Source: Desulfovibrio sp. Fe33
GTDB lineage: Bacteria; Desulfobacterota; Desulfovibrionia; Desulfovibrionales; Desulfovibrionaceae
NCBI RefSeq assembly: GCF_028532725.1
Contig: NZ_JAQKGU010000005.1
Span: 1 to 64,000 of the forward strand
Length of the DNA: 64,000 nucleotides
Reading direction: 5' to 3'
The position numbers and the translations under genes were made by a program. Positions 1-64,000 of this stretch are shown one piece after another (the first letter of the stretch is position 1; each line of letters begins with the position of its first letter). Below the pieces are notes generated by a model, which was given only the letters and a program-made list of their open reading frames with translations, made no database searches and was not told where the DNA came from.

Positions 1-20
1 TTCACCTCTTTCCAGGGCAT
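1..20 (-). CDS. IS481-family transposase, first codons only (runs off window start)
   Basis: The minus strand from position 20 reads ATG then MPWKEV before the window ends. Many IS481-family (DDE) transposases begin with MPWKE followed by a helix-turn-helix region; that family fact is from memory, and only six codons are visible. Directly upstream lie two near-identical 22-bp units that look like an insertion-sequence end, which supports the assignment. The rest of the gene is outside the window, so whether it is intact cannot be judged. Confidence 0.5.
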
Positions 21-98
21 GTGCACCTCCAGGCTTCCATGCCCAAAGTGTTACCCATGTTCCCGGACTAATGTGTTACCTATGTACCCGGACTGTAC
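1..98 (-). mobile_element. End of an IS481-type insertion sequence
   Basis: Two copies of a 22-bp unit beginning GTGTTACC and ending CCCGGACT lie at 48-69 and 73-94 with a 25-bp period and two mismatches. They sit just upstream of a transposase-like start codon at 20. Beyond about 98-104 the sequence aligns with repeat family A, so the element boundary is inferred there. The exact terminal base and any target duplication cannot be set without the other end. Confidence 0.5.
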
Positions 99-103
99 CG
101 TTG

Positions 104-385
104 TTTCCTCCCCTTCCCACGAACCCCCATCCCCTTCTTTTCCCAAACTTTTTGTCGCCGCTTCGCGGGGTCGGCAAATGGTTTGTTTTTCTTTTAAAGT
201 ATCCCTCTAGCTCGAAAGTCGTTTCGGGGAGAGGTTTATCTTTTTGCGTACCCGCACCCGCGCGGATGCGCATACAAAAAGTTTCGGAGGGAGAGAGGGG
301 ATAGGGGGTCCAGGGGGAAAGGGGAGAGAGGGCAACCCTTTACAAAGGGTGCCCTCTCTCCCCTTTCCCTCTGGCCGCCGGAGGC
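104..385. repeat. Dispersed palindromic repeat, family A, copy 1 (left end truncated)
   Basis: This stretch aligns over nearly its whole length, in inverted orientation, with 9485-9812. Shared landmarks are an AAACTTTTTGT block near 148, a GTTTCGGGGAGAGG block near 222, an ACAAAAAGTTTCGGAGGG block near 275, a large hairpin at 310-374 and the terminal GGCCGCCGGAGGC at 373-385. The left-hand hairpin present in copy 2 is cut off, and the sequence to its left belongs to the IS481-type end. No plausible gene lies here. Confidence 0.75.
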
Positions 386-391
386 GCCACA

Positions 392-414
392 ACGGACCCG
401 CCATGCGGGTCCGT
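392..414 (-). terminator. Hairpin after the gene ending at 429
   Basis: A perfect 10-bp inverted repeat (ACGGACCCGC / GCGGGTCCGT) with a 3-base loop lies just downstream of the minus-strand gene that stops at 429. There is no good T tract, so it may be a weak or Rho-assisted terminator. Confidence 0.5.
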
Positions 415-428
415 CTACCCAGCCGCTA

Positions 429-974
429 TCAGCCCAACGAGGTCAATGCCGTTGGATTGTACTCGCCGACGGCGTCCAGGCGCACGGCGGCGATACGCCG
501 TTTTTCAAGCATCTGCATGACGGATTCAGGATCGGCTCCAAGAAGGTAGCCGGGAATGGAGACGGTATTGGAAAAATTCAGGCTGACCACGGCATAAAGC
601 AGCCTGCAAAAGGCGGACGGGAATTTCGGCCGGGCCGAATTGTTGATGTAAACGCGCAGGGAACGGCGAAACGGCATCCGGTTCCTGCGAAAGGCCAGGA
701 CCTCTCCGAACCGGACCAACGCATAGCCGAATGGCGTATACACCGAGAATCGGTCGTCGAGAATCTTGACCATGGGCTGCCGGGTCATGACCGCGACGGC
801 ATTTATCATGGCCACGGCGAACCCCGCCATGCTGAAGCAATACACGGCGAGCTTGAGATTTTTATCGTTCACGAGCTGGAAACCGAACATGGCCAGCCCG
901 AGGCAGAAGGCGGCTATGAGCAGACACCCTCTGAGACTCCGCCGATTGGGATAAATCTTGATTGGCACGTACAT
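429..974 (-). CDS. Membrane protein, STM3941-like with PH-type fold
   Basis: A 181-residue protein starting at the ATG at 974; a longer open frame upstream is arginine-rich and unlikely to be coding. It begins with a short basic segment (YVPIKIYPNRRS), then two hydrophobic segments at about residues 13-33 and 43-63. The soluble C-terminal domain has the pattern ILDDRFSVYTPFG...VRFGEVLAFRR, typical of the STM3941/PH-like membrane proteins. Function unknown. It stands alone, followed by a hairpin and repeat A1. Confidence 0.6.
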   Translation of the reverse strand: MYVPIKIYPNRRSLRGCLLIAAFCLGLAMFGFQLVNDKNLKLAVYCFSMAGFAVAMINAVAVMTRQPMVKILDDRFSVYTPFGYALVRFGEVLAFRRNRMPFRRSLRVYINNSARPKFPSAFCRLLYAVVSLNFSNTVSIPGYLLGADPESVMQMLEKRRIAAVRLDAVGEYNPTALTSLG

Positions 975-1280
975 GAGCGCATCCTGTTTTCGGCTATGAT
1001 TGCGGCGAACTCGCGCTCGCCCCGAAAGCAGGTACTCCTCCCGCGGGCCATGCGGCCCGAGCCCTGAACACAGCAGTCCCCCCGAACGGTTTCTCTCCGC
1101 GCGGCGAGGGCGGCGCACGCAACAGACGCGCCCGATAAAAACGGCTTTGGCTGGGAATACTAACAGACATGTCCGCTCCTCCTGGTGGATCGCTCCACCG
1201 GAAAAGCAACCGGAGCATATACGGACATTAGATTATTTTTCCGGAATACGCAAATCCGGTATTCCGAACCGGCCCGAGAA
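975..1280. other. Non-coding gap with one inverted repeat
   Basis: There is no convincing gene in these 306 bases. An 8-bp inverted repeat (CGGAATAC / GTATTCCG) sits at 1242-1266, preceded by an AT-rich run at 1229-1240. It lacks a downstream T tract on either strand, so it is not a standard terminator. The region must hold the promoter of the gene starting at 974, but no clear -35/-10 pair was identified. Confidence 0.5.
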
Positions 1281-1802
1281 TCAGTGCAGGGCACGCCCCT
1301 GGGGTTCAAGGGCGAAGAAACCGCCCTCCTGCGGGGGCAGTTCCAAAGCCAGCAGCCCTTCCATGGAAAGATCGGGACCGACCCAAAGGTGTCCGGGGAG
1401 CTTGAAGCCGCGGGCTATGCGCTTGGCGTGGTCCAGGGCGATGGAAACCTGCTGGAGATAGAGGTCGCGGGGAAAGATGAACTCCACGTCTTGCTCCCAG
1501 TCGGGCCGGGGCTCGTCCGGAGGCCAGGAAATGGGGTCCTTGAGCCGCCAGATGACCGTGTCCGGCGTATGGGAAACCATGACACCGTCGTCGATGCCCT
1601 GACAGGCAGGATTGCCGCAGTCGCAGGTGTAGATGAAGAACTCGCCGGACATGGTAGCCGATGTGACCAGATCCACGGGGTCGACATACACCCCGATATC
1701 GTGAAGGTACTGCCCGTCCACGGACAGGTTGAAGTCGATATATCCGTCCTCGGGATACTTCTCGTCCAAGGACAGGGTCACGGAAATACGGATGTCGTTC
1801 AT
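1281..1802 (-). CDS. Conserved hypothetical protein with CxCGxPxC motif
   Basis: A 173-residue soluble protein. The start at 1802 is preceded by GAGGGA at suitable spacing. No signal peptide or membrane segment is seen. Near the middle is YTCDCGNPACQGIDDG, a cysteine arrangement that could bind a metal ion. The N-terminal half alternates short beta-like stretches (IRISVTLSL, YIDFNLSVDG) and the C-terminal half is richer in helix. The family is not recognised and the neighbours give no functional hint. Confidence 0.65.
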   Translation of the reverse strand: MNDIRISVTLSLDEKYPEDGYIDFNLSVDGQYLHDIGVYVDPVDLVTSATMSGEFFIYTCDCGNPACQGIDDGVMVSHTPDTVIWRLKDPISWPPDEPRPDWEQDVEFIFPRDLYLQQVSIALDHAKRIARGFKLPGHLWVGPDLSMEGLLALELPPQEGGFFALEPQGRALH

Positions 1803-1915
1803 GCGGTCGGTCCCTCGAAATGCATTTTACCGGCCTCGCCGACCGGCAAACGGAAGCTAGCACAAAGGGCGGCGGGCCTCAACGGCAATTGAAAAACCCG
1901 GACCGGGAGGGGATG

Positions 1916-3682
1916 CTAGCCCCCCTTCCGCTCGTGGCCCTCGGCGATCTCCGCCCTGACCGTTGCAGAATTATAGGCGGCGTCGATGGCCAACTCGGTC
2001 AGGGTTCCCACCAGCTTCGGCTCCTTGCCGGAACTGAGCACAGGAAGTTGGGACACGCCCCGATCCGTGATCTTGTCCAGGGCGTCCTGCAAGGTATCGT
2101 CCGCAGTCACGGTCACGGGGTTGGGTGTTGCCAGATCGTGGGCGATGAGCAGATCGTTCAACCCGTCCTCGTTGAGCACGGCACGCAGGTCCCGGAAGGA
2201 TATTATCCCGGTCAGCCTGTCCTCCTCGTCCACCACATGCAGGTACGGCGCGTTCTGGGTCTTGAAGGTCCAGATGATGCTCGACAGAGTCATGGATTGA
2301 GGGATGGTCACGAAATCGCGCACCATGACCTCCTTGACCAGCATGTGCGAAAGCAGATGCCGCTCCCTGCCCGCCTCGATGTCGATGCCCCGCCGTAGCA
2401 GCTTCGTGGTATAAATGGACGCCCGCTGAATGGTAGAATTCATGACCGTCGCCGTTATGCAGGTGAGCATGAGCGGCAGGATGATGGAATAGTCCGAGGT
2501 CATCTCGAAAATGATGAGAATGGCGGTGATGGGCGCATACGTGGTACCCGCCACCAGGCCGCCCATGGCCACCAAGGCGTATGCGCCCGGCATGGCCGTG
2601 TACGCCGGGAACAGCCAGTGAACCGCATAGCCGAAGGCGCCGCCGGTCATGCACCCCATAAACAGGCTGGGCGCAAAAATGCCACCCGAAGAGCCTGAGC
2701 CGAGCGTAACGCTGGAGGCGGCGATCTTGACGAAGATCAGCACCAGCATGAGCATGAACGGCGTCTGATTTATCAGGGCCATGTTCATTGCCCCGTAGCC
2801 CACGCCAAAGACCTGGGGCCAGATCGCGAAGATGCAGCCCAGCACAGCCCCGCCGATGGCGGGTTTGCTCCACTCAGGAATGGGAATGGCGTCGAACAGG
2901 TCCTCAAGCCAGTACAGCGTATTGGTAAACGCCAGGGCCACGAGCCCCGTGACCACGCCGAGTACCGGGTATAACAAATATTCCCATAGGGACACGATGG
3001 AATAGGACGGAATATCGAAATGGGGAAAGTCGCCAAAATAATAGCGGGAAATGGCCGTGGCCATGACCGACGACAAAACCACAGGCGAAAACTGCATGAC
3101 CCCGAAATCGCCGATAATGATTTCCAGCGCGAAGAGCACTCCGGCGATGGGCGCGTTGAAGGTGGCGGCTATACCCGCCGCCGCGCCGCACCCGACCATG
3201 GTCTTCATATGCGCCCGGGGAATCTTAAACAGTTGCCCCACCGACGAGCCGATGGATGCCCCGATCTGAACCATGGGGCCTTCGCGGCCAACCGATCCGC
3301 CCGAGCCGATGGTCACGGCCGAGGCGAAAATCTTGGCCGCGGCCACGCGTTTGCGGATACGCCCGCCCCGCAGGGCGATGGCCTGCATGACCTCGGGAAC
3401 GCCATGTCCCTTGGCCTCGGAAGCGAAGAAACTGACGATCAGCCCGACCACCAAGCCGCCCGCCGTGGGCATGACGATCTTCATCCACAGCGGTACGGCC
3501 CCGGCAAACGTCAGCCAATCATTGGTGTTCTGATAGAACACCCACTGCATGTATTTGAGGATAAGCTTGAACAGAACCGCGCCGTACCCGGCCAACCCGC
3601 CGATGACGATGGCCAGGAACAGAAAGCGTACATTGGGCCGCCTGAACTTGAGAAAGAGCGGTTCACTTCGGTCAGGGGGCAT
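1916..3682 (-). CDS. CLC-type chloride channel/antiporter with tandem CBS domains
   Basis: A 588-residue inner-membrane protein of the ClC family, moving chloride or a related anion, possibly in exchange for protons. Residues 15-430 hold many hydrophobic segments. The selectivity motifs are KGHGVPE near 91 and GSGGSVGREGP near 126-136, where Glu134 matches the gating glutamate, followed by GSGSSGGIFAPSLFMG. Two CBS domains fill about residues 450-580 and probably sense nucleotides. I chose the ATG at 3682, preceded by TTGGAG, over a GTG at 3703. It is transcribed divergently from the gene at 3871. Confidence 0.93.
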   Translation of the reverse strand: MPPDRSEPLFLKFRRPNVRFLFLAIVIGGLAGYGAVLFKLILKYMQWVFYQNTNDWLTFAGAVPLWMKIVMPTAGGLVVGLIVSFFASEAKGHGVPEVMQAIALRGGRIRKRVAAAKIFASAVTIGSGGSVGREGPMVQIGASIGSSVGQLFKIPRAHMKTMVGCGAAAGIAATFNAPIAGVLFALEIIIGDFGVMQFSPVVLSSVMATAISRYYFGDFPHFDIPSYSIVSLWEYLLYPVLGVVTGLVALAFTNTLYWLEDLFDAIPIPEWSKPAIGGAVLGCIFAIWPQVFGVGYGAMNMALINQTPFMLMLVLIFVKIAASSVTLGSGSSGGIFAPSLFMGCMTGGAFGYAVHWLFPAYTAMPGAYALVAMGGLVAGTTYAPITAILIIFEMTSDYSIILPLMLTCITATVMNSTIQRASIYTTKLLRRGIDIEAGRERHLLSHMLVKEVMVRDFVTIPQSMTLSSIIWTFKTQNAPYLHVVDEEDRLTGIISFRDLRAVLNEDGLNDLLIAHDLATPNPVTVTADDTLQDALDKITDRGVSQLPVLSSGKEPKLVGTLTELAIDAAYNSATVRAEIAEGHERKGG

Positions 3683-3712
3683 TGAATCTCCAAGTCGCTC
3701 CACGGGACGGTG

Positions 3713-3740
3713 TTGACAACGTACAATGGGGGCCTATCTC
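3713..3740 (+). promoter_or_regulatory. Candidate sigma-70 promoter for the gene at 3871
   Basis: TTGACA at 3713-3718 and TATCTC at 3735-3740 are separated by 16 bases. It points toward the gene at 3871 and implies a leader of roughly 120 bases. The -35 box is perfect and the -10 box is moderate. Confidence 0.45.
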
Positions 3741-3870
3741 CCTTGCCTGCGATACTAACCTCACTTTCTCGGCGAGCGCAACGAATTGACCGGAAAACTT
3801 GAGCGGAATCGGGAAAAAGGGTAAGCAAAGCCTCCCTGATGCACTCAATCCCCTTTACGGAGAACACCAT

Positions 3871-4392
3871 ATGGCAAAATACGACATCACTCCCATGACC
3901 CCCAATCCCGATTTCGACATGATGTATTTCATGGAAGTTGCAGGCGAAACCCGCATCGACGGCGACATCCTCGAAGAATTCGAAGAATTCTGGGACAAAT
4001 GGGCCGTCGAAAGCCTCAAGGCATATGAACTGAAAAACACCGAGGGCGAGGGCAAGTTCGTGCTCATCTTCCTTGATCAGGCCGTCGAGGAAACCATCGA
4101 AGGCATCTGGCAGGATTCCCCGACTCACGGACTGCTCTTCCATGCCCTGGCCATCACCATGGTCATGAGCTCGGCGCAAGGGTTCGTGCCCGAACTTCAA
4201 GAAGGCAAATGCGCCCCCCTGCCCCGCCCGGGCAAAGGCGTGCTCGAAGCCTTCGACACCCTCGGCCTGACCTGGAACGAAGAGGGCTCGGTCAACCGCA
4301 AATACGCGGTCCTCACGCCCTATCCCTACACCGGCGGATGCGAGGTCTGCCACCTCAGCGCCAACTGTCCGAAAAGCACGGCAAGGAGCTAG
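3871..4392 (+). CDS. Conserved hypothetical protein with C-terminal CxxC cysteine cluster
   Basis: A 173-residue acidic soluble protein; the ATG at 3871 is preceded by CGGAGAA. The middle is predicted mostly helical. The C-terminus carries GGCEVCHLSANCPK, three closely spaced cysteines and a histidine that could hold a metal or an Fe-S centre. The stop lies two bases before the start of the UPF0597 gene, so the two are almost certainly co-transcribed and may work together. The family is not recognised. Confidence 0.7.
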   Translation: MAKYDITPMTPNPDFDMMYFMEVAGETRIDGDILEEFEEFWDKWAVESLKAYELKNTEGEGKFVLIFLDQAVEETIEGIWQDSPTHGLLFHALAITMVMSSAQGFVPELQEGKCAPLPRPGKGVLEAFDTLGLTWNEEGSVNRKYAVLTPYPYTGGCEVCHLSANCPKSTARS

Positions 4393-4394
4393 CC

Positions 4395-5711
4395 ATGAGC
4401 TTCACGGTCAAGGACGTCCTCTCCATCCAGGTAGCCCCCGCACTAGGTTGCACCGAGCCGGTGGCTATCGCCTTGGGGGCGGCCGCGGCCGTGTCCCTGC
4501 TCCCGTCCAGGGACTACGACGCCCTTGAAGTCGCCGTGGACCCCAACGTTTACAAGAACGGCCTGGCCGTTTCCATCCCCGGAGCCAACGGGCTGTCCGG
4601 GCTGGACACGGCCGCGGCCCTGGGCGCGAGCGGCGGCGATCCCGCCCTGCGCCTTGAAGTGCTTCAGACCGTCACCGACGAGCACGTCAAGTCCGCCAAG
4701 CAAGCCCTGGCCGAAGGCAGGATCGACGTCACCCTCATCAGGGAACACCAAGGTCTGCTCATTCGGACCAAGGCCCGGGCCGGAGAGAACGTGGCCGAAT
4801 CGGTCATCGAAGGCCTGCACGACAACATCGTCTCCCTGACTCTCAACGGCCATCCTGTGGACAGCCCGCTCATTCGCACCCGCGCGGACGGCGAGCCTTC
4901 CCCCGTCGCGGCCATGGAAGCGTGGCTCAAGACCCTGACGCTCAACGAACTCATGGCCCTGACCGAACAACTGGACGAGGACGACTACGCCTTTCTCCAG
5001 AAAGGCGTGGACGTAAACATGCGCCTCGCCGAACGCGGGCTCAAGTACGGCCTCGGCCTGGGCGTGGGCAAGACCCTGGAGCGCCTCTGCCGCCAGGGAC
5101 TCATCAAAAAGGACATGATGCTCGCCGCACGCATCCTCGCTTCGGCCGCCGCCGACGCGCGCATGTCCGGCGCGTCCCTGCCCGCCATGTCCTCCGCCGG
5201 GTCCGGCAACCACGGCCTGACCGCCATCCTGCCCATCTGGGCCGTCAAGGATTACGTCGAAGGCGTCGAGACCAAGGCCGTGCTCGAAGCCGTGGCCCTC
5301 TCGCACATCGTCACCGCCTTCGTCAAAGCGCACACCGGACGGCTGTCCGCCATTTGCGGCTGCTCCGTGGCCGCGGGAGCCGGAGCCACCGCCGGAATCA
5401 CCTATCTCCTGGGCGGCGACGCCCACCACATCGCCGGGGCCATCAAGAATCTCCTCGAAGACCTGGCCGGAATCATCTGCGACGGGGCCAAGACAGGCTG
5501 CGCGCTCAAGCTCGCCACGGCCGCGGGCACAGCCGTCCAGGCCGCCCTCTTCTCGCTTCAGGGCGTCAACGTCCACCACACCGACGGCATCATCGGCCTG
5601 TCCTCCGAAGACACCATGCGCAACGTCGGCACCCTGGCCGTGGACGGCATGATCCAGACGGACCAGACCATCCTCCAGATCATGCTCGAAAAACGCTTCT
5701 CCGACGTCTAG
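4395..5711 (+). CDS. UPF0597 / L-cysteine desulfidase-like protein (CyuA/YhaM family)
   Basis: A 438-residue cytoplasmic protein of the serine-dehydratase-alpha-like family that includes L-cysteine desulfidases, which release sulfide, ammonia and pyruvate from cysteine. Hallmarks are GCTEPVAIALG near residue 18, SSAGSGNHG near the middle, and later cysteines in SAICGCSVAAG and GIICDGAKTGC that probably hold an Fe-S cluster. The ATG at 4395 was chosen; a longer open frame overlaps the gene upstream. It sits two bases after the cysteine-motif gene. Substrate (cysteine, serine or another) is inferred from the family. Confidence 0.85.
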   Translation: MSFTVKDVLSIQVAPALGCTEPVAIALGAAAAVSLLPSRDYDALEVAVDPNVYKNGLAVSIPGANGLSGLDTAAALGASGGDPALRLEVLQTVTDEHVKSAKQALAEGRIDVTLIREHQGLLIRTKARAGENVAESVIEGLHDNIVSLTLNGHPVDSPLIRTRADGEPSPVAAMEAWLKTLTLNELMALTEQLDEDDYAFLQKGVDVNMRLAERGLKYGLGLGVGKTLERLCRQGLIKKDMMLAARILASAAADARMSGASLPAMSSAGSGNHGLTAILPIWAVKDYVEGVETKAVLEAVALSHIVTAFVKAHTGRLSAICGCSVAAGAGATAGITYLLGGDAHHIAGAIKNLLEDLAGIICDGAKTGCALKLATAAGTAVQAALFSLQGVNVHHTDGIIGLSSEDTMRNVGTLAVDGMIQTDQTILQIMLEKRFSDV

Positions 5712-5732
5712 CAGCCGACGCCGCCGGACAAC

Positions 5733-5776
5733 GCAAAACGCCGCCCGCAGTATTGTACCTGCGGGCGGCGTTTTGC
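5733..5776. terminator. Strong bidirectional terminator
   Basis: A perfect 18-bp inverted repeat (arms 5733-5750 and 5759-5776, 8-base loop) begins with GCAAAACGCCG and ends with its complement. The A- and T-rich ends allow action on both strands, between the plus-strand gene ending at 5711 and the minus-strand gene ending at 5935. Confidence 0.9.
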
Positions 5777-5934
5777 ATGGCCCGGACCCAACGCATTCCT
5801 TTTCAGACAGGTCTTCCAGCCCACTTCGCAAATCGAACGAAAGCGGTCACGCCGTTTTTTCAAGAGGCCTCCGACACCCCTCTTCGCCAAAGGGCGCGAG
5901 TCCTCCGCCCCGTCCCTTCGTTGGTTTTGCGACG

Positions 5935-6402
5935 TTAAAAATACGCAAGCCGCTGGGGCGGGGTCTTATGCTTGAAAAGACTCTCGACGCGTTCCCGGTC
6001 GGCAGTGGAAATCTTGAGTTCCGAGACATTGAGGATGCAGCCGAGACCACCGTAAGTCTTGACGGCGCGGTCAATGAAATCGGCGTCGACGAATGCGCCT
6101 GCGAGCGTGACGGCCCGTGCGCCCCAACTCACGGTAAGAGGGATGTGCGGGTCCCGTTCCGGCGCCCTGGTGATGAGATTGCCGGTCCTGACCAATGCAT
6201 CAAGAACCCTTGAGGGCAACATGCCGCCCACCCGCCCGAGGGCTTCGAGAAAGCCGGGCATAACCGCGAGATAGTAATGCTGGTCGATCTTGCAGGCCAC
6301 CGACCGCCCCGGCATGTTCAGCAGCCAGGGCTTGGCCCCGAAAGCCTTGCCGAGTTTTTCCTGAAGGTATTCCACATTCGCCGTATAGTCCGCCAACGCC
6401 AT
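5935..6402 (-). CDS. Conserved hypothetical protein
   Basis: A 155-residue soluble protein. The ATG at 6402 is preceded by GGGAG six bases upstream and is preferred over a TTG at 6429. It reads MALADYTANVEYLQ, with a later stretch KPWLLNMPGRSVACKIDQHYY suggesting a mixed alpha/beta fold. No signal sequence or known motif is recognised. It lies downstream of a lipoprotein gene but a terminator separates them, so it may have its own promoter. Confidence 0.6.
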   Translation of the reverse strand: MALADYTANVEYLQEKLGKAFGAKPWLLNMPGRSVACKIDQHYYLAVMPGFLEALGRVGGMLPSRVLDALVRTGNLITRAPERDPHIPLTVSWGARAVTLAGAFVDADFIDRAVKTYGGLGCILNVSELKISTADRERVESLFKHKTPPQRLAYF

Positions 6403-6427
6403 GCCGTTCTCCCGGTAAAAGGTGGAC

Positions 6428-6455
6428 AAAAAAAACGCCCCGCGAGGCGGGGCGT
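6428..6455 (-). terminator. Intrinsic terminator of the lipoprotein gene
   Basis: A 9-bp stem (ACGCCCCGC / GCGGGGCGT, loop GAG) at 6435-6455 is followed on the minus strand by a run of seven T residues (6428-6434). It lies directly after the lipoprotein stop at 6464. Confidence 0.9.
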
Positions 6456-6463
6456 CATCAAAA

Positions 6464-6934
6464 CTAGTTCGGCTTCTTTACGAATCTTTTAAGGTAATCG
6501 GCTCGCAGAATCCCGTTGACTCGACTCTCGATGCTCTCGATCTTGGCGGGATCACTTATCTTGGCCGAAAGAGCCTCAAGCTTTTCGGGAATTAACTTCT
6601 GGCAATACTCGCTGCGCGCGTAGGTATCCAGATTGACGTGGGTGCTGTTGCTCACAGCGTAGCAAACCAGAATCTTGGCCGCATAAAAATTTTCATAGGC
6701 GGCTTCGTAATCGGAAGCCTGCTCGGCGCAGCGGCCCTTGAGGAAATAAGCATAAGCCATATCCATGGCGTTGCGGGGCTCAGCGATGATGTTGTCCAGA
6801 TAGACCTGGGCTCCCGCACAATCGCCTTGACGAATCAGCCCGGCCCCTATGTCGAGATCGTTTTTCTGGGCTCCGCAAGCGGCGAGCTGGAGAACCATAA
6901 CCGTCATGGCCGTTGCCATCAGAATCCGTTTCAT
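6464..6934 (-). CDS. Small lipoprotein with TPR-like helices
   Basis: A 156-residue protein starting MKRILMATAMTVMVLQ with lipobox LAAC around residue 20, so it should be lipidated and membrane-anchored. The mature part has helix pairs with TPR-like spacing (AQVYLDNIIAEP, AYAYFLKGRCAEQ, YEAAYENFYAAK). Such repeats usually mediate protein contacts in the envelope. The start is supported by GAGGGGG just upstream. It lies downstream of RNase J but has its own candidate promoter and terminator. The specific role is unknown. Confidence 0.7.
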   Translation of the reverse strand: MKRILMATAMTVMVLQLAACGAQKNDLDIGAGLIRQGDCAGAQVYLDNIIAEPRNAMDMAYAYFLKGRCAEQASDYEAAYENFYAAKILVCYAVSNSTHVNLDTYARSEYCQKLIPEKLEALSAKISDPAKIESIESRVNGILRADYLKRFVKKPN

Positions 6935-6967
6935 GTCGAAGGCCCCCTCAAAAAAACATCAAGAAAG

Positions 6968-6995
6968 TTTATCGGTCTATCTATCCCAAGGACAA
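6968..6995 (-). promoter_or_regulatory. Candidate sigma-70 promoter for the lipoprotein gene
   Basis: On the minus strand TTGTCC (6990-6995) and GATAAA (6968-6973) are 16 bases apart, about 35 bases before the ATG at 6934. Both boxes are moderate matches. Confidence 0.4.
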
Positions 6996-7010
6996 CGAGA
7001 AGTCCAGACG

Positions 7011-8666
7011 CTAGATGGAGATGACCAGAGGCACGACCACAGGGTCACGACCGAGGACCTTGCGGAAAAACCTCCGCAGAGCCGAGCGGATGCGCTCCTT
7101 GAGCTTGGTCGTATCGCCGGGAGCAATATTTTCGTGCACATCCAGAACAATGCATTTGGCGTCGTCCAGAAGATGCATATACTGCTGCTCGAAAACAAAC
7201 CCCTTGCTCATGATGTCCGGTCCCATGGAAATCTCGCCCGACGCCTCGTCCACCACCAGAACCACGATGACCATGCCTTCGCCCGCAAGGAGCTGGCGCT
7301 CCTTGAGCACGCTCTGGCCCACATCGCCCACACCCTTGCCGTCCACCAGAATCTTTTCCGCGGCGATGCGGGGCAAAAGCTCGATGGTCCCGTCATCGCG
7401 GAAGGTCACGGGTTGGCCATTCTCCACCACCAGTGATTTCTCCGCTTCCACGCCGCAGTCCACGGCCAACCTGCTGTGCTTGACCAGATGGCGATATTCG
7501 CCATGCACGGGAATGAAGTATTCGGGCCGCACGGTTTCAAGCATGTGGGTCAGCTCGCCCGCATGGGCATGGCCCGAAGCGTGGATGCCATGCATCTTTT
7601 CATACAGGACCTCGGCCCCGAGGCGATACAGATTATTGATGACCCTATTGATGGCCTTGACGTTTCCGGGAATGAACCGGGAGGAAAGAATAAACAGATC
7701 GTCGGGCCGGACGGAAAGCTGCCGGTGCTCGCCCATGGCGATGCGGGACAAGGCCGCCAACGGCTCGCCCTGGGACCCGGTGACAAGCAGGACCAACTGG
7801 GAATCGCCGTACGCGTCCAGGGAATCCAGCTCGATGAACGTCCCCTTGGGCACCTTGAGATGGCCCTGCTCGCGGGCCAGTTCGATATTGCGGTGCAGGG
7901 ATTTGCCGGACACGGCCACCTTCCGGCCCTCGGCGTCGGCCAGGTCGAAGATTTCCTGGATGCGCTGGATATGGCTGGAAAAGAGGGATACCAGGATGCG
8001 CCCCTTGGCCGTATTGAATATCTCGCGCAGGGAAACCTTGATCTCCCGCTCGGTCAGGGCGAATCCTTCGTTGCCCACGTTGGTCGAGTCCGAGAGCATG
8101 AGCCGCACGCCCTCTTCGGAAAATTTGCGGAACGCGCCGAGGTCGGTGGCATGACCGCCCAACGGGTTGCGGTCGATCTTGAAATCGCCGGTGTGGACCA
8201 CCCTTCCGGCCGGGGTCTCGATGCCCAGACCGAATCCTTCGATGATGGAATGGCAGACCGGGAAAAAATTGAAGCGGAAATCGCCGAGCAACAGACGATC
8301 GTAGGGACGCACCGGCCGCAGATCGGCCCATCGGTCCAGATCATGCTCCCTGAGCTTATTCTCCACCAGCCCGAGGGTGAACTCGGAGCCGTAGACAGGC
8401 ACATCCACGTTCTGCAACAGCCAGGGCAACGCGCCGATGTGGTCCTCATGGCCGTGGGTCACGATGATGCCGTTGAGCTGGTCCTTGTGGCGCATGACGA
8501 AATCGAAGCAGGGAATGACCACGTCAACGCCGAAATGGTAGTCCTCCGGAAACATCAGGCCGCAGTCCACCATGACCAGGGATTTCCCGCTCTGGTAGAG
8601 CATACAGTTCATGCCGATCTCGCCGAGCCCGCCCAGCGGATACAATGTGAAGGACTTTCCAGCCAT
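7011..8666 (-). CDS. rnj: Ribonuclease J
   Basis: A 551-residue cytoplasmic metallo-beta-lactamase-fold ribonuclease with 5'-3' exo- and endonuclease activity in mRNA turnover and rRNA maturation. The zinc-binding motif THGHEDH lies at residues 70-76, with further beta-CASP signatures (HTGDFKID, SDSTNVGNEG, SGHAHAGEL, PVHGEYRHL). The length matches bacterial RNase J. Its SD sequence AGGTGAAC overlaps the stop codon of the upstream plsC gene, so the two are translationally linked. Confidence 0.95.
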   Translation of the reverse strand: MAGKSFTLYPLGGLGEIGMNCMLYQSGKSLVMVDCGLMFPEDYHFGVDVVIPCFDFVMRHKDQLNGIIVTHGHEDHIGALPWLLQNVDVPVYGSEFTLGLVENKLREHDLDRWADLRPVRPYDRLLLGDFRFNFFPVCHSIIEGFGLGIETPAGRVVHTGDFKIDRNPLGGHATDLGAFRKFSEEGVRLMLSDSTNVGNEGFALTEREIKVSLREIFNTAKGRILVSLFSSHIQRIQEIFDLADAEGRKVAVSGKSLHRNIELAREQGHLKVPKGTFIELDSLDAYGDSQLVLLVTGSQGEPLAALSRIAMGEHRQLSVRPDDLFILSSRFIPGNVKAINRVINNLYRLGAEVLYEKMHGIHASGHAHAGELTHMLETVRPEYFIPVHGEYRHLVKHSRLAVDCGVEAEKSLVVENGQPVTFRDDGTIELLPRIAAEKILVDGKGVGDVGQSVLKERQLLAGEGMVIVVLVVDEASGEISMGPDIMSKGFVFEQQYMHLLDDAKCIVLDVHENIAPGDTTKLKERIRSALRRFFRKVLGRDPVVVPLVISI

Positions 8667-8673
8667 AGTTCAC

Positions 8674-9396
8674 CTACCCTTTTGCCAGCAGTTCCTTGTA
8701 TGCCTCGTTCATCATGGCATACAAATCGTTCTTGAACTGCTCACGCTCCTTGAGGGTGTATCGGGACGGGTCGATGACGGGCAGAGCCTTGAACCGGACC
8801 ACGGGCCGGTTGTCGATGATGAAATCGCCCTTGCCCATGACGCGCCCGGTATTGGTCATGACGAACGGAACCACCGGCAGCCCGGCCTTGAGCGCCAAAA
8901 TCATGGCCCCGATCTTGAACTCCAACAACTCGTCCAACTTCGTGTTCCGCGTCCCCTCCGGGAAAATGAGCGGCGAAATGCCGCCCTTGGCGGTCTCCAC
9001 GGCCTCGTTCAGGGACTGCATGGCCGCACGCCGATTCCCCCGGTCGATGCAAATATGCCCCGCATGGGCCAGAGCCTTGCCGTAAAGAGGTATATCGAAC
9101 AGGGATTTCTTGGCCACAAACCGAATGCGATTACCCTTCAGCAGCTTGAACAGGACCGGAATATCCAAGTTCGACTGGTGGTTACCGATGAACACGTAGT
9201 GTCCTTCCGGGTCCACCTCGCCCATGTCCGCCTCGATTCGGATGCCGGAAAGCTTCACAGCGGCAGCGCCCCAGGCCAATCCCCAACGGTCATATTCGGC
9301 GGGCGTGGAGGTCTTCGGGTCCACCTTGAGCATCTTCAATGAATACCAAATGGTTACGGGAACGAGCAGTATGGTGAAAAACAGTCGTCGAAGCAT
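8674..9396 (-). CDS. plsC: 1-acyl-sn-glycerol-3-phosphate acyltransferase
   Basis: A 240-residue inner-membrane enzyme that adds the second acyl chain to lysophosphatidic acid, giving phosphatidic acid. An N-terminal hydrophobic segment (LFFTILLVPVTIWYSL) anchors it. The acyltransferase box is GNHQSNLD (the usual HxxxxD) and the substrate-binding box is FPEGTRN. It is the first gene of a two-gene unit with RNase J, separated by seven bases. Repeat A2 lies upstream. Confidence 0.93.
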   Translation of the reverse strand: MLRRLFFTILLVPVTIWYSLKMLKVDPKTSTPAEYDRWGLAWGAAAVKLSGIRIEADMGEVDPEGHYVFIGNHQSNLDIPVLFKLLKGNRIRFVAKKSLFDIPLYGKALAHAGHICIDRGNRRAAMQSLNEAVETAKGGISPLIFPEGTRNTKLDELLEFKIGAMILALKAGLPVVPFVMTNTGRVMGKGDFIIDNRPVVRFKALPVIDPSRYTLKEREQFKNDLYAMMNEAYKELLAKG

Positions 9397-9484
9397 GATC
9401 CGTCCTTATTGTGCAAACTCCTCCGTAACTAAACCAAAACACTGCATGAAACAAGAAAAGAAAAATCCGCGCGGTGCCTAAAAT

Positions 9485-9812
9485 GCCTCCGGCGGCCAGG
9501 GGGAAAGGGGAGAGAGGGCACCCTTTGTAAAGGGCTGCCCTCTCTCCCCTTTCCCCCTGGACCCCCTATCCCCTCTCTCCCTCCGAAACTTTTTGTATGC
9601 GCATTCGCGCGGGTGCAGGTATGCGATGGGGTGAGCCTCTCCCCGAAACGACTTTCTAGCTAGAAAAATACGTTGAAGAAAAACAAATCATTTGCCGCCC
9701 CCGCGAAGCGGCGACAAAAAGTTTAGGAAAGAAAGGGGTTGGGGGTCCGGGGGAAGGGGAAGGAAAACCCTTTTCAAAGGGTTTCCTTCCCCTTCCCCCG
9801 GCCGCCGGAGGC
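9485..9812. repeat. Dispersed palindromic repeat, family A, copy 2 (complete)
   Basis: A 328-bp element with inverted ends GCCTCCGGCGGCC (9485-9497) and GGCCGCCGGAGGC (9800-9812). Just inside each end is a long G/C-rich hairpin, at 9496-9560 and 9747-9801. Inside these are matching AAACTTTTTGT and ACAAAAAGTTT blocks, so the whole element is roughly palindromic. It fills most of the 474-base gap between plsC and the EF-G-like gene and has no credible ORF. Copy 1 and copy 3 share its plan. Confidence 0.85.
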
Positions 9813-9816
9813 ACCC

Positions 9817-9846
9817 AAAAAAGGGCGGCGGCCAAGCCGTCGCCCT
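9817..9846 (-). terminator. Intrinsic terminator of the EF-G-like gene
   Basis: The stem AGGGCGGCGG / CCGTCGCCCT (one wobble pair) at 9822-9846 is followed on the minus strand by six T residues. Repeat A2 begins about four bases beyond it. Confidence 0.85.
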
Positions 9847-9870
9847 CTGGGGTCACAAGTGATTACCGGA

Positions 9871-11931
9871 TTACTCTTCGATGGCCTTTTTATGGGCGGC
9901 GATGACCTTCTCGGTTTCCTGGGGCGGGCATTCCTCATAAGCGGCGAACTCCATGAAGAAAGTGCCCTGTCCGCCGGTCATGGAATTGAGGTCCGGGGCG
10001 TAGCGGAGCATTTCGGCCATGGGCACATGCGCCTTAACCTCTGTGAGGCCTGCCTGGGAGTCGGAGCCGAGCACCTTGCCGCGACGCGAGGAGAGATCTC
10101 CGATAACGTCGCCCATGAAGGCGTCGGGCACGGCCACGGTAACGAGCATGATCGGTTCGAGAAGGGCCATCTTGGCCTTTTCGCAAGCCTTCTTGAAGGC
10201 CAGGGAACCGGCCACCTTGAAGGCCATTTCCGAAGAGTCCACGTTGTGATAGCTGCCGTCGTAGAGCGTCACCTGGAAATCGATGACGGGGAATCCGGCG
10301 AGCACGCCGCGAGCGGCGGTTTCCTGAACGCCCTTGTCAACGGCGGGGATGAACTGACGCGGAATGGAACCGCCCACGATCTGGTCCACGAACTCGTAGC
10401 CTTCGCCGGAGCCCTTGGGGGCAACGTGAATCCAGCAGTCGCCGAACTGGCCGCGTCCGCCGGACTGCTTCTTGTGGCGTCCCTGAATCTCACGGGCGCC
10501 GGTTTTGAAGGTCTCGCGGTACGGGACCTTGGGAGTCTTGAGCACGATGGCGGTCTTGTAGCGGCGCTTGGCCTTTTCGACCGATATTTCGATATGGTTC
10601 TGCCCCATGCCGGAGAGCAGGATGTCCCCGGACTCCTCATCGCGTGACAGGGTCAGGGTGATGTCCTCTTCGAGAAGCTTGCCCACGGCGGCATAGACCT
10701 TGTCCTCTTCGCCCTTTTCCTCGGGAGCCAGGGCGAAAGTGATGAGCTGAGGAGCCTTTTCAGGCTTGGCGAGCTTGAACTCGCCCTTCGTGACAAGGGT
10801 GTCGCCCGTGTGGGTATTTTTGAGCTTGGCCAGGGTGACGATGGAGCCCGGTCCCATGGGGGTCTTCACCGGAGTCTGCTCCTTACCGTTCATGGCCAGA
10901 AGCTGTCCGACGCGCTCCTTCTCGCCGTTGGCCGTGTTCACAAGCTGAGAGTCGGGAGAAAGCTCACCGGAAAGCACACGGACCACGGTCAACTGCCCGG
11001 CAAAGGGGTCGGCCTGGGTCTTGAAGACGAAGCACGCCATGGATTCGTCCGGGGAGCTGGGCAGTTCGCTGCCGTCCTCTCCCTGCCACGGCTTGTGGTC
11101 CAGGGGACCGGGGAGCAGGCTCTGGACGGTATCCAGAATCATCTGGCCGCCCTGGCAGTTCAAAGCCGCGCTCACCACGACCGGGACCAGTTCGCCGGAA
11201 GCGACGCCGACCTTGAGTCCTTTGGTGATATCCTCGGGAGAAAGCTCACCCTCCTCGAAATATTTCTCCATGAGGTCCTCATCGCTCTCGGCGATGTTCT
11301 CGATCATGGTTTCGCGGATGGTCTCGACCTCGTCGGCGATATCACCGGGGATTTCGCCCTCGGAGACCGCGCCGTCGGCGCCGAACATGAGCGCCTTGCC
11401 GGACATCATGTCCACCACGCCCTTGAAATTCTCCTTGGAGCCGATGGGATAGTAAAGCAGCGCGGGGCGCGCGCCCAAGGCTTCGGAAATGCCGTGGAAG
11501 GCCAGGTCGAAGTCGGCCCTGTCGCGGTCCATCTTGTTGATGACGATCATGGAGGGAAGGCCCATATCCTGAACCCGGGCCCAGATTTTGCGGGTCAGCG
11601 GCTTGACGCCGTCCACGGCGTCGATAACCATGACCACGCCGTCTGCTGCCGTGAGGGAATAGGAGAGATCGCCCGCGAAGTTGGAGTCGCCGGGGGTATC
11701 AATGAGAAAATGATCGTTCTTATTCCACTTGAAGCTGGCGAAACCGGGCTGGATCGAACCGCGACGCTTGATTTCCTCGGGCTCGAAGTCGAGTACGGTG
11801 TTCCCGTCTTCGACTTTGCCGAGGCGGTTTACAACTCCCGAGTTGAAAAGCAGCATCTCGGCGACGGTGGTTTTGCCGCTACCGCCGTGACCGACGAGTG
11901 CATACGTTCTTTGGGTCTTGAGGTCAGGCAT
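9871..11931 (-). CDS. EF-G-like translational GTPase (EF-G2 type)
   Basis: A 686-residue cytoplasmic protein with the full EF-G domain set: GTPase about 8-270, domain II about 290-380, then III, IV and V. G1 is GHGGSGKT (14-21) and G4 is NKMD (132-135). After DTPG (78-81) the residue is Asp82, whereas canonical EF-G has the catalytic His. The gene also stands apart from rpsL-rpsG-tuf. These points favour an EF-G paralogue rather than the main translocase. A strong promoter and a terminator make it monocistronic. Confidence 0.85.
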   Translation of the reverse strand: MPDLKTQRTYALVGHGGSGKTTVAEMLLFNSGVVNRLGKVEDGNTVLDFEPEEIKRRGSIQPGFASFKWNKNDHFLIDTPGDSNFAGDLSYSLTAADGVVMVIDAVDGVKPLTRKIWARVQDMGLPSMIVINKMDRDRADFDLAFHGISEALGARPALLYYPIGSKENFKGVVDMMSGKALMFGADGAVSEGEIPGDIADEVETIRETMIENIAESDEDLMEKYFEEGELSPEDITKGLKVGVASGELVPVVVSAALNCQGGQMILDTVQSLLPGPLDHKPWQGEDGSELPSSPDESMACFVFKTQADPFAGQLTVVRVLSGELSPDSQLVNTANGEKERVGQLLAMNGKEQTPVKTPMGPGSIVTLAKLKNTHTGDTLVTKGEFKLAKPEKAPQLITFALAPEEKGEEDKVYAAVGKLLEEDITLTLSRDEESGDILLSGMGQNHIEISVEKAKRRYKTAIVLKTPKVPYRETFKTGAREIQGRHKKQSGGRGQFGDCWIHVAPKGSGEGYEFVDQIVGGSIPRQFIPAVDKGVQETAARGVLAGFPVIDFQVTLYDGSYHNVDSSEMAFKVAGSLAFKKACEKAKMALLEPIMLVTVAVPDAFMGDVIGDLSSRRGKVLGSDSQAGLTEVKAHVPMAEMLRYAPDLNSMTGGQGTFFMEFAAYEECPPQETEKVIAAHKKAIEE

Positions 11932-12025
11932 ACTTCACTCCACATCGTTTCTGGTTGTCCTTATCGGAATCGCGGAGCCGTCTGCCCCGCGAAAAGCACA
12001 GCACTTGGTTTTTAACGGGTTTAGT

Positions 12026-12055
12026 CCTATAGGAAGACCAACGCGAGAATGTCAA
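12026..12055 (-). promoter_or_regulatory. Sigma-70 promoter of the EF-G-like gene
   Basis: On the minus strand a perfect TTGACA (12050-12055) is followed after 18 bases by TATAGG (12026-12031), about 95 bases before the start codon at 11931. The 11932-12193 gap is otherwise AT-rich and without a gene. Confidence 0.65.
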
Positions 12056-12193
12056 GTCGTGACGTGCTCTCCAACTTTACTTAAACACTTGAAATACAGT
12101 CACTTTTTTACAAGCTTCGCCTTAAAATACCCTCTTTCGCAAACAATATCAATCCGTTGAAGCGACAAAGAGAGAAACTTTCAGGAGTCCGCA

Positions 12194-13156
12194 TTGCATC
12201 TGACAAACGAGATTTTCACGGCCTCTGCCGAGGCCGTCCGGGCCGGGGGCAGCCATTTGTTCTGGGCCGACAATATTACGGAATCACTTCGAAAATCCCT
12301 TGAGGAAATAGGACAGTCCGCGCCGATCCTGGTCCATGCGGGGAGCAACGGGCTGGAACTGGCTGCGGGCGCGGCCCGGCTGGCCGTTCTGACGGAACTC
12401 GACAGGCCCGTCCTGGCCCGCATGGTCGAAGACGCGGACGCGGTGGGGCTCGGCCTGCTCTACCTGGCCGACAACGCCCATCGCGAGCTCGACGACGCCA
12501 TGCGCTTCAAGGCGTTGCAGTATTTCGCCCCGCTCATGGACGCCGAAACCCTGGAACGCGACATCCTGCCCCGCCTCGGGGTTCGGCCGAAATCCAAGGA
12601 CGCCCGGTCGCTCATGGACTGGCTCAAAATGCCCGCCGAGTGGCAGGCGCTGCTGGGCCGGGGATTCCTGCCGCTTGCCGCGGGAACGATTCTCGGGCGC
12701 ATGTCAGACGCCGACCGCGATGCGGTCCTGCCGCTGTTCTCAGCCATGTCCTGGTCCCGGTCCAACGCGGTCAACCTGCTGACCTGGCTTTTCGAGACCG
12801 GACAGATGGCGGGATGTCCTGTGGCGGAGGTCATGGCCCGCGCCGGGATGGACGACATCCTCGGCCAGGGACTTTCGCCCAAGGACGCCATCGCGCGACT
12901 CTGCGCCGCGGCCCGGCAGGTACGATACCCCGAGCTGACCCGCCTGCGCGGCCGGTTCGACGCTGCGGCGCGGACCGTTACGGGCGGGACATCCTGGAAG
13001 TTGGTCCAGCCGGACAGTTTCGAAACCGACGGCGCGGAGTTGTCCGTGCGGATCGCCGACAGAGGCCGGCTCGCCAGGGCCATCGAGGAACTGCGGGCCA
13101 TGGCCGACTCTCCGGCCTGGGAAGCCGTTTTCAATCCGGGCGGCAACGATGAATAG
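12194..13156 (+). CDS. ParB/Srx-like N-terminal domain protein
   Basis: A 320-residue soluble protein starting at a TTG (12194) with AGGAG seven bases upstream. The first ~90 residues follow the ParB N-terminal pattern (SLEEIGQSAPILVHAG, then LELAAGAARLAVL, the place of the usual GHRR-type box). The rest is helical, without a clear DNA-binding HTH. The last eight bases overlap the start of the radical SAM gene, so the two proteins are translationally coupled and probably act together. ParB-fold proteins may bind or cleave nucleotides; the activity here is unknown. Confidence 0.65.
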   Translation: MHLTNEIFTASAEAVRAGGSHLFWADNITESLRKSLEEIGQSAPILVHAGSNGLELAAGAARLAVLTELDRPVLARMVEDADAVGLGLLYLADNAHRELDDAMRFKALQYFAPLMDAETLERDILPRLGVRPKSKDARSLMDWLKMPAEWQALLGRGFLPLAAGTILGRMSDADRDAVLPLFSAMSWSRSNAVNLLTWLFETGQMAGCPVAEVMARAGMDDILGQGLSPKDAIARLCAAARQVRYPELTRLRGRFDAAARTVTGGTSWKLVQPDSFETDGAELSVRIADRGRLARAIEELRAMADSPAWEAVFNPGGNDE

Positions 13157-14258
13157 TCTGCCCGCCCACCTGAGCAAAATCGGCCAAGTATTCGTGGACG
13201 AGTCCATGACGGACGCCCCGATGGTCAAACGCGTCCGCGAACGGCTGGCCGACGGCGGCAAGGCGGACATTCCCTGGACCGTGGTTGCGCCGGATCAGGA
13301 CAGGGTGAGCTTCGAACAAGGCGAAACCCAGGCCCTGTATCTCAAGGAATACAAGGGGAAATTCCTTCGGTTTTGTCCCGGCACCCGCGCCTACCACTGT
13401 TGCGGCTACCGGATCATCCATATCGGCGAGAACTGCCCCATGGCCTGTTCCTACTGCATCCTCCAGGCGTATTTCCAGGACCGGATGCTCAAGATATGGG
13501 CCAATCAGGACGACCTGTTCAGGGAATTGGCCGACGGATTCGGCACGGACCGATCCACCCGCTTCCGGGTGGGCACCGGTGAATTCACCGACTCCCTGGC
13601 CCTGGAACACCTGACCGGCTACAGCCGCGACCTGGTGCGTTTCCTGGAAGACTACGAAAATGTGGTGCTGGAGCTGAAATCCAAGGTGGTGGACCTCTCC
13701 TGGATGGAGGGAACCACGCGCACGGACCGCGTCCTGCCCGCATGGTCCCTGAACGCCCCGTTCGTCAACGAGCACGAGGAGTTCGGCGTGTCGACCTTGA
13801 CGGAGCGGCTGGAGGCGGCGCGGACCTGCGCCGAGGCGGGTTTCAAGGTATGCCTGCACTTCGACCCGATCATCCGTTTCGACGGCTGGCGCGACGGCTA
13901 TGCGGAGATCATCGACCGCATCTTCGACTATGTCAGGCCGGAGCAGATCGCCTACATGTCTCTCGGCTCCTTCCGCTGTATGCCCCAGCTTACGCCGATC
14001 ATCGAGGACAAGTTCCCGGAAACCACGTACATCTATAATGAGTTTGTTCCCGGCCTGGACGGCAAGGCGCGGCTGCTGCGCCCCCTGCGCGTCGAACAGT
14101 TCAAGTTCATGGTCGACAGGCTGCGCGCCCACGGCATGGAGGAACAGCTCTACTTCTGCATGGAGTCGACCGGCGTGTGGCGCGAAGTTTTCGGCTATGC
14201 GCCCCAGGATTTCGGGGGACTGGGAAAACGGCTCATGAATCGCGCTTTCGGCGAGTGA
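13149..14258 (+). CDS. Spore photoproduct lyase family radical SAM protein
   Basis: A 369-residue radical S-adenosylmethionine protein. The Fe-S motif CPMACSYC (Cys96, Cys100, Cys103) is followed by ILQAYF, typical of the SPL family, which repairs UV-induced thymine dimers in spores. A second cysteine cluster (CPGTRAYHCC) precedes it. Because the host is a non-spore-forming type, the substrate may be another DNA or RNA lesion. The start overlaps the ParB-like gene as ATGAATAG. Confidence 0.85.
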   Translation: MNSLPAHLSKIGQVFVDESMTDAPMVKRVRERLADGGKADIPWTVVAPDQDRVSFEQGETQALYLKEYKGKFLRFCPGTRAYHCCGYRIIHIGENCPMACSYCILQAYFQDRMLKIWANQDDLFRELADGFGTDRSTRFRVGTGEFTDSLALEHLTGYSRDLVRFLEDYENVVLELKSKVVDLSWMEGTTRTDRVLPAWSLNAPFVNEHEEFGVSTLTERLEAARTCAEAGFKVCLHFDPIIRFDGWRDGYAEIIDRIFDYVRPEQIAYMSLGSFRCMPQLTPIIEDKFPETTYIYNEFVPGLDGKARLLRPLRVEQFKFMVDRLRAHGMEEQLYFCMESTGVWREVFGYAPQDFGGLGKRLMNRAFGE

Positions 14259-14306
14259 CGACGGCCGCGGGAAGCTTACAAACCGGGAAAAAACGCGTTT
14301 TCCCCC

Positions 14307-14335
14307 TTGCCAACCGCGGAACAATGCGTTAACTA
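14307..14335 (+). promoter_or_regulatory. Candidate promoter of the rpsB operon
   Basis: TTGCCA (14307-14312) and TAACTA (14330-14335) are 17 bases apart, about 100 bases upstream of rpsB. A run of A and T bases (14288-14301) lies just upstream. Confidence 0.5.
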
Positions 14336-14356
14336 CCCCCGACTTTAAATTCACAC

Positions 14357-14416
14357 ATCCCGCCCATAACTCCGGGTGGCCCGTGATGGCACGAGCTCCT
14401 TACAGGACCGCGGGAT
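14357..14416 (+). promoter_or_regulatory. Possible structured leader of rpsB
   Basis: ATCCCGC (14357-14363) pairs perfectly with GCGGGAT (14410-14416), enclosing about 46 bases that can fold further. Leaders that bind S2 and repress rpsB-tsf are known in other bacteria; whether this one does is an inference from position. Confidence 0.35.
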
Positions 14417-14440
14417 GGACGAAAAACCCAGGAGATCATC

Positions 14441-15235
14441 ATGGCTTACGTTACTATGAAGCAGATGCTGGAGACCGGCGTCCACTTCGGACACCAGACC
14501 CGCCGTTGGAACCCCAAAATGCGCCCCTACATCTTCGGCGCCCGCAACGGCATCCACATCATGGACCTGCAGCAGACCGTCAAGATGTTTGCCACCGCCC
14601 ATGACTTCATCGTCAACACCGTCGCCAAGGGCGGCAAGGTCCTGTTCATCGGCACCAAGCGCCAGGCTCAGGAATCCGTCAAGGCCGAGGCCGAGCGCGC
14701 CGGCATGTACTACGTCACCCACCGCTGGATGGGCGGCACCCTGACCAACTTCCAGACCATCAAGCGTTCCATCGACCGCCTGAAGACCCTCGAGCAGATG
14801 TTCGAGGACGGTTCCATCTCCCGCTACACCAAGAAGGAAGCAGTGGGCATGAACCGTGAGATCAAAAAGCTGAACCTGGCTCTGGGCGGCATCAAGGACA
14901 TGACCGAAGCCCCTCAGGCCGTTTTCGTCATCGATCCCAAGCGCGAGCAGATCGCCATTCAGGAATGCCGCAAGCTCGGCATCCCCGTTGTCGCCGTGGT
15001 TGACTCCAACTGCGATCCCGACATGGTGGACTACATCATCCCCGGCAACGACGACGCCATCCGCGCCATCAAGCTGTTCGCCACCCATATGGCCGACGCC
15101 TGCACCGAGGGCAGCGCCATGCAGAAGGACTTCGCCTCCAAGGCCGAAGCCGCAGCCAAGGACGTGACCGCTCCCGCCGAGCAACCCGAAGAGAAGGCCG
15201 AAGCTACCGCCGAGGCCGCTACCGAGGAGAACTAA
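14441..15235 (+). CDS. rpsB: 30S ribosomal protein S2
   Basis: A 264-residue ribosomal protein needed for recruiting S1 to the small subunit. It is recognised from [20 protein letters not shown] at the start, followed by [21 protein letters not shown] and [15 protein letters not shown]. The C-terminal 40 residues form an Ala/Glu-rich tail. An AGGAGATC ribosome site precedes the ATG. tsf starts two bases after the stop, the usual rpsB-tsf order. Confidence 0.98.
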
Positions 15236-15237
15236 TA

Positions 15238-16047
15238 ATGTCGATTTCTGCTGCACAAGTTAAGGCCCTGCGCGAAAAGACCGGCGCCGGCATGATGGAT
15301 TGCAAGAAGGCCCTTGCCGAGTCCGGAGGGGACGAGGAAAAGGCCGTCATGTACCTTCGCGAGAAGGGTCTGTCCAAGGCCGCCAAGAAAGCCGGACGCG
15401 CCACTTCCGAAGGCCTGATCACTCCCTACGTTTCCGCTGACGGCAAGACCGCCGTCATCTCCGAGCTCCTCTGCGAGACCGACTTCGTCGCCAAGGGCGA
15501 CGACTTCCAGGCTTTCGCCCAGGCTCTGTCCGAGAAGATCGCCGGTCTGGACGTGACCTCCGGCGACGCCTCCGCCCTGCCCGAGGAAGTGACCGACGTC
15601 ACCGACCTCATCGCCAAACTCGGCGAGAACATGGGCGTGGGCCGCTTCGCCAAGGTTTCCACCGACGGCGTGCTCGGCGTGTACATCCACTCCAACAACA
15701 AGCTGGGCTCCATTGTCGAGCTGACCGGCACCGACGACGTCGAAGTGGCCAAGGACGTGGCCATGCACGTGGCCGCCATGAACCCGGCCTGCATCACCTC
15801 CGACGAACTCCCGGCCGATATCCTGGAAAAGGAAAAGGCCCTGTACCTCAAGCAGGCCATGGACGAGGGCAAGCCCGAAGCCATCGCCGAGAAGATCGTT
15901 TCCGGCCGCCTGCACAAGTTCTACAAGGACGTTTGCCTGGTCGAACAGGCCTTCATCAAGGACGACAAGCAGACCATCAAGCAGATCCTCAAAGGCGGCG
16001 CCGTCGCCAGTTTTTACCGACTGGCTCTCGGTGAAAAGGCCGAGTAA
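15238..16047 (+). CDS. tsf: Translation elongation factor Ts
   Basis: A 269-residue cytoplasmic guanine-nucleotide exchange factor for EF-Tu. The N-terminal UBA-like domain has KALREKTGAGMMDCKKALAE, followed by the signature GRFAKVSTDG and the dimerisation region. The start lies two bases after rpsB, and a strong terminator follows, so rpsB-tsf forms one transcript. Confidence 0.98.
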   Translation: MSISAAQVKALREKTGAGMMDCKKALAESGGDEEKAVMYLREKGLSKAAKKAGRATSEGLITPYVSADGKTAVISELLCETDFVAKGDDFQAFAQALSEKIAGLDVTSGDASALPEEVTDVTDLIAKLGENMGVGRFAKVSTDGVLGVYIHSNNKLGSIVELTGTDDVEVAKDVAMHVAAMNPACITSDELPADILEKEKALYLKQAMDEGKPEAIAEKIVSGRLHKFYKDVCLVEQAFIKDDKQTIKQILKGGAVASFYRLALGEKAE

Positions 16048-16067
16048 CCGAACTGCCGAAAAAATGA

Positions 16068-16094
16068 AAACGGGCCTCACGGCCCGTTTTTTTT
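16068..16094 (+). terminator. Intrinsic terminator after rpsB-tsf
   Basis: The stem AAACGGGCC / GGCCCGTTT with loop TCAC is followed by an eight-base T run (16087-16094). Confidence 0.93.
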
Positions 16095-16161
16095 GTCCGG
16101 AAAACATGCTATCGCCTTTTGGCGAGATCGTATCGCAACCATTCGACACCCAGGGGTAACA

Positions 16162-16881
16162 ATGACCAAGACGCGTTATTCGCGGATTTTATTGAAACTG
16201 AGCGGCGAAGCTCTTGCCGGTGAACAGCAGTTCGGCATCGATCCGAGCGCCATCGGCCAGTTTGCCAAAGAGATTGCCGAGGTGGCCGCCACCGGCCTGC
16301 AGATGGCGCTCGTCATCGGCGGAGGCAACATCTTTCGCGGCATGGCGGCCTCGGCCAAGGGCATGGACCGCGCCCAGGGCGACTACATGGGCATGTTGGC
16401 CACCGTCATGAACGCCTTGGCCGTTCAGGACGCGCTGGAGAAAAACGGCTGCGACACCCGGGTCATGACTGCACTGTCCATGGCCGACGTCGCCGAACCG
16501 TACATCCGCCGCCGTGCGCTCAGGCACATGGACAAGGGCCGGGTGGTCATCTGTGCCGCCGGGACCGGCAACCCCTACTTCACTACGGACTCGGCCGCCG
16601 CCCTGCGGGCGCTCGAGCTCAAATGCGACGCCATTTTCAAGGCCACCAAGGTTGACGGCGTATACGACAAGGACCCCGCCAAATACGACGACGCGGTCAA
16701 ATATGAAACGGTCTCGTACATGGAGACCCTGGAAAAGCGTCTGGGCGTCATGGACTCCACCGCCATTTCCATGGCCAGAGACAACAACCTGCCGATCATC
16801 GTCTTCAACCTCCACAAGGAAGGCAATATCCGCAGGGCCGCCAACGGTGAAAACATCGGAACGACTGTTCAAGGAGACTAA
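16162..16881 (+). CDS. pyrH: UMP kinase
   Basis: A 239-residue hexameric cytoplasmic kinase of the amino-acid-kinase fold that makes UDP from UMP. Landmarks are [11 protein letters not shown] near the start, [11 protein letters not shown], the ATP region [17 protein letters not shown], and [14 protein letters not shown] used the ATG at 16162 behind AGGGGTAAC; an upstream in-frame start would run through the tsf terminator region. frr begins two bases after the stop. Confidence 0.97.
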
Positions 16882-16882
16882 C

Positions 16883-17437
16883 ATGCAAACCGTACTGAAC
16901 GACGGCAAAAAAAGAATGGCCGGGGCCATCGGCTCCCTTGAAAAAGAATTCGGCAAGCTGCGCACGGGCCGCGCCACCACCGCCTTGGTGGATTCCATCC
17001 AGGTGGACTACTACGGCACGCCCACTCCCATCAGCCAGCTTTCCTCCGTATCCGTGCCCGACTCCAAGACCATCACCATTCAGCCTTGGGACAAGGGCGC
17101 GTTCGGTGCCGTGGAAAAGGCCATCCAGAGCTCCGATCTGGGCCTGAATCCGGTCAACGACGGCAAGATCATCCGCATCGCCATCCCGCCCCTGACCGAA
17201 GAGCGCCGCAAGGAGCTCGTCAAGGTGGCCAAGAAATACACCGAAGACGCCAAGATCGCCCTCCGCAACGTGCGACGCGACATGAACGACATCCTCAAGA
17301 AGATGGAAAAGGACAAGGAAATCTCCGAAGATGATCTGCGCCGTAGTGAAGGCGACGTCCAGAAGATGACCGACGAATACGTCAAGAAGGCCGACGAAGT
17401 CATGGCCGCCAAGGAAAAAGAAATCCTCGAAATCTAA
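16883..17437 (+). CDS. frr: Ribosome recycling factor
   Basis: A 184-residue factor that, with EF-G, splits post-termination ribosomes. The fold is a three-helix bundle plus a small beta domain. Recognised by [37 protein letters not shown] and [18 protein letters not shown]. The ATG at 16883 follows AAGGAGAC and lies two bases after the pyrH stop. Confidence 0.98.
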
Positions 17438-17457
17438 CGGGACATTCCTTGAGCAAC

Positions 17458-18165
17458 ATGCATATCCCCACCCATATAGCCATCATCATGGATGGTAACG
17501 GCAGGTGGGCCAAACAGCGCGGGCTGCAGCGTTCCGAAGGCCATAGGGCCGGGACCGAGGCGGCCCGCGCCGTGGTCACCCGCTGCCGCGAGCTCGGCGT
17601 TCGCCACCTGACCCTGTACACCTTCTCCAAGGAAAACTGGTCCCGCCCCAAAGACGAGATCAAGACGCTCTTCGACCTCCTGACCACTTTCCTGAAGCGG
17701 GAGGAGGCGGGCCTCAAGGAACAGGGCATCCGTCTCAACGTCCTGGGCGAAATCGACGACATGCCCTTGGCGGTCCGTCAGGTGCTCAGGCACGTCATGC
17801 GCCAAACCGCAACGTGTTCGGAAATGACCCTCAATCTGGCCCTGAACTACTCGGGCCGGGAGGAGATCGTCCGCGCGGCCCGGAATCTGGCCGCCAAAGG
17901 GGTTCCCCCCGAAGCGATCACCGAGGAAACCTTCGCCGCAGAGTTGTGGACCGGAGGCCAGCCCGACCCGGATTTGGTCATCCGCACCAGCGGAGAACTG
18001 CGCCTGTCGAACTACCTCCTCTTCCAGTCTGCCTACGCGGAATTCTACTTCACGGATATCTACTGGCCGGACTTTACCCCGTCCGAGCTGGACAAGGCCA
18101 TCGAAGACCTGAACGGCCGCCAACGACGCTTCGGCAAAACGGGGGAACAGGTGGACAATGCATAG
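17458..18165 (+). CDS. uppS: Undecaprenyl diphosphate synthase
   Basis: About 235 residues. This cis-prenyltransferase makes C55 undecaprenyl diphosphate, the lipid carrier for peptidoglycan and polysaccharides. Motif HIAIIMDGNGRWAKQRG carries the catalytic Asp, followed by GHRAG, TLYTFSKENW, and late FQSAYAEFYFTDIYWPDF. The start is either the ATG at 17458 or a TTG at 17449; neither has a strong SD, and I chose the ATG. It lies in the usual frr-uppS-cdsA-dxr order. Confidence 0.96.
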   Translation: MHIPTHIAIIMDGNGRWAKQRGLQRSEGHRAGTEAARAVVTRCRELGVRHLTLYTFSKENWSRPKDEIKTLFDLLTTFLKREEAGLKEQGIRLNVLGEIDDMPLAVRQVLRHVMRQTATCSEMTLNLALNYSGREEIVRAARNLAAKGVPPEAITEETFAAELWTGGQPDPDLVIRTSGELRLSNYLLFQSAYAEFYFTDIYWPDFTPSELDKAIEDLNGRQRRFGKTGEQVDNA

Positions 18166-18266
18166 CCGCCTATGGGCGGCCCTCCCTGTTGCCCCCGCCC
18201 GGCAAATAGCGTAGAGGGAATGGATTCACCTGAATCCGAAAACATCACTAACCGCTGAATTCACCT

Positions 18267-19076
18267 ATGGAAAACTCCCCTCACAAGCAACGAATCGCCA
18301 CCAGCGCCGTCCTGGCAATACTCCCGGCTCTCGCCCTGTTCTTCCAGGGATGGGTTCTCTTCGCGGTTCTCGCCCTGTTCAGTGTCCTGACCCTGTGGGA
18401 GTTCTACTCCATGTTCCGGCCCGTGCAGTCCATGACCGCATTCAAAGCGCTGGGAGCCGCCTGCACCTTTCTGCTCATGTGGGCCTACACCACCAACGAC
18501 CTTCGCTATCCGGCCATCACCATGGCGCTGGCCTTCTGGGCTTCGGCCATGATCTTCCTGCTGCGATACAACAAGGACGTGGCAGCATCGTACCGCCACG
18601 CGGCGATCTTCCTGGCCGGCCTGTTCTACATCCCGCTGAATTTACATTTCTTTCTCCAATACAACAGGTTTGAAATCCTGCTGGTTCTGGGGGCGGCCGT
18701 GGTTTCCGACACCGCCGCCTTCTATGCCGGGACCTTGTTCGGAAAGCGCAAGATATGGCCTCGCATCAGTCCCAAAAAGTCATGGGCCGGTTCCATCGGC
18801 GGACTGTGCGCATGTACCGCCGCCACCCTGGTTTGGGGCCTGATTTTCGGCCTGCCCGACGTGGCTTGGTGGAAATGGCTTCTGCTCGGCGCGGCCCTGA
18901 ACGTCGCCGCCCAATTCGGCGACTTCTTCGAGTCCGCTTTGAAGCGCTCCCTGGACATCAAGGACTCCGGGGTCATTCTCCCCGGCCACGGCGGTCTGCT
19001 TGACCGGGTCGACAGCCTGCTCTTCGTCACCCCCTGCTACGGACTGATCTCCATGTTCCAGCCCTTCTTCGCCTAG
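18267..19076 (+). CDS. cdsA: Phosphatidate cytidylyltransferase
   Basis: A 269-residue integral membrane enzyme making CDP-diacylglycerol from CTP and phosphatidic acid. About seven or eight hydrophobic segments span the protein. The family signature near the C-terminus reads KRSLDIKDSGVILPGHGG followed by LLDRVDSLL. KKSWAGSIGG precedes it. PlsC, which makes its substrate, is also encoded in this window. dxr follows after 15 bases. Confidence 0.95.
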   Translation: MENSPHKQRIATSAVLAILPALALFFQGWVLFAVLALFSVLTLWEFYSMFRPVQSMTAFKALGAACTFLLMWAYTTNDLRYPAITMALAFWASAMIFLLRYNKDVAASYRHAAIFLAGLFYIPLNLHFFLQYNRFEILLVLGAAVVSDTAAFYAGTLFGKRKIWPRISPKKSWAGSIGGLCACTAATLVWGLIFGLPDVAWWKWLLLGAALNVAAQFGDFFESALKRSLDIKDSGVILPGHGGLLDRVDSLLFVTPCYGLISMFQPFFA

Positions 19077-19091
19077 TTCCGGGACCACCCC

Positions 19092-20294
19092 ATGAAAACC
19101 TACATCTCTCCCTGGCCCGCATCGGTCGCCACTCCGCCCTTCCCGCGCAGGCTCGCCATTCTCGGGGCCACGGGCTCCATCGGCGACTCCGCACTCAAGG
19201 TGGTGGGCAAGCACCCCGAGCGGTTTACGGTCAAGGCGCTGGCGGGCGGACGCAACGGCCGCAAGCTGGCGGAACTGTGCGCCCGGTTCCGGCCCGAATA
19301 CGCGGCCGTGCTGACCGACGATGCCCGACACGAATTTCTCGACAACCTGCCCGTCGGCTACGCCCCCGAACTGCTGGTCGGCCCCGACGCGTACATCCGG
19401 CTGGCCGTCATGGACGATGTGGATATGGTCCTCTCCTCCATCGTGGGAGCGGCCGGATTCGCCCCGACCCTGGCTGCGGCCGAAACAGGCAAAATGATCG
19501 CCTTGGCCAACAAGGAATCCCTGGTTCTGGGCGGCCACCTTATCCGGGAAGCCTGCCGCAGGACCGGGGCGGTGATCCTGCCCGTGGACTCCGAGCACAA
19601 CGCCCTGTTCCAGGGGTTGGCGGGGCACGGCAAGGACGAAGAGCTGAGGCGGCTGATCCTGACGGCTTCCGGCGGACCGTTCCGAGGCAAAAGCCGCGCG
19701 TTCCTCGAAACAGTCTCCCGCGATCAGGCTCTTGCCCATCCGAACTGGAACATGGGCGCGAAAATTTCCATCGACTCGGCCACCCTGATGAACAAGGGGC
19801 TCGAACTTATCGAGGCCTGCCATCTCTACGGCCTGCCGCCCGAGATGGTGGACGTGGTGGTTCATCCCCAGTCCATCGTCCACTCCCTGGTCGAGTACGT
19901 CGACGGCTCCCAACTGGCCCACATGGGCAACCCCGACATGCAGGTGCCCATCGCCCACTGCCTCTGCTACCCCGAGCGGGTCACGGTGGACGTCCCCCGG
20001 CTCCAACTGGCCTCGGTGGGCACACTGACCTTCGAGGAACCCGACCTGGACGCCTTCCCCTGCCTGCGGCTGGCCCGCGAAGCCTTCGACGCCGGACCGA
20101 GCCACCCCATCGTGCTCAATGCGGCCAACGAAATCGCCGTGGACGCCTTCCTGAACGAACGCATCGGATTCACCGACATCCCTGCCATAATCGAAGCCGG
20201 ACTTGACCGCCACGCCCCTGTGGACGTATCCACGCCGGAGGCGGTGCTGGCCCTCGATCGGGAGGTCCGGCGGGAAACCGAGGCGCGCCTCTAG
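19092..20294 (+). CDS. dxr: 1-deoxy-D-xylulose 5-phosphate reductoisomerase
   Basis: A 400-residue NADPH-dependent enzyme, the second step of the MEP isoprenoid route that feeds uppS. The nucleotide-binding start is LAILGATGSIGDSALKVV, with NKESLVLGG, the metal and substrate motif PVDSEHNALFQ, and HPNWNMGAKISIDSATLMNK. A short extra N-terminus of about 18 residues precedes the Rossmann motif. Start at 19092 lies 15 bases after cdsA. Confidence 0.97.
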   Translation: MKTYISPWPASVATPPFPRRLAILGATGSIGDSALKVVGKHPERFTVKALAGGRNGRKLAELCARFRPEYAAVLTDDARHEFLDNLPVGYAPELLVGPDAYIRLAVMDDVDMVLSSIVGAAGFAPTLAAAETGKMIALANKESLVLGGHLIREACRRTGAVILPVDSEHNALFQGLAGHGKDEELRRLILTASGGPFRGKSRAFLETVSRDQALAHPNWNMGAKISIDSATLMNKGLELIEACHLYGLPPEMVDVVVHPQSIVHSLVEYVDGSQLAHMGNPDMQVPIAHCLCYPERVTVDVPRLQLASVGTLTFEEPDLDAFPCLRLAREAFDAGPSHPIVLNAANEIAVDAFLNERIGFTDIPAIIEAGLDRHAPVDVSTPEAVLALDREVRRETEARL

Positions 20295-20367
20295 CCAGCC
20301 ATCCGAAAATGGTTATAGTTATCGGAGCCGCACGCTTTTTTCACCAACGCGGCGACACGAGGAATAC

Positions 20368-21426
20368 ATGATCACGAGCACCATCGCCATTGTCCTGGTA
20401 CTGGGCGGACTTATCTTCTTTCACGAGCTCGGCCACTTCGTAGTGGCCCGGATATTCGGCATGGGGGTCAAGGCCTTCTCGCTGGGCTTCGGGCCGAAGC
20501 TGGCGGGCTTCACCTCGGGCAAGACCGACTACAAGATTTCCATCATCCCCCTGGGCGGCTATGTGGCCCTGGCCGGTGAGCAGGGCGAGGAGGAATCCGA
20601 TTTCCCCGATGACCAGCTCTTCCAGAACCGCCCGGCCTGGCAACGCCTTTGCGTGGTGGCCGCCGGTCCGTTCTTCAATTTCCTGCTGGCCTTCCTGATC
20701 TACTGGTTCCTGGCCCTGGCCCAGGGACAGGCCGTCATGCTGCCCGTGGTGGGCGGCGTCCTGCCCGACTCCCCCGCGGCCGAGGCCGGATTCGTCAAGG
20801 ACGACGTCGTTACGGCCATTGACGGCGTTCCCGTAAAATCCTGGACGCAGATGGTCGAAACCATCCGCGCCGCCGAAGGCAAACCCCTCTCCGTAGTGGT
20901 GGACAGGACCGGCGAAACGCTGACCCTGACCGTCACCCCCCAGGTGAACACCTTCAAGAACCTGTTCGGCGAAGACGTAACCGTCCCCATGGTCGGCATC
21001 AACCAGGCCGGACAGATGCGCTACGAGCCCATCGACGGCCTCGGCATCTGGCCCGCCCTGGCCCATACCTGGTACATGTCCGAAGTGGTGGTGAAGGGAT
21101 TCGTCTCCATCATCGAGCGGCTCATCCCCGTGGAATCCGTCGGCGGGCCGATCATGCTCGCTCAAATGGTCCACCAGTCGGCCCAAAACGGCTTCTTCGA
21201 CCTGCTCGGCATGATGGCGCTCATCTCCATCAACCTGGCGATCATCAACCTGCTGCCCATTCCCGTCCTGGACGGCGGGCACATCCTTTTCTTCGGGCTG
21301 GAGATCATCTTCCGCAGGCCGCTCAGCGACCGCTGGAAAGCCATGTCCATGCGCGTGGGGCTGCTCGTGCTGCTCCTGCTCATGTCCCTGGCCATCTTCA
21401 ACGACGTGCGCCGACTCCTGGGCTAG
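20368..21426 (+). CDS. rseP: RIP zinc metalloprotease RseP
   Basis: A 352-residue site-2 protease of the inner membrane, which cleaves anti-sigma factors and signal-peptide remnants. The zinc motif HELGH is at residues 19-23, a PDZ domain lies about 115-190, and the second motif NLLPIPVLDGGH near 295 supplies the third ligand. I chose the ATG at 20368 after ACGAGGAA rather than a longer frame overlapping dxr. tsaB follows eight bases after the stop. Confidence 0.96.
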   Translation: MITSTIAIVLVLGGLIFFHELGHFVVARIFGMGVKAFSLGFGPKLAGFTSGKTDYKISIIPLGGYVALAGEQGEEESDFPDDQLFQNRPAWQRLCVVAAGPFFNFLLAFLIYWFLALAQGQAVMLPVVGGVLPDSPAAEAGFVKDDVVTAIDGVPVKSWTQMVETIRAAEGKPLSVVVDRTGETLTLTVTPQVNTFKNLFGEDVTVPMVGINQAGQMRYEPIDGLGIWPALAHTWYMSEVVVKGFVSIIERLIPVESVGGPIMLAQMVHQSAQNGFFDLLGMMALISINLAIINLLPIPVLDGGHILFFGLEIIFRRPLSDRWKAMSMRVGLLVLLLLMSLAIFNDVRRLLG

Positions 21427-21434
21427 GACCATCC

Positions 21435-22223
21435 ATGGCCATGCCCAAAACCACAACGCCCCACGATCTTACCCTGGTTCTGGCGGGGGCCGAGGAACGG
21501 CTTCAGCTCGTGCTGGGCCAACCCGGTCCCGACGGCGACTGGCTGCTCGCCTCCCGTCAGTGGACCGTGCCAGGCCAGTCCGTGCGGTTCCTCGTACCGG
21601 GACTCCAGTCCGTGCTTGATGAATTCGGACTGACTACGAAGGCGCTCGCCCGCATTGCCTGCGTACGCGGCCCCGGCAGCTTCACCGGCCTGCGCCTGGT
21701 TTTGGCCGCGGCCGAAGGGCTGGCCGCCGGGCTGGGCATCCCCCTGGCCGGAATCGATTACCTGCCCCTGCTGGCCTCCGGCCCCGGACCGTTGCTCGAC
21801 GGGCCGCTTCACGTCCTGACGTACGCCCGGCGAGGACTGGTCTACATGCAGTCCTTCCATTGCCCGGACCTGACGGAGACAGCCCCGCTGGACGCCCTGT
21901 CCCTCGAACAGGCCGCTTCGCGCATGACCGAGTTCGGTCCAATGGCCCATCTCATGGGCACCGGCCTGCGCAAGAACGCCGCGTTCTTCGAGGAACTCGC
22001 CGGGACCAACCCCGGCTACGTCCTGCTCGACCCGGCCTTCGACAACCCTGCGCCGGAACGTCTCCTGATCGCAGCGAATCAAGCCGATTTTTCCAGCGAG
22101 TCCATTGATCCCGTCTACGTCCGCCCCTCCGACGCCGAGGCCAACCTGGACCAGATCGCGGCCAAACGCGGCCTGAATCCGGATGAAGCGCGCCGGAAAC
22201 TCGAAGCCCTGCGCAAGGCATAA
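21435..22223 (+). CDS. tsaB: tRNA t6A biosynthesis protein TsaB
   Basis: A 262-residue ASKHA-fold protein that partners TsaD for N6-threonylcarbamoyl-adenosine formation on tRNA. Motif RGPGSFTGLRLVLAAAEGLA near residues 76-95 is characteristic. The C-terminal half contains a weaker subdomain ending with PDEARRKLEALRKA. Its usual partner tsaD is not in the window. The start at 21435 lies eight bases after rseP. Confidence 0.88.
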   Translation: MAMPKTTTPHDLTLVLAGAEERLQLVLGQPGPDGDWLLASRQWTVPGQSVRFLVPGLQSVLDEFGLTTKALARIACVRGPGSFTGLRLVLAAAEGLAAGLGIPLAGIDYLPLLASGPGPLLDGPLHVLTYARRGLVYMQSFHCPDLTETAPLDALSLEQAASRMTEFGPMAHLMGTGLRKNAAFFEELAGTNPGYVLLDPAFDNPAPERLLIAANQADFSSESIDPVYVRPSDAEANLDQIAAKRGLNPDEARRKLEALRKA

Positions 22224-22271
22224 ACCGGGAAAGAGGTTGCCGGACCGACCGGCTTGCGGCTAGTCTTCGGT

Positions 22272-23852
22272 ATGCAGACCAATCCCATCCTCCTGGAAGT
22301 CTTCAAAAACCGCTTCTCCTCCATTGCCGAGGAGATGGGCGTCACCCTGACCCACACGGCTTTTTCACCTAATATCAAGGAACGCCGAGACCTCTCCTGC
22401 GCGATCTTCGACGCGAAGGGCGACATGATCGCCCAAGCCGCACACATTCCGGTGCATCTCGGCTCCATGCCCCTGTCCGTCAAAGCCGCCATGACCGCCA
22501 TGGAGGAACAAGGCGGATTCGCCCCAGGCGACATGGTCATGCTCAACGATCCCTTCAAGGGCGGCACACACCTGCCCGACATCACCATCGTGGCCCCGGT
22601 CTTCGCCCCGGAAACGGACGAACCAGTGTTCTTCGTCGCCAACCGCGCCCACCATGCGGACGTGGGCGGAATGTCCTCCGGCTCCATGCCCCTGTCCGTC
22701 TCCCTCTTCCAGGAGGGCCTGATAATCCCCCCGGTCCGCATCGTTCGGGACGGAAAGACGGACGCGGAGCTCATGCGCCTCATTCTCAACAACGTGCGCA
22801 CCCCGCTTGAACGCGAAGGCGACTTCTCGGCGCAGTTCATGGCCAACATAACGGGAGTCCGACGCATGAACGAATGCATCGGGAAATACGGGCTCGACAC
22901 CTGCGCCCACTACGGACGCGCCCTCATGGACTATTCCGAACGCATCACCCGGCAGGCGGTGTCCTCCATCCCGGACGGGACGTTCGACTTCGAGGACGTT
23001 CTCGAAGACGACGGCCAGGGCAACAAAGATATCGCCATCCGCCTGACCATGACCGTGGAAGGCGACCATGCCCGGCTGGACTTTTCCGCCAGCGGAGATC
23101 AGGTGCAAGGCGGCGTCAACGCGGTCAGAGCCATTACCCTGTCCGCCGTGCTGTATGTATTCCGCGCCCTGGCGGGACGCGACATCCCGGCCAATGCGGG
23201 ATGTATGCGCCCGCTTGCCGTCATCACCCGGCCCGGCTCGGTGGTGGACGCGGCCTTCCCGGCCGCGGTGGCCGGCGGCAACGTTGAGACCTCCCAACGG
23301 CTGGTGGACGTACTCCTCGGCGCACTGTCCAAGGCCCTCCCCCAATCCATGCCCGCCGCCAGCCAGGGAACCATGAACAATCTGACCATCGGCGGCAGGG
23401 ACGGAACCTCTCCCTTCGCCTACTACGAAACACTGGCGGGCGGCATGGGGGCAAGCCCGAGCCATGACGGCGAATCCGCCGTGCATTCGCACATGACCAA
23501 TACCCTGAACACCCCGATAGAGGCCCTGGAGTACGCCTACCCCTTCCGGGTCCGGGAATACGCCATCCGGCGAGGCTCGGGCGGCCGAGGGCGGCACAAC
23601 GGCGGCGACGGTCTGATCCGCGAATTGGAAATGCTTGCCGACGCCGAGATCACGGTCATTTCCGAACGACGCACACGCGGTCCCTTCGGCGTGAACGGCG
23701 GGCGATCCGGCTCTCCCGGCGTCAATGTCGTCATCAGCAGGGATGCCGCGCAAACGGAACCGGGCAAATTCCACCGTACCCTGCGCGCCGGAGACCGCAT
23801 GCGCATGGAGACCCCGGGCGGCGGCGGATACGGCGAACCGAATGACGCCTGA
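22272..23852 (+). CDS. Hydantoinase B / oxoprolinase family protein
   Basis: A 526-residue protein of the HyuB family, recognised from IAEEMGVTLTHTAFSPNIKE, ERRDLSCAIFDAKGDM, HIPVHLGSMP, DMVMLNDPFKGGTHLPD and NRAHHADVGG. HyuB works with HyuA to open hydantoin or 5-oxoproline rings using ATP. No hyuA gene flanks it here, which is unusual. The ATG at 22272 gives the conserved N-terminus, but the ribosome site is weak. The exact substrate is unknown. Confidence 0.88.
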   Translation: MQTNPILLEVFKNRFSSIAEEMGVTLTHTAFSPNIKERRDLSCAIFDAKGDMIAQAAHIPVHLGSMPLSVKAAMTAMEEQGGFAPGDMVMLNDPFKGGTHLPDITIVAPVFAPETDEPVFFVANRAHHADVGGMSSGSMPLSVSLFQEGLIIPPVRIVRDGKTDAELMRLILNNVRTPLEREGDFSAQFMANITGVRRMNECIGKYGLDTCAHYGRALMDYSERITRQAVSSIPDGTFDFEDVLEDDGQGNKDIAIRLTMTVEGDHARLDFSASGDQVQGGVNAVRAITLSAVLYVFRALAGRDIPANAGCMRPLAVITRPGSVVDAAFPAAVAGGNVETSQRLVDVLLGALSKALPQSMPAASQGTMNNLTIGGRDGTSPFAYYETLAGGMGASPSHDGESAVHSHMTNTLNTPIEALEYAYPFRVREYAIRRGSGGRGRHNGGDGLIRELEMLADAEITVISERRTRGPFGVNGGRSGSPGVNVVISRDAAQTEPGKFHRTLRAGDRMRMETPGGGGYGEPNDA

Positions 23853-23949
23853 CGCGCCGTTACCGGAAAGTTGATACACTCCGGCCACCGGACCGTCCTA
23901 CGCCCGTAACGTTGCAGAGCTAGAGCAATTCCCACAAGGAGTTGCCTAC

Positions 23950-24390
23950 ATGCCCCCCATACGCGTGCTCTTCATCTGTGTACACAACAGCGGAAGAAGC
24001 CAGATCGCCGAAGCCTTTCTGCGCAAATTCGGCCAGGACCGCTTCGAGGTCCAAAGCGCCGGGACCGCTCCCACCGCCATCAGCCCGCTGGTCTTGAACG
24101 TCATGCGCGAAGACGGCTTCGACCTCGCGAACAACGTCGCCAGCAACGTCCTCGCCCAGCTCCGCGGGAATCCGCCCTTCCACTACGTCATCAGCACTTG
24201 CGGTCCCGAGACCCTTTCAAGGCTTCCGCAGCTGCCATACGGCACCATCAGCCTCAGTTGGGCCTTTCCAGATCCCGAGCTCGTCACCGGGTCGCCCGAG
24301 GAGCAACGGTCCGCTGCCCGCGCCATCCGCGACGATATCCGCACCCAGGTCATCCGCTTCCTCCACGATGTGGCTTCGCCGCTCGGCTGA
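23950..24390 (+). CDS. Low-molecular-weight phosphatase-fold protein, ArsC-like
   Basis: A 146-residue protein of the arsenate reductase / low-molecular-weight tyrosine phosphatase fold. The P-loop CVHNSGRSQ begins at Cys10 and resembles thioredoxin-coupled ArsC. Cys84 (VISTCGPE) matches the second ArsC cysteine, but where the third redox cysteine should be seven residues later there is Arg91. The Asp in FPDPE matches the general acid. It may therefore be a phosphatase or a divergent reductase. A good SD, AAGGAG, precedes the ATG. Confidence 0.75.
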   Translation: MPPIRVLFICVHNSGRSQIAEAFLRKFGQDRFEVQSAGTAPTAISPLVLNVMREDGFDLANNVASNVLAQLRGNPPFHYVISTCGPETLSRLPQLPYGTISLSWAFPDPELVTGSPEEQRSAARAIRDDIRTQVIRFLHDVASPLG

Positions 24391-24594
24391 CCCGGCGCAA
24401 GGGACCACTTCCCACTAGCTCCGTCCGCCGGAAGCGATCCGGCTACGCAGACGCCGCGCGCCGTTCTCCTACCCGGCGTCACCGGCCTCATGTCCACCGA
24501 CGTTTTTGAGACACCTCCACGCATACTCCGCACATTAGATTCTTCCTTAAACGAAAATGAACCGGCGCACCCCAACGCCTAATAACCTTAACTT
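24391..24594. other. Non-coding gap after the ArsC-like gene
   Basis: No gene, terminator with T tract or clear promoter is visible. A short GCCGGAAGCGATCCGGC hairpin lies at about 24429-24445. The next bases begin repeat B1. Confidence 0.4.
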
Positions 24595-24776
24595 CCCGCT
24601 TTCGCGGCAGAACGCCGCGATGCGAAAAAAGAACGCGCCGAAGGCGCTCACAGGGGATGCAAGGGGGCGACCCCTTGCCCACCGGAGGCGAAATCACCCG
24701 ACTAATCATGCGGAGCGGCTTTCAGCGCCTGATTTCTCTCTTCAGAAACTTAAAAGGGGCAATTCCCAAAAAAAAA
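24595..24776. repeat. Dispersed repeat, family B, copy 1
   Basis: About 180 bp that align with 56480-56656. Shared blocks are ACGCCGCGA, CGCCGAAGGCGC, CAGGGGATGCAAGGG, the hairpin GCAAGGGG...CCCCTTGC, CCGGAGGCGAAAT and ACCCGACTA, then GCGGCTTTCA. It ends in the A run of the dnaA terminator. The CCGGAGGC end resembles that of family A. Confidence 0.75.
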
Positions 24777-24797
24777 GGCCGGTCTTGCGACCGGCCT
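24768..24797 (-). terminator. Intrinsic terminator of dnaA
   Basis: The stem AGGCCGGTC / GACCGGCCT with loop TTGC at 24776-24797 is followed on the minus strand by nine T residues. It lies about 80 bases past the dnaA stop. Confidence 0.9.
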
Positions 24798-24874
24798 GAA
24801 ATATTCTCCCTCAGCGCGGCTCGACCATGTGACTGATGCCGAAGGCGTTGCCGGGAGAATATGCGGGGGGCGTA

Positions 24875-26236
24875 TTACGGCGTGAGCCGCTGGGTGGTGT
24901 TCTCGATCTGCCGTCCCAGCGGCGTCTGAAGGGAAATTTCCCGCTCCACCTTGGTGATGCCCTTGAGCACGGTGGAATGTTTGCGGCCCAAACGTTCGCC
25001 GATGCATTTGAGCGACAGTTCAGTATGCTTCCTGGCCAGGTAGAAGGCGGTGTTGCGGGCCAGAACGATGTCGCGTTTGCGGCTCTTGGAACGCAGCTCA
25101 TCTTCGGACAGGCCGTAGCATTTGCAGATAAACTGGATGATATGCGGGAAATCCGGAGAGGCGTTCTGCACCGCGTAGTTCTCGAGCACTTCCCAGGCCA
25201 GATTCATGGTCACGTCGCGATTGAGCAGACGCGCCTTGAGGACCAGGTTGTTCAGGCAGCTTTCCAACTGGCGAATGTCGGTGGTGATCCGCTCGGCCAG
25301 GAGCTCCGAGACCTCGACCGGCACGGTGACTTGCAAACGGCGCGCCTTGTCCAGAAGGATACGGCGGCGGGTTTCCATGTCCGGCCTGTTAATGTGCGCG
25401 AGGAAGCCCGAGCAGAAGCGCGAAACCAGGCGATCATCGACCTTGGAAAATTCCTTGGGCATGAACGAGCTGGTCAGGACCACCTTGGAGCCGCGATCGC
25501 GCAGGGCGTTGAGGGTGCAGAGCAGTTCTTCCTGCATCTTCTCCTTGCCCTGGAAAAAGTGGACGTCTTCAAGCAACAGGACGTCGAGGGACTCGCGGAA
25601 CTGAGCCTTGAACTGATCCACCTGACCGGCCTTGAAGGCCAGCACCCAGCGGGTGGCGAACTCTTCAGAAGAAAGGCAGGCGACCTTGAGATGCTTGCGG
25701 TTGGACGTGCGGCAAAGCTCGTTGCCCACCGATTGCAGCAGATGCGTCTTGCCCAGCCCGGGACCGGAGCTGAGGAACAGATGATCGGAATTGAAGGCCG
25801 TGGAGCCGATGGACTTGCTGGCCGCGCAGGCGAGCTCGTTGGAGGGACCCACAACGAAATCATCGAAGGAGAACCGCCAATTGGAGACCGTCACGGGCTT
25901 GAGGCTCTGCCCGAGGGGCAGTCCCATATGCCGGGGGGCGCGCTCCGCGACGGCCGATTTTTTCCCGGCCGGGGAAACCACTTTCGCGCCGGGCTCCCGT
26001 GCTGCGATGTTGATGGTGATTCGGGGTTCCACGCCGAGAACTTCGGCCGCGGACTCGCGGATAACCTGGAGCAGGCGGTCGCGCACCCAGTTGGCCACGA
26101 ACTCGTTGGGCGCGGTCAGGGTGAGACGATTGCCGTCCACGCGACCTTTCAGGGGTTTAATCCATACGGTGAAGAGACCAGCGTTGAGGCTCTTCTCAAG
26201 AGAGTAGAGTATTTGCTTCCAGGCAGTGTCGATCAT
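24875..26236 (-). CDS. dnaA: Chromosomal replication initiator protein DnaA
   Basis: A 453-residue protein that binds DnaA boxes and opens the origin. Domain I (1-80) has the usual TVWIKPL start; the AAA+ domain has Walker A GPGLGKTH (158-165) and Walker B LLLEDVHFF; domain IV ends with the DnaA signature region RKHTELSLKCIGERLGRKHS. No SD-like sequence lies before the ATG at 26236. Unusually it is not next to dnaN, recF or gyrB, but faces an AT-rich gap. Confidence 0.95.
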   Translation of the reverse strand: MIDTAWKQILYSLEKSLNAGLFTVWIKPLKGRVDGNRLTLTAPNEFVANWVRDRLLQVIRESAAEVLGVEPRITINIAAREPGAKVVSPAGKKSAVAERAPRHMGLPLGQSLKPVTVSNWRFSFDDFVVGPSNELACAASKSIGSTAFNSDHLFLSSGPGLGKTHLLQSVGNELCRTSNRKHLKVACLSSEEFATRWVLAFKAGQVDQFKAQFRESLDVLLLEDVHFFQGKEKMQEELLCTLNALRDRGSKVVLTSSFMPKEFSKVDDRLVSRFCSGFLAHINRPDMETRRRILLDKARRLQVTVPVEVSELLAERITTDIRQLESCLNNLVLKARLLNRDVTMNLAWEVLENYAVQNASPDFPHIIQFICKCYGLSEDELRSKSRKRDIVLARNTAFYLARKHTELSLKCIGERLGRKHSTVLKGITKVEREISLQTPLGRQIENTTQRLTP

Positions 26237-26760
26237 GTTGAGGGAGATAATGTATCAGGGTGGAAGAAACAATTCGCATTATTCAATGAAACGCCAAAGA
26301 CCGAAACAGATTATCGACAGTCTCTCAATCAGATAACATATTGTAATATATCTATTTATTTAAAAACCCACAGAGCGCCGCCGTTTCAGGCCCGGCCGGT
26401 TTGAAACATCGGCGTAACAAGGGTTTTCAGGGTCTCGAAGAAATCTAGAGTATCCACTTTTAAACAACTGTTGAAAATCTTTTCAACATGTTACAATCGC
26501 GATTTCGACAATTTCTTCATGATTTCACTATTTTTCGCATTCTTTATTTTCGATTTGCGACAACCTGTTTCCTACTCAATCGGGAGTAATTCAAGCCATA
26601 TTGCTCTAACATATTGTAATAATTTAGAATAAAAAAATAACAATTATTACTGTATATGATAAACGTCTACAACCGACATTCCGATATTCCGTAAAACCCG
26701 CTAAGCGCAAGGGCTGACGGCGACCCGTTCGTTACGAACAGCTACAATGTTTCGAATTGA
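26237..26760. other. AT-rich intergenic region, candidate replication origin
   Basis: About 600 bases between dnaA and thyX without a gene, markedly richer in A and T than the rest. A DnaA-box-like TTATCGACA (one mismatch to TTATCCACA) lies at 26311-26319. A perfect inverted repeat of TTTTCAACA-like nonamers occupies 26469-26488, and TATCCAC is at 26451-26457. AT-only stretches near 26340-26365 and 26617-26660 could be unwinding elements. Position beside dnaA supports an origin or a dnaA control region; no replication gene other than dnaA is present to confirm it. Confidence 0.4.
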
Positions 26761-26843
26761 TTAACATTTTTTCCAAAAAGGCTGAAACGGCAAGGAGGAC
26801 AAGGCCTCCCGACGGCAGGAAAAAATCCCGGCCTATGGAAAAA

Positions 26844-27581
26844 TCATCCATCGAGTTCGTGCCGCGTCGGGTATTTCCCGCAGGCGAATTTTGCTGATTC
26901 CGGGCAATATCCGAGCTGTTCGCAGCGCGCTCCACCGTTGGCGAAAATTGCGGGCAGCTTTTCCTTGCAGACGGCCAGCATCGCGTTGGCCATGGCCCGG
27001 ACCTCCCACTGGGCGCGATTGCAGCAGCGCAAGTGGAAGAAGTGATGCAGGCTTCGGCAGTTCATGGTCATGACGATTTTTGTCTCGGCGGCCTGGGGCA
27101 GAACAAAGCGGGCGTCCTCGTTGGCCTTGGACTGACGCCCATGGGCCACCAGGATGTCCCGCAGGTCGGAGTATGCGCTTTGCACCTCGGCCATGAACGC
27201 CTCGAATCGTTCCTTGGCTTCCGGAATCTTAGCTATGGCGGGAGGCAGGATGTAGTCCATGTCGTTCTCGGCCACGTACCGCTGGCTTTGCTGGGAATAG
27301 GAAGCGATGCGGTGTCTGACCACCTGATGGGAACAGGCGCGGGAAATTCCCTCCACGGCGAAGGTCATGGACACATGCTCGATGGGACTGTCGTGTCCGG
27401 ACTCCATGGTTTTGGATACGAAGTCCGCCTGGACCTGCGGGTCGATTTCTCCGGAAAGCAGCCGCGGCCACATGTCGGCCACGAACCCGGCGTGGTAGCA
27501 CTGGCGAAACGCGGCGTAGATGAGGGACAGTGCATTGGGGGTCATGGACAGAAACTCGACCCTGAGTTGCTTTTCCGGCAT
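26844..27581 (-). CDS. thyX: FAD-dependent thymidylate synthase
   Basis: A 245-residue flavoenzyme methylating dUMP to dTMP with methylenetetrahydrofolate and NADPH. The ThyX signature RHRIASYSQQSQR is at residues 89-101, with FAVEGISRACSHQVV just before and NCRSLHHFFHLRCCNRAQWE later. A tetrameric cytoplasmic enzyme is expected. The C-terminus has several extra cysteines (CEQLGYCPESAKFACG) that may bind metal. It is downstream of the P-loop-like gene, 91 bases apart. Confidence 0.96.
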   Translation of the reverse strand: MPEKQLRVEFLSMTPNALSLIYAAFRQCYHAGFVADMWPRLLSGEIDPQVQADFVSKTMESGHDSPIEHVSMTFAVEGISRACSHQVVRHRIASYSQQSQRYVAENDMDYILPPAIAKIPEAKERFEAFMAEVQSAYSDLRDILVAHGRQSKANEDARFVLPQAAETKIVMTMNCRSLHHFFHLRCCNRAQWEVRAMANAMLAVCKEKLPAIFANGGARCEQLGYCPESAKFACGKYPTRHELDG

Positions 27582-27672
27582 GTCTTGGGCTCCAATTATA
27601 TATGTAGGTAGGTGAAAAGGTGTCTCTGCTTACCGTAAACCGCCGGGGCTGTCACCAGCCTCCCGTGCGGCC

Positions 27673-28200
27673 CTAGTAGCCGATCTTCTCCATGGCGTCG
27701 TCCAGCAGGTCCTGCGGCTGTTCCGCCCCCTGCAGAATGAAATGAAGCACGCTGTAAAAGACGGGCTCCACTTCCGCAAGCCGGGCCGAAAGGCCGCGCC
27801 ACAGTTCGTCGGCATCGGCGATTCCGTCGCGCTCGGCCACCCGCTTTGAAAGCAGATGGGTGTCGGCCATGAGATAAAAAACCTTGCCTGCGGAATGGAT
27901 GAGCGGCCCGACTTCGGGAGCGTCGACAAGACGGTCTTCGAGGACGATGACCGCACCGCTCCCCCGCAACGCCTCGGCCGCGGCCTGCGCATCCTCCGGA
28001 ACAATCGCGGACTTGCCGGTGCGTTCGGCCAGCAGACGGGCCAACTCGCGGCGTCCGGAACCGGGCAGTCCGAGCAGGATGACGTTGCCGGTCTCCTTCC
28101 ACGGGTCCGCATAGTCTTCGCGCCGCTCGCCCCGGCCATACGCCTTGGCCGCACCGGCTTCCTCCACGGCATACTCTTCGTTAATAAGATATTTGGACAT
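27673..28200 (-). CDS. Shikimate-kinase-like protein with degenerate P-loop
   Basis: A 175-residue protein resembling small P-loop kinases such as shikimate kinase. The expected nucleotide-binding loop reads GLPGSGRRE (residues 44-52): the invariant Lys and the following Ser/Thr are Arg and Arg/Glu. The next stretch LARLLAERTGKSAI keeps the kinase-like pattern. ATP binding is therefore doubtful. The first 35 residues are a non-conserved acidic extension. It may be a regulator derived from a kinase. Confidence 0.6.
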   Translation of the reverse strand: MSKYLINEEYAVEEAGAAKAYGRGERREDYADPWKETGNVILLGLPGSGRRELARLLAERTGKSAIVPEDAQAAAEALRGSGAVIVLEDRLVDAPEVGPLIHSAGKVFYLMADTHLLSKRVAERDGIADADELWRGLSARLAEVEPVFYSVLHFILQGAEQPQDLLDDAMEKIGY

Positions 28201-28285
28201 GTTCTCCTCGACCGTTTAATGTTTCTGTTGCCACGCGGACAGTATCAAGTAGGATGGTCGCAAGGCAAACCATAAACCGAACGCC

Positions 28286-29272
28286 ATGCCCAAGGAACTG
28301 ATTCACTTCAAAACAGCCGAAAAGACCGCGGCGAGACTTGCCGACACGCGTTTCGCGCCCGGCATCGCGGCCCGCCCCCAAGGACTGTTCCTCGGGGCCG
28401 TGTTTCATGACGCCCTGTTTTTCGGGGCCACGCCCCGCGCCCTGCCCATGGCCAAGATGGCTCACCGCATTCACGGGGCGAAAGGCGAAGACACACACGC
28501 TCTGCTCCGGCTCCAGGCCAGCCACGCAGCGACGGCTCCGGACCGCGATCTGGCTGCCGCCCTGCTCGTGGGCATGGCCTCCCACCTCTGGGCGGACACG
28601 GTCATGCATCCCATGGTCTGGCACCTGACAGGCGACTACTACGCCGCGTCGCGCCGCGAGAAGTCCCTGGCCCGTCAGCGCCACCGCGCCCTGGAATCGC
28701 TCATGGACATGACCGCCTGCCCGGAGATGATCGGCAGCCCCCTCTACCGTATACGCAACCTGCTCACAGCTCTCGGGCCGGCCCTATACACGGCCCTCCC
28801 CATGGCAGGACTGGCCGAGCTCGCCGACATCCGGGAAGCCAAGGCGGCCCCGGCGCTGGCCTCGGCCTTCGGCGTCTTCGCCCGCTTCCAGTCGCTTTTC
28901 CCGTCGAGCGGCCTGTCCAAGACCCTATTCGCGGCATCGGCATGGCTCCCGAACACCGCCAGGGAGATCGCGGCCCTGTTCTACTCGCCCCGCTGGCTGG
29001 ATCAGGCCTATCGCATCCAGGGGCCCATCCGTTATCTTGATCCGGTCTCCGGCGATCCCCGGGAAGAAAGTCTGACCGAACTCATGGACCGCGCCGCGGA
29101 TCAGGCCGCCAACCTTTGCCGCCGCCTTGAACCAGCGGTGTTCGATCGGGCCGAAGAAATCCTGCCCGAACCCGGCCCGTCCCTCGATTCGGGAAGACTG
29201 GGCGCCGGCACCAAGGACATGCGGCATTTGGCCGGAGACCCCTTTCCGACACTTCCGCGACATTTCCGCTGA
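28286..29272 (+). CDS. Zinc-dependent phospholipase C family protein
   Basis: A 328-residue protein of the zinc-dependent phospholipase C fold. The N-terminal half carries the histidine/aspartate set expected for three zinc ions: KELIHFKTAEK, GAVFHDALFF, HRIHGAKGEDTHALL and MASHLWADTVMHP. No signal peptide is seen, so it probably acts in the cytoplasm or at the membrane face. It is divergent from the minus-strand gene at 28200. The substrate is unknown. Confidence 0.8.
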   Translation: MPKELIHFKTAEKTAARLADTRFAPGIAARPQGLFLGAVFHDALFFGATPRALPMAKMAHRIHGAKGEDTHALLRLQASHAATAPDRDLAAALLVGMASHLWADTVMHPMVWHLTGDYYAASRREKSLARQRHRALESLMDMTACPEMIGSPLYRIRNLLTALGPALYTALPMAGLAELADIREAKAAPALASAFGVFARFQSLFPSSGLSKTLFAASAWLPNTAREIAALFYSPRWLDQAYRIQGPIRYLDPVSGDPREESLTELMDRAADQAANLCRRLEPAVFDRAEEILPEPGPSLDSGRLGAGTKDMRHLAGDPFPTLPRHFR

Positions 29273-29340
29273 CGGGTTGCCCGGACAGCGGGAATGCAGT
29301 ATGGTTTCCCAATAATTTCCATCCCCAACCAGGAGCCGAA

Positions 29341-30114
29341 ATGAAAAAATACATCCTCATAGGCGCAGGCGTTCTCATTGCAGGCATCATCGCCGCCGTG
29401 GTGCTCATTATCCTCAACCTCGGCGGCCTGGTGAAAACCGCCGTTGAAGAGTTCGGCCCGCCCATCACCAAAACCGACGTCAGGCTCGGTTCCGCGGATA
29501 TCTCCGTTCTTTCCGGATCGGGCACACTGTCCGATTTCTACCTGGGCAACCCGGAAGGATTCAAGATGCCCAGCGCCATCGAATGCGGAACCATCCGCGT
29601 CAAGGTGAACACCGACTCCCTGACCAAGGACAAGATCATCATTGAGGAAGTCTTCGTGGACAGCCCGGTCATCAGTTATGAAAAACGGGGCAACACCGAC
29701 AACTTCCAGACCATCGTCAACAATATCAAGCAAACCGTGGCCAGCGAGAAGAAGCAGGACGCCGCGGCGAAGGATGAACAGGCGGGAGCCGGAAAGACGA
29801 TCCAGATCAATGACTTCATCGTCCGCAACGGGAAAATCAACCTGGGCGGCTCCATGCTCGACGCCTTCGGAGACAAGGGCATGGGCATCGCTCTTCCCGA
29901 CATCCACATGAAGGACATCGGCAAGGACAAGGAGACCACCCCGGCAGAGGCTTTCGCCCAGGTCCTCGGCGAAATGACCGGCGACGTCTCAGGCGCTGTG
30001 ACCGAAGTCGGCAAGCAGCTCTCCAAGGCCCTCGGCAAGGCCGTTGAGGGAGCGGGCAAGGCCGGAGAATCCGTTGGCGGCGCCATCAAGGGGCTGTTCG
30101 GCGGGTCCGAATAA
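29341..30114 (+). CDS. Membrane-anchored AsmA-like protein
   Basis: A 257-residue protein with one N-terminal membrane segment ([20 protein letters not shown]). The following beta-rich part has the AsmA-like pattern: [44 protein letters not shown], then [15 protein letters not shown]. AsmA-type proteins act in the envelope, often on lipids. The C-terminal 60 residues are a Gly/Ala/Lys-rich amphipathic tail. A strong SD (GGAGCCGAA) precedes the ATG. Confidence 0.6.
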
Positions 30115-30137
30115 GACACGCCCCACAAAGCAGTCGC

Positions 30138-30171
30138 GGGCCGCTCCGGCAAAAGCCGGGGCGGCCCTTTT
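30138..30171 (+). terminator. Intrinsic terminator after the AsmA-like gene
   Basis: A 13-bp G/C-rich stem with one wobble pair (arms 30138-30150 and 30155-30167, loop AAAA) followed by TTTT. Confidence 0.85.
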
Positions 30172-30224
30172 CGTCCGCGCCCGCCCTTGCCGGACACGCG
30201 GCAAATGCAGTACAAATCCCAATC

Positions 30225-31898
30225 ATGCCTTCCATCCCGTACACGGCCGAACAGGTCTTCGATGACAAAACGCTCGCGGACCTGCGCATCCGCATCCAGG
30301 GAAAGACCTGGCACCTCTGGGGCCGGAGCGGCCTTGAGCGGGAATCCGAACTGGCCCGGGCCGTACCGGACAACAGCCTGCCCGTGCTCCTTGGCGCAGG
30401 GCTTGGACACTGCCTGGACCTGCTGCTTGAGCGGGGACTGCCCGTGGCTGTAGCGGACAAGGAGACCGGGTTGCTCGCCCTGACCAACGCCGTCGACGGC
30501 CGCGCACCCGACACCTGTCTTCATGTCGACGCCCCGGACCCGGCCCGCGCCCTGGACCGTCTGACGGCCTGGCGCGAGAAACACGGCGGCCGCCCTCTCG
30601 TTCCGGTGATCCTCCCTCTGTATCAGAGGCTCGACCGGGCATACTACGGCGCACTGGCCCAAATCCTCAAGGAAGGCGCGCCCACCGATTTCTGGTCATT
30701 GGCCCGATACCCGAAATTCCGGTCATCCCGGCCCCGCGCGCTCTTCCTCGACTCCGACTATTTCCTCTGCCGGGAAATCCAGGCGGCCCTGCAACGGCTG
30801 GACGTCCCGTGCCGCCCCCTGCGTCTGGACGATCGCGAGACCGGCAGCAGCCGATTCATCGAGAATCTGCTCAAGGCGGTAGTCGACTTCCGGCCGGACT
30901 TCGTCCTGACGGTCAACCACTTCGGCCTGGACCGCGAAGGCAAACTGGCCGGGCTGCTCGACGACCTCGGCCTGCCGCTCGCCTCCTGGTTCGTGGACAA
31001 CCCGCACCTGATCCTCTTCGACTACGCCCACCCCGGCGCGGACAATACGGCCATCTTCACCTTCGATGCGGGCAACCTCGACGAGATGCTGAACAGGGGC
31101 TTCAAGCATGTGCATTACCTGCCCCTGGCCACGGACCCGCACAGATTTCATCCCAGCGCGGGCGCGGGGCTTCCTGAATGGAAAAGCGGGATATCCTTCG
31201 TGGGCAACTCCATGGCTAGGCCTGTCGCCCGAAGCCTTGCCCTTGCCGCCCTGCCCGCTTCACTGGCCGGAGAATACGAGGCCGTGGCCGCAGCGTTCGG
31301 CAATTCGGGCGAAACTTCGGTAGTTCGGTTCCTCAAAGCCGAGCGCCAGGACTGGCTCGACGCGCTGCACGGACTGCCCGCCCGCGAACAACGCTTGGCC
31401 GCCGAATCCCTGCTCACCTGGGAGGCCACACGGCAATACAGGCTGACCTGCGTGCGGGCCACCCTTCCCTATGCCCCGCTCATCGTCGGAGACGACGGAT
31501 GGACCGGGCTCCTCGGAAAGTCCGAAGCGAAACTCCTGCCGCCTCTGGACTATTATAGGGACCTTCCGCGATTCTACCCGTGCTCCGAAATCAATTTCAA
31601 CTGCACCAGCCGCCAGATGAAGGGCGCGGTCAACCAGCGGGTCTTCGACGTCCCGGCCTGCGGCGGGTTCCTCCTGACCGACCACCGCGAGCAGATGGAG
31701 GACCTCTTCGACCTGGATCGCGAAGCCGCGGTCTACCGTCGCGTGGAGGACATCCCCGCGACGGTGGAGCGATTCGCGGCCGACGAGACGGCACGGAAGA
31801 ATATCGCCCAGGCCGCCCTGCGCCGCATTCTGGCCGAACACACCTACGAGAACCGCCTGAAAAAGCTCCTCTCGATCATGCGCGACACTTTCGGCTGA
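30225..31898 (+). CDS. Glycosyltransferase, DUF3880/CgeB type
   Basis: A 557-residue cytoplasmic protein. An N-terminal part (1-180) is unique; the middle shows a Rossmann-like unit ([21 protein letters not shown]) and [17 protein letters not shown] typical of DUF3880; the C-terminal half is a GT-B-type domain with [19 protein letters not shown], the place of the donor-binding region. Such genes next to flagellin commonly glycosylate it in Desulfovibrio-type bacteria; that target is inferred from position. Confidence 0.78.
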
Positions 31899-32069
31899 TC
31901 CGCGCAACACACCGATTCCACGACACTTCCTCTCCGTCGCCCTGCATTCCGCCGCATCCCGGCGGCCCAGGCGGGCTTTGACGCGCCTTTTGGTCCGCCT
32001 TTTCCAGCACCCGCCGAAAAGTCCAGCCATATTCATGGAATACGGAATATAAAAATCGTTCATGAAGCC

Positions 32070-32096
32070 TAAAGTTTTTACAGCCATCGCCGATGA
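32070..32096 (+). promoter_or_regulatory. Sigma-28 (FliA) promoter of the flagellin gene
   Basis: TAAAGTTT (32070-32077) and GCCGATGA (32089-32096) are separated by 11 bases, the spacing and sequence of the sigma-28 consensus (TAAAGTTT, then GCCGATAA), with one mismatch. It lies about 90 bases before the start codon; a stem CCCGGC/GCCGGG at 32119-32143 follows in the leader. The 31899-32069 stretch before it holds no gene. Confidence 0.88.
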
Positions 32097-32188
32097 AGTG
32101 AGCAACAAAAGAAGGTTACCCGGCAAAACCTTATTCCGCCGGGATACGACCTAGGCATGGAAGCCAAAACAATTTCAAGGAGGAAATT

Positions 32189-33076
32189 ATGTCCCTGGTT
32201 ATCAACCACAACTTGATGGCGATGAATGCTGCTCGCAACCTGGGTGTCTCTTACGGAAACCTGGAAACGTCCACCCGTCGCCTGTCTTCCGGTCTGCGCA
32301 TCACCCAGGCCGCGGACGACGCCGCAGGTCTGGCCGTTCGCGAACTGATGCGCTCCGACATCAGCTCCCTGCAACAGGGCATCCGCAACGCCAACGACGC
32401 CATCTCCCTCATCCAGACGGCTGACGGCGCTCTCGGCGTTATCGATGAAAAACTGATCCGTATGAAGGAATTGGCCATGCAGGCCTCCACGGGTACCTAC
32501 AACTCCGACCAGCGCCTGATCATCGACTCCGAGTACCAGGCCATGGCTTCGGAAATCACCCGTATCGCCAACTCCACCGACTTCAACGGCATCTACCTGC
32601 TCAACGGCGCTCTGTCCGGCGCGACTCACGACGGCTCCGGCCTCCAGTCCACCGGCAAGCTGAAGGTCCACTTCGGCACCGGCAACGACTCCTCGGAAGA
32701 CTACTACTACATCCAGATCGGCACGGCCACGGCCTCCGCTCTCGGTGTCGGCCTCGGCGCAACGGGCACCTCGGGACGCTCCATCTCCACTCAGCAGTTG
32801 GCTCAGCAATCGCTGGACGTCCTGAACAACGCGATCATCTCCAAGGATAAGATCCGCGCCAACCTCGGTTCGTTGCAGAACCGCCTGGAAAACACCGTCA
32901 CCGTCCTGGAAATCCAGGCCGAGAACGTCCAGGCGTCCGAATCCCGCATCTCCGACGTGGACGTCGCCACCGAGATGACCGAATTCGTGCGCAACCAGAT
33001 TCTGACCCAGTCCGCAGTCTCCATGCTGGCCCAGGCCAACAGTATGCCGAGAATGGCTCTGTCCCTGCTCGGCTAG
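32189..33076 (+). CDS. Flagellin
   Basis: A 295-residue filament protein. The N-terminal D0/D1 region reads SLVINHNLMAMNAARNL, with RLSSGLRITQAADDAAGLAV, and the C-terminal helix includes LENTVTVLEIQAENVQASES and ends NSMPRMALSLLG. The variable middle (about 140-200) is short and rich in Ser, Thr and Gly, so it is a likely glycosylation site. AAGGAGG gives a very strong ribosome site. It is transcribed from a sigma-28 promoter and ends at its own terminator. Confidence 0.96.
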   Translation: MSLVINHNLMAMNAARNLGVSYGNLETSTRRLSSGLRITQAADDAAGLAVRELMRSDISSLQQGIRNANDAISLIQTADGALGVIDEKLIRMKELAMQASTGTYNSDQRLIIDSEYQAMASEITRIANSTDFNGIYLLNGALSGATHDGSGLQSTGKLKVHFGTGNDSSEDYYYIQIGTATASALGVGLGATGTSGRSISTQQLAQQSLDVLNNAIISKDKIRANLGSLQNRLENTVTVLEIQAENVQASESRISDVDVATEMTEFVRNQILTQSAVSMLAQANSMPRMALSLLG

Positions 33077-33107
33077 GCGGCAAAAGCATCGCTGCAAAGC
33101 GACTTTC

Positions 33108-33137
33108 GGGCCGGGCTCCAAGTGGGTCCGGCCCTTT
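33108..33137 (+). terminator. Terminator of the flagellin gene
   Basis: The stem GGGCCGG / CCGGCCC with a longer imperfect inner pairing is followed by a short T run (CCCTTTGT). Confidence 0.8.
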
Positions 33138-33168
33138 GTATTTCCAAGGTTTTCTTGTTTTATTTTCG

Positions 33169-33184
33169 TGGCATCATGATTGCA
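33169..33184 (+). promoter_or_regulatory. Sigma-54 promoter of fliD
   Basis: TGGCAT (33169-33174), five bases, then TTGCA (33180-33184) matches the sigma-54 consensus TGGCAC-N5-TTGCW with one mismatch and keeps the invariant GG and GC ten bases apart. It lies about 50 bases before fliD. Confidence 0.85.
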
Positions 33185-33237
33185 GTCCATTTCATACCTA
33201 ATGGAATGGGAAAAAACTTCCGATCAAGGATGCAACC

Positions 33238-34932
33238 ATGGCAGACAGCACGTACACATCGGGTTCGATCAACTTCACCGGTCTGGGAAACGGGACCGAT
33301 TTCAACTCCCTCATCGACGGGCTCGTCGATGTGGAGCGGACCAGAATCACGCGCCTGGAGAACTGGAAGGCCACCTGGGAAACCAAGAACGAACAGTTCC
33401 AGGAACTCAACACCCAACTGCTCAGCCTGAAGACCACCCTTGAGGGAATGGACACCCTGAACGAGTTCATGACCAAGGGCGCGACCAGCTCCAACACCAA
33501 CCTGCTCACCGCCGCGGCCGATGCCGACGCTCTTGAATCCACCCACACCGTGGTCGTCAACCAACTGGCCACCAACGATATCCTGATTACCAACTCCGGG
33601 GCCGACTCCCTGAGTTCGGTGATAGCCTCCTCGGACACGTCCTTCACCTTTTCCTACGGCGGCCAGTCCGTGACCATCGACGACATTTCGGCGGGCACCA
33701 CGCTGGAGGGATTCGTCAATCTCATCAACAACCACCCCGATTCCCGGGGCTTGATCCAGGCCTCGACCATATTCGACGGCAGTGCCTACCACCTTCAGCT
33801 TTCCGGCAAGGGATTGGGCGCGGACAATCAACTGGTCATCTCCAACGCGGGCTCGCTCGCCTTCGGCGCAGGCAGCTTCACCGAGACCCAGAACGCCCAG
33901 AACAGCCAGATTCGCGTGGACGGCTTCCCCACTTCCAACGCGGGCTGGATCGAACGCGGCTCCAACACCATCGACGACATCATCACAGGCATCACCCTGA
34001 ACCTGAAGGAAGCAGATCCGAGCTCGGTCATCAGCCTGACCGTAACCACGGACACCGACTCCATCGCGGAGAACGTGGCGACCTTCGTGGAGTCGGTCAA
34101 CGTCATCCGGGCCCAGATCATCGCCCTGACCAAGGTGGACGATGAAGGCGAAGGTTCCATCCTGACCGGCAACTACGGCATCGACATCGTTTCGCAAAAT
34201 CTGAAGAACATCACGGCCAACATCGGCCTGGGGTTCACCCCTTGGGACGACGACACCCTCTCCGGCGACAAATATTCCTCCCTGTCGCAGCTCGGCATCC
34301 TGACCGACGCCGAACAGGGCTCGGCCACCTACGGGCTGCTGACCATCGATTATCAGAAGCTTGAAGAAGCCCTCCAGTCGGACCCCACGGCCGTGGCCGA
34401 ACTTTTTTCCCTGGAGCCGACAGGCGTCAGCCGGACCACGGACTTCACCTTCACTTCGCTCATCGACGGCACGACCATGCCCGGCGACTACGACATCGAA
34501 GTCGTCAGCGACGGCTCGCAGATCATCAGCGCCACCATCAACGGCGAAGAAGCGTCCGTATCGGGCTGGGAAATCACCGGGCTGACCGGCGCGGCGAAAG
34601 GTATGGCCCTGCGGCTCAACAACACTGCGGCCGGAACCTACTCCGGCGAGGTGGCGGTCAAGGCGGGCAAAGCCACTGAGATGATCGACGAGCTGACCGC
34701 GCTGACCAAGCCCTACAACAAATTTACGTATGAAGGCGGCCCCCTGGCGGTCTTGCAGAACAACTACAACGACATCATGGACTCCATCGACGACAAGATC
34801 GCGTACGAGGAGACCAGGATCGAGAAACTGGAACGCAACCTGCGCCTGAAGTACGCGCGCCTCGACTCTCTGCTCGGCCAGTACGAGCTTCAGCAGGGGC
34901 AGCTTGAAGCGGCATTGGCGCAGCTTGAATAG
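33238..34932 (+). CDS. fliD: Flagellar hook-associated protein 2 (filament cap)
   Basis: A 564-residue cap protein that helps flagellin subunits fold at the filament tip. The N-terminal pattern INFTGLGNGTDFNSLIDGLV and the helical LLSLKTTLEGMDTL are typical, and the C-terminal coiled coil (NNYNDIMDSIDDKIAYEETRI..., LDSLLGQYE) is the second FliD domain. The ATG follows AAGGATG. A sigma-54 promoter lies upstream and fliS starts 12 bases after the stop. Confidence 0.94.
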   Translation: MADSTYTSGSINFTGLGNGTDFNSLIDGLVDVERTRITRLENWKATWETKNEQFQELNTQLLSLKTTLEGMDTLNEFMTKGATSSNTNLLTAAADADALESTHTVVVNQLATNDILITNSGADSLSSVIASSDTSFTFSYGGQSVTIDDISAGTTLEGFVNLINNHPDSRGLIQASTIFDGSAYHLQLSGKGLGADNQLVISNAGSLAFGAGSFTETQNAQNSQIRVDGFPTSNAGWIERGSNTIDDIITGITLNLKEADPSSVISLTVTTDTDSIAENVATFVESVNVIRAQIIALTKVDDEGEGSILTGNYGIDIVSQNLKNITANIGLGFTPWDDDTLSGDKYSSLSQLGILTDAEQGSATYGLLTIDYQKLEEALQSDPTAVAELFSLEPTGVSRTTDFTFTSLIDGTTMPGDYDIEVVSDGSQIISATINGEEASVSGWEITGLTGAAKGMALRLNNTAAGTYSGEVAVKAGKATEMIDELTALTKPYNKFTYEGGPLAVLQNNYNDIMDSIDDKIAYEETRIEKLERNLRLKYARLDSLLGQYELQQGQLEAALAQLE

Positions 34933-34944
34933 AAGGAGTAATTG

Positions 34945-35559
34945 ATGGCCAACCCAGCAAAGGCATATCTGGCGACCCAGGTCGAAACCACTACCCAGGG
35001 GGAACTCCTCCTCATGCTCTATGAGGCGGCGATCAAATTCCTCAAGCGGGCCAAGCGGGAAATCGACAACCGGGACTATGCCAAGAAGGGCATTTACATA
35101 TCCAAGGCCATGGCGATCATCCATGAGCTGTCCGAAAGCCTGAACAAGGAAAAAGGCGGTGACATCACCCCAAAGCTCGGCCAGCTTTACATGTTCTGCA
35201 CCACCCAACTGGTCAAGGCCAACATCCGCCTGGACAACAAGATGATCGACGACGTCATCAAGATTCTTGACGGACTCCGCTCGGCCTACGCCCAGATCGT
35301 GCCCATCCATGACGGCAAGGCCGCCCCCGGCGACACCGTATCCACCGGAAGCGCACCCAGGCCGCCTCAGCCTTCCCTGGCGGCTCAGGCCATGCCCGCC
35401 CATGCGGCGGCGCCGATTCCGCAGAGGGCGGAACCGCCCAAGCAGACCGTCCCCGCTCCGAAACCGGCTCCGGCTCCATCCACGCCGTCCCAGCTCCGGA
35501 CCGCCGCGGCGGCCGCCAAGTTCCGTGCGGCCAACGCCTACAACAACGCCAACCGATGA
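34945..35559 (+). CDS. fliS: Flagellin export chaperone FliS with long Pro/Ala tail
   Basis: A 204-residue protein. Residues 1-125 are a normal FliS: AYLATQVETTTQGELLLMLY, then KAMAIIHELSESLN and ANIRLDNKMIDDVIKILDGL. FliS binds the flagellin C-terminus in the cytoplasm. Residues 126-204 are an added Pro/Ala-rich stretch ending FRAANAYNNANR, which usual ~130-residue FliS lacks. The ATG at 34945 follows AAGGAG; a TTG three bases earlier is less likely. Confidence 0.9.
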   Translation: MANPAKAYLATQVETTTQGELLLMLYEAAIKFLKRAKREIDNRDYAKKGIYISKAMAIIHELSESLNKEKGGDITPKLGQLYMFCTTQLVKANIRLDNKMIDDVIKILDGLRSAYAQIVPIHDGKAAPGDTVSTGSAPRPPQPSLAAQAMPAHAAAPIPQRAEPPKQTVPAPKPAPAPSTPSQLRTAAAAAKFRAANAYNNANR

Positions 35560-35565
35560 ATCACC

Positions 35566-35589
35566 GGCCCCCTTCGCGGGGGCCTTTTT
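35566..35589 (+). terminator. Intrinsic terminator after fliD-fliS
   Basis: The stem GGCCCCC / GGGGGCC with loop TTCGC is followed by five T residues. Confidence 0.92.
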
Positions 35590-35644
35590 CTTGAGGCCAT
35601 AGACGGTCATTTACAACACATGCGGCATGTGTCACTTTTCCGCC

Positions 35645-36718
35645 ATGGATGCATCCCCTGTCCGCGTTCTTCACGTTATCAAATCCCTGGGCCTGGGCGG
35701 CACGGAAAAGGTCATGCAACTCTTCGTGACCAACCTCGACCGGTCCCGGTTCATACCGGCCGTCTACAGCCAGGCGGACGGGGTGCGCGCGAGGCAGATC
35801 CGCGCCTCGGGCGTGGACACGTTCATCGGGGGAGACCTTCTCTCGGTGCTCGGGCGGTTCAAACCGCAGATCGTGCATATCCACCGCGCAGGCTGGCCCG
35901 AACCCGAACTGCTCGTTCCCCTCAAACGCGCCCGCGTGCCCGCCGTGGTGGAGACCAACGTCTTCGGCCGCCACGACCCGAGCCCCCAGGCATCGGTCAT
36001 CGACCACACCCTGTTCGTCTCCCGTTTCTGCCTGACGCGGTTCTCCCACGCCACGGGCATCAGCCCGCATCCGGGCCGATACACATACCTGTACAACCCG
36101 GTGGACACGGACTTCTTCGCAAATGCGACCAGGACGAACCGTAAATACGACGCCCCCGCGGCCGGACGCATATCCCGTCCCGACCCGGGCAAATGGTCGC
36201 GAATGGCCCTGGACTTCCTGCCATTACTCGTGCGAAACGTGCCCGACTTCCGCTACCACGTCATCGGGGCCGTCCCCGAAGCCGTGGAGTTCATTCGCCT
36301 ACACGGCCTGGAACGCAACGTCATCCTCCACGACCCTGTGGAGACCGACGCCGGGATCGCGGATTTCCTGAACGGAGTCTCGGTCCTGGCCCACGGCAAC
36401 GACGCCGGCGAGTCCTTCGGGCTGGTCATCGCCGAGGCCATGGCCTGTTCCCTGCCCGTTGTCACCCACCCGAGCGAAGGATTGCGCGACAACGCGCAGC
36501 TCGAACTGGTGGAACACGGCGTCACCGGACTTGTGGCCAACAACGCGGAAGAGTATGCCAATGCCCTCAACTACCTGTTTTCCCATCCGGTCGAAGCGCG
36601 GCGGATGGGGCTGGCCGGTCGGGACAAGGCCGCGCGCCTTTACCGTATGCAGGCCATCACCAAACGGCTTGAGGCCCTCTACCTGGAACTGCTCCGGCGC
36701 AAAGGAATCACGCAATGA
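35645..36718 (+). CDS. Glycosyltransferase family 4-type
   Basis: About 357 residues with a GT-B fold. The N-terminal domain begins VRVLHVIKSLGLGGTEKVMQ, the usual GGxE acceptor loop; the C-terminal half has HGNDAGESFGLVIAEAMACS with the E-x7-E donor motif and VTHPSEGLRDNAQL. I used the ATG at 35645; one at 35627 is also possible and neither has a strong SD. The next gene overlaps by four bases. A role in flagellin or envelope glycan synthesis is inferred from position. Confidence 0.85.
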   Translation: MDASPVRVLHVIKSLGLGGTEKVMQLFVTNLDRSRFIPAVYSQADGVRARQIRASGVDTFIGGDLLSVLGRFKPQIVHIHRAGWPEPELLVPLKRARVPAVVETNVFGRHDPSPQASVIDHTLFVSRFCLTRFSHATGISPHPGRYTYLYNPVDTDFFANATRTNRKYDAPAAGRISRPDPGKWSRMALDFLPLLVRNVPDFRYHVIGAVPEAVEFIRLHGLERNVILHDPVETDAGIADFLNGVSVLAHGNDAGESFGLVIAEAMACSLPVVTHPSEGLRDNAQLELVEHGVTGLVANNAEEYANALNYLFSHPVEARRMGLAGRDKAARLYRMQAITKRLEALYLELLRRKGITQ

Positions 36719-37929
36719 ACCATGAATTGATCGAACGATATACCCACGCAGTCCTCGAATTCGGCTTCCAGGGCGACGAAAACGCCCTTCCCGCGCCCAA
36801 GGCTCCGAGTGCGGAAGAAACCGTAGCGTTCGCCGAACGCACGCTGCGTCTCCTGGAAAAGAGCGAAAGCGAGACCCTGGTCCTGTTCGGGCTGGAAGGG
36901 GGAGAACACGCCCTGGCCCTGTCCCGGGGACTGCCCGAGGGCACTCGGCTGATCGTCTGCGAGACCGATCCCGCCAAGGCGCGCGCCTTCCTGGCCGCCA
37001 ACCCGGAATGGAACGGCCCCGGCTCACGCGCCTCGCTTCTGGCCGACACGTCGCCTTGGGCCCATCTCTATATTCTGAACATGAGCGGGGTTGCCCCGGA
37101 CAACGTCACCATGGCGCTGAATCCGACCCTGCCCGAAGACAGGCGCGCGGAATACCGCAATCTCCAGCGGCTGTTCATGAATGCCCGGCCGCATCAGGCC
37201 ATCAACAGCTCGTACCTGAGCCACGTGGGCGTCCAGGCCCCGGACCTGTCCGTGGGAGTCATCCTGCACCCGGACGAACCCGATCTCGACACCTTTTTCG
37301 CCCAGTTCCCGGAGTGGGTCCGCGAAGTGGTGGTGGTCTGGGACGCCGAATGCGCGCCCGACCGCGACTTCGCCTGCGCCGCGCCGATACGCCATCTGGC
37401 CCGGCCCCTGGATGACTTCGCCTCCCAGCGCAATCACGCCCTCGAGCACTGCGAGGGAGAATGGACGCTCTTTCTGGACGGCGACGAAGCCTTCAGCGAA
37501 GACGTCTGGGGGCTGCTGACCGCCTGTATGCTCGTCAAGCGGCTTGAGGCGTGCTGGTTCCCGCGCATGACCCTGTATCCGGACGAAAACAGGTGCAAGG
37601 CGGGCTACGGCCTGTGGCCGGACCTGCAACTGCGTCTCTTCCGCAAGGGAGAATCCGTTCGCTTCACGCGTCCCGTGCACGAACGGCTGACCGGCATCAC
37701 CGGACGCACGGCCCTGGTCTTGGACGCGCCCATCCTGCACTACAGCCGGTTGCGCAAGTCCCCCGAGGAACTGGCCGCGAAGCTCAAACGGTTCGACGAG
37801 GCCGGAGGAGGCACCGTAGGCCATGTGCTCAGCAAGGACTATCCGACCGTGCAGCGCTCACTGCTGCCCGAAGCCTCGCTCCTCATGGGTTCCCTCTCCA
37901 TGCTTCTCCTGGAGGAAAACCCGGCCTGA
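36715..37929 (+). CDS. Glycosyltransferase family 2-type with extra N-terminal domain
   Basis: A 404-residue protein. The first ~170 residues form an uncharacterised domain with a Rossmann-like part (LVLFGLEGGEHALAL, RLIVCETDPAKARAF). The rest is a GT2 domain: VGVILHPDEPDLDTFFAQF, VVVVWDAECAPDRD, and FASQRNHALEHCEGEW leading to LFLDGDE, the catalytic DxD. It overlaps the preceding GT4 gene (ATGA), so both act in the same glycan pathway. Confidence 0.82.
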   Translation: MNHELIERYTHAVLEFGFQGDENALPAPKAPSAEETVAFAERTLRLLEKSESETLVLFGLEGGEHALALSRGLPEGTRLIVCETDPAKARAFLAANPEWNGPGSRASLLADTSPWAHLYILNMSGVAPDNVTMALNPTLPEDRRAEYRNLQRLFMNARPHQAINSSYLSHVGVQAPDLSVGVILHPDEPDLDTFFAQFPEWVREVVVVWDAECAPDRDFACAAPIRHLARPLDDFASQRNHALEHCEGEWTLFLDGDEAFSEDVWGLLTACMLVKRLEACWFPRMTLYPDENRCKAGYGLWPDLQLRLFRKGESVRFTRPVHERLTGITGRTALVLDAPILHYSRLRKSPEELAAKLKRFDEAGGGTVGHVLSKDYPTVQRSLLPEASLLMGSLSMLLLEENPA

Positions 37930-38017
37930 CGGCGCGGCCGATTGCAGACCGCTTGATTCTGACCTACAAAGTGTATAGACCGTACATCGTGAAATACATG
38001 TCCTTCAAGGAACGACA

Positions 38018-39229
38018 ATGCAGATAACATGTCCCGAATGCAGGTTCACCCGCGAGGTGGACGAGAACAGGATTCCCGCCCGATCCCAGGTGGCGACCTG
38101 TCCCAAATGCCAGACCAAGTTCAAATTCCGCGACCTGCCGGAAGAGGAGTTTCTCCTGGAGGAAGCCGAGCCGGCCGCTCGCCCGGAACCTGCCTCCGCC
38201 CCCCAACCGCCCGCCGCCCCCGAATCGGCGGTCAGCGAGACTTCCACTCCCGAGCCGCAGGCCGAACCGGCCCCCGAGACCTACAGCCCCCCCCGCCATG
38301 AGCCTCCGACACGGCCCGAGATACGCGCCGACAAGGAGCGGGAAAAAGCCTTCCCCAACCTGCCCGACCCGGACGACGACTCCAATGACGCCCTGTGGCA
38401 ACGGCTGCACACCATGACGCCGCCCGACAAGGGCCGCTCCGTGCAGGACGAGCCCCACGCTGAACACCGCTACGGCGCGGAGGAGCACCGCCAGGAGCAG
38501 GATCAGGAACCCGTGCCCGGCTGGACCGGAGAGTTCAATGCGGACTTCCCGGACCCCATGCAGGAAGAATTCATGAACGAGGATGAGGACGAAATGTCCA
38601 TGCAGGTTCCGCCGCCTTTCGAGCAGTTGGACCGCTACGGATTTTTCCACGGCCTCTTCCTGACCCTCAAGCTGGTCCTGCTCTCGCCGCGCCTGTTCTT
38701 CTCGGTCATGCCCGTTGGCAACGGGCTGTCCAAGCCCCTGACCTTCGCCATCCTGGTCTCCATGATCCAGACCGTGGCCCAGTACGCCTGGGGCGTGGTC
38801 GGTCTGACGCCCGGCGTGGACGTTTCCGGCCAGGGATTCCAGGCCGTGCCCTACGACGCCACCAACGGGCTGTTCGAGCTCCTGCTCACCCCGGCTTTCG
38901 TGGCCCTGTCCCTGTTCGCCATCTCCGGCTTCTACCATGTCATTCTCAGCCTGCTCAAGGTGGGCGGCAAGGGATTCGAGGGCTCATTCAGGGCCGTGGC
39001 CTACGCCTACGCCCCCATGATGACCGGCATCATCCCCATGTTCACCGTGGAATTCATGGCGGGCTGGATGTTTCTCTACGCCGTGTGGGGACTGGCTCTC
39101 ACCGCCATCGGTCTCAAGCACATCCACAAGACCGGCTACAGCAAGATCATCCCGGTCCTTTTGCTGCCTCTTCTGCTGGGCATGATCATGGCCCTGCTCA
39201 TGCTCCAGGGGCAGATGGCGACCGTATAA
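38018..39229 (+). CDS. Zinc-ribbon and Yip1-domain membrane protein
   Basis: A 403-residue protein. Residues 1-45 form an MJ0042-type zinc ribbon (CPECRFTREV, CPKCQTKFKF, a CxxC pair). A Pro/Glu-rich, disordered region follows (to about 195). The C-terminal half has five or so membrane segments in Yip1 pattern (LLSPRLFFSVMPVGNG, FYHVILSLLKVGGKGFEGSF, YAPMMTGIIP). The TTGATT/TATAGA pair at 37953-37979 is a weak promoter candidate. The role is unknown. Confidence 0.75.
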   Translation: MQITCPECRFTREVDENRIPARSQVATCPKCQTKFKFRDLPEEEFLLEEAEPAARPEPASAPQPPAAPESAVSETSTPEPQAEPAPETYSPPRHEPPTRPEIRADKEREKAFPNLPDPDDDSNDALWQRLHTMTPPDKGRSVQDEPHAEHRYGAEEHRQEQDQEPVPGWTGEFNADFPDPMQEEFMNEDEDEMSMQVPPPFEQLDRYGFFHGLFLTLKLVLLSPRLFFSVMPVGNGLSKPLTFAILVSMIQTVAQYAWGVVGLTPGVDVSGQGFQAVPYDATNGLFELLLTPAFVALSLFAISGFYHVILSLLKVGGKGFEGSFRAVAYAYAPMMTGIIPMFTVEFMAGWMFLYAVWGLALTAIGLKHIHKTGYSKIIPVLLLPLLLGMIMALLMLQGQMATV

Positions 39230-39238
39230 GGAAAGTTT

Positions 39239-39574
39239 ATGATCGGATGGTTCAAGCGCAGAATCGAGACCTACAAGGCCCACCGCAAACTGGCGCGCCA
39301 GACCGATCCGCGCAACTTCAAACGCCTGGCCATCGAAATACGCGACCTGGCCCTGCTCGCTTCCCAGCTCAATCCCCGGGAACGCGACATCCACAAGCTC
39401 ATCCGCAGCATTATCGTCGAGATGGAGCGGCTTTCGGAACTGGCCGACCGGCCCGAGTTCCGAAAGCTCTCCACCGGCAAAAAGCTCCTCCTCCGGCAGG
39501 GGCTCCAGGAATCGCGCGAGCAGCTCCTGGAATCCATCGAATCCGCCCCCTCGCCCACCCAGACCCTCCAATAG
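39239..39574 (+). CDS. Small helical hypothetical protein
   Basis: A 111-residue basic protein predicted almost all helical, from MIGWFKRRIETYKAHRKLA to LRQGLQESREQLLESIE. It lacks a signal sequence and any known motif. It starts nine bases after the Yip1-type gene behind GGAAAG, so the two are probably expressed together. Confidence 0.6.
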   Translation: MIGWFKRRIETYKAHRKLARQTDPRNFKRLAIEIRDLALLASQLNPRERDIHKLIRSIIVEMERLSELADRPEFRKLSTGKKLLLRQGLQESREQLLESIESAPSPTQTLQ

Positions 39575-39677
39575 ATTCACCGGCATACATATTGCTTTGA
39601 TCTCGCCGAGGATTCCGGCTCCGTCGCAATTCCGGCGGGACGTACCGGGCGGTTTCAACCATCAGCCGGTGAATGAT

Positions 39678-40844
39678 ATGAAAAAAATACTTCTTTTCAG
39701 CATGTTGCTGATTGTCGCCGCGTGCTCCCACGTGGACTTGTCCCTGACCGACCAGACCAAGATATACACGGACGCGCCTGTCAGGAAATCGGCGCTCCAG
39801 GTCTCCGTTCACCCCAGGGGCAAGCAGTACACGCCGCTGACCGCCTACTTCCATCCCTTCGTCATTCAGCAGGAGAACTCGGACCACGCGGCCCTGTCCG
39901 CGTCCTTCTCCCAAATATTCTTCAATGTCTGGACAGAGGAACGGCTGTTCTCAACCATGGAGCTTGCTTCCGGCTATGGCTACCAGGGGCTCTCCTCGGC
40001 CCTTGAGACGGCCCGTCGACGCGGAGCGGACCTGCTTGTCATCGGCAAGGTCCCCTATTTTTACGACGGAACCACCCTCGACGACTCCGCCGTGACCCTC
40101 CAGGTGGACGTCTACGCGGCGGGAAGCGGCGACCTGCTCTGGACCATGCTCCAATCCGCGCGCATCGAGCAGAAAAACCCGGACGACTATATCTATTTCG
40201 TACATGAAACCCGCATGAGCGACAGCCCGTTCAACATGATGATCCGCTCCATCGCCAAGGACATGGCCATACCGCTCAAGGCCTGGCTGCCCGATCCGAA
40301 CGCGAATTACCGCTACGCCTCCACTCCCGATGAGGTCAAAAACGGCCTCATGCCCGGCTCCGCCCAAGGCGCGCAGGGAGAAGACCTTCCGTCCGAGCAG
40401 TCCCCGGCGACCGGCACGGCGGTCCGCCCCGATGCGGGACAGGCCGCCCCCGGAGCGAAGTCAGAAACCGCCGACGACGGCACGCCCCGGCCCGAAGTGA
40501 CGGGCCTGGACCTGAACATCCAGTTCGACTTCGACAAGGCCACGGTCAAGCCGGAGTCCAACGCCGTGCTCGACGCCCTGGGTGAAACGCTGGCATCGCC
40601 CGGCTACGCGGGGCGCAAGATCATGGTGGGCGGGCACACCGACGCCGCGGGCTCGGTCCAGTACAACCTGACACTCTCCCGAAAACGGGCCGAAGCCGTC
40701 AAGGCGTACCTGGTGAACAAGTGGCATGTAGACCCGAACCGCATCGAAGCTGTGGGATTCGGCAAATCCCGCCCGCTGACCTCCGGCGCGACTCCAGAGG
40801 ATCAGCAACGAAACCGAAGGGTTGAAATTCGGCTGGCCGATTAG
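39678..40844 (+). CDS. OmpA-family lipoprotein
   Basis: A 388-residue protein with signal MKKILLFSMLLIVAAC, whose lipobox Cys is residue 16. Residues 20-220 form an uncharacterised domain resembling LPS-assembly or penicillin-binding activator partners (RGADLLVIGKVPYFYDG). A Pro/Ala-rich linker follows, and the last ~115 residues are an OmpA domain with IQFDFDKATVKPES, GGHTDAAGS and LSRKRAEAVKAYL, which binds peptidoglycan. The ATG at 39678 was chosen because it gives a perfect signal peptide. Confidence 0.85.
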   Translation: MKKILLFSMLLIVAACSHVDLSLTDQTKIYTDAPVRKSALQVSVHPRGKQYTPLTAYFHPFVIQQENSDHAALSASFSQIFFNVWTEERLFSTMELASGYGYQGLSSALETARRRGADLLVIGKVPYFYDGTTLDDSAVTLQVDVYAAGSGDLLWTMLQSARIEQKNPDDYIYFVHETRMSDSPFNMMIRSIAKDMAIPLKAWLPDPNANYRYASTPDEVKNGLMPGSAQGAQGEDLPSEQSPATGTAVRPDAGQAAPGAKSETADDGTPRPEVTGLDLNIQFDFDKATVKPESNAVLDALGETLASPGYAGRKIMVGGHTDAAGSVQYNLTLSRKRAEAVKAYLVNKWHVDPNRIEAVGFGKSRPLTSGATPEDQQRNRRVEIRLAD

Positions 40845-40859
40845 CCGCGCATTGTTTTC

Positions 40860-40990
40860 TTGACTTTCTAGCAACAGTTATTACCATCGACTTGCCGATT
40901 GAAACGAGGGGCCAATCCCGGCCTCTTTTTTCGTCTTTTACACCGCGCATTTTGTGTGCTACCTGAGAGACCTTCATTTCACCTGAGAGG
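40860..40990 (+). promoter_or_regulatory. Intergenic control region before ahbC
   Basis: TTGACT (40860-40865) and TACCAT (40882-40887) are 16 bases apart, a possible promoter. A hairpin with T tract follows at 40906-40931. Then ACCTGAGAG occurs twice, at 40961-40969 and 40981-40989; the second copy overlaps the ribosome site of ahbC. The direct repeat may be a protein site or affect translation. Confidence 0.35.
40906..40931 (+). terminator. Terminator or attenuator between ompA-like gene and ahbC
   Basis: GAGGGGCC and GGCCTC pair with a small bulge and are followed by six T residues. If the candidate promoter at 40860 is real it could act as an attenuator; otherwise it ends the OmpA-type transcript. 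Confidence 0.6.
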
Positions 40991-40997
40991 TATATTA

Positions 40998-42191
40998 ATG
41001 ATAGGCATTTCCAAATTGTACTGCGGCGCCGTTGAAGCATCCGACGCCCTGCGTTACAACCGCGAATCCGGGCAGCTGCCGTCCCATTTGCTTCAATTTT
41101 CCAAGGACAAGAAGCCCGTCGTGGTCTGGAACATGACCCAGCGGTGCAACCTCAAGTGTGTCCACTGTTACGCCCAAGCCATAGACCCGAGCGGCCACAA
41201 GGATCCCATTTCCACGGATCAGGCCAAAGTCATGATCGACGATCTGGCCCAGTTCGGCGCGCCGGTCATGCTGTTCTCCGGCGGCGAGCCCCTGGTCCGC
41301 GAGGACCTGGTGGACCTGGCCAAGTACGCCACGTCCAAGGGGATGCGCGCGGTGATTTCCACCAACGGCACGCTCATCACCAAGTCCAAGGCCCGTGAGC
41401 TCAAGGAAGTCGGCCTGTCCTACGTGGGCATCTCCATCGACGGCAACGAGGAGGTCCACGACAAGTTCCGCGGCGTCCGGGGTGCCTACAAACAGGCCCT
41501 CAAGGGCGTCGAGAACTGTAAGGCCGAGGGTCTCAAGGTCGGCCTCCGCTTCACCATCAACAAGCGCAACGCCGTGGAGATTCCCCACCTGTTCGACCTC
41601 ATCGAGCAGATGGACATTCCGCGCATCTGTTTCTACCACCTGGTCTATTCCGGCCGTGGTTCCGAGCTTATCAACGAGGACCTGAACCACCAGGAAACCC
41701 GTGACGTGGTCAACCTCATCATGGACCGCACCCGCGCCCTGTTCGACAAGGGACTGCCCAAGGAAGTCCTTACCGTTGACAACCACGCCGACGGTCCCCT
41801 GGTTTACTACCGCCTGCTCAAGGAAGACCCTGAACGCGCCAAGGAAGTGCTCGAACTGCTCAAGTGGAACGAAGGCAACTCTTCCGGACGCGGCATCGGC
41901 TGCATCTCGTGGGACGGCAAGGTCCACGCCGACCAGTTCATGCGCCACCTCACTTTCGGCAACGTCCTGGAACGCCCCTTCTCCGAGATCTGGACCGATC
42001 CGAAGATCGAGCTGCTCCAAAAACTCAAGGACAAGCGCCCGCATGTCGGCGGACGTTGCGCAGGCTGCCGGTTCCTGAACATCTGCGGCGGCAACTTCCG
42101 CGCCCGCGCCGAAGCCTACTATGGCGACTTCTGGGCCCAGGACCCCGCCTGCTACCTCACCGACGAAGAAATCACCGGCGAAAAGCTGTAA
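40998..42191 (+). CDS. ahbC: 12,18-didecarboxysiroheme deacetylase (radical SAM)
   Basis: A 397-residue radical SAM enzyme of the siroheme-dependent heme pathway, removing the two acetate chains to give Fe-coproporphyrin III. The SAM cluster motif is CNLKCVHC (Cys50, Cys54, Cys57); a second Fe-S cluster is suggested by the C-terminal CAGCRFLNICGGNFRARAE. The ATG at 40998 follows GAGAGG. hemB, ahbD and a siroheme decarboxylase subunit follow, which makes the assignment secure. Confidence 0.93.
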   Translation: MIGISKLYCGAVEASDALRYNRESGQLPSHLLQFSKDKKPVVVWNMTQRCNLKCVHCYAQAIDPSGHKDPISTDQAKVMIDDLAQFGAPVMLFSGGEPLVREDLVDLAKYATSKGMRAVISTNGTLITKSKARELKEVGLSYVGISIDGNEEVHDKFRGVRGAYKQALKGVENCKAEGLKVGLRFTINKRNAVEIPHLFDLIEQMDIPRICFYHLVYSGRGSELINEDLNHQETRDVVNLIMDRTRALFDKGLPKEVLTVDNHADGPLVYYRLLKEDPERAKEVLELLKWNEGNSSGRGIGCISWDGKVHADQFMRHLTFGNVLERPFSEIWTDPKIELLQKLKDKRPHVGGRCAGCRFLNICGGNFRARAEAYYGDFWAQDPACYLTDEEITGEKL

Positions 42192-42204
42192 CAACACGAC
42201 GTCC

Positions 42205-42262
42205 AGGGCGGCCTGGGGACCTCCTCAAAAGAGGTTTCCCCGGCCGCCCTTCCTGATTTTTT
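42205..42262 (+). terminator. Intrinsic terminator after ahbC
   Basis: A large hairpin with outer stem GGGCGGCC / GGCCGCCC (42206-42213 and 42242-42249) and a nested inner stem is followed by a T run at 42257-42262. Confidence 0.85.
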
Positions 42263-42309
42263 GCCGCAAACCGCCTTGCAGTCCTGCGGCGTCCGCTCTT
42301 TGCACAAGT

Positions 42310-42337
42310 TTGCGAGCCCGCTGAAAAAGCGTATAGA
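42310..42337 (+). promoter_or_regulatory. Candidate promoter of hemB-ahbD
   Basis: TTGCGA (42310-42315) and TATAGA (42332-42337) are 16 bases apart, about 40 bases before hemB and after the ahbC terminator. Confidence 0.5.
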
Positions 42338-42378
42338 AATCTTCAAATTCAATTTGAAAACGCTTGTCCGGAGTAATT

Positions 42379-43359
42379 ATGATACCTGCTGATTTCCACC
42401 GCGGCCGCCGCCTGAGGACCTCCCTCGCCCTGCGCGAGATGGTCCGCGAAAACACGGTCACCGCCAACGACCTCATCATGCCCTATTTCGTGGTCGAAAC
42501 CGAAGACGAATCCTTCCGCAAGGAAATCGCCTCCATGCCCGGCCAGTACCAGCTCTCCCTCAAGGAACTGGAAAAACAGGTGGCTTCCGCCGTGGCCCTC
42601 GGCCTCAAGGCGTGCATCCTCTTCGGCATCCCGGCCCAAAAGGACGAAACCGGCTCCGGCGCATACGACGACAACGGCATCGTCCAGCAGGCCATCCGGC
42701 TTCTCAAGAACCGCTGGCCCGAGCTCATCGTCATCGCCGACACCTGCCTGTGCGAATACACCTCCCACGGCCACTGCGGGTTGGTGAAAAACGAATACGT
42801 CCAGAACGATCCGACCCTCAATCTCCTCGCCCGGGCCGCAGTCGCCCAGGCCAAGGCCGGAGCCGACATGATCGCGCCCTCGGACATGATGGACGGCCGC
42901 GTGGCCGCCATCCGCGCCGCCCTGGACGAAGAAGGGCTGGTCAACGTCCCGATCATGTCCTACGCGGTCAAATACGCCTCCGCCTTCTACGGTCCCTTCC
43001 GCGACGCCGCCGAGTCCGCGCCGCAGTTCGGCGACCGCAAGACCTACCAGATGGACCCGCCCAACGGACGCGAGGCCATGCGTGAAGCCGTGGCCGATTT
43101 CGAGGAAGGCGCGGACATCCTCATGGTCAAGCCGGGCCTGCCCTACCTCGATATCGTCCGGCAGGTGCGCGACAATTTCGACACGCCGGTGGCTGTTTAC
43201 CAGGTCAGCGGCGAATACTCGCAGATCAAGGCCGCCGCCCTCAACGGGTGGATCGACGAAAAGGCCGTGGTCATGGAATCCCTGGTCGCCTTCAAACGCG
43301 CCGGAGCGGACATGATCATCACCTACTTCACCGAAGACGTACTCAAGGTATTGAAATAA
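42379..43359 (+). CDS. hemB: Delta-aminolevulinic acid dehydratase
   Basis: A 326-residue cytoplasmic enzyme that joins two 5-aminolevulinates into porphobilinogen, the first pyrrole of all tetrapyrroles. The zinc-type cysteine set is in [14 protein letters not shown], and the two Schiff-base lysines lie in MSYAVKYAS and VKPGLPYLD. The ATG at 42379 fits CCGGAG better than a TTG at 42364. ahbD begins two bases after the stop. Confidence 0.97.
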
Positions 43360-43360
43360 T

Positions 43361-44548
43361 ATGAGCGAACATCCCAAAGGCCATCCCGGCTCCATGACGG
43401 GCTGTCCGCCCGAGGGCCATCCCGGCGGGCATCCCCACGGCAAGATGCATCCCGGCGCGGAACACGCGCCCAAGAAGTTTCTCGACGACGGCGTCACTCC
43501 CATCTGCCGCCTGATCGCCTGGGAAGTGACCCGGTCCTGCAACCTCGCCTGCAAGCACTGCCGGGCCGAGGCGCACCCCGAGCCCTACGAGGGCGAACTG
43601 TCCACCGACGAAGCCAAGGCGCTCATCGACACCTTCCCGGACGTGGGCTCCCCCATCATCATCTTCACCGGCGGCGAGCCCATGATGCGGGCCGACGTGT
43701 ACGAGCTGATCGCCTACGCCAAGGGCAAAGGGCTGCGTTGCGTCATGGCCCCCAACGGCACGCTCATCACCCCCGAGACCGCGCAGAAGATGAAGGCGGC
43801 GGGCATCGAACGCTGCTCCATCTCCATAGACGCTCCCGAAGCCGTCCAGCACGACGAGTTCCGGGGCGAGGTCGGGGCCTTCGACGCCTCCATGCGCGGC
43901 ATCCAGTATCTCAAGGACGCGGGTATCGAGTTCCAGATCAACACCACGGTGACCAAGAACAACCTCCATCTGTTCAAGGACATCTTCCAGCTCTGCGAAC
44001 GGATCGGCGCGTCCGCCTGGCATATCTTCCTGCTCGTGCCCACCGGCCGGGCCGTGGAACTCGGCACCGAGATCATCTCCGCCGAGGAGTACGAGGACGT
44101 ACTCAACTGGTTCTACGACTTCCGCAAGACCACGGACATGCAACTCAAGGCCACCTGCGCGCCCCACTATCACCGCATCCTGCGCCAGCGCGCCAAGGAA
44201 GACGGCATCCCCGTCAACTTCGAGAACTTCGGCCTGGACGCAGTCTCGCGCGGCTGCCTCGGCGGCGTAGGCTTCTGCTTCATCTCCCACCGGGGACAGG
44301 TCCAGCCCTGCGGCTACCTGGAACTGGACTGCGGCAACGTCCGCGAAATCCCCTTCCCGGAAATCTGGAAGAGCTCCCCGCAGTTCCTCAACCTGCGCAA
44401 TCCCGAAGTTTACGACGGCAAGTGCGGCCATTGCGAGTACGAAAGGGTTTGCGGCGGCTGCCGCGCCCGCGCCCAGACCATGAAGGGCCACTACCTGAAA
44501 GAGGAGCCCCTGTGCTCCTACACCCCGAAGAAAAAGCCGAAGGCGTAG
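43361..44548 (+). CDS. ahbD: Heme b synthase (radical SAM)
   Basis: A 395-residue radical SAM enzyme oxidatively decarboxylating two propionates of Fe-coproporphyrin III to vinyls, giving heme b. The cluster motif is CNLACKHC (Cys60, Cys64, Cys67), and the second-cluster region ends in CGHCEYERVCGGCRARA. An unusual first 35 residues repeat HPG and H-G units (GHPGG, HPHGKMHPG), suggestive of metal binding. It follows hemB and precedes repeat A3. Confidence 0.93.
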   Translation: MSEHPKGHPGSMTGCPPEGHPGGHPHGKMHPGAEHAPKKFLDDGVTPICRLIAWEVTRSCNLACKHCRAEAHPEPYEGELSTDEAKALIDTFPDVGSPIIIFTGGEPMMRADVYELIAYAKGKGLRCVMAPNGTLITPETAQKMKAAGIERCSISIDAPEAVQHDEFRGEVGAFDASMRGIQYLKDAGIEFQINTTVTKNNLHLFKDIFQLCERIGASAWHIFLLVPTGRAVELGTEIISAEEYEDVLNWFYDFRKTTDMQLKATCAPHYHRILRQRAKEDGIPVNFENFGLDAVSRGCLGGVGFCFISHRGQVQPCGYLELDCGNVREIPFPEIWKSSPQFLNLRNPEVYDGKCGHCEYERVCGGCRARAQTMKGHYLKEEPLCSYTPKKKPKA

Positions 44549-44552
44549 CCGC

Positions 44553-44827
44553 GCCTCCGGCGGCCGGGGGAAGGGAGGGAAAAACCCTTTGGAAAGGGTC
44601 TTTCCCTCCCTTCCCCCGGACCCCCATCCCTCCCTTTTCCCAAACTTTTTATATCGCTTCGCGGAAGACGGGATGGGAAGTCAGACCGGACAGCTTGACC
44701 TGAAGCCATTTTTTGAAAGAGAATCGAACGCGGCCGGACGCACCCCGCCGAAGGCGCGATAAATTGTTTTGAAAGGGAGTCCGGGGGAAAAACTTTTTCA
44801 AAAGTTTCCCCTCTGGCCACCGAAGGC
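44553..44827. repeat. Dispersed palindromic repeat, family A, copy 3
   Basis: A 275-bp element with left end GCCTCCGGCGGCC (44553-44565), a hairpin at 44564-44619, the AAACTTTTTATAT block, a different middle, a second hairpin near 44782-44816, and right end GGCCACCGAAGGC (44815-44827). It fills the ahbD to decarboxylase gap completely, starting five bases after the ahbD stop and ending seven bases before the next ATG. Its right end supplies the AAGG that serves as ribosome site. Confidence 0.8.
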
Positions 44828-44834
44828 ATACCCT

Positions 44835-45284
44835 ATGGACGCATACGACAAGCAGATACTCGACATCATCCAGTCCCATTTCCCGCTCGCCTCACGTCCT
44901 TACGAGGAAGTAGGCAATCAAGTGGGCCTAACCGAGGCCGAGGTGCTTGAACGCGTCCGGGCCATGAAGCAATCCGGCCTGATTCGGCGCATGGGGGCGA
45001 ACTTCACCTCCAAGGCGCTGGGCTGGCAGTCCACCCTGTGCGCGGCGAGCGTGCCCGAGGAAAAGCTCGACCTTTTCGTGGCCGAGGTGAACAAGCACGA
45101 CGGGGTGACGCACAACTACCTCCGCGAGAACGAATTCAATGTCTGGTTCGCGCTGATCGCGCCGGACATGGATGCGGTCGAGGCCATCCTCGATTCCATC
45201 ACCGAGGCCACGGGCATTAAAGTGCTCAACCTTCCGGCGGACAAGCTGTTCAAGATCAAAGTCGATTTCAAGATGGACAAATAA
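44835..45284 (+). CDS. Siroheme decarboxylase subunit, AhbA/AhbB type
   Basis: A 149-residue Lrp/AsnC-fold protein. AhbA and AhbB together remove the C12 and C18 carboxyl groups of siroheme. An N-terminal winged-helix part (YEEVGNQVGLTEAEVLERVRAMK) is followed by the family's IRRMGANFTSKALGW and THNYLRENEFNVWF segments. Only one subunit is in the window, so the partner must be elsewhere; A or B cannot be told here. The ribosome site lies in repeat A3. Confidence 0.8.
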   Translation: MDAYDKQILDIIQSHFPLASRPYEEVGNQVGLTEAEVLERVRAMKQSGLIRRMGANFTSKALGWQSTLCAASVPEEKLDLFVAEVNKHDGVTHNYLRENEFNVWFALIAPDMDAVEAILDSITEATGIKVLNLPADKLFKIKVDFKMDK

Positions 45285-45301
45285 GAGAAACCGGAGGGGC
45301 C

Positions 45302-45628
45302 ATGCACAAGTTGTACAAGATATTGCTCCTCGGGCTGGCCGCAGGCATCCTGAACGCCATCCCCATGGTCTTCCTGGACTCCGACTGGCAGGCCGTGGCG
45401 GCCGTGCTGCTCCACTGGCTGGGACTGGGCATCATCATCGCCTACGCCCGTATGCCTCTCGAAAGCTGGGCCACCGGCATGTTCATCGCCATACTCACCT
45501 CCCTGCCGCTCGGCATCCTGCTCCATCCGGGGAACGCGCTCGGCGTGCTCCAGGTCCTCGGCTTCGCCCTGGTCCTCGGCGGACTGCTCGGCTACACGGC
45601 TGAACGGCTGATCGCCGAGCAACCCTGA
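45302..45628 (+). CDS. Small integral membrane protein
   Basis: A 108-residue protein made almost wholly of four hydrophobic segments (KILLLGLAAGILNAIPMVFL, AVAAVLLHWLGLGIIIAYA, WATGMFIAILTSLPLGILL, LQVLGFALVLGGLLGY). AGGGGCC precedes the ATG. It lies 17 bases after the decarboxylase subunit, hence probably in the same transcript. Function unknown. Confidence 0.65.
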   Translation: MHKLYKILLLGLAAGILNAIPMVFLDSDWQAVAAVLLHWLGLGIIIAYARMPLESWATGMFIAILTSLPLGILLHPGNALGVLQVLGFALVLGGLLGYTAERLIAEQP

Positions 45629-45708
45629 CCGCCCCTCGGAAACCCTTGCGGTCCCGCCCGCGAGCGGGTACACCTTTGCCAGCAAAAACACCAAGCGGAG
45701 TGACGCGA

Positions 45709-46359
45709 ATGATTCTTTCCCCCTCCATGCTCTCGTCGGATTTCGCCAACATGGAAACCGAACTGAAAGCCCTGGAAGCAGCCGGCCTCGAATGGGTCCA
45801 CCTGGACGTCATGGACGGCATGTTCGTGCCCAACATCACCTTCGGTCCGCCGATCATCAAGGCCATGCGCGCCAAGTCGAACCTCTTCTTCGACTGCCAC
45901 CTGATGATAAACGACCCTGGCCGGTACATCGGCGACTTCGCCGACGCCGGGGCCGACCTGATATGCGTCCACGCGGAGGCGTGCACCCACCTGGAACGGG
46001 TCTGCGCCCAGATCGCCGAGACCGGGGCCAAACCCGCCGTGGCCCTCAATCCGCACACTCCGCCCGAAAGCATCCGCTATCTGCTGCCGCAACTCCACAT
46101 GGTCCTGCTGATGTCCGTGAACCCGGGCTTCGGCGGCCAAAAGTTCATCCCCTTCTGCCTGGACAAGGTTCGCGACCTCAAGGCCCTGATCGACGAGGCC
46201 GGGGCAGACACCCTGATCCAGATCGACGGCGGCGTGACCCTGGAAAATGCGCGCGAACTGACCCAGGCCGGCGTGGACGTCCTCGTATCCGGCTCGGCGT
46301 TTTTCAAGCACCCGCCCTACGGCGAACGGCACCAGGCGTTTCAGGACGCCTGCAAGTAA
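45709..46359 (+). CDS. rpe: Ribulose-phosphate 3-epimerase
   Basis: A 216-residue TIM-barrel enzyme of the pentose phosphate pathway. Recognised by LSPSMLSSDFANM, the metal site LDVMDGMFVPNITFG, DCHLMINDP, the loop MSVNPGFGGQ, and IDGGV. The ATG at 45709 follows GCGGAG; an upstream in-frame ATG lacks conserved sequence. A terminator follows. Confidence 0.97.
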   Translation: MILSPSMLSSDFANMETELKALEAAGLEWVHLDVMDGMFVPNITFGPPIIKAMRAKSNLFFDCHLMINDPGRYIGDFADAGADLICVHAEACTHLERVCAQIAETGAKPAVALNPHTPPESIRYLLPQLHMVLLMSVNPGFGGQKFIPFCLDKVRDLKALIDEAGADTLIQIDGGVTLENARELTQAGVDVLVSGSAFFKHPPYGERHQAFQDACK

Positions 46360-46378
46360 CGAAGGCAACTTTCTCACA

Positions 46379-46403
46379 GGGGCTGTCCGGCAGCCCCTTT
46401 TTT
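46379..46403 (+). terminator. Intrinsic terminator after rpe
   Basis: The stem GGGGCTG / CAGCCCC with loop TCCGG is followed by six T residues. Confidence 0.92.
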
Positions 46404-46417
46404 CTTTGAGCGACATC

Positions 46418-48346
46418 ATGGCCCTGGTCAGTTTACGAGATATTTCCATCAATTTCACGGGGACGGTGCTGCTGGACAAGGTGTCCATGCAGATCGAGCC
46501 CGGTGAACGCGTCTGCCTGCGCGGACGCAACGGCGAAGGCAAGTCCACCCTCCTGTCCATCATCGAAGGCGTGACTCCGCCGGATTCCGGCTCGATCGAC
46601 TACGCGCGCGGCTCCCGTGTAGCCATGCTTCCCCAGGAAGTGCCACAGGAACTGGCGGGCACGGTCTACGACATCACAGCCCTGGGGCTCGGCGATGTCG
46701 GCGCGCATCTGGCCGCCTACCACGACGCCGCCCGCGCCCTGGCCGAAGCGCCGGAACCGGATCAAACCCTGGTGGACAGCCTGGAGCGCGCCCAGCACGC
46801 CCTGGAAGACGCCGGGGGATGGCCGCATCACCAAACCATCGAAGCGGCGCTTTCCCACCTCAAGCTCGACGGGGACGAGCTGTTCGCCTCCCTGTCCGGC
46901 GGAACCAAACGCCGCGTGCTCCTGGCCCGCGCCCTGGTCTCCAACCCGGACCTGCTCATCCTGGACGAGCCCACCAACCACCTGGACATCGACTCCATCG
47001 CATGGCTGGAAGATTTCCTCCTGCGGCGAAATGCGGCCCTGCTCTTCGTGACCCACGACCGCGCCTTCCTGCGCAGGCTGGCCACCCGTATAGTGGAGCT
47101 CGACCGAGGACGGCTGACCAGTTGGGACTGCGACTACGAAACCTATCTGCAACGCAAGGATGACGCCCTGGCGGCCGAGGCCAAGCAGAACCACAACTTC
47201 GACCGCAAGCTGGCCGAAGAGGAAACCTGGATCAGGCAGGGTATCAAGGCCCGCCGCACCAGGAACATGGGCCGGGTGCGGGACCTGCTGAAGATGCGCG
47301 AGGAGCGCAAGGCCCGGCGGGAGCGCGTGGGCTCGGTCAAGATGATCGTCCAGGACGCTGAACGCACCGGCAAGCTCGTCATCGAGGCCAAGGACCTGTG
47401 CTTCGGTTACGACGACACGCCGCTCATCTCGAATTTCTCCGCCACGATCATGCGCGGCGACAAAGTCGGCTTCATCGGGCCGAACGGCGCGGGCAAGACC
47501 ACCCTGCTCAAAATCCTTCTCGGTGAGCTGAAACCGCAATCCGGCTCGATCCGCCACGGAGTAAATCTCCAGGTCAGCTACTTCGACCAGCTCCGGGAAC
47601 AGCTCGACGAGTCCCGCTCGGCCCGCTACAACGTGGCCGAAGGTAACGACTTCGTGGACATCAACGGCAACCGCGTCCACGTCATGACCCATCTCAAGAA
47701 TTTCCTGTTCACCCCGGACCGGTCCAAGGTTCCGGTGGGCGTGCTCTCCGGCGGGGAGCGCAACCGGCTGCTCCTGGCCCGGTTGTTCACCCGGCCCTTC
47801 AACGTCCTTGTCATGGACGAACCCACCAACGACCTGGACGCCGAGACGCTGGACCTCCTGGAAGAGCTGCTCATGGACTATACCGGCACCCTGCTGCTGG
47901 TCAGCCATGACCGGGAATTCCTGAACAACGTGGTCACATCGACCATCGGTTTCGAGGGCAACGGCCTGGTCGCGGAGTATGTGGGCGGATATGACGACTG
48001 GCTCCGCCAACGGCCCCGGACGGTTTCGGCCCCGGCTCCGGCCACCTGCAAGGCTGAGCCCGAGGAAAAGCCAAAGGCGGCCAAGCGGAAACTGAGCTAC
48101 AAGGAAAAGTTCGAGCTCGGGAAAAAGCGGGACAAGCTCAAGGAAATGCCCGCCCTCATCGAGAGGCTGGAAACCGAACTCGGCGAATTGCAGGAGCGTA
48201 TGTCCTCGGCCGGTTACTACAAGAATTCCGGTGAAATGATGGCCCAGGACCAACAACGTCTGGAAGCTCTTGAGTCGGATCTTGAAATCGCCTATGAGAC
48301 TTGGGAAGAACTCGAAACCGCCCTTGAGGGCGTGGAGCTGGATTGA
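46418..48346 (+). CDS. ABC-F family ATPase (Uup-like)
   Basis: A 642-residue cytoplasmic protein with two ABC ATPase domains and no membrane part. Domain 1 has GRNGEGKST and LSGGTKRR with DEPTNHLD; domain 2 has GPNGAGKTT and LSGGERNR with DEPTNDLD. The C-terminal part is a Lys/Glu coiled coil (LSYKEKFELGKKRDKL), as in Uup, which binds branched DNA; other ABC-F proteins act on ribosomes. The ATG at 46418 was preferred over a TTG at 46406. Confidence 0.9.
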   Translation: MALVSLRDISINFTGTVLLDKVSMQIEPGERVCLRGRNGEGKSTLLSIIEGVTPPDSGSIDYARGSRVAMLPQEVPQELAGTVYDITALGLGDVGAHLAAYHDAARALAEAPEPDQTLVDSLERAQHALEDAGGWPHHQTIEAALSHLKLDGDELFASLSGGTKRRVLLARALVSNPDLLILDEPTNHLDIDSIAWLEDFLLRRNAALLFVTHDRAFLRRLATRIVELDRGRLTSWDCDYETYLQRKDDALAAEAKQNHNFDRKLAEEETWIRQGIKARRTRNMGRVRDLLKMREERKARRERVGSVKMIVQDAERTGKLVIEAKDLCFGYDDTPLISNFSATIMRGDKVGFIGPNGAGKTTLLKILLGELKPQSGSIRHGVNLQVSYFDQLREQLDESRSARYNVAEGNDFVDINGNRVHVMTHLKNFLFTPDRSKVPVGVLSGGERNRLLLARLFTRPFNVLVMDEPTNDLDAETLDLLEELLMDYTGTLLLVSHDREFLNNVVTSTIGFEGNGLVAEYVGGYDDWLRQRPRTVSAPAPATCKAEPEEKPKAAKRKLSYKEKFELGKKRDKLKEMPALIERLETELGELQERMSSAGYYKNSGEMMAQDQQRLEALESDLEIAYETWEELETALEGVELD

Positions 48347-48846
48347 TGCTGAAAGCCCTGACCATCCGCCACGCGGACATGGACGACCTGCCCGCCTGCC
48401 ACACCATTGAGGCCAACTGCTTCCCGCCCGCCGAAGCCGCCTGGGCCAGCAGCCTGCGCAACCGTATCGAGATCTACCCGGAAGGTTTTCTGGTGGCCGA
48501 ATGGGAAGGCCGCGTGGTCGGCCAGGTGAATGCCGGTTCCACCGACAAGGACGACATCACGGACGAGGAATTCAAGCAGCTCATCGGACACGATCCGGAT
48601 GGCCGCAACATGGTTATCTTTTCGCTTTCCGTGCTCCCCAGCTTCCAGAAGCGCGGCATCGCCGGAAAGCTCCTGACCAACTTCATCGAACATGCCCGGG
48701 ACTTGGGCAAGGCCGCGATCAAGCTGCTCTGCAAGGAGCCGCTCATCCCCTACTACGCCCGCTTCGGCTTCGCTGACGACGGGCTGTCCAGCTCCACCCA
48801 CGGCGGAGCGGCCTGGCACTCCATGACCTTGGTGCTGGGCGACTGA
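48346..48846 (+). CDS. GNAT family N-acetyltransferase
   Basis: A 166-residue acetyltransferase. The acetyl-CoA loop lies in LSVLPSFQKRGIAGKLLTNF, with FGFADDGLS as the C-terminal part. The N-terminal half (DDLPACHTIEANCFPPAEA) is like serotonin/arylalkylamine acetyltransferase-type GNATs. The start overlaps the ABC-F stop by one base (TGATG), so translation is coupled. The substrate is unknown. Confidence 0.88.
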   Translation: MLKALTIRHADMDDLPACHTIEANCFPPAEAAWASSLRNRIEIYPEGFLVAEWEGRVVGQVNAGSTDKDDITDEEFKQLIGHDPDGRNMVIFSLSVLPSFQKRGIAGKLLTNFIEHARDLGKAAIKLLCKEPLIPYYARFGFADDGLSSSTHGGAAWHSMTLVLGD

Positions 48847-48867
48847 CCGCCCGCCCCTCGACAAACG

Positions 48868-48903
48868 AAAAGGCTGCCGGGATAATCCCGGCAGCCTTTT
48901 TTT
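48868..48903. terminator. Bidirectional terminator between convergent genes
   Basis: A 15-bp stem beginning AAAAGGCTGCC with a 3-base loop and its complement ends in seven T residues (48897-48903). It separates the acetyltransferase gene from the minus-strand signalling operon. Confidence 0.93.
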
Positions 48904-48921
48904 CGCCGTCCGCCCGAGAGG

Positions 48922-49350
48922 CTACCACCCCTTGGACTTGAGAATCTCGTTGACCTTTTTCTCGGTCTTCTTTTCCACAATGACCATCTTCTTGGCCTGC
49001 GCCTTCTTGATCTTGTCGGTCAGGGCGTCGATATCCGCGGGCTTCTCCATGAAGTCCATGGCGCCAAGCTTCATGGCTTGAATGCCCGCCTCAAGAGTGG
49101 CCTGGCCGGTGAGCAGGATGACCTGCATGTCCGGATTGCCCTTCTTGATGACCTTGAGCATCTCGATCCCATTCATATCCGGCATCTGAAGGTCCAACAC
49201 GATGGCGTCGTAGTCGCCCGACTTGATCGCGTTGACGGCGTTGTCGGCGTTGTCGGCCGTGGTCACATCCATGCCCCGGATCTCCATCCGCTCGGACAGA
49301 GCTTCGAGGAATTCCACTTCATCATCGATAAGCAGCACTTTTTCTGCCAT
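48922..49350 (-). CDS. Single-domain response regulator (last gene of operon)
   Basis: A 142-residue CheY-like receiver. The acidic pocket is Asp9-Asp10-Glu11, the phospho-acceptor Asp53 (VLDLQMP), with Thr81 and Lys103. A Lys-rich C-terminal helix (KKAQAKKMVIVEKKTEKK) has no DNA-binding domain. It lies 32 bases after the kinase-like gene. It could be the end receiver of the phosphorelay or interact with a protein partner. Confidence 0.88.
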   Translation of the reverse strand: MAEKVLLIDDEVEFLEALSERMEIRGMDVTTADNADNAVNAIKSGDYDAIVLDLQMPDMNGIEMLKVIKKGNPDMQVILLTGQATLEAGIQAMKLGAMDFMEKPADIDALTDKIKKAQAKKMVIVEKKTEKKVNEILKSKGW

Positions 49351-49382
49351 TTCTTTCTTCTCCGATCAGGTATGAAGTTGTC

Positions 49383-50033
49383 TTACGCGGGAGCGCCCGC
49401 GGCAGCAAGCCGCAATTCGCTGGCCCCGGTCCTTTCGTTCACTTCGACGCGAACGCCCATGGCGCGGGCCAGGTCGGCGAACGGTTCGTCATTCCTCAGC
49501 GGCGCATCCTTTCCGGGCACGAAAAGGGAGAACGATGCGCCGCCCTCGACGGACGAGACGGTGACAATCAGCGAGTCGCCCGGTTTCATGGAATCAAAGG
49601 CCGCCGCGAAGGAGGAGTGCAGCAGCCGCGTCAGATCAAAGGGGCACACAGCCATGGACACGGGCTTGCAGTCGCCCATGGACAGCTTGATCTGCCGCAT
49701 ATCGGCAAAACGGGAGGTCAGGGCCACGGCCAGGCTCAGGCCCTCGACCAGGTCGAGTTCACGAACGTCTTCATCCGTGGAGTGCGCGAACGCATTCATG
49801 TTCCGGACAATGGCATCGCCGCGCCGTATCTGTCCCTGAATGGAATTGGCCGCGCTCTTCAGCCGCTCCGGCCGGATGGGCATACCGCGCTCGGCCATGA
49901 GCGTGAAATCCTCGATCAGACCGGCCGCCTCGTTGATGACGGCGAACACGTTCTTGATCTCATGGGACACGGATGCGCTGACGCGTCCGAAAAATCGCAG
50001 CCCGTCGCGGGTCACGCAGGGGGTCTGGCTCAT
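49383..50033 (-). CDS. Histidine-kinase-like protein lacking ATP-binding motifs (possible phosphotransferase)
   Basis: A 216-residue soluble protein. The H-box SASVSHEIKN puts the phospho-His at residue 24, followed by a two-helix HisKA-type dimer (to about 90). In the place of the ATP domain, no Asn box (LTRLLHSSFAAAFDSM), no DxGxG and no GxGL is found. Spo0B and ChpT phosphotransferases have such a plan. The ATG at 50033 is supported by AAGGAG; a GTG at 50039 would overlap it. It is flanked by two single receivers. Confidence 0.7.
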   Translation of the reverse strand: MSQTPCVTRDGLRFFGRVSASVSHEIKNVFAVINEAAGLIEDFTLMAERGMPIRPERLKSAANSIQGQIRRGDAIVRNMNAFAHSTDEDVRELDLVEGLSLAVALTSRFADMRQIKLSMGDCKPVSMAVCPFDLTRLLHSSFAAAFDSMKPGDSLIVTVSSVEGGASFSLFVPGKDAPLRNDEPFADLARAMGVRVEVNERTGASELRLAAAGAPA

Positions 50034-50049
50034 GGTCACTCCTTTGTCC

Positions 50050-50400
50050 TTACTCCGTCGCCTTGTGGATCAGGGCGACGAGATCCTCGAGCTGAATGGG
50101 CTTGATGAGATAGTTGCAGCCCGCCGCGCAGCCCGCCTTGAAATCCGATTCCGAGCCATGCCCGGACAGGAAGATGAACTTCATGCCGGGGTGTTTCGCG
50201 GCCATCCGCTCCATAAGCTCCAGGCCGCTCAACCTGGGCATTTTCATGTCCAGAACAGCCACGTCGTAATCGTTGGCGTCGGCCATCTCCAGAGCCGATT
50301 CGCCGTTGTCCGTCCAGTCCGCTTCCAGGCCGCGGAATCCGAGCCGCTCGGCCATGGCGGAAACCAGTTCCACTTCGTCGTCTACCAAAAGTACTTTCAT
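50050..50400 (-). CDS. Single-domain response regulator
   Basis: A 116-residue receiver: Asp7-Asp8-Glu9, phospho-acceptor Asp51 (VLDMKMP), Ser79 in place of Thr, and Lys100 (YLIKPI). It has no output domain. It starts one base after the histidine kinase stop (50402), so it is its likely direct partner. I used the ATG at 50400; an upstream frame overlaps the kinase. Confidence 0.9.
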   Translation of the reverse strand: MKVLLVDDEVELVSAMAERLGFRGLEADWTDNGESALEMADANDYDVAVLDMKMPRLSGLELMERMAAKHPGMKFIFLSGHGSESDFKAGCAAGCNYLIKPIQLEDLVALIHKATE

Positions 50401-50401
50401 G

Positions 50402-52150
50402 CTATGCCTTGTCTTTCCTGTTGTCTTCGGGCTTGGCCCCCTTGAGAGGCATGACGATGGTGAAGGTCGTGCCCTTGCCCACCTCGCTCTCAACGGTCAT
50501 GGTCCCGCCCAGTTCCTGGACCAGGCCATAGGTGATGGACAGGCCGAGCCCCGTGCCCCCGGACTTCTTCTTCGTGGAGAAGAACGGATCGAAGATGCGC
50601 TTGATGTCAGACTGCGGGATGCCGCATCCGTCGTCCTCCACCACAAAAATCAGATGGTCGCAGGCCGTGTCCCGGGCGGAAATATACAGATGGCCGCCGT
50701 CGTTCATGGCCTGGAAGGCGTTGTTCACCAGATTAAGGAATATCTGCTGCAACTTGCCCCGATCGGAGATGAACGGAGGCAGGTTTTCCGGCACGTCCAT
50801 CTCGATGGAGATGGAACGGTATTCCGCCTCCTTGCGCAGGAAGTCGATGACCTCGTTGGCGAGATCGTTGAACTCGATCTCGTCCATCTCCACGTCGATG
50901 TGCCGGGCGAAGCTGAGCAGCCGCTTGGTGATCTTGCCGCACCGGGCCACGGAACTGAGAATGGAGTCGATGTTTCCGAGCAGCCGCTCGTCGTGGGCGT
51001 ATTCCTGCTTGAAAACAAACAGGTCGCGGATCAATCCGGCCTTCTCGTTGATGATGGCCAGCGGGTTGTTGATCTCGTGAGCCACGCCCGCCGCCAGCCG
51101 CCCGATGGAGGCCATGCGGTTGGTGTGCTCCATGCGATGCAGGGTGCGCGCCCTGGTCTGGTCCGCGATGTATATCTTGTTGACCATGTGGGTGGCCACG
51201 CCCACGATGACCAGCAGGATCACGGCGATGCTCGTTATGAGTATCCAGAGCAGCTCCATGCGTATGGTCTGCAACGGCTTCATCAGCTCACGGGTGCGTT
51301 TGACCACGAGAACGATGAACGGAGTGTCGTGAACATAGGCGTACCCGACCGTGTACTCTTCGCCGTTCGCGCCCCGGACCTGCTGCACGCTGGTCTTCTC
51401 GGAATAGCCGGGAATGGTCAGGTCCACCTTGGTCAGCAATGCGCCGTGCTGCTTGGACGGGGTCTGGATGATGCCGTTGCGGTCCACCGCGAAGGCGTCT
51501 CCGCCGCCCGGCAAATCCAGGGAGGTCAGAATGGAATTGAACTGGTCCGTGTCCAGAGTGGCCCGAAGCATGTAATCCTGCCCGGTCCGATCGTCCCTGA
51601 CCTTCCGCGAGATGACCAGGTGCGGCTCGTCGCGGAACCCGAGAAAGACCCGGCTGATGTAGGTGCCGTGGGTCATGGTGGTGGCGAACCCCTCCTGGCC
51701 GCTGTAATCGCGGCCGAGCAGGTCGTACGGACCGATGTAGGCGATCTGATGCCCCTTGGCATCGATCACGCCGATATCCACGAACCCGCCGAAGCTCTTT
51801 TCCAGGGAGGACATGACCTTGGCCAGGTTTTCCTTGTCGCGCAGCGCAGCGATGCCCTGATTCTGAATCAGGAACTCCAGCGCCTTGGACCGTTCCTCCA
51901 GGAAGTAGGCCACGGACCGGCGGGTGTTGGAGGTGGTCCTGGCCGCGCGGAGCAGATTCTCCGACTCCAGGGAATGCCGGGTGACGTTATAGTCGATGAA
52001 GGCCATAACCATCAGGGGAATGAGAGCCACCAGCGCCAGTAAAATAATGGCGAAGCGCCAGATGCGCCGGTAATCGAAGAGGCTCTTGCCTGCTCCGCCG
52101 TCGCTGTCCGTATCCCAGAACTGCGGTCGTATCTTCTCGAACAATGCCAT
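50402..52150 (-). CDS. Membrane sensor histidine kinase with dCache domain
   Basis: A 582-residue kinase. Membrane segments lie at about 30-55 and 300-325, flanking a periplasmic dCache-type sensor (DIGVIDAKGHQIAYIGPYDL, DRNGIIQTP). The catalytic part has phospho-His358 (AAGVAHEINNPLA), the N-box LVNNAFQAM near 474, G1 DDGCGIP (506-512) and G2 GGTGLGL (531-537). All motifs needed for activity are present. The ligand is unknown. Confidence 0.93.
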   Translation of the reverse strand: MALFEKIRPQFWDTDSDGGAGKSLFDYRRIWRFAIILLALVALIPLMVMAFIDYNVTRHSLESENLLRAARTTSNTRRSVAYFLEERSKALEFLIQNQGIAALRDKENLAKVMSSLEKSFGGFVDIGVIDAKGHQIAYIGPYDLLGRDYSGQEGFATTMTHGTYISRVFLGFRDEPHLVISRKVRDDRTGQDYMLRATLDTDQFNSILTSLDLPGGGDAFAVDRNGIIQTPSKQHGALLTKVDLTIPGYSEKTSVQQVRGANGEEYTVGYAYVHDTPFIVLVVKRTRELMKPLQTIRMELLWILITSIAVILLVIVGVATHMVNKIYIADQTRARTLHRMEHTNRMASIGRLAAGVAHEINNPLAIINEKAGLIRDLFVFKQEYAHDERLLGNIDSILSSVARCGKITKRLLSFARHIDVEMDEIEFNDLANEVIDFLRKEAEYRSISIEMDVPENLPPFISDRGKLQQIFLNLVNNAFQAMNDGGHLYISARDTACDHLIFVVEDDGCGIPQSDIKRIFDPFFSTKKKSGGTGLGLSITYGLVQELGGTMTVESEVGKGTTFTIVMPLKGAKPEDNRKDKA

Positions 52151-52171
52151 GACGCCACCCGGCTTTTACGG

Positions 52172-53389
52172 TTACTTTCCAGCCCGAATCTTATCGTTGG
52201 CCGCCTTGAGCGTCTCGCTCAGGACGTCGATGTCCACGGGCTTGTGCAGGTAGGCGAACGCGCCCAGTTCCATGCACACCTTCCGATCATCCTCCGAACC
52301 GTGGCCGGTCAGGATGATGACCTCGATGTCGGGATGTTCACGCTTGACGCGACGCAGAACCTCGATGCCGTCTATGCCGGGCATCTTCAGGTCGAGGATC
52401 ATGACTTCGGGTTCGTCTTCTTGGACCAGGTTCAAGGCGGATTCGCCATCGTAGACCACGGCCGAGCCCATGTCACGCATCATCAGGCGTTCGGACAGGG
52501 TTTGGACGAACTCGCGCTCGTCGTCAACCAACAGGACCTTGGAAGGCACCTCGAAGTCCATCTTGCGGTAGATATCGGTCTGGTGGAATCCCTTGCCCAC
52601 CTGACACTCAACGGCCAGGACGCCTTCCACATCGGAGACGATGGTCTTGAGTTCGCGCTCCAGCTTCTCCAACAGGAGCACGTGCTTGTTGATGGTCAGG
52701 GTGATGGTGCCCTTGCTCGCGCCCACCTGGACGTTGTGTCCCTCCCTGGCGAGCACGGTTTCGACCCGCGCGGCCAGCAGGAAATCCTTTACGGCAGCGC
52801 GGGAACGGTCCGTAACCTTGACCGCGGAGTTGGAAAGCTGCTCGACGATAAGGTCGGCGGAACGATCCACGCCGGTGGAGGCCACGGGCAGAACCAGATC
52901 GTAGAGGACGCCGGACCACGGGTCGTCGGCTTCCCGCAGGGCCTTGACCCAGGCGGCGCGGTCCTCGTCATCCTTGCGGATGAGCTTCATGGCGTGCTTC
53001 TCAGCGAAGCCTTCCTCACGCTCTGCCACGGCCAGGCGGGCCTTCATGTCGGAAATAAGGCAAACCTTGAGGATGTGGCCGATCTCGGGATCGGGCAACT
53101 GGGAAGCGAACCCGGGAATGATGAGGTTCTCTCCGGCGACCAGCCGCTTCGCCACGGCGAGGCGCATCCAGGCGATGGCCTGCTCCTTTTCGTGACTGAA
53201 GGCGTTGAAGACCGAAGCCTTGGCCTGGAAGGCCCGGGCGATGCGGTCCTCGGCCAGGCCGGACAGCTTGGAGGCGTCGGCCACGATCTCTTGGTCGGTG
53301 ACCAGGCGGCAGTCCGTGGCGTCCACAACGCGCTTGACCACCACTCCGGCCTCGCAGAACAATCCGTTGAACACGGTAATGACAGACAT
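52172..53389 (-). CDS. Cytidylate-kinase-like domain fused to a receiver
   Basis: A 405-residue fusion. Residues 1-185 match the cytidylate-kinase-like fold (VITVFNGLFCEAGVVVKRVV), but the GSGG-type phosphate loop is replaced. Residues 190-270 resemble a BON-like domain, and 282-400 form a receiver with Asp289-Asp290, phospho-Asp333, Thr361 and Lys383. It begins 21 bases after sulP. I used the ATG at 53389. It may sense a nucleotide or bind the SulP STAS region. Confidence 0.75.
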   Translation of the reverse strand: MSVITVFNGLFCEAGVVVKRVVDATDCRLVTDQEIVADASKLSGLAEDRIARAFQAKASVFNAFSHEKEQAIAWMRLAVAKRLVAGENLIIPGFASQLPDPEIGHILKVCLISDMKARLAVAEREEGFAEKHAMKLIRKDDEDRAAWVKALREADDPWSGVLYDLVLPVASTGVDRSADLIVEQLSNSAVKVTDRSRAAVKDFLLAARVETVLAREGHNVQVGASKGTITLTINKHVLLLEKLERELKTIVSDVEGVLAVECQVGKGFHQTDIYRKMDFEVPSKVLLVDDEREFVQTLSERLMMRDMGSAVVYDGESALNLVQEDEPEVMILDLKMPGIDGIEVLRRVKREHPDIEVIILTGHGSEDDRKVCMELGAFAYLHKPVDIDVLSETLKAANDKIRAGK

Positions 53390-53409
53390 ATTGACTCCCT
53401 TTTCTCGCC

Positions 53410-55536
53410 TTAGGCCAGGCGGCAAACAGTGGTGAGAGGACAGTTATCTTCCTGGCCATCATGATGCGCACTCTCGTGCGTGGCGCAGATGGCGTTCTCC
53501 ATGGTGGCGTAAACGTGGTCCCTGCCGATCTTCTCCAGCAGGTGGGTGCGTTCGAGCACGGCCATGACCGACTCGTTCACCCCGCACAACGAGATATCGA
53601 GACCGCTGGACCGGACCCGGTCCACGATCAGCGACAAGGCTTCCTCGCCCGAGGCGTCCATGTCGTTGATACCGTTGGCCACGATAATGATATGCCGAAG
53701 CTTGTCGTTGCCCATCATCCGCTCGGTGATCTGGTCCTCAAGGAAACTCGCGTTGGCGAAGAAGAGCGGACCGTCGAAGCGAACCAGGGCGATATGCCTG
53801 CACTCCCTGAGACCGAAGGCCGTGGCGTCGCGCAGGGACTTGTCCTCGGAACGGGACAGAGTGGCGACGCGGGGGCGCATGGACTTGTACAGGAAGACAA
53901 GCAGGGAAAGGACGACGCCGACCATGATGCCCTTGTCCAGATGCGGGGCGAAAGCCAAGGTGCAAATGAAGGACAGGATGGAGATGGCCCCGTCATACCA
54001 CTGGGCCTTCCAGGCATGGATGAAGCCCGAAGCGTTGATGAGCCCGATGACGGCCATCATGATGACCGCGGCCAGTACGGCCTGGGGCAGATGGTAGAGC
54101 AGCGGAGTGAAGAAAAGCAGGGCGACGACGACCATCAGCGAGGTGAACACGCTGGACATGCCGGTGACCGCGCCCGCCTGAAGATTGACCGCCGAGCGCG
54201 AGAAGGAACCCGAAGCCGGATAGCTCTTGCCGCACGCGCCGAGAATATTGGCCAGTCCCTGGCCGATAAGCTCCTGGTTGGGGTCCAGGCGCTGTCCGGT
54301 CTTGGCGGCCATGGCCTTGGCGATGGAGATGGCCTCCATGAAGCCGAGCAGAGAAATGATCGCCGCGAACGGGACCAGGTGCAGCATGACTTCCAGGTCG
54401 AGGGAAGGCGCGCTGATGGAGGGAATGCCGGAAGGCACCGAGCCGACCACGGCCCCGCCGCCCATCATCTTCAGGGAAGCAGTGTCGAGCCTGCCGTTGC
54501 CGACCTTGATCCGCCAAGTGCGCCCGTCCGAGGTCATGCCCGCGGGAATCGCGTCCTTGGCGAAGAAAAGCAGGCTGCCGTCGGCCTGCTCAACACCGGT
54601 AAGCAGGGTCTCCCGCAAACCGGCGCGCAGTTCGTGCGCCTGGAGCTTGAGGCGGGCCATCTTGACGTTGACCACGCTCTGATCGTGCTGGATGTCGAGT
54701 ATCCCGACCGGGTCCCCGCTTTTCTCGGCTTCCTTCATGGACTTGCCCAGGGCGGTTCGCTGCATGGCCAGATCCTCGATCCCGACCACAGCCGTGTTGA
54801 AACCGTTGATGGCGTCGTGCATGGCGGGAACGCGGATGGCGTCCAGCGGAGCCTTGACGTCGTGATTGAAGCCCAGCCCCCAGGAAAGGGCCGTGGTCAC
54901 CACGACCGCCACCAGGACGTTGGGGATCTTCGGATTGACGCGTTTGAGGAAGATCATGATGCCGAAAGCGAGCGCCCCCATGGCCAGCGTAGGCCAGTGG
55001 GTGTAATGCACCGCGCTCTCGACCACGCGGATGATGGTCTCATAATGATGGTCCGCCTTGTCCACGTAGACGCCGAACATCTTGGAAAGCTGGGAAGAAG
55101 CGATGATGATGGCCGCGGCGTTGGTGAAACCGTTGACCACGGGGTGGGACAGAAAGTTGACCACCAGACCGAGCTTGAGCACGCCGAGCAGGAGCTGGAA
55201 TATGCCGACCATCAGGGCCAGCAGGATGGCGTAGGCGATGTATCCCTCGCTGCCGGCCGTGGCCAGGGGCTCAAGGGATGCCGCCGTCATGAGCGAAACC
55301 ACGGCCACCGGGCCGGTGGCCAACTGACGGCTGGAGCCGAACAGGGCCGCCACCAGGGGGGGAAGAAAGGACGCATACAAGCCGTAGTAGGCGGGCATAC
55401 CCGCCAACTGGGCATAGGCCATGGATTGGGGAATGAGCACGAGGGCAACGGTCAGCCCCGCGATGGCGTCGGCACGGAGCGCCGCCATATTGTACCCTTT
55501 GAACCAGCCGATGAAAGGGATTATCCGTGAAAGCAT
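53410..55536 (-). CDS. SulP family anion transporter with STAS domain and large insert
   Basis: A 708-residue inner-membrane transporter of sulfate or another anion. The N-terminal signature is RADAIAGLTVALVLIPQSMA with GPVAVVSLM and HPVVNGFTNA. An extra segment of about 140 residues lies near 224-365, helical then beta, followed by VPSGIPS. The C-terminal STAS domain is about 560-680 (HIALVRFDGPLFFANASFLE, NDMDASGEEAL). It starts 17 bases after the TetR gene and heads five signalling genes. Confidence 0.9.
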   Translation of the reverse strand: MLSRIIPFIGWFKGYNMAALRADAIAGLTVALVLIPQSMAYAQLAGMPAYYGLYASFLPPLVAALFGSSRQLATGPVAVVSLMTAASLEPLATAGSEGYIAYAILLALMVGIFQLLLGVLKLGLVVNFLSHPVVNGFTNAAAIIIASSQLSKMFGVYVDKADHHYETIIRVVESAVHYTHWPTLAMGALAFGIMIFLKRVNPKIPNVLVAVVVTTALSWGLGFNHDVKAPLDAIRVPAMHDAINGFNTAVVGIEDLAMQRTALGKSMKEAEKSGDPVGILDIQHDQSVVNVKMARLKLQAHELRAGLRETLLTGVEQADGSLLFFAKDAIPAGMTSDGRTWRIKVGNGRLDTASLKMMGGGAVVGSVPSGIPSISAPSLDLEVMLHLVPFAAIISLLGFMEAISIAKAMAAKTGQRLDPNQELIGQGLANILGACGKSYPASGSFSRSAVNLQAGAVTGMSSVFTSLMVVVALLFFTPLLYHLPQAVLAAVIMMAVIGLINASGFIHAWKAQWYDGAISILSFICTLAFAPHLDKGIMVGVVLSLLVFLYKSMRPRVATLSRSEDKSLRDATAFGLRECRHIALVRFDGPLFFANASFLEDQITERMMGNDKLRHIIIVANGINDMDASGEEALSLIVDRVRSSGLDISLCGVNESVMAVLERTHLLEKIGRDHVYATMENAICATHESAHHDGQEDNCPLTTVCRLA

Positions 55537-55553
55537 TCAGCCTCTTCCTTGCA

Positions 55554-56135
55554 TTACGCCTGCAACATCCTGCGGCATGTGCGCATCAGTTCGTTGAACA
55601 GCGCGCCCGCATCGTACAGGTTGTAGTTTTTGAATCGAACCAGACCATCTGCCATCGTAAACAGAATGAGCGCCGATTTTCTGGGATTGATTTCCATGCC
55701 GATGGAGCCGTCTTCCTGCCCCGTCACGATAGCCTTCTCGAAGATGTCCACGAGGCAATTGTAGATATCTTCCAGGTTCGCTCTGAACTCCGGGTTCGAC
55801 TCGGAGTACTGGTAGAGAAAGTGACGGTGAAGGAGCAGGAACTTGTCCTCCAGCAGACCGGCCAGATACAGATAGAAAGAAACGACCTCCTCCGTCATCT
55901 CAAGACCCGATTTGAACGGCCTGTTCTCGAAGAACCGTTCAAACTGGTCCACTATCTCGTCCCTGGTCTTTTCGAGGATCGCGAGCAGCAAGCCTTCCTT
56001 CGTCTTGAAGTGATAGAAGATCGTCCCCTCGGCCACTCCGGTGAGGCGGGCAAGCTCCTGCCCCGACGTGTCCGCAAACCCCTTGTGAGCGAACATGAAC
56101 GTGGCGACCTTGAGGATGGCTTCCTTCTTCTTCAT
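55554..56135 (-). CDS. TetR-family transcriptional regulator
   Basis: A 193-residue repressor. The HTH is at about 5-50: KKEAILKVATFMFAHKGF, then DTSGQELARLTGVAEGTIFY-HFKTKEGLL. The ligand-binding part is all helical. I used the ATG at 56135, since the GTG at 56174 lies in the operator region. It heads the operon and probably represses itself and sulP through two palindromes upstream. Confidence 0.9.
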   Translation of the reverse strand: MKKKEAILKVATFMFAHKGFADTSGQELARLTGVAEGTIFYHFKTKEGLLLAILEKTRDEIVDQFERFFENRPFKSGLEMTEEVVSFYLYLAGLLEDKFLLLHRHFLYQYSESNPEFRANLEDIYNCLVDIFEKAIVTGQEDGSIGMEINPRKSALILFTMADGLVRFKNYNLYDAGALFNELMRTCRRMLQA

Positions 56136-56160
56136 GCCTTTGATCCTTTTTTCCCAATCC

Positions 56161-56180
56161 AACCGAGTGTCCACTCAGTT
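56161..56180. promoter_or_regulatory. Operator palindrome O1 for the TetR regulator
   Basis: AACCGAGTG and CACTCAGTT (one mismatch) lie two bases apart, close to the expected transcription start of the TetR gene. Confidence 0.65.
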
Positions 56181-56186
56181 TTTTCT

Positions 56187-56216
56187 TTAATACTGGATAA
56201 AATGGCACAAAGTCAA
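56187..56216 (-). promoter_or_regulatory. Promoter of the tetR-sulP-signalling operon
   Basis: On the minus strand TTGACT (56211-56216) is followed after 18 bases by TATTAA (56187-56192). O1 lies just downstream and O2 just upstream, so bound repressor would block initiation. Confidence 0.6.
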
Positions 56217-56226
56217 AGAAACCTGC

Positions 56227-56250
56227 GAAACTGAGCAAACACTCAGTTTC
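56227..56250. promoter_or_regulatory. Operator palindrome O2 for the TetR regulator
   Basis: A perfect 9-bp inverted repeat, GAAACTGAG and CTCAGTTTC, with a 6-base spacer CAAACA. The CTGAG/CTCAG core is shared with O1. The remaining bases to 56479 hold no clear gene. Confidence 0.65.
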
Positions 56251-56479
56251 ACAATCAAGGGGTATAATATCATTGAAAAAGTCAAAGCCCCCAAAACGTC
56301 CGAACAGAAAAAAAATGAAAAAAGTTGCCCTGTCGCGAACCTTTTTGCACGCGCGACGCGCATCAGCCCCCTGGCAAGGAGATGATTGACGAAGCACATA
56401 AAGGAAGCGGAAGCGTCATGGAAAATGAAACCGGCAACCATCGGGATATCACACAAAAAAATGATCTCTAAACCCGACT

Positions 56480-56656
56480 CCCGGCGTCTCGGCAGGACGC
56501 CGCGAAGCCGAAAAACCCGCGCCGAAGGCGCATACAGGGGATGCAAGGGTGTGAGCCCTTGCCCGCCGGAGGCGAAATTACCCGACTATCGCCGCGAAGC
56601 GGCTTTCAACACCTGATCTTCCTCTTCGGTGAATTAAAGGAGTAATCCCCAAAAAA
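56480..56656. repeat. Dispersed repeat, family B, copy 2
   Basis: Aligned with 24595-24776 over about 180 bp with the same order of blocks: GACGCCGCGAAG, GCGCCGAAGGCGC, CAGGGGATGCAAGGG, hairpin GCAAGGG...CCCTTGC, CGCCGGAGGCGAAAT, ACCCGACTA, GCGGCTTTCA. It ends in the A run of the putA terminator, as copy 1 does for dnaA. Confidence 0.75.
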
Positions 56657-56684
56657 GCCCTGCCCGGTTAACCGGGCAGGGCTT
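56651..56684 (-). terminator. Intrinsic terminator of putA
   Basis: A perfect 15-bp inverted repeat starting AAGCCCTGCCC (56655-56684), folding around GGTTAACC, is followed on the minus strand by six T residues. Confidence 0.92.
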
Positions 56685-56707
56685 GCTCTTCCAAATGGCG
56701 AAACCGG

Positions 56708-59700
56708 CTAGCTCAGCCAGTCGTCGTCCTCTTCTATAGGGGCGAAGCCCCGACGCATGGTGTTCTCGCAAACCAGGCGCGGGTCCATAAACTGAAGCAG
56801 GTAGTCCGGCCCGCCCGACTTGGAGCCCACGCCGGACATCATGAAGCCGCCGAATGCATGGCGTTCCACTAGCGCGCCCACCGATGGCTTGTTCAGATAC
56901 AGATTGCCCACGCGGAATTCCCGGGAGGCGCGTTCCAGATGGTGCGGGCTGCGGGAGTAGATGGCCCCGGTCAGGGCGAAACGGGTGGAGTTGGCGATTT
57001 CCAGCGCCTCGTCCATGTCGGCGGCCCGCATGACCGAAAGCACGGGGCCGAAGACCTCTTCCTGGGCGATGCGGTGTTCCTTTGTAATATCCCCCACGAT
57101 GGTCAGCGGCACGTAGCAGCCGCCTGTGGCCTTGAGGTCGTCGGAGACTTCGCGCTTGATGAGCACCCTGCCCTCTTCCTCCGCGATCCCGACGTAACGC
57201 ATGACGTTCTTCCGGGCGGCTTCGTCCACCACAGGCCCCATGTAGTTGGCCGGGTTCTCGGCCGGGCCGAGCTTGACGGACTTGGCTGCCTCGACGAGAC
57301 GATTTACGAAACGGTCGTAGATGGCGTCGAGGACCACGACCCTGGAGCAGGCCGAGCACTTCTGCCCCTGAAAGCCGAATGCGGAATAAAGCACGCCGAG
57401 CACGGCCTCGTCGAGATCGGCGTCATCATCGACGATAATAGCGTTCTTGCCGCCCATTTCGGCGATGACCCGCTTGCACTGCTGTTGGCCGGGACGGGCC
57501 ACGGCGGCGCGCTCCTGAATGCGCAGTCCCACTTCCATGGAGCCGGTAAAGGCGATCACCGCCACATCGGGATGGTCCACCAGATGATCGCCCATGACCG
57601 AGCCTCGACCGGGGCAGTAGTTGAAGACCCCGTCGGGCAGACCGGCGGCCTTCCACATGTCCACAAGGGCGCGGCCCACGCATGACGAGGAACCAGCGGG
57701 TTTGTAGACCACCGGGTTGCCGCAGACGATGGCGGCGGAAACCATGCCCACGGAAATGGCCATGGGGAAGTTCCACGGAGCGATGACGGCGGCCACACCC
57801 TTGCCCTGATAAAAGAGATGGCTCATCTCGCCGGGAGCGCGCCCCATGCGGCGGGGCTTGCCCAGGCGGATCATCTCGCGGGCGTAGTATTCGAGGAAGT
57901 CGATGGCCTCGCCCACATCGGCCTGGGCCTGATCCCACTGCTTGCCCACCTCGAGGACCTGGAGCGCGGCCATCTCGTGCACGTTGGCCTTGAGATGCGC
58001 CGCGGCCCTGAGCAGGGCCTGCGCCCGCTCTTCGGGCGGGACGTCGCGCCAAGTATAATAGGCCTCGCGGGCCATTTCCACGGCGGTGTCCACTTCGGCG
58101 ACGCCAGCCTGGCAGACCGAACCGATGATCTCCGAGGGATTGGCCGGGTTGTAGGAATCCAGCGTGTCGCCCGTGACCACGTCCCTCCCGTTTATGAAGA
58201 GCGGCACCTGTCCGCCCATGGAGGCCCGGAGTCTGGCGATGGACGCGGGATATGCATCGCGCTCTTCCGGGAGCGTGAAATCCGCGGGCGGAAAGTTCCT
58301 GAAACGGGGCAGGCCTTCTCCCTCCTCACGGTCGGTCCTGCACTTGCCCTCAAGCTGACGTCGCAGGGTTTGCGAGGGATTTTCGAGCAGACGTTCCATG
58401 TCCGCCTCGTCGGCGAAGGTCTGCTTGAGGAAAGATTCGTTTGCCGTGTTTTCGAGCAGACGCCGAACCAGATAGGCCATGCCGGGAAGGAGGTCGCCGT
58501 AAGGGCAGTACAGACGCACGCGCCGGGCCACGTTCTTGAGCCCCTTGCGCACGGGTTCCGCCATGCCGTAGAGCACTTGGAACTCGTAGCGGTCCTCGGG
58601 CACCTTCAGTTCCGCCGCGTTCTCCATGACCGCGGCGATGGTCCGGATGTTGTGCGAAGCGCAGGCGAAATGACAAATGTCGTGATTTTCGAGGATATAA
58701 CGGGACACCCGCTCATGCGCCATATCGGACTCTGGTTTATGGGTCCAGACCGGAACAGGCCAATCATTCTGCTTGGCCAGCACGGTTTCGTAATCCCAAT
58801 AGGCGCCCTTGACCAACCGGATGGATACGGGAAGGCCGACCTCGCGCGCCCACTCGATGAACAGGCGCACATCCTCGTCCACGGACTTGAGATAGGCCTG
58901 GAAAACGATGCCCAAATGCGGGTAGTTCGGGTACTTGAGCCGCAGCCGCTTGTAGAGCTCGACCGTGGCTTCCTTGTACTTGAGCTGCTCCATGTCGATG
59001 CACATGAACCCGCCCATCTCCATGACCTTTCTGTAGACGGGCTCAATGCTGCGGACCATGCCGTCCACGGTGCCTTCCAGGTCCACGGGCTTGGACTGGG
59101 AATAGAAGGCCGACGGCTTGACTGCCACGTTGACCTTGGGCGCATGGCCCCAGTCCAGGTCGCCGGAGGAAGCGTCGAGCGACTTCCATTTGTCCAATTC
59201 CTTATGGATGGCGTCCAGGACCTCCAAATAGCCGTCGCGGTAGGCGCCGGATTCCACCTCGGACACGGTGGCCTCGCCGAGCAGATCGAGGACAAAGGCG
59301 AAACCGTCCTTGCGCAGCTTCTTGATGCCCTTGACCGCCTCCCTGGCCTCCTGACCGATAATGAACTGGCGGGCCATGGACTCGATGTTCGAGCGTATGG
59401 TCTTGTTCAGGACCTTGGCCACCAGCCCGCCGCCGAACTTGGTCTTGGTGGCGCCCCATTTGAGCACGTCGGGAATGTTGGAATCTTCGCCCGCGAAATA
59501 TTCTTCGATATGGCGCGACAGGGAGTCCGATGTGTTCAGGTACGGAAGAACATCAACGAATCTGAACATCTGGACCTTGAAATCTTCGTTTTTCATGGCC
59601 CAGTCCATGACCTTCCCGGTCCACCAGCCCTTATTGAAAACCGAAGGAGATTCTCCGGAAATGGACGAAAAAAACTCCCTGCCCCGAGCTATAACTCTCG

Positions 59701-59728
59701 GATCCAGGGAGGTCGGTGTTGCGGACAT
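56708..59728 (-). CDS. putA: Bifunctional proline dehydrogenase / glutamate semialdehyde dehydrogenase
   Basis: A 1006-residue enzyme oxidising proline to glutamate. The FAD-dependent proline dehydrogenase part (about 110-460) has LVKGAYWDYE, EFQVLYGMAEP and RVRLYCPYGDLLPGMAYLV. The aldehyde dehydrogenase part (about 510-990) has FTGSMEVGL, EMGGKNAIIVDDDADL and GFQGQKCSACSR with the catalytic Cys. The N-terminal DNA-binding domain of the long E. coli PutA is absent. Its likely regulator lies 18 bases upstream. Confidence 0.95.
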   Translation of the reverse strand: MSATPTSLDPRVIARGREFFSSISGESPSVFNKGWWTGKVMDWAMKNEDFKVQMFRFVDVLPYLNTSDSLSRHIEEYFAGEDSNIPDVLKWGATKTKFGGGLVAKVLNKTIRSNIESMARQFIIGQEAREAVKGIKKLRKDGFAFVLDLLGEATVSEVESGAYRDGYLEVLDAIHKELDKWKSLDASSGDLDWGHAPKVNVAVKPSAFYSQSKPVDLEGTVDGMVRSIEPVYRKVMEMGGFMCIDMEQLKYKEATVELYKRLRLKYPNYPHLGIVFQAYLKSVDEDVRLFIEWAREVGLPVSIRLVKGAYWDYETVLAKQNDWPVPVWTHKPESDMAHERVSRYILENHDICHFACASHNIRTIAAVMENAAELKVPEDRYEFQVLYGMAEPVRKGLKNVARRVRLYCPYGDLLPGMAYLVRRLLENTANESFLKQTFADEADMERLLENPSQTLRRQLEGKCRTDREEGEGLPRFRNFPPADFTLPEERDAYPASIARLRASMGGQVPLFINGRDVVTGDTLDSYNPANPSEIIGSVCQAGVAEVDTAVEMAREAYYTWRDVPPEERAQALLRAAAHLKANVHEMAALQVLEVGKQWDQAQADVGEAIDFLEYYAREMIRLGKPRRMGRAPGEMSHLFYQGKGVAAVIAPWNFPMAISVGMVSAAIVCGNPVVYKPAGSSSCVGRALVDMWKAAGLPDGVFNYCPGRGSVMGDHLVDHPDVAVIAFTGSMEVGLRIQERAAVARPGQQQCKRVIAEMGGKNAIIVDDDADLDEAVLGVLYSAFGFQGQKCSACSRVVVLDAIYDRFVNRLVEAAKSVKLGPAENPANYMGPVVDEAARKNVMRYVGIAEEEGRVLIKREVSDDLKATGGCYVPLTIVGDITKEHRIAQEEVFGPVLSVMRAADMDEALEIANSTRFALTGAIYSRSPHHLERASREFRVGNLYLNKPSVGALVERHAFGGFMMSGVGSKSGGPDYLLQFMDPRLVCENTMRRGFAPIEEDDDWLS

Positions 59729-59746
59729 TGCTGACTCCTTGTGCGT

Positions 59747-60220
59747 CTAGTCGTTTTCGTGGGGCAACGGTATGACTCTCGACTCCTTGACCGTGGTTAG
59801 TACGATGGTCGAGTTGGTGTCCCTGACCGGCCCGATGGTCCCGAACTTGGCCAGCGTCGTCTGCAACGCCTCGGTATCCTCAACCCGGACCTTGACCAAA
59901 TACGAATCCCGCCCTGCCGTGTAATGAACCTCCAGAACCTCGGGGAACTCGGCCAGCTTCTCGCCGACCTCGGTAGCGCCCACGCCTTCCTCCACCCGAA
60001 TGGATGTGAAGGCCGTCAGACCCCGCCCCAGAGCTTTGTGGTTGACAATGCATTCATAGCCTTTGATGATTCCGCTCTTCCTCAGTTTGCGCACGCGCTC
60101 CAAAACGGCCGAAGGGGCCTTGCCGACCTTCCGGGCAATTTCGGCGTTGGAAACCTTTCCGTCTTCCTGAAGGATGTTCAGAATCTCCAAATCCAATTTG
60201 TCAATCTTTCTGTTATTCAT
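59747..60220 (-). CDS. Lrp/AsnC-family regulator, probably of putA
   Basis: A 157-residue regulator: HTH (LDLEILNILQEDGKVSNAEI-ARKVGKAPSAVLERVRKL) and a RAM/AsnC ligand domain (TAFTSIRVEEGVGATEV, VLEVHYTAGRDSYLVKVRV). It is immediately upstream of putA on the same strand and is probably its amino-acid-responsive activator. No SD precedes the ATG, and the promoter lies so close that the message may be leaderless. Confidence 0.9.
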   Translation of the reverse strand: MNNRKIDKLDLEILNILQEDGKVSNAEIARKVGKAPSAVLERVRKLRKSGIIKGYECIVNHKALGRGLTAFTSIRVEEGVGATEVGEKLAEFPEVLEVHYTAGRDSYLVKVRVEDTEALQTTLAKFGTIGPVRDTNSTIVLTTVKESRVIPLPHEND

Positions 60221-60228
60221 AGAATAAA

Positions 60229-60257
60229 GAAATAATATTCTTCCACAATCCTGTCAA
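60229..60257 (-). promoter_or_regulatory. Promoter of the AsnC-type regulator and putA
   Basis: On the minus strand a perfect TTGACA (60252-60257) is followed after 17 bases by TATTTC (60229-60234), only eight bases before the ATG at 60220. Confidence 0.55.
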
Positions 60258-60377
60258 GCGTCTTCCGCGCCCGGGAACGCGGCCGCACATACAGCTTTTC
60301 TTTTCCCGCATCCTCAGATAATCTTACAAATAGACAGGGTTGGGCAAAGGCCTCACCGCAAGCAGGGAACAAAACCC

Positions 60378-61520
60378 ATGGCGACCCCAAAAGATCACAA
60401 CCGAATCGACGCGCAAGTCTCCATAGCAGGCCGGGACGGCGGGCTGACCATAGCCCTGTCCGGCCGCCTGGATGCGGCAGGCACGACTTCGGTCTGGAAC
60501 GAGACGGTCAAGAGCGCGGCCGCCGCGGATTTCGCCAGGCTGACCGCCGACTGCGGCGGCGTGACCTATATGGACGGCTCGGGCGTAGCCCTGCTCCTCA
60601 GGCTGAAGGAGTTGTGCGCCGAAAAAAAAGCCTCCATCGATCTCGCCAACCTGAGCGACGAGGACAAGGGGCTGGTCTCCCTCACCTGGGACACTCCGCT
60701 GCCCGAGAGAAGGGACGGCGACGCCGAGCGACGGGATGCGGACGACGAAGAGACCTCCGCAGGCGACATCTGGCGCAACACTCGCGAAATGATCGCCTTC
60801 GTGGGCGAGTCCTTCTCCCTGCTCGGCCAGGTGATCGTCCGCCCGCGCCAGGTACGCTGGAAGGACGTGGCCCTTGCCTGCATCAACGTGGGCGTACAGT
60901 CCATGTTCATCATCGTACTCATCGGCTTTCTCATGGGCCTCATCATGTCCTTCCAGTCCGCCATCAGCCTGCAACGGTTCGGGGGCGAAATATTCGTGCC
61001 GAACATGCTCGGCCTGGTGATGTTCCGCGAAATGGGGCCGCTGGTCACATCCATTCTCCTGGCGGCCCGTTCCGGATCGGCCTTCGCCGCCGAAATCGGA
61101 ACAATGAAGATCAACGAGGAGCTGGACGCCCTGACCACCATGGGGCTCTCCCCCATGCGATTCCTGGTGGTTCCCAAGATCATCGCCACAATTCTCATGG
61201 TTCCGCTGATGACCATGTTCTTCAACCTGGCCAGCCTGGTGGGCGGTGCGGTGGTCATGCTTTCCATGGGCTATCCTCTGGTGACGTTCACCTCGCGCGT
61301 CTTCTCCTATCTCGGCATGGGCGATTTCTGGGGCGGCATGGCCAAGGCCCTGGTCTTCAGCTTCCTGGTGGCGGGCGTTGGCTGCCTGCGCGGCATCCAG
61401 ACCCGTTCCGGAGCCAGCGCCGTGGGGCTGTCCACCACCAGCGCCGTGGTCTCCGGCATCATCCTCATAGCCTTTGCCGACGGGCTCTTCGCCGTGGCAT
61501 TTTACTACCTGGGCATATAG
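60378..61520 (+). CDS. MlaE-type ABC permease with N-terminal STAS domain
   Basis: A 380-residue inner-membrane permease of a lipid-transport ABC system. Residues 1-110 form a STAS domain (LTIALSGRLDAAGTTSVW, GGVTYMDGSGVALLLRL) matching the separate MlaB of other bacteria. The permease part (130-380) has the MlaE pattern GLIMSFQSAISLQRFGGE, REMGPLVTSILLAARSGSAF and AAEIGTMKINEELDALTTMG. It starts the operon mlaE-F-D and a lipoprotein. Confidence 0.9.
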   Translation: MATPKDHNRIDAQVSIAGRDGGLTIALSGRLDAAGTTSVWNETVKSAAAADFARLTADCGGVTYMDGSGVALLLRLKELCAEKKASIDLANLSDEDKGLVSLTWDTPLPERRDGDAERRDADDEETSAGDIWRNTREMIAFVGESFSLLGQVIVRPRQVRWKDVALACINVGVQSMFIIVLIGFLMGLIMSFQSAISLQRFGGEIFVPNMLGLVMFREMGPLVTSILLAARSGSAFAAEIGTMKINEELDALTTMGLSPMRFLVVPKIIATILMVPLMTMFFNLASLVGGAVVMLSMGYPLVTFTSRVFSYLGMGDFWGGMAKALVFSFLVAGVGCLRGIQTRSGASAVGLSTTSAVVSGIILIAFADGLFAVAFYYLGI

Positions 61521-61529
61521 GTATTCGGC

Positions 61530-62333
61530 ATGGCTGACGAAACCCCGATCATAAGCGTGCGCGACCTGACCTGCGGCTACGGCGGCAACGTCGTGGTGGA
61601 CAACGTCACCTTCGATATCCGCAAGGGTGAAGTCTTCATCATCCTCGGCGGCTCCGGCTGCGGCAAGTCGACCCTGCTCAAGAACATGATCGGCCTGCTG
61701 GAGCCCATGTCCGGACAGGTGTATTTCGGAGAGGACGAACTGACTTCCGCCCTGGACGACACGCGCCGGGCCATCATGCGCAAATTCGGGGTCATGTATC
61801 AGATGGGCGCGCTTTTCGGGTCCATGTCCGTGCTTCAGAACGTCATGCTCCCGCTGGAGGAATTCACCGGCCTTCCGCCCGAGGCCATCGAGCTCATCGC
61901 CCTGTCCAAACTGGCCATGGTGGACATGGAGCACGCGGCCTATAAAATGCCCTCGGCGCTGTCGGGCGGCATGAAGAAACGGGCCGCCATCGCCCGGGCC
62001 ATGGCGCTCGATCCCGGCATCCTATTCCTGGACGAGCCGGGAGCGGGCCTGGACCCCATCTCCAGCGCGGCCCTGGACGATTTGATCCTCGATCTTTCGA
62101 AAAATCTCGGCATCACCTTCGTCATCGTCACCCACGAATTGGACAGTATTTACAAAATAGCGGATCGGGTTATCATGCTCGACAAGGCGGTCAAATCCAT
62201 CGTGGCCGAAGGCGATCCCCGCGTATTGCGGGACACGTCGGACAACCTGTTTGTCAAACGTTTTTTCCACAGGCAGCCGAACATCGGCGTCCCCGAACAC
62301 GATCCGACAGGACAACCGTCAGCCCAAGGGTAG
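61530..62333 (+). CDS. MlaF-type ABC ATPase
   Basis: A 267-residue cytoplasmic ATPase powering the Mla lipid transporter. Walker A is GGSGCGKST (40-48), the signature LSGGMKKRAAIARAMA and Walker B LFLDEPGAGLD; the MlaF-like DPISS follows. It begins nine bases after the permease stop. A C-terminal tail of about 25 residues has no clear function. Confidence 0.93.
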   Translation: MADETPIISVRDLTCGYGGNVVVDNVTFDIRKGEVFIILGGSGCGKSTLLKNMIGLLEPMSGQVYFGEDELTSALDDTRRAIMRKFGVMYQMGALFGSMSVLQNVMLPLEEFTGLPPEAIELIALSKLAMVDMEHAAYKMPSALSGGMKKRAAIARAMALDPGILFLDEPGAGLDPISSAALDDLILDLSKNLGITFVIVTHELDSIYKIADRVIMLDKAVKSIVAEGDPRVLRDTSDNLFVKRFFHRQPNIGVPEHDPTGQPSAQG

Positions 62334-62336
62334 GCC

Positions 62337-63488
62337 ATGGTACGCAAAAAAGACTACTTCAAGCTCGGACTCTACATCGTCCTCGGCACGGGAATGCTCC
62401 TGGCGATCGTCATCATCCTCGGGGCCGGGCGCTATTTTCAAACAGCCTATCCCCTGGAGACCTACTTCGACGAATCCGTCAACGGATTGTCCGTAGGCTC
62501 CCCCGTAAAGCTGCGCGGCGTCCAGGTTGGACGCGTGGCCGAGATCAACTTCGTGACGAACATCTACGACCTTCCCCATACCCACGAAGCGCGCTACGTC
62601 TATGTTCGCTGCGAAATCAACCCGGAACTCTTCGAGGAAATGACCGAGAAGGAATTCAACGCCCACATCGAACGGGAAACCAAACGGGGAATGCGTATCA
62701 GGGCCACCTCCCTTGGCCTGACCGGCCAGCTCTTTCTGAACACGACCTACGAAGACCCGAAGAACAATCCCCCCCTGCCCATCCAATGGACGCCGACATA
62801 TGCCTACGTCCCGTCCGTGCCGTCCACGCTGAGCCGGATCGAGGAGGCGTTCACTACCATCAGCAGGACGGTCAGCGGCCTCAAACAGGAAGATATCGAA
62901 TCCATCATCAAGGACGTCAAATCCATCGTCGGCACCCTCGACGACTTCATGAAGGCCGAAGGGGGCAAGGAAGCGGGCACCCGAATCCTCGGCATCCTCC
63001 GATCCACCGAGAGCATCCTGGCCCGCTCGGACAAGCTCCTGGGCGACCCTGCGGCCGAATCCATCATTCCAAACACGGCTTCGATCCTGAAGAACGTCGA
63101 CCGGATCACCGAGGAGTCGGCGGACGACATCATCCAGACGGCCGCCGAAGCCAGAGAGGCCGTAGCGAGCTTCAAACTGGCCACCCAAAACCTGAGCAAA
63201 ACCCTGGCCGACCCCCGCATGGGCGAAGCCATGGACAATATCGCCCCCACCCTGGACAACATCTCCCAGGCGTCGGCGGACCTGGCCGCCGCCGTGGGCA
63301 AGGTCCACACCCTGGTCAACCGCCTCAACGGGGTTGTCGCTTCCCAGGAGACAAACATCAGCTCCATCCTCGAAGACACCAGGGAGATCATGCTGAACGT
63401 CAAGGAACTCACGGACGAGGCCAAAAGATATCCATCCGGAATACTTTTCGGCACCCCGCCAAGCAAACCCCACCCCGAAAACAATTAA
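62337..63488 (+). CDS. MlaD-type MCE domain protein
   Basis: A 383-residue membrane-anchored MCE protein; a single membrane segment at about 12-30 (LGLYIVLGTGMLLAIVIIL) is followed by the MCE domain (40-125, DESVNGLSVGSPVKLRGVQVGRV). The long C-terminal part has repeated helices (VSGLKQEDIESIIKDVKSI, NISQASADLAAAVGKV) that could form a tunnel across the periplasm. It starts three bases after mlaF. Confidence 0.92.
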   Translation: MVRKKDYFKLGLYIVLGTGMLLAIVIILGAGRYFQTAYPLETYFDESVNGLSVGSPVKLRGVQVGRVAEINFVTNIYDLPHTHEARYVYVRCEINPELFEEMTEKEFNAHIERETKRGMRIRATSLGLTGQLFLNTTYEDPKNNPPLPIQWTPTYAYVPSVPSTLSRIEEAFTTISRTVSGLKQEDIESIIKDVKSIVGTLDDFMKAEGGKEAGTRILGILRSTESILARSDKLLGDPAAESIIPNTASILKNVDRITEESADDIIQTAAEAREAVASFKLATQNLSKTLADPRMGEAMDNIAPTLDNISQASADLAAAVGKVHTLVNRLNGVVASQETNISSILEDTREIMLNVKELTDEAKRYPSGILFGTPPSKPHPENN

Positions 63489-63500
63489 AGGATGCTCGCC

Positions 63501-64000
63501 ATGAAACGATACGCCATACTCACCGCCATGCTGATCGCGGCCCTGGCAGCGTCCGCCTGCGTCAAACTAGGAGCCCAGCCCCTGGACAGACGGTTCTACC
63601 AGATATCCCCAGCTCGAACCGCTCCACGGGTTGACGCCCCGAAGGATTTCGTCCTCCTTGTCCGCCGCCTGTCGGCCTCGGACCTGTACAATACCCGCGA
63701 GCTGGTCTACAGGGGGGCCGAAGGGCACATCGAATCCGACTTCTACAACAAGTTCTTCGTTCCCCCATCCAACATGCTGACCACCGAACTGCGCCGCTGG
63801 CTGAGTGCTTCGGGCCTGTTCAGGCATGTCATCGAACCGGGCAGCATGATCGTGCCGGGACTGACCCTGGAGGGAACTATCAACGCTTTGTACGGCGATT
63901 ACTCCACCGCCCAACCGGCGGCCGTGGTCGAGATGCAGTTCTTTGCGGTGGACGAGTCCACCCAGGACAACGCGATCGTCTTCTCCGGGTCGTACAAGGA
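63501..64000 (+). CDS. ABC-transport auxiliary lipoprotein (PqiC-like), partial
   Basis: An open frame from the ATG at 63501 to the window end, 166 codons with no stop. A signal MKRYAILTAMLIAALAAS ends with lipobox Cys20. The mature part begins LGAQPLDRRFYQISPAR and includes MLTTELRRWLSASGLFRHVI, like PqiC/MlaD-partner outer-membrane lipoproteins. AAAGGA lies eight bases before the ATG. It is 12 bases after mlaD and completes the operon; the 3' end is missing. Confidence 0.8.
   Translation, partial: MKRYAILTAMLIAALAASACVKLGAQPLDRRFYQISPARTAPRVDAPKDFVLLVRRLSASDLYNTRELVYRGAEGHIESDFYNKFFVPPSNMLTTELRRWLSASGLFRHVIEPGSMIVPGLTLEGTINALYGDYSTAQPAAVVEMQFFAVDESTQDNAIVFSGSYK

Follow-up and report, generated by a model that had tools for sequence, protein, structure and literature searches.

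The window, i.e. the whole 64,000-nucleotide stretch of Desulfovibrio sp. Fe33 DNA that was analysed, contains a seven-gene operon on the minus strand (48922-56135). The genes encode, in this order, a TetR-family regulator, a SulP transporter with a STAS domain, a fusion of a cytidylate-kinase-like domain with a receiver, a dCache sensor histidine kinase (HK), a stand-alone receiver (REC1), an HK relic and a second stand-alone receiver (REC2). Positions, strand and Pfam domains bear out the order of seven same-strand genes given in an earlier, sequence-only reading of the locus. The gaps, read from the sequence, range over the whole operon from 1 to 32 bases: 17 between tetR and sulP, 20 between sulP and the fusion (ATG at 53389), 21 between the fusion and the kinase, 1 between the kinase and REC1, 10 or 16 between REC1 and the relic, depending on the use of a GTG or an ATG start, and 32 between the relic and REC2. 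Just 3′ of the last gene, a terminator-like hairpin is followed by a T run (48862-48912, minus strand; -30.9 kcal/mol, z -6.73); this hairpin is absent from the list of the terminator scan.

The TetR-family regulator (55554..56135, minus strand; 193 aa; TetR_N E 4.5e-13) is preceded by two candidate operators, the palindromes AACTGAGTGTTTGCTCAGTT (56229..56248) and AACTGAGTGGACACTCGGTT (56161..56180), both as read on the minus strand, with 2 mismatches and 1 mismatch to the operator pattern, respectively. When up to 3 mismatches are allowed, the pattern occurs at three places in the whole genome, these two and one on another contig; the latter has 3 mismatches, so that the tetR operators are the only closer matches. 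Of 35 stretches 5′ of tetR, 34 have ACTGAG-N0-8-CTCAGT with at most 2 mismatches, versus 2.5 of 35 in mononucleotide shuffles. The sigma-70 scan lists no promoter at the tetR operators. From such sites, TetR is predicted to repress its own promoter. The description of the operon as TetR-controlled suits the window locus, but not as a general rule, as TetR is found in 21 of 37 SulP-containing fetched loci (two of the 16 counted without it have too little upstream contig). Seven fetched loci devoid of TetR carry upstream, instead, a kinase and a long response regulator with 327-332 extra residues; the one of these regulators that was tested, in locus L091, is a sigma-54 activator with a helix-turn-helix (HTH). 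TetR is a layer separate from the relay and is absent in some relatives.

The transporter and the kinase-like/receiver fusion

The 708-aa product of the second gene (53410..55536, minus strand) belongs to the SulP/SLC26 type, as it has both the Sulfate_transp membrane domain (7.6e-103) and a C-terminal STAS domain (residues 581-682; 53491..53796, minus strand; Pfam 9.5e-16); its match to TIGR00815 exceeds the cut-off. The best-scoring solved chain is AtSULTR4;1 (E 2.8e-123), for which we know of no two-component partner. By hand count, E401, found in at least 90% of 15 rows, aligns with Glu347 of AtSULTR4;1, and R447, invariant in these rows, with Arg393. The proton-coupling glutamate (TM8) and the sulfate-site arginine that sections of PMC8298490 describe for AtSULTR4;1 are thus both kept, a likeness to the H+/sulfate symporter subtype that concerns these residues only. 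The window protein is probably a sulfate transporter. In contrast, an insert of about 138 residues (about 225-362; 54451..54864, minus strand), delimited by alignment, is absent from the aligned AtSULTR4;1 chain. According to the topology given in PMC8298490, it would form the periplasmic TM7-TM8 loop. Mean pairwise identity among 16 sequences is 0.80 and 0.76 for the two halves of SulP and 0.41 for the insert, the least conserved part.

The 405-aa fusion (52172..53389, minus strand) consists, according to Pfam, of a degenerate cytidylate-kinase-like domain, a weakly BON-like linker and a receiver (52208..52537, minus strand; Response_reg 2.8e-28). The latter is the most conserved component, with a mean pairwise identity of 0.82 (16 sequences). 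Cytidylate_kin2 is matched in the window fusion at 1e-13 and in 16 of 16 rows. The P-loop GxxxxGK is found in strict form in none of 65 fusion frames, and in loose form (K/R/H/Q) in three; in the short kinase-like paralogs it is strict in 7 of 14 and loose in 13 of 14, and strict in 13 of 23 of a later set. Assignment of the linker as a BON domain was not retained beyond a likeness: the BON profile does not match the window linker, its best score in a relative is 19.9 bits for a cut-off of 27, and the DolP/YraP chain compares with the linker at E 0.33.

As a side observation on the short paralogs, polytopic genes number 22 of 159 within three genes of them, versus 8 of 211 further away; this is a weak trend, based on crude ORF calls at 27 of 29 loci, as no gene was detected in the other two, and with the SulP locus L135 included.

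Relay components and the histidine kinase relic

Downstream of the fusion, all parts of a phosphorelay are present at the sequence level, together with their phospho-acceptor residues: a kinase, an intermediate receiver, a candidate His phosphotransferase and a further receiver. The kinase (50402..52150, minus strand; 582 aa) has dCache_1, HisKA and HATPase_c domains, and the His, N-box and G2 box are intact in 55 of 55 kinases. REC1 (50050..50400, minus strand; 116 aa; Response_reg 8.7e-24) and REC2 (48922..49350, minus strand; 142 aa; Response_reg 7.9e-29) show mean pairwise identities of 0.57 and 0.63 (16 sequences), and the relatives of REC1 group into a single clade of the receiver tree.

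Between these two receivers, the relic (49383..50039, minus strand; 216-218 aa) retains a DHp domain and a CA domain without ATP lid. HisKA (2.9e-4) is its sole Pfam match in a scan to E 0.1, with 21.3 bits for a cut-off of 26.9. Among the 48 relics scoring above 100 bits, the phospho-histidine and an asparagine at H+4 are present in 48 of 48, the N-box asparagines in 0 and 1 of 48, and the G2 box is gapped in 47-48 of 48. An invariant phospho-histidine combined with a dead ATP site is as expected of a phosphotransferase, in agreement with the candidate role that the sequence-only reading had proposed for this kinase-like gene. The relic matches the kinase of its own operon by BLASTP at E 6e-13 (single comparison). 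Its model (pLDDT 88) gives histidine kinase fold matches; ChpT and Spo0B chains are absent among the 50 matches listed, which does not speak against these families. Membership of the ChpT/Spo0B family was not established (HisKA only), and likeness of action alone was kept: the relic is a candidate HK-derived phosphotransferase that may work like Spo0B, ChpT or PhyT. Because it keeps the phospho-histidine and has lost the ATP site, as these proteins have, the likeliest phosphate flow would be from the kinase to REC1, then to the relic and on to a receiver.

The relic also keeps HE/DxxN in 48 of 48 cases, which we take to be the phosphatase motif of HisKA kinases. This motif, as well as the resemblance of the relic's DHp to that of the operon's kinase, would suit a parallel scheme, in which the kinase phosphorylates the three receivers directly and the relic acts as a resetting phosphatase or phosphate sink. 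We consider this scheme doubtful, since Spo0B, ChpT and PhyT, too, are marked by an invariant histidine next to a lost ATP site and since PhyT, first taken for a phosphatase, was then shown to be a phosphotransferase, as sections of PMC5898713 report.

Conservation of the locus and its exceptions

The seven genes are a real conserved unit. Their order is repeated in 11 of 15 related loci (titled records, L009-L023), one of which has its TetR truncated where the contig ends; of the other four, three are cut by contig ends and L022 lacks TetR. Across 395 sampled genomes of the phylum, insert-type SulP (strong match) is found in 45, all of which have a full-length fusion, and 45 of the 50 fusion genomes have insert-type SulP (Fisher p 5e-54, relatedness not corrected). 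The co-occurrence of SulP insert and fusion, which the sequence-only reading had proposed as a check, is observed.

Several loci depart from this arrangement. Among nine fetched fusion loci without SulP, TauE is nearby in three, where it replaces SulP with the relay retained, and DASS (Na_sulph_symp) in five. In three genomes (G088, G357, G339), insert-type SulP lies away from every relay gene. No same-strand kinase, relic or receiver is found in the 3.6-8.8 kb 3′ of the fusion in L071, L086 and L087, no kinase follows the fusion in L070, and relic matches are absent in L095 and L101. G014, G117 and G171 have a weaker, insert-containing SulP but lack a full-length fusion; G103 has TetR and part of a SulP gene truncated at the end of the contig, and a full-length fusion was not found there.

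dsrA is found in 46 of 50 fusion genomes, compared with 189 of 395 overall. Since the fusion is missing in 143 of the 189 dsrA genomes and in each of the 16 further genomes sampled from the window's family, the system is optional. No dsrA match was obtained in the window's own genome; aprA and sat are present, which makes it doubtful that the host is a non-sulfate-reducer, and the missing dsrA may reflect a sequence gap, a stretch left out or a loss of the gene.

Probable output of the relay

SulP clusters with two-component systems, a TetR repressor and an upstream palindrome have been described in Desulfobacteraceae and Desulfovibrio salexigens (PMC11887813, Sci Adv 2025). A system of this kind, of which the sequence-only reading knew no description, has been partly described already. 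As the main text of this paper presents them, the Desulfobacteraceae clusters share with the window the two-component genes, TetR with its palindrome and cache-domain kinases, and the DASS clusters comprise two-component and CBS genes; the window operon is very probably of the same kind. However, the main text has WalR-type, PhoRB-like response regulators, drawn at promoters, and the words cytidylate, phosphorelay and receiver are absent from it; the legend of one figure also indicates putative interactions between proteins, and supplementary figures may draw the genes. Relative to this main text, what is new here, as read from Pfam domains, is a SulP cluster with two-component genes and TetR whose receivers are free of DNA-binding domains.

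The output itself is best approached through four of the 50 fetched loci (L079, L087, L088, L089; L079 on the same record as L022, from D. alkenivorans), in which SulP-STAS is fused in frame to a receiver. These proteins have 845-864 aa, with a receiver D-box present by eye. Their receivers score 163-178 bits against the fusion-receiver profile, versus 94-116 bits against those of REC1 and REC2, and form a single clade (100/93) nested in the fusion-receiver clade (100/98) of the receiver tree. They are the best evidence for the transporter as output and suggest direct control of the transporter protein by the relay. Together with receivers free of DNA-binding domains, they support a protein-protein output and a relay-governed transporter, as had been proposed. 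SulP is not universal, as seen in the three TauE loci.

We favour, as fairly probable, a two-layer operon in which TetR sets expression and the relay sets SulP activity. In the first layer, TetR bound to its two operators would determine the amount of the whole operon. In the second, the membrane dCache kinase would sense a ligand in the periplasm, probably sulfate or some other anion, autophosphorylate and pass the phosphate to REC1, from which the conserved histidine of the relic would take it and hand it to the fusion receiver and/or REC2. The fusion receiver, with the P-loop-less kinase-like body as an adaptor, would then dock to SulP on its cytosolic side, most likely at STAS, and adjust H+/sulfate uptake. 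The sequences themselves give the gene order, the catalytic residues that are kept or lost, the lack of DNA-binding domains, the SulP-receiver fusions and the operator sites; repression by TetR, the ligand, the docking site, the way in which phosphate flows, the substrate and the sense of the effect (activation or inhibition) are what we infer from them.

Transcriptional control, in which the kinase and PhoRB-like response regulators at promoters would set SulP expression together with TetR, is the main line of the model published in PMC11887813. The TetR operators at the operon promoter would fit it, as would the seven TetR-less loci with their long response regulators, that of L091 being a sigma-54 activator. 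However, Pfam detects no DNA-binding domain on any of the operon's three receivers, the output domain that defines PhoRB-like systems being lacking, and in 100 of 101 receiver-only genes 3′ of the fusion in relatives, no more than 40 residues follow the receiver domain. This agrees with the earlier statement that the operon has no DNA-binding response regulator, and promoter-binding response regulators were rejected for the window operon. Given also the SulP-receiver fusions, and constitutive formation of SulP as reported in PMC11887813, transcriptional control is unlikely. That SulP would mainly be a co-sensor, its insert reporting flux to the dCache kinase from the same, periplasmic side and the relay having its output elsewhere, would suit the relay without SulP in three loci but is quite improbable, as conservation is lowest in the insert and among the highest in the STAS half and the fusion receiver, and as four loci have a receiver fused directly to STAS.

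The proposed two-layer control has partial counterparts. The Spo0F-Spo0B-Spo0A and CckA-ChpT-CtrA/CpdR relays end in transcription factors or in a proteolysis adaptor. Their phosphotransferases likewise come from degenerated HKs, and Pak-SdrG-PhyT-PhyR of Sphingomonas has in common with the window the order kinase, single-domain receiver, degenerate HK phosphotransferase and receiver protein, as sections of PMC5898713 describe. In the latter system, however, PhyT is membrane anchored and the output is an anti-sigma switch of gene expression, whereas the window parts share one operon with a transporter. In EpsW-EpsZ of Myxococcus, a single-domain response regulator likewise acts post-translationally on a membrane protein, but this target, according to PMC12802240, is a phosphoglycosyl transferase and no transporter. 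In the open-access literature, no title or abstract among the matches listed reports a SulP-receiver fusion or such a relay. More tentatively, the P-loop-less fusion, fed by the relay, may be a transporter-swappable phospho-switch that directly controls SulP, TauE and DASS in sulfate-reducing bacteria, which would make it, as far as literature searches show, a first example of an SLC26/SulP transporter gated by a receiver domain; it is conceivable, if short of probable, that such a switch spans at least three unrelated anion transporter families.

Sulfate respiration starts with the uptake of sulfate. Should the relay act on the SulP protein itself, cells could tune uptake fast without new protein, and STAS, the function of which is said to remain unresolved in sections of PMC8298490, would gain a testable regulatory partner. 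Such a view offers an alternative to the recent promoter-centred model.

Composition and conservation of the operon

All seven genes noted in the sequence-only reading are present in the operon (48922-56135, minus strand), as judged from the sequence and from domain matches. The tetR gene (ATG start at 56135, minus strand) is followed by a gene for a SulP of 708 residues, with an extra block (the insert) at about residues 225-362. Then come a fusion (ATG start at 53389, minus strand), where a Cytidylate_kin2 domain is joined to a receiver, and a kinase with dCache, HisKA and HATPase domains. REC1 and REC2, each consisting of a receiver only, flank a gene with a weak HisKA match (21.3 bits against a cut-off of 26.9), the relic. 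A hairpin with a T-rich tail lies 3′ of the operon.

With the fusion protein as query, a scan of 84,980 species genomes yielded 17 loci, 15 of which align over nearly the entire fusion; L024 and L025 align via the receiver only. In tblastn searches with all seven proteins, the same gene order was found at 11 of the 15 (L010-L015, L017-L019, L021 and L023; TetR of L011 is truncated by the contig end). L009, L016 and L020 are truncated by contig ends, and L022 is without TetR. Going by record titles, the hosts include Pseudodesulfovibrio, other Desulfovibrionaceae, Desulfobacterales, Syntrophobacteraceae and Desulfatibacillum. The seven genes are a conserved unit.

Among 395 sampled genomes of the phylum, the kinase-like region of the fusion has matches at 1e-10 in 124, many via short paralogs, and matches of at least 220 bits in 50, own genome counted. 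The 50 loci of at least 220 bits from the 49 genomes other than the window's own were fetched. A receiver is also present at all 50, and SulP is immediately upstream at 37, always with the insert (37/37). Nine loci have no adjacent SulP; at L063, L073, L086 and L090, the contig stops within 151 b upstream of the fusion. Within 2.5 kb downstream, contig-end losses included, the dCache kinase is found at 34/50 loci, the relic at 34/50 and a REC2-type receiver at 37/50. L071, L086 and L087 have no relay genes on the fusion strand in 3.6-8.8 kb downstream and are thus not contig-end misses; L088 carries its relay genes on the opposite strand.

Conversely, with a threshold of 215 bits the insert region retrieved 45 genomes, each of them one of the 50 fusion genomes. 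In G088, G357 and G339 of these 45, SulP is located away from the fusion. Several genomes speak against a strict SulP-fusion rule: G103 (TetR and a SulP piece truncated by the contig end, no full-length fusion found), G014, G117 and G171 (weaker insert-type SulPs without a full-length fusion), and five genomes with partial matches (families f79 and f65). The system has a patchy distribution: 16 further genomes sampled from the window's own family showed neither the fusion nor the insert-type SulP.

The kinase-like body and the receivers

The P-loop GxxxxGK occurs in 0/65 fusion frames and a looser form in 3/65; 13 of 14 short paralogs have the looser form. The kinase-like body of the fusion has therefore lost its P-loop, and it is taken as a putative adaptor. 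Short kinase-like proteins, many with a P-loop and some as tandem pairs, occur at L110-L118 and L122-L141, where some of their genes adjoin polytopic transporters, histidine kinases and receivers. The own genome encodes a second, diverged kinase-like protein of 602 aa (G000:C2:296896-299726; L026:8630-12279), whose end resembles a receiver but, judged by eye, a degenerate one. Its gene adjoins a different SulP (559 aa, 26% identical, without insert), with no kinase or relic among the frames listed beside it.

Among the components compared in the 12-16 profile sequences, conservation is highest in the fusion receiver (mean identity 0.82, against 0.80 for the membrane half and 0.76 for the STAS-containing half of SulP) and lowest in the insert (0.41). 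At four of the 50 loci (L079, L087, L088 and L089; L079 is from the same record as L022), SulP, STAS and receiver form a single protein of 845-864 residues. These receivers belong to the class of the fusion receiver by profile score and tree: in a tree of 182 receivers, with few columns and a bootstrap not settled, they make one clade (100/93) inside a larger one (100/98) that also contains the fusion receivers. The earlier claim that no DNA-binding response regulator is present stands, REC1 and REC2 being receiver-only. The fetched loci have 101 receiver-only genes downstream of the fusion; in 100, no more than 40 residues follow the receiver, the sole exception being an extra gene at L061.

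Exchange of transporter and of expression control

At L094, L097 and L102, SulP alone of the seven components is absent, and a TauE transporter is found downstream (E 4e-34, 3e-34 and 1e-33). At L103-L107, fusions are located with a Na_sulph_symp (DASS) transporter, at L103 additionally with a CBS protein and a sigma-54 activator; a relic of the operon's type is absent from these five. Neither transporter is among the frames listed at L108. Another anion-transporter family thus adjoins 8/9 fusions without SulP: the transporter is exchanged and the signalling protein is constant. The DASS-associated loci L103-L107 and L109 are a sister system. Their fusion-type genes adjoin DASS, at some loci together with CBS proteins, a sigma-54 activator or dCache kinases. 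PPDK_N/PEP-utiliser proteins also occur close to TauE or DASS transporters (L094:16528-19000; L109:4706-7321).

Upstream of tetR, the palindrome AACTGAGTGnnCACTCAGTT occurs twice, with one and two mismatches; elsewhere in the genome it occurs at one place only, with three. Excluding L011, L019 and L022, ACTGAG-N0-8-CTCAGT is found upstream of tetR in 34/35 stretches with at most two mismatches (shuffles, 2.5) and in 29/35 with at most one (shuffles, 0.05). TetR is present at 21/37 SulP loci, whereas at seven others (L091, L093, L095, L096, L099, L100 and L101) it is replaced by an upstream kinase and a response regulator carrying 327-332 additional residues. One type of expression control can thus be exchanged for another. 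The long regulator of L091, the single one tested, is a sigma-54 activator.

Substrate and relation to known systems

The best-scoring solved relative of SulP is AtSULTR4;1, whose TM8 Glu and sulfate-site Arg are retained (positions counted by hand). The substrate of SulP is likely sulfate. dsrA is found in 46/50 fusion genomes versus 189/395 overall (p 3e-12, kinship ignored); G000 (the own genome), G042, G043 and G078 lack a match, two of them being less than 70% complete. As 143 dsrA genomes have no fusion, the fusion is dispensable for sulfate reduction. In the own genome, 1.3 kb separates aprA from sat (G000:C13:99538-103916), yet dsrA has no match anywhere, which may be a gap, a stretch absent from the searched sequence or a real loss. 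At L148:6078-8372 (family f79), a related SulP adjoins genes that look by eye like hydrogenase genes, and relay genes are absent.

The earlier remark that no described system of this composition was known needs partial correction: the sections consulted of a recent article (PMC11887813, 2025) describe this cluster type in terms of SulP, two-component genes and TetR. The model there places the regulators at promoters and includes some putative protein-protein contacts. Relative to those sections, the present analysis adds that the receivers have no output domain, that the fusion has no P-loop, and that a kinase relic and SulP-REC fusions occur; it also adds the co-occurrence across genomes and the exchange of transporters. 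By analogy, the operon architecture would work similarly to the PhyT and Spo0B relays, but with a transporter at the end.
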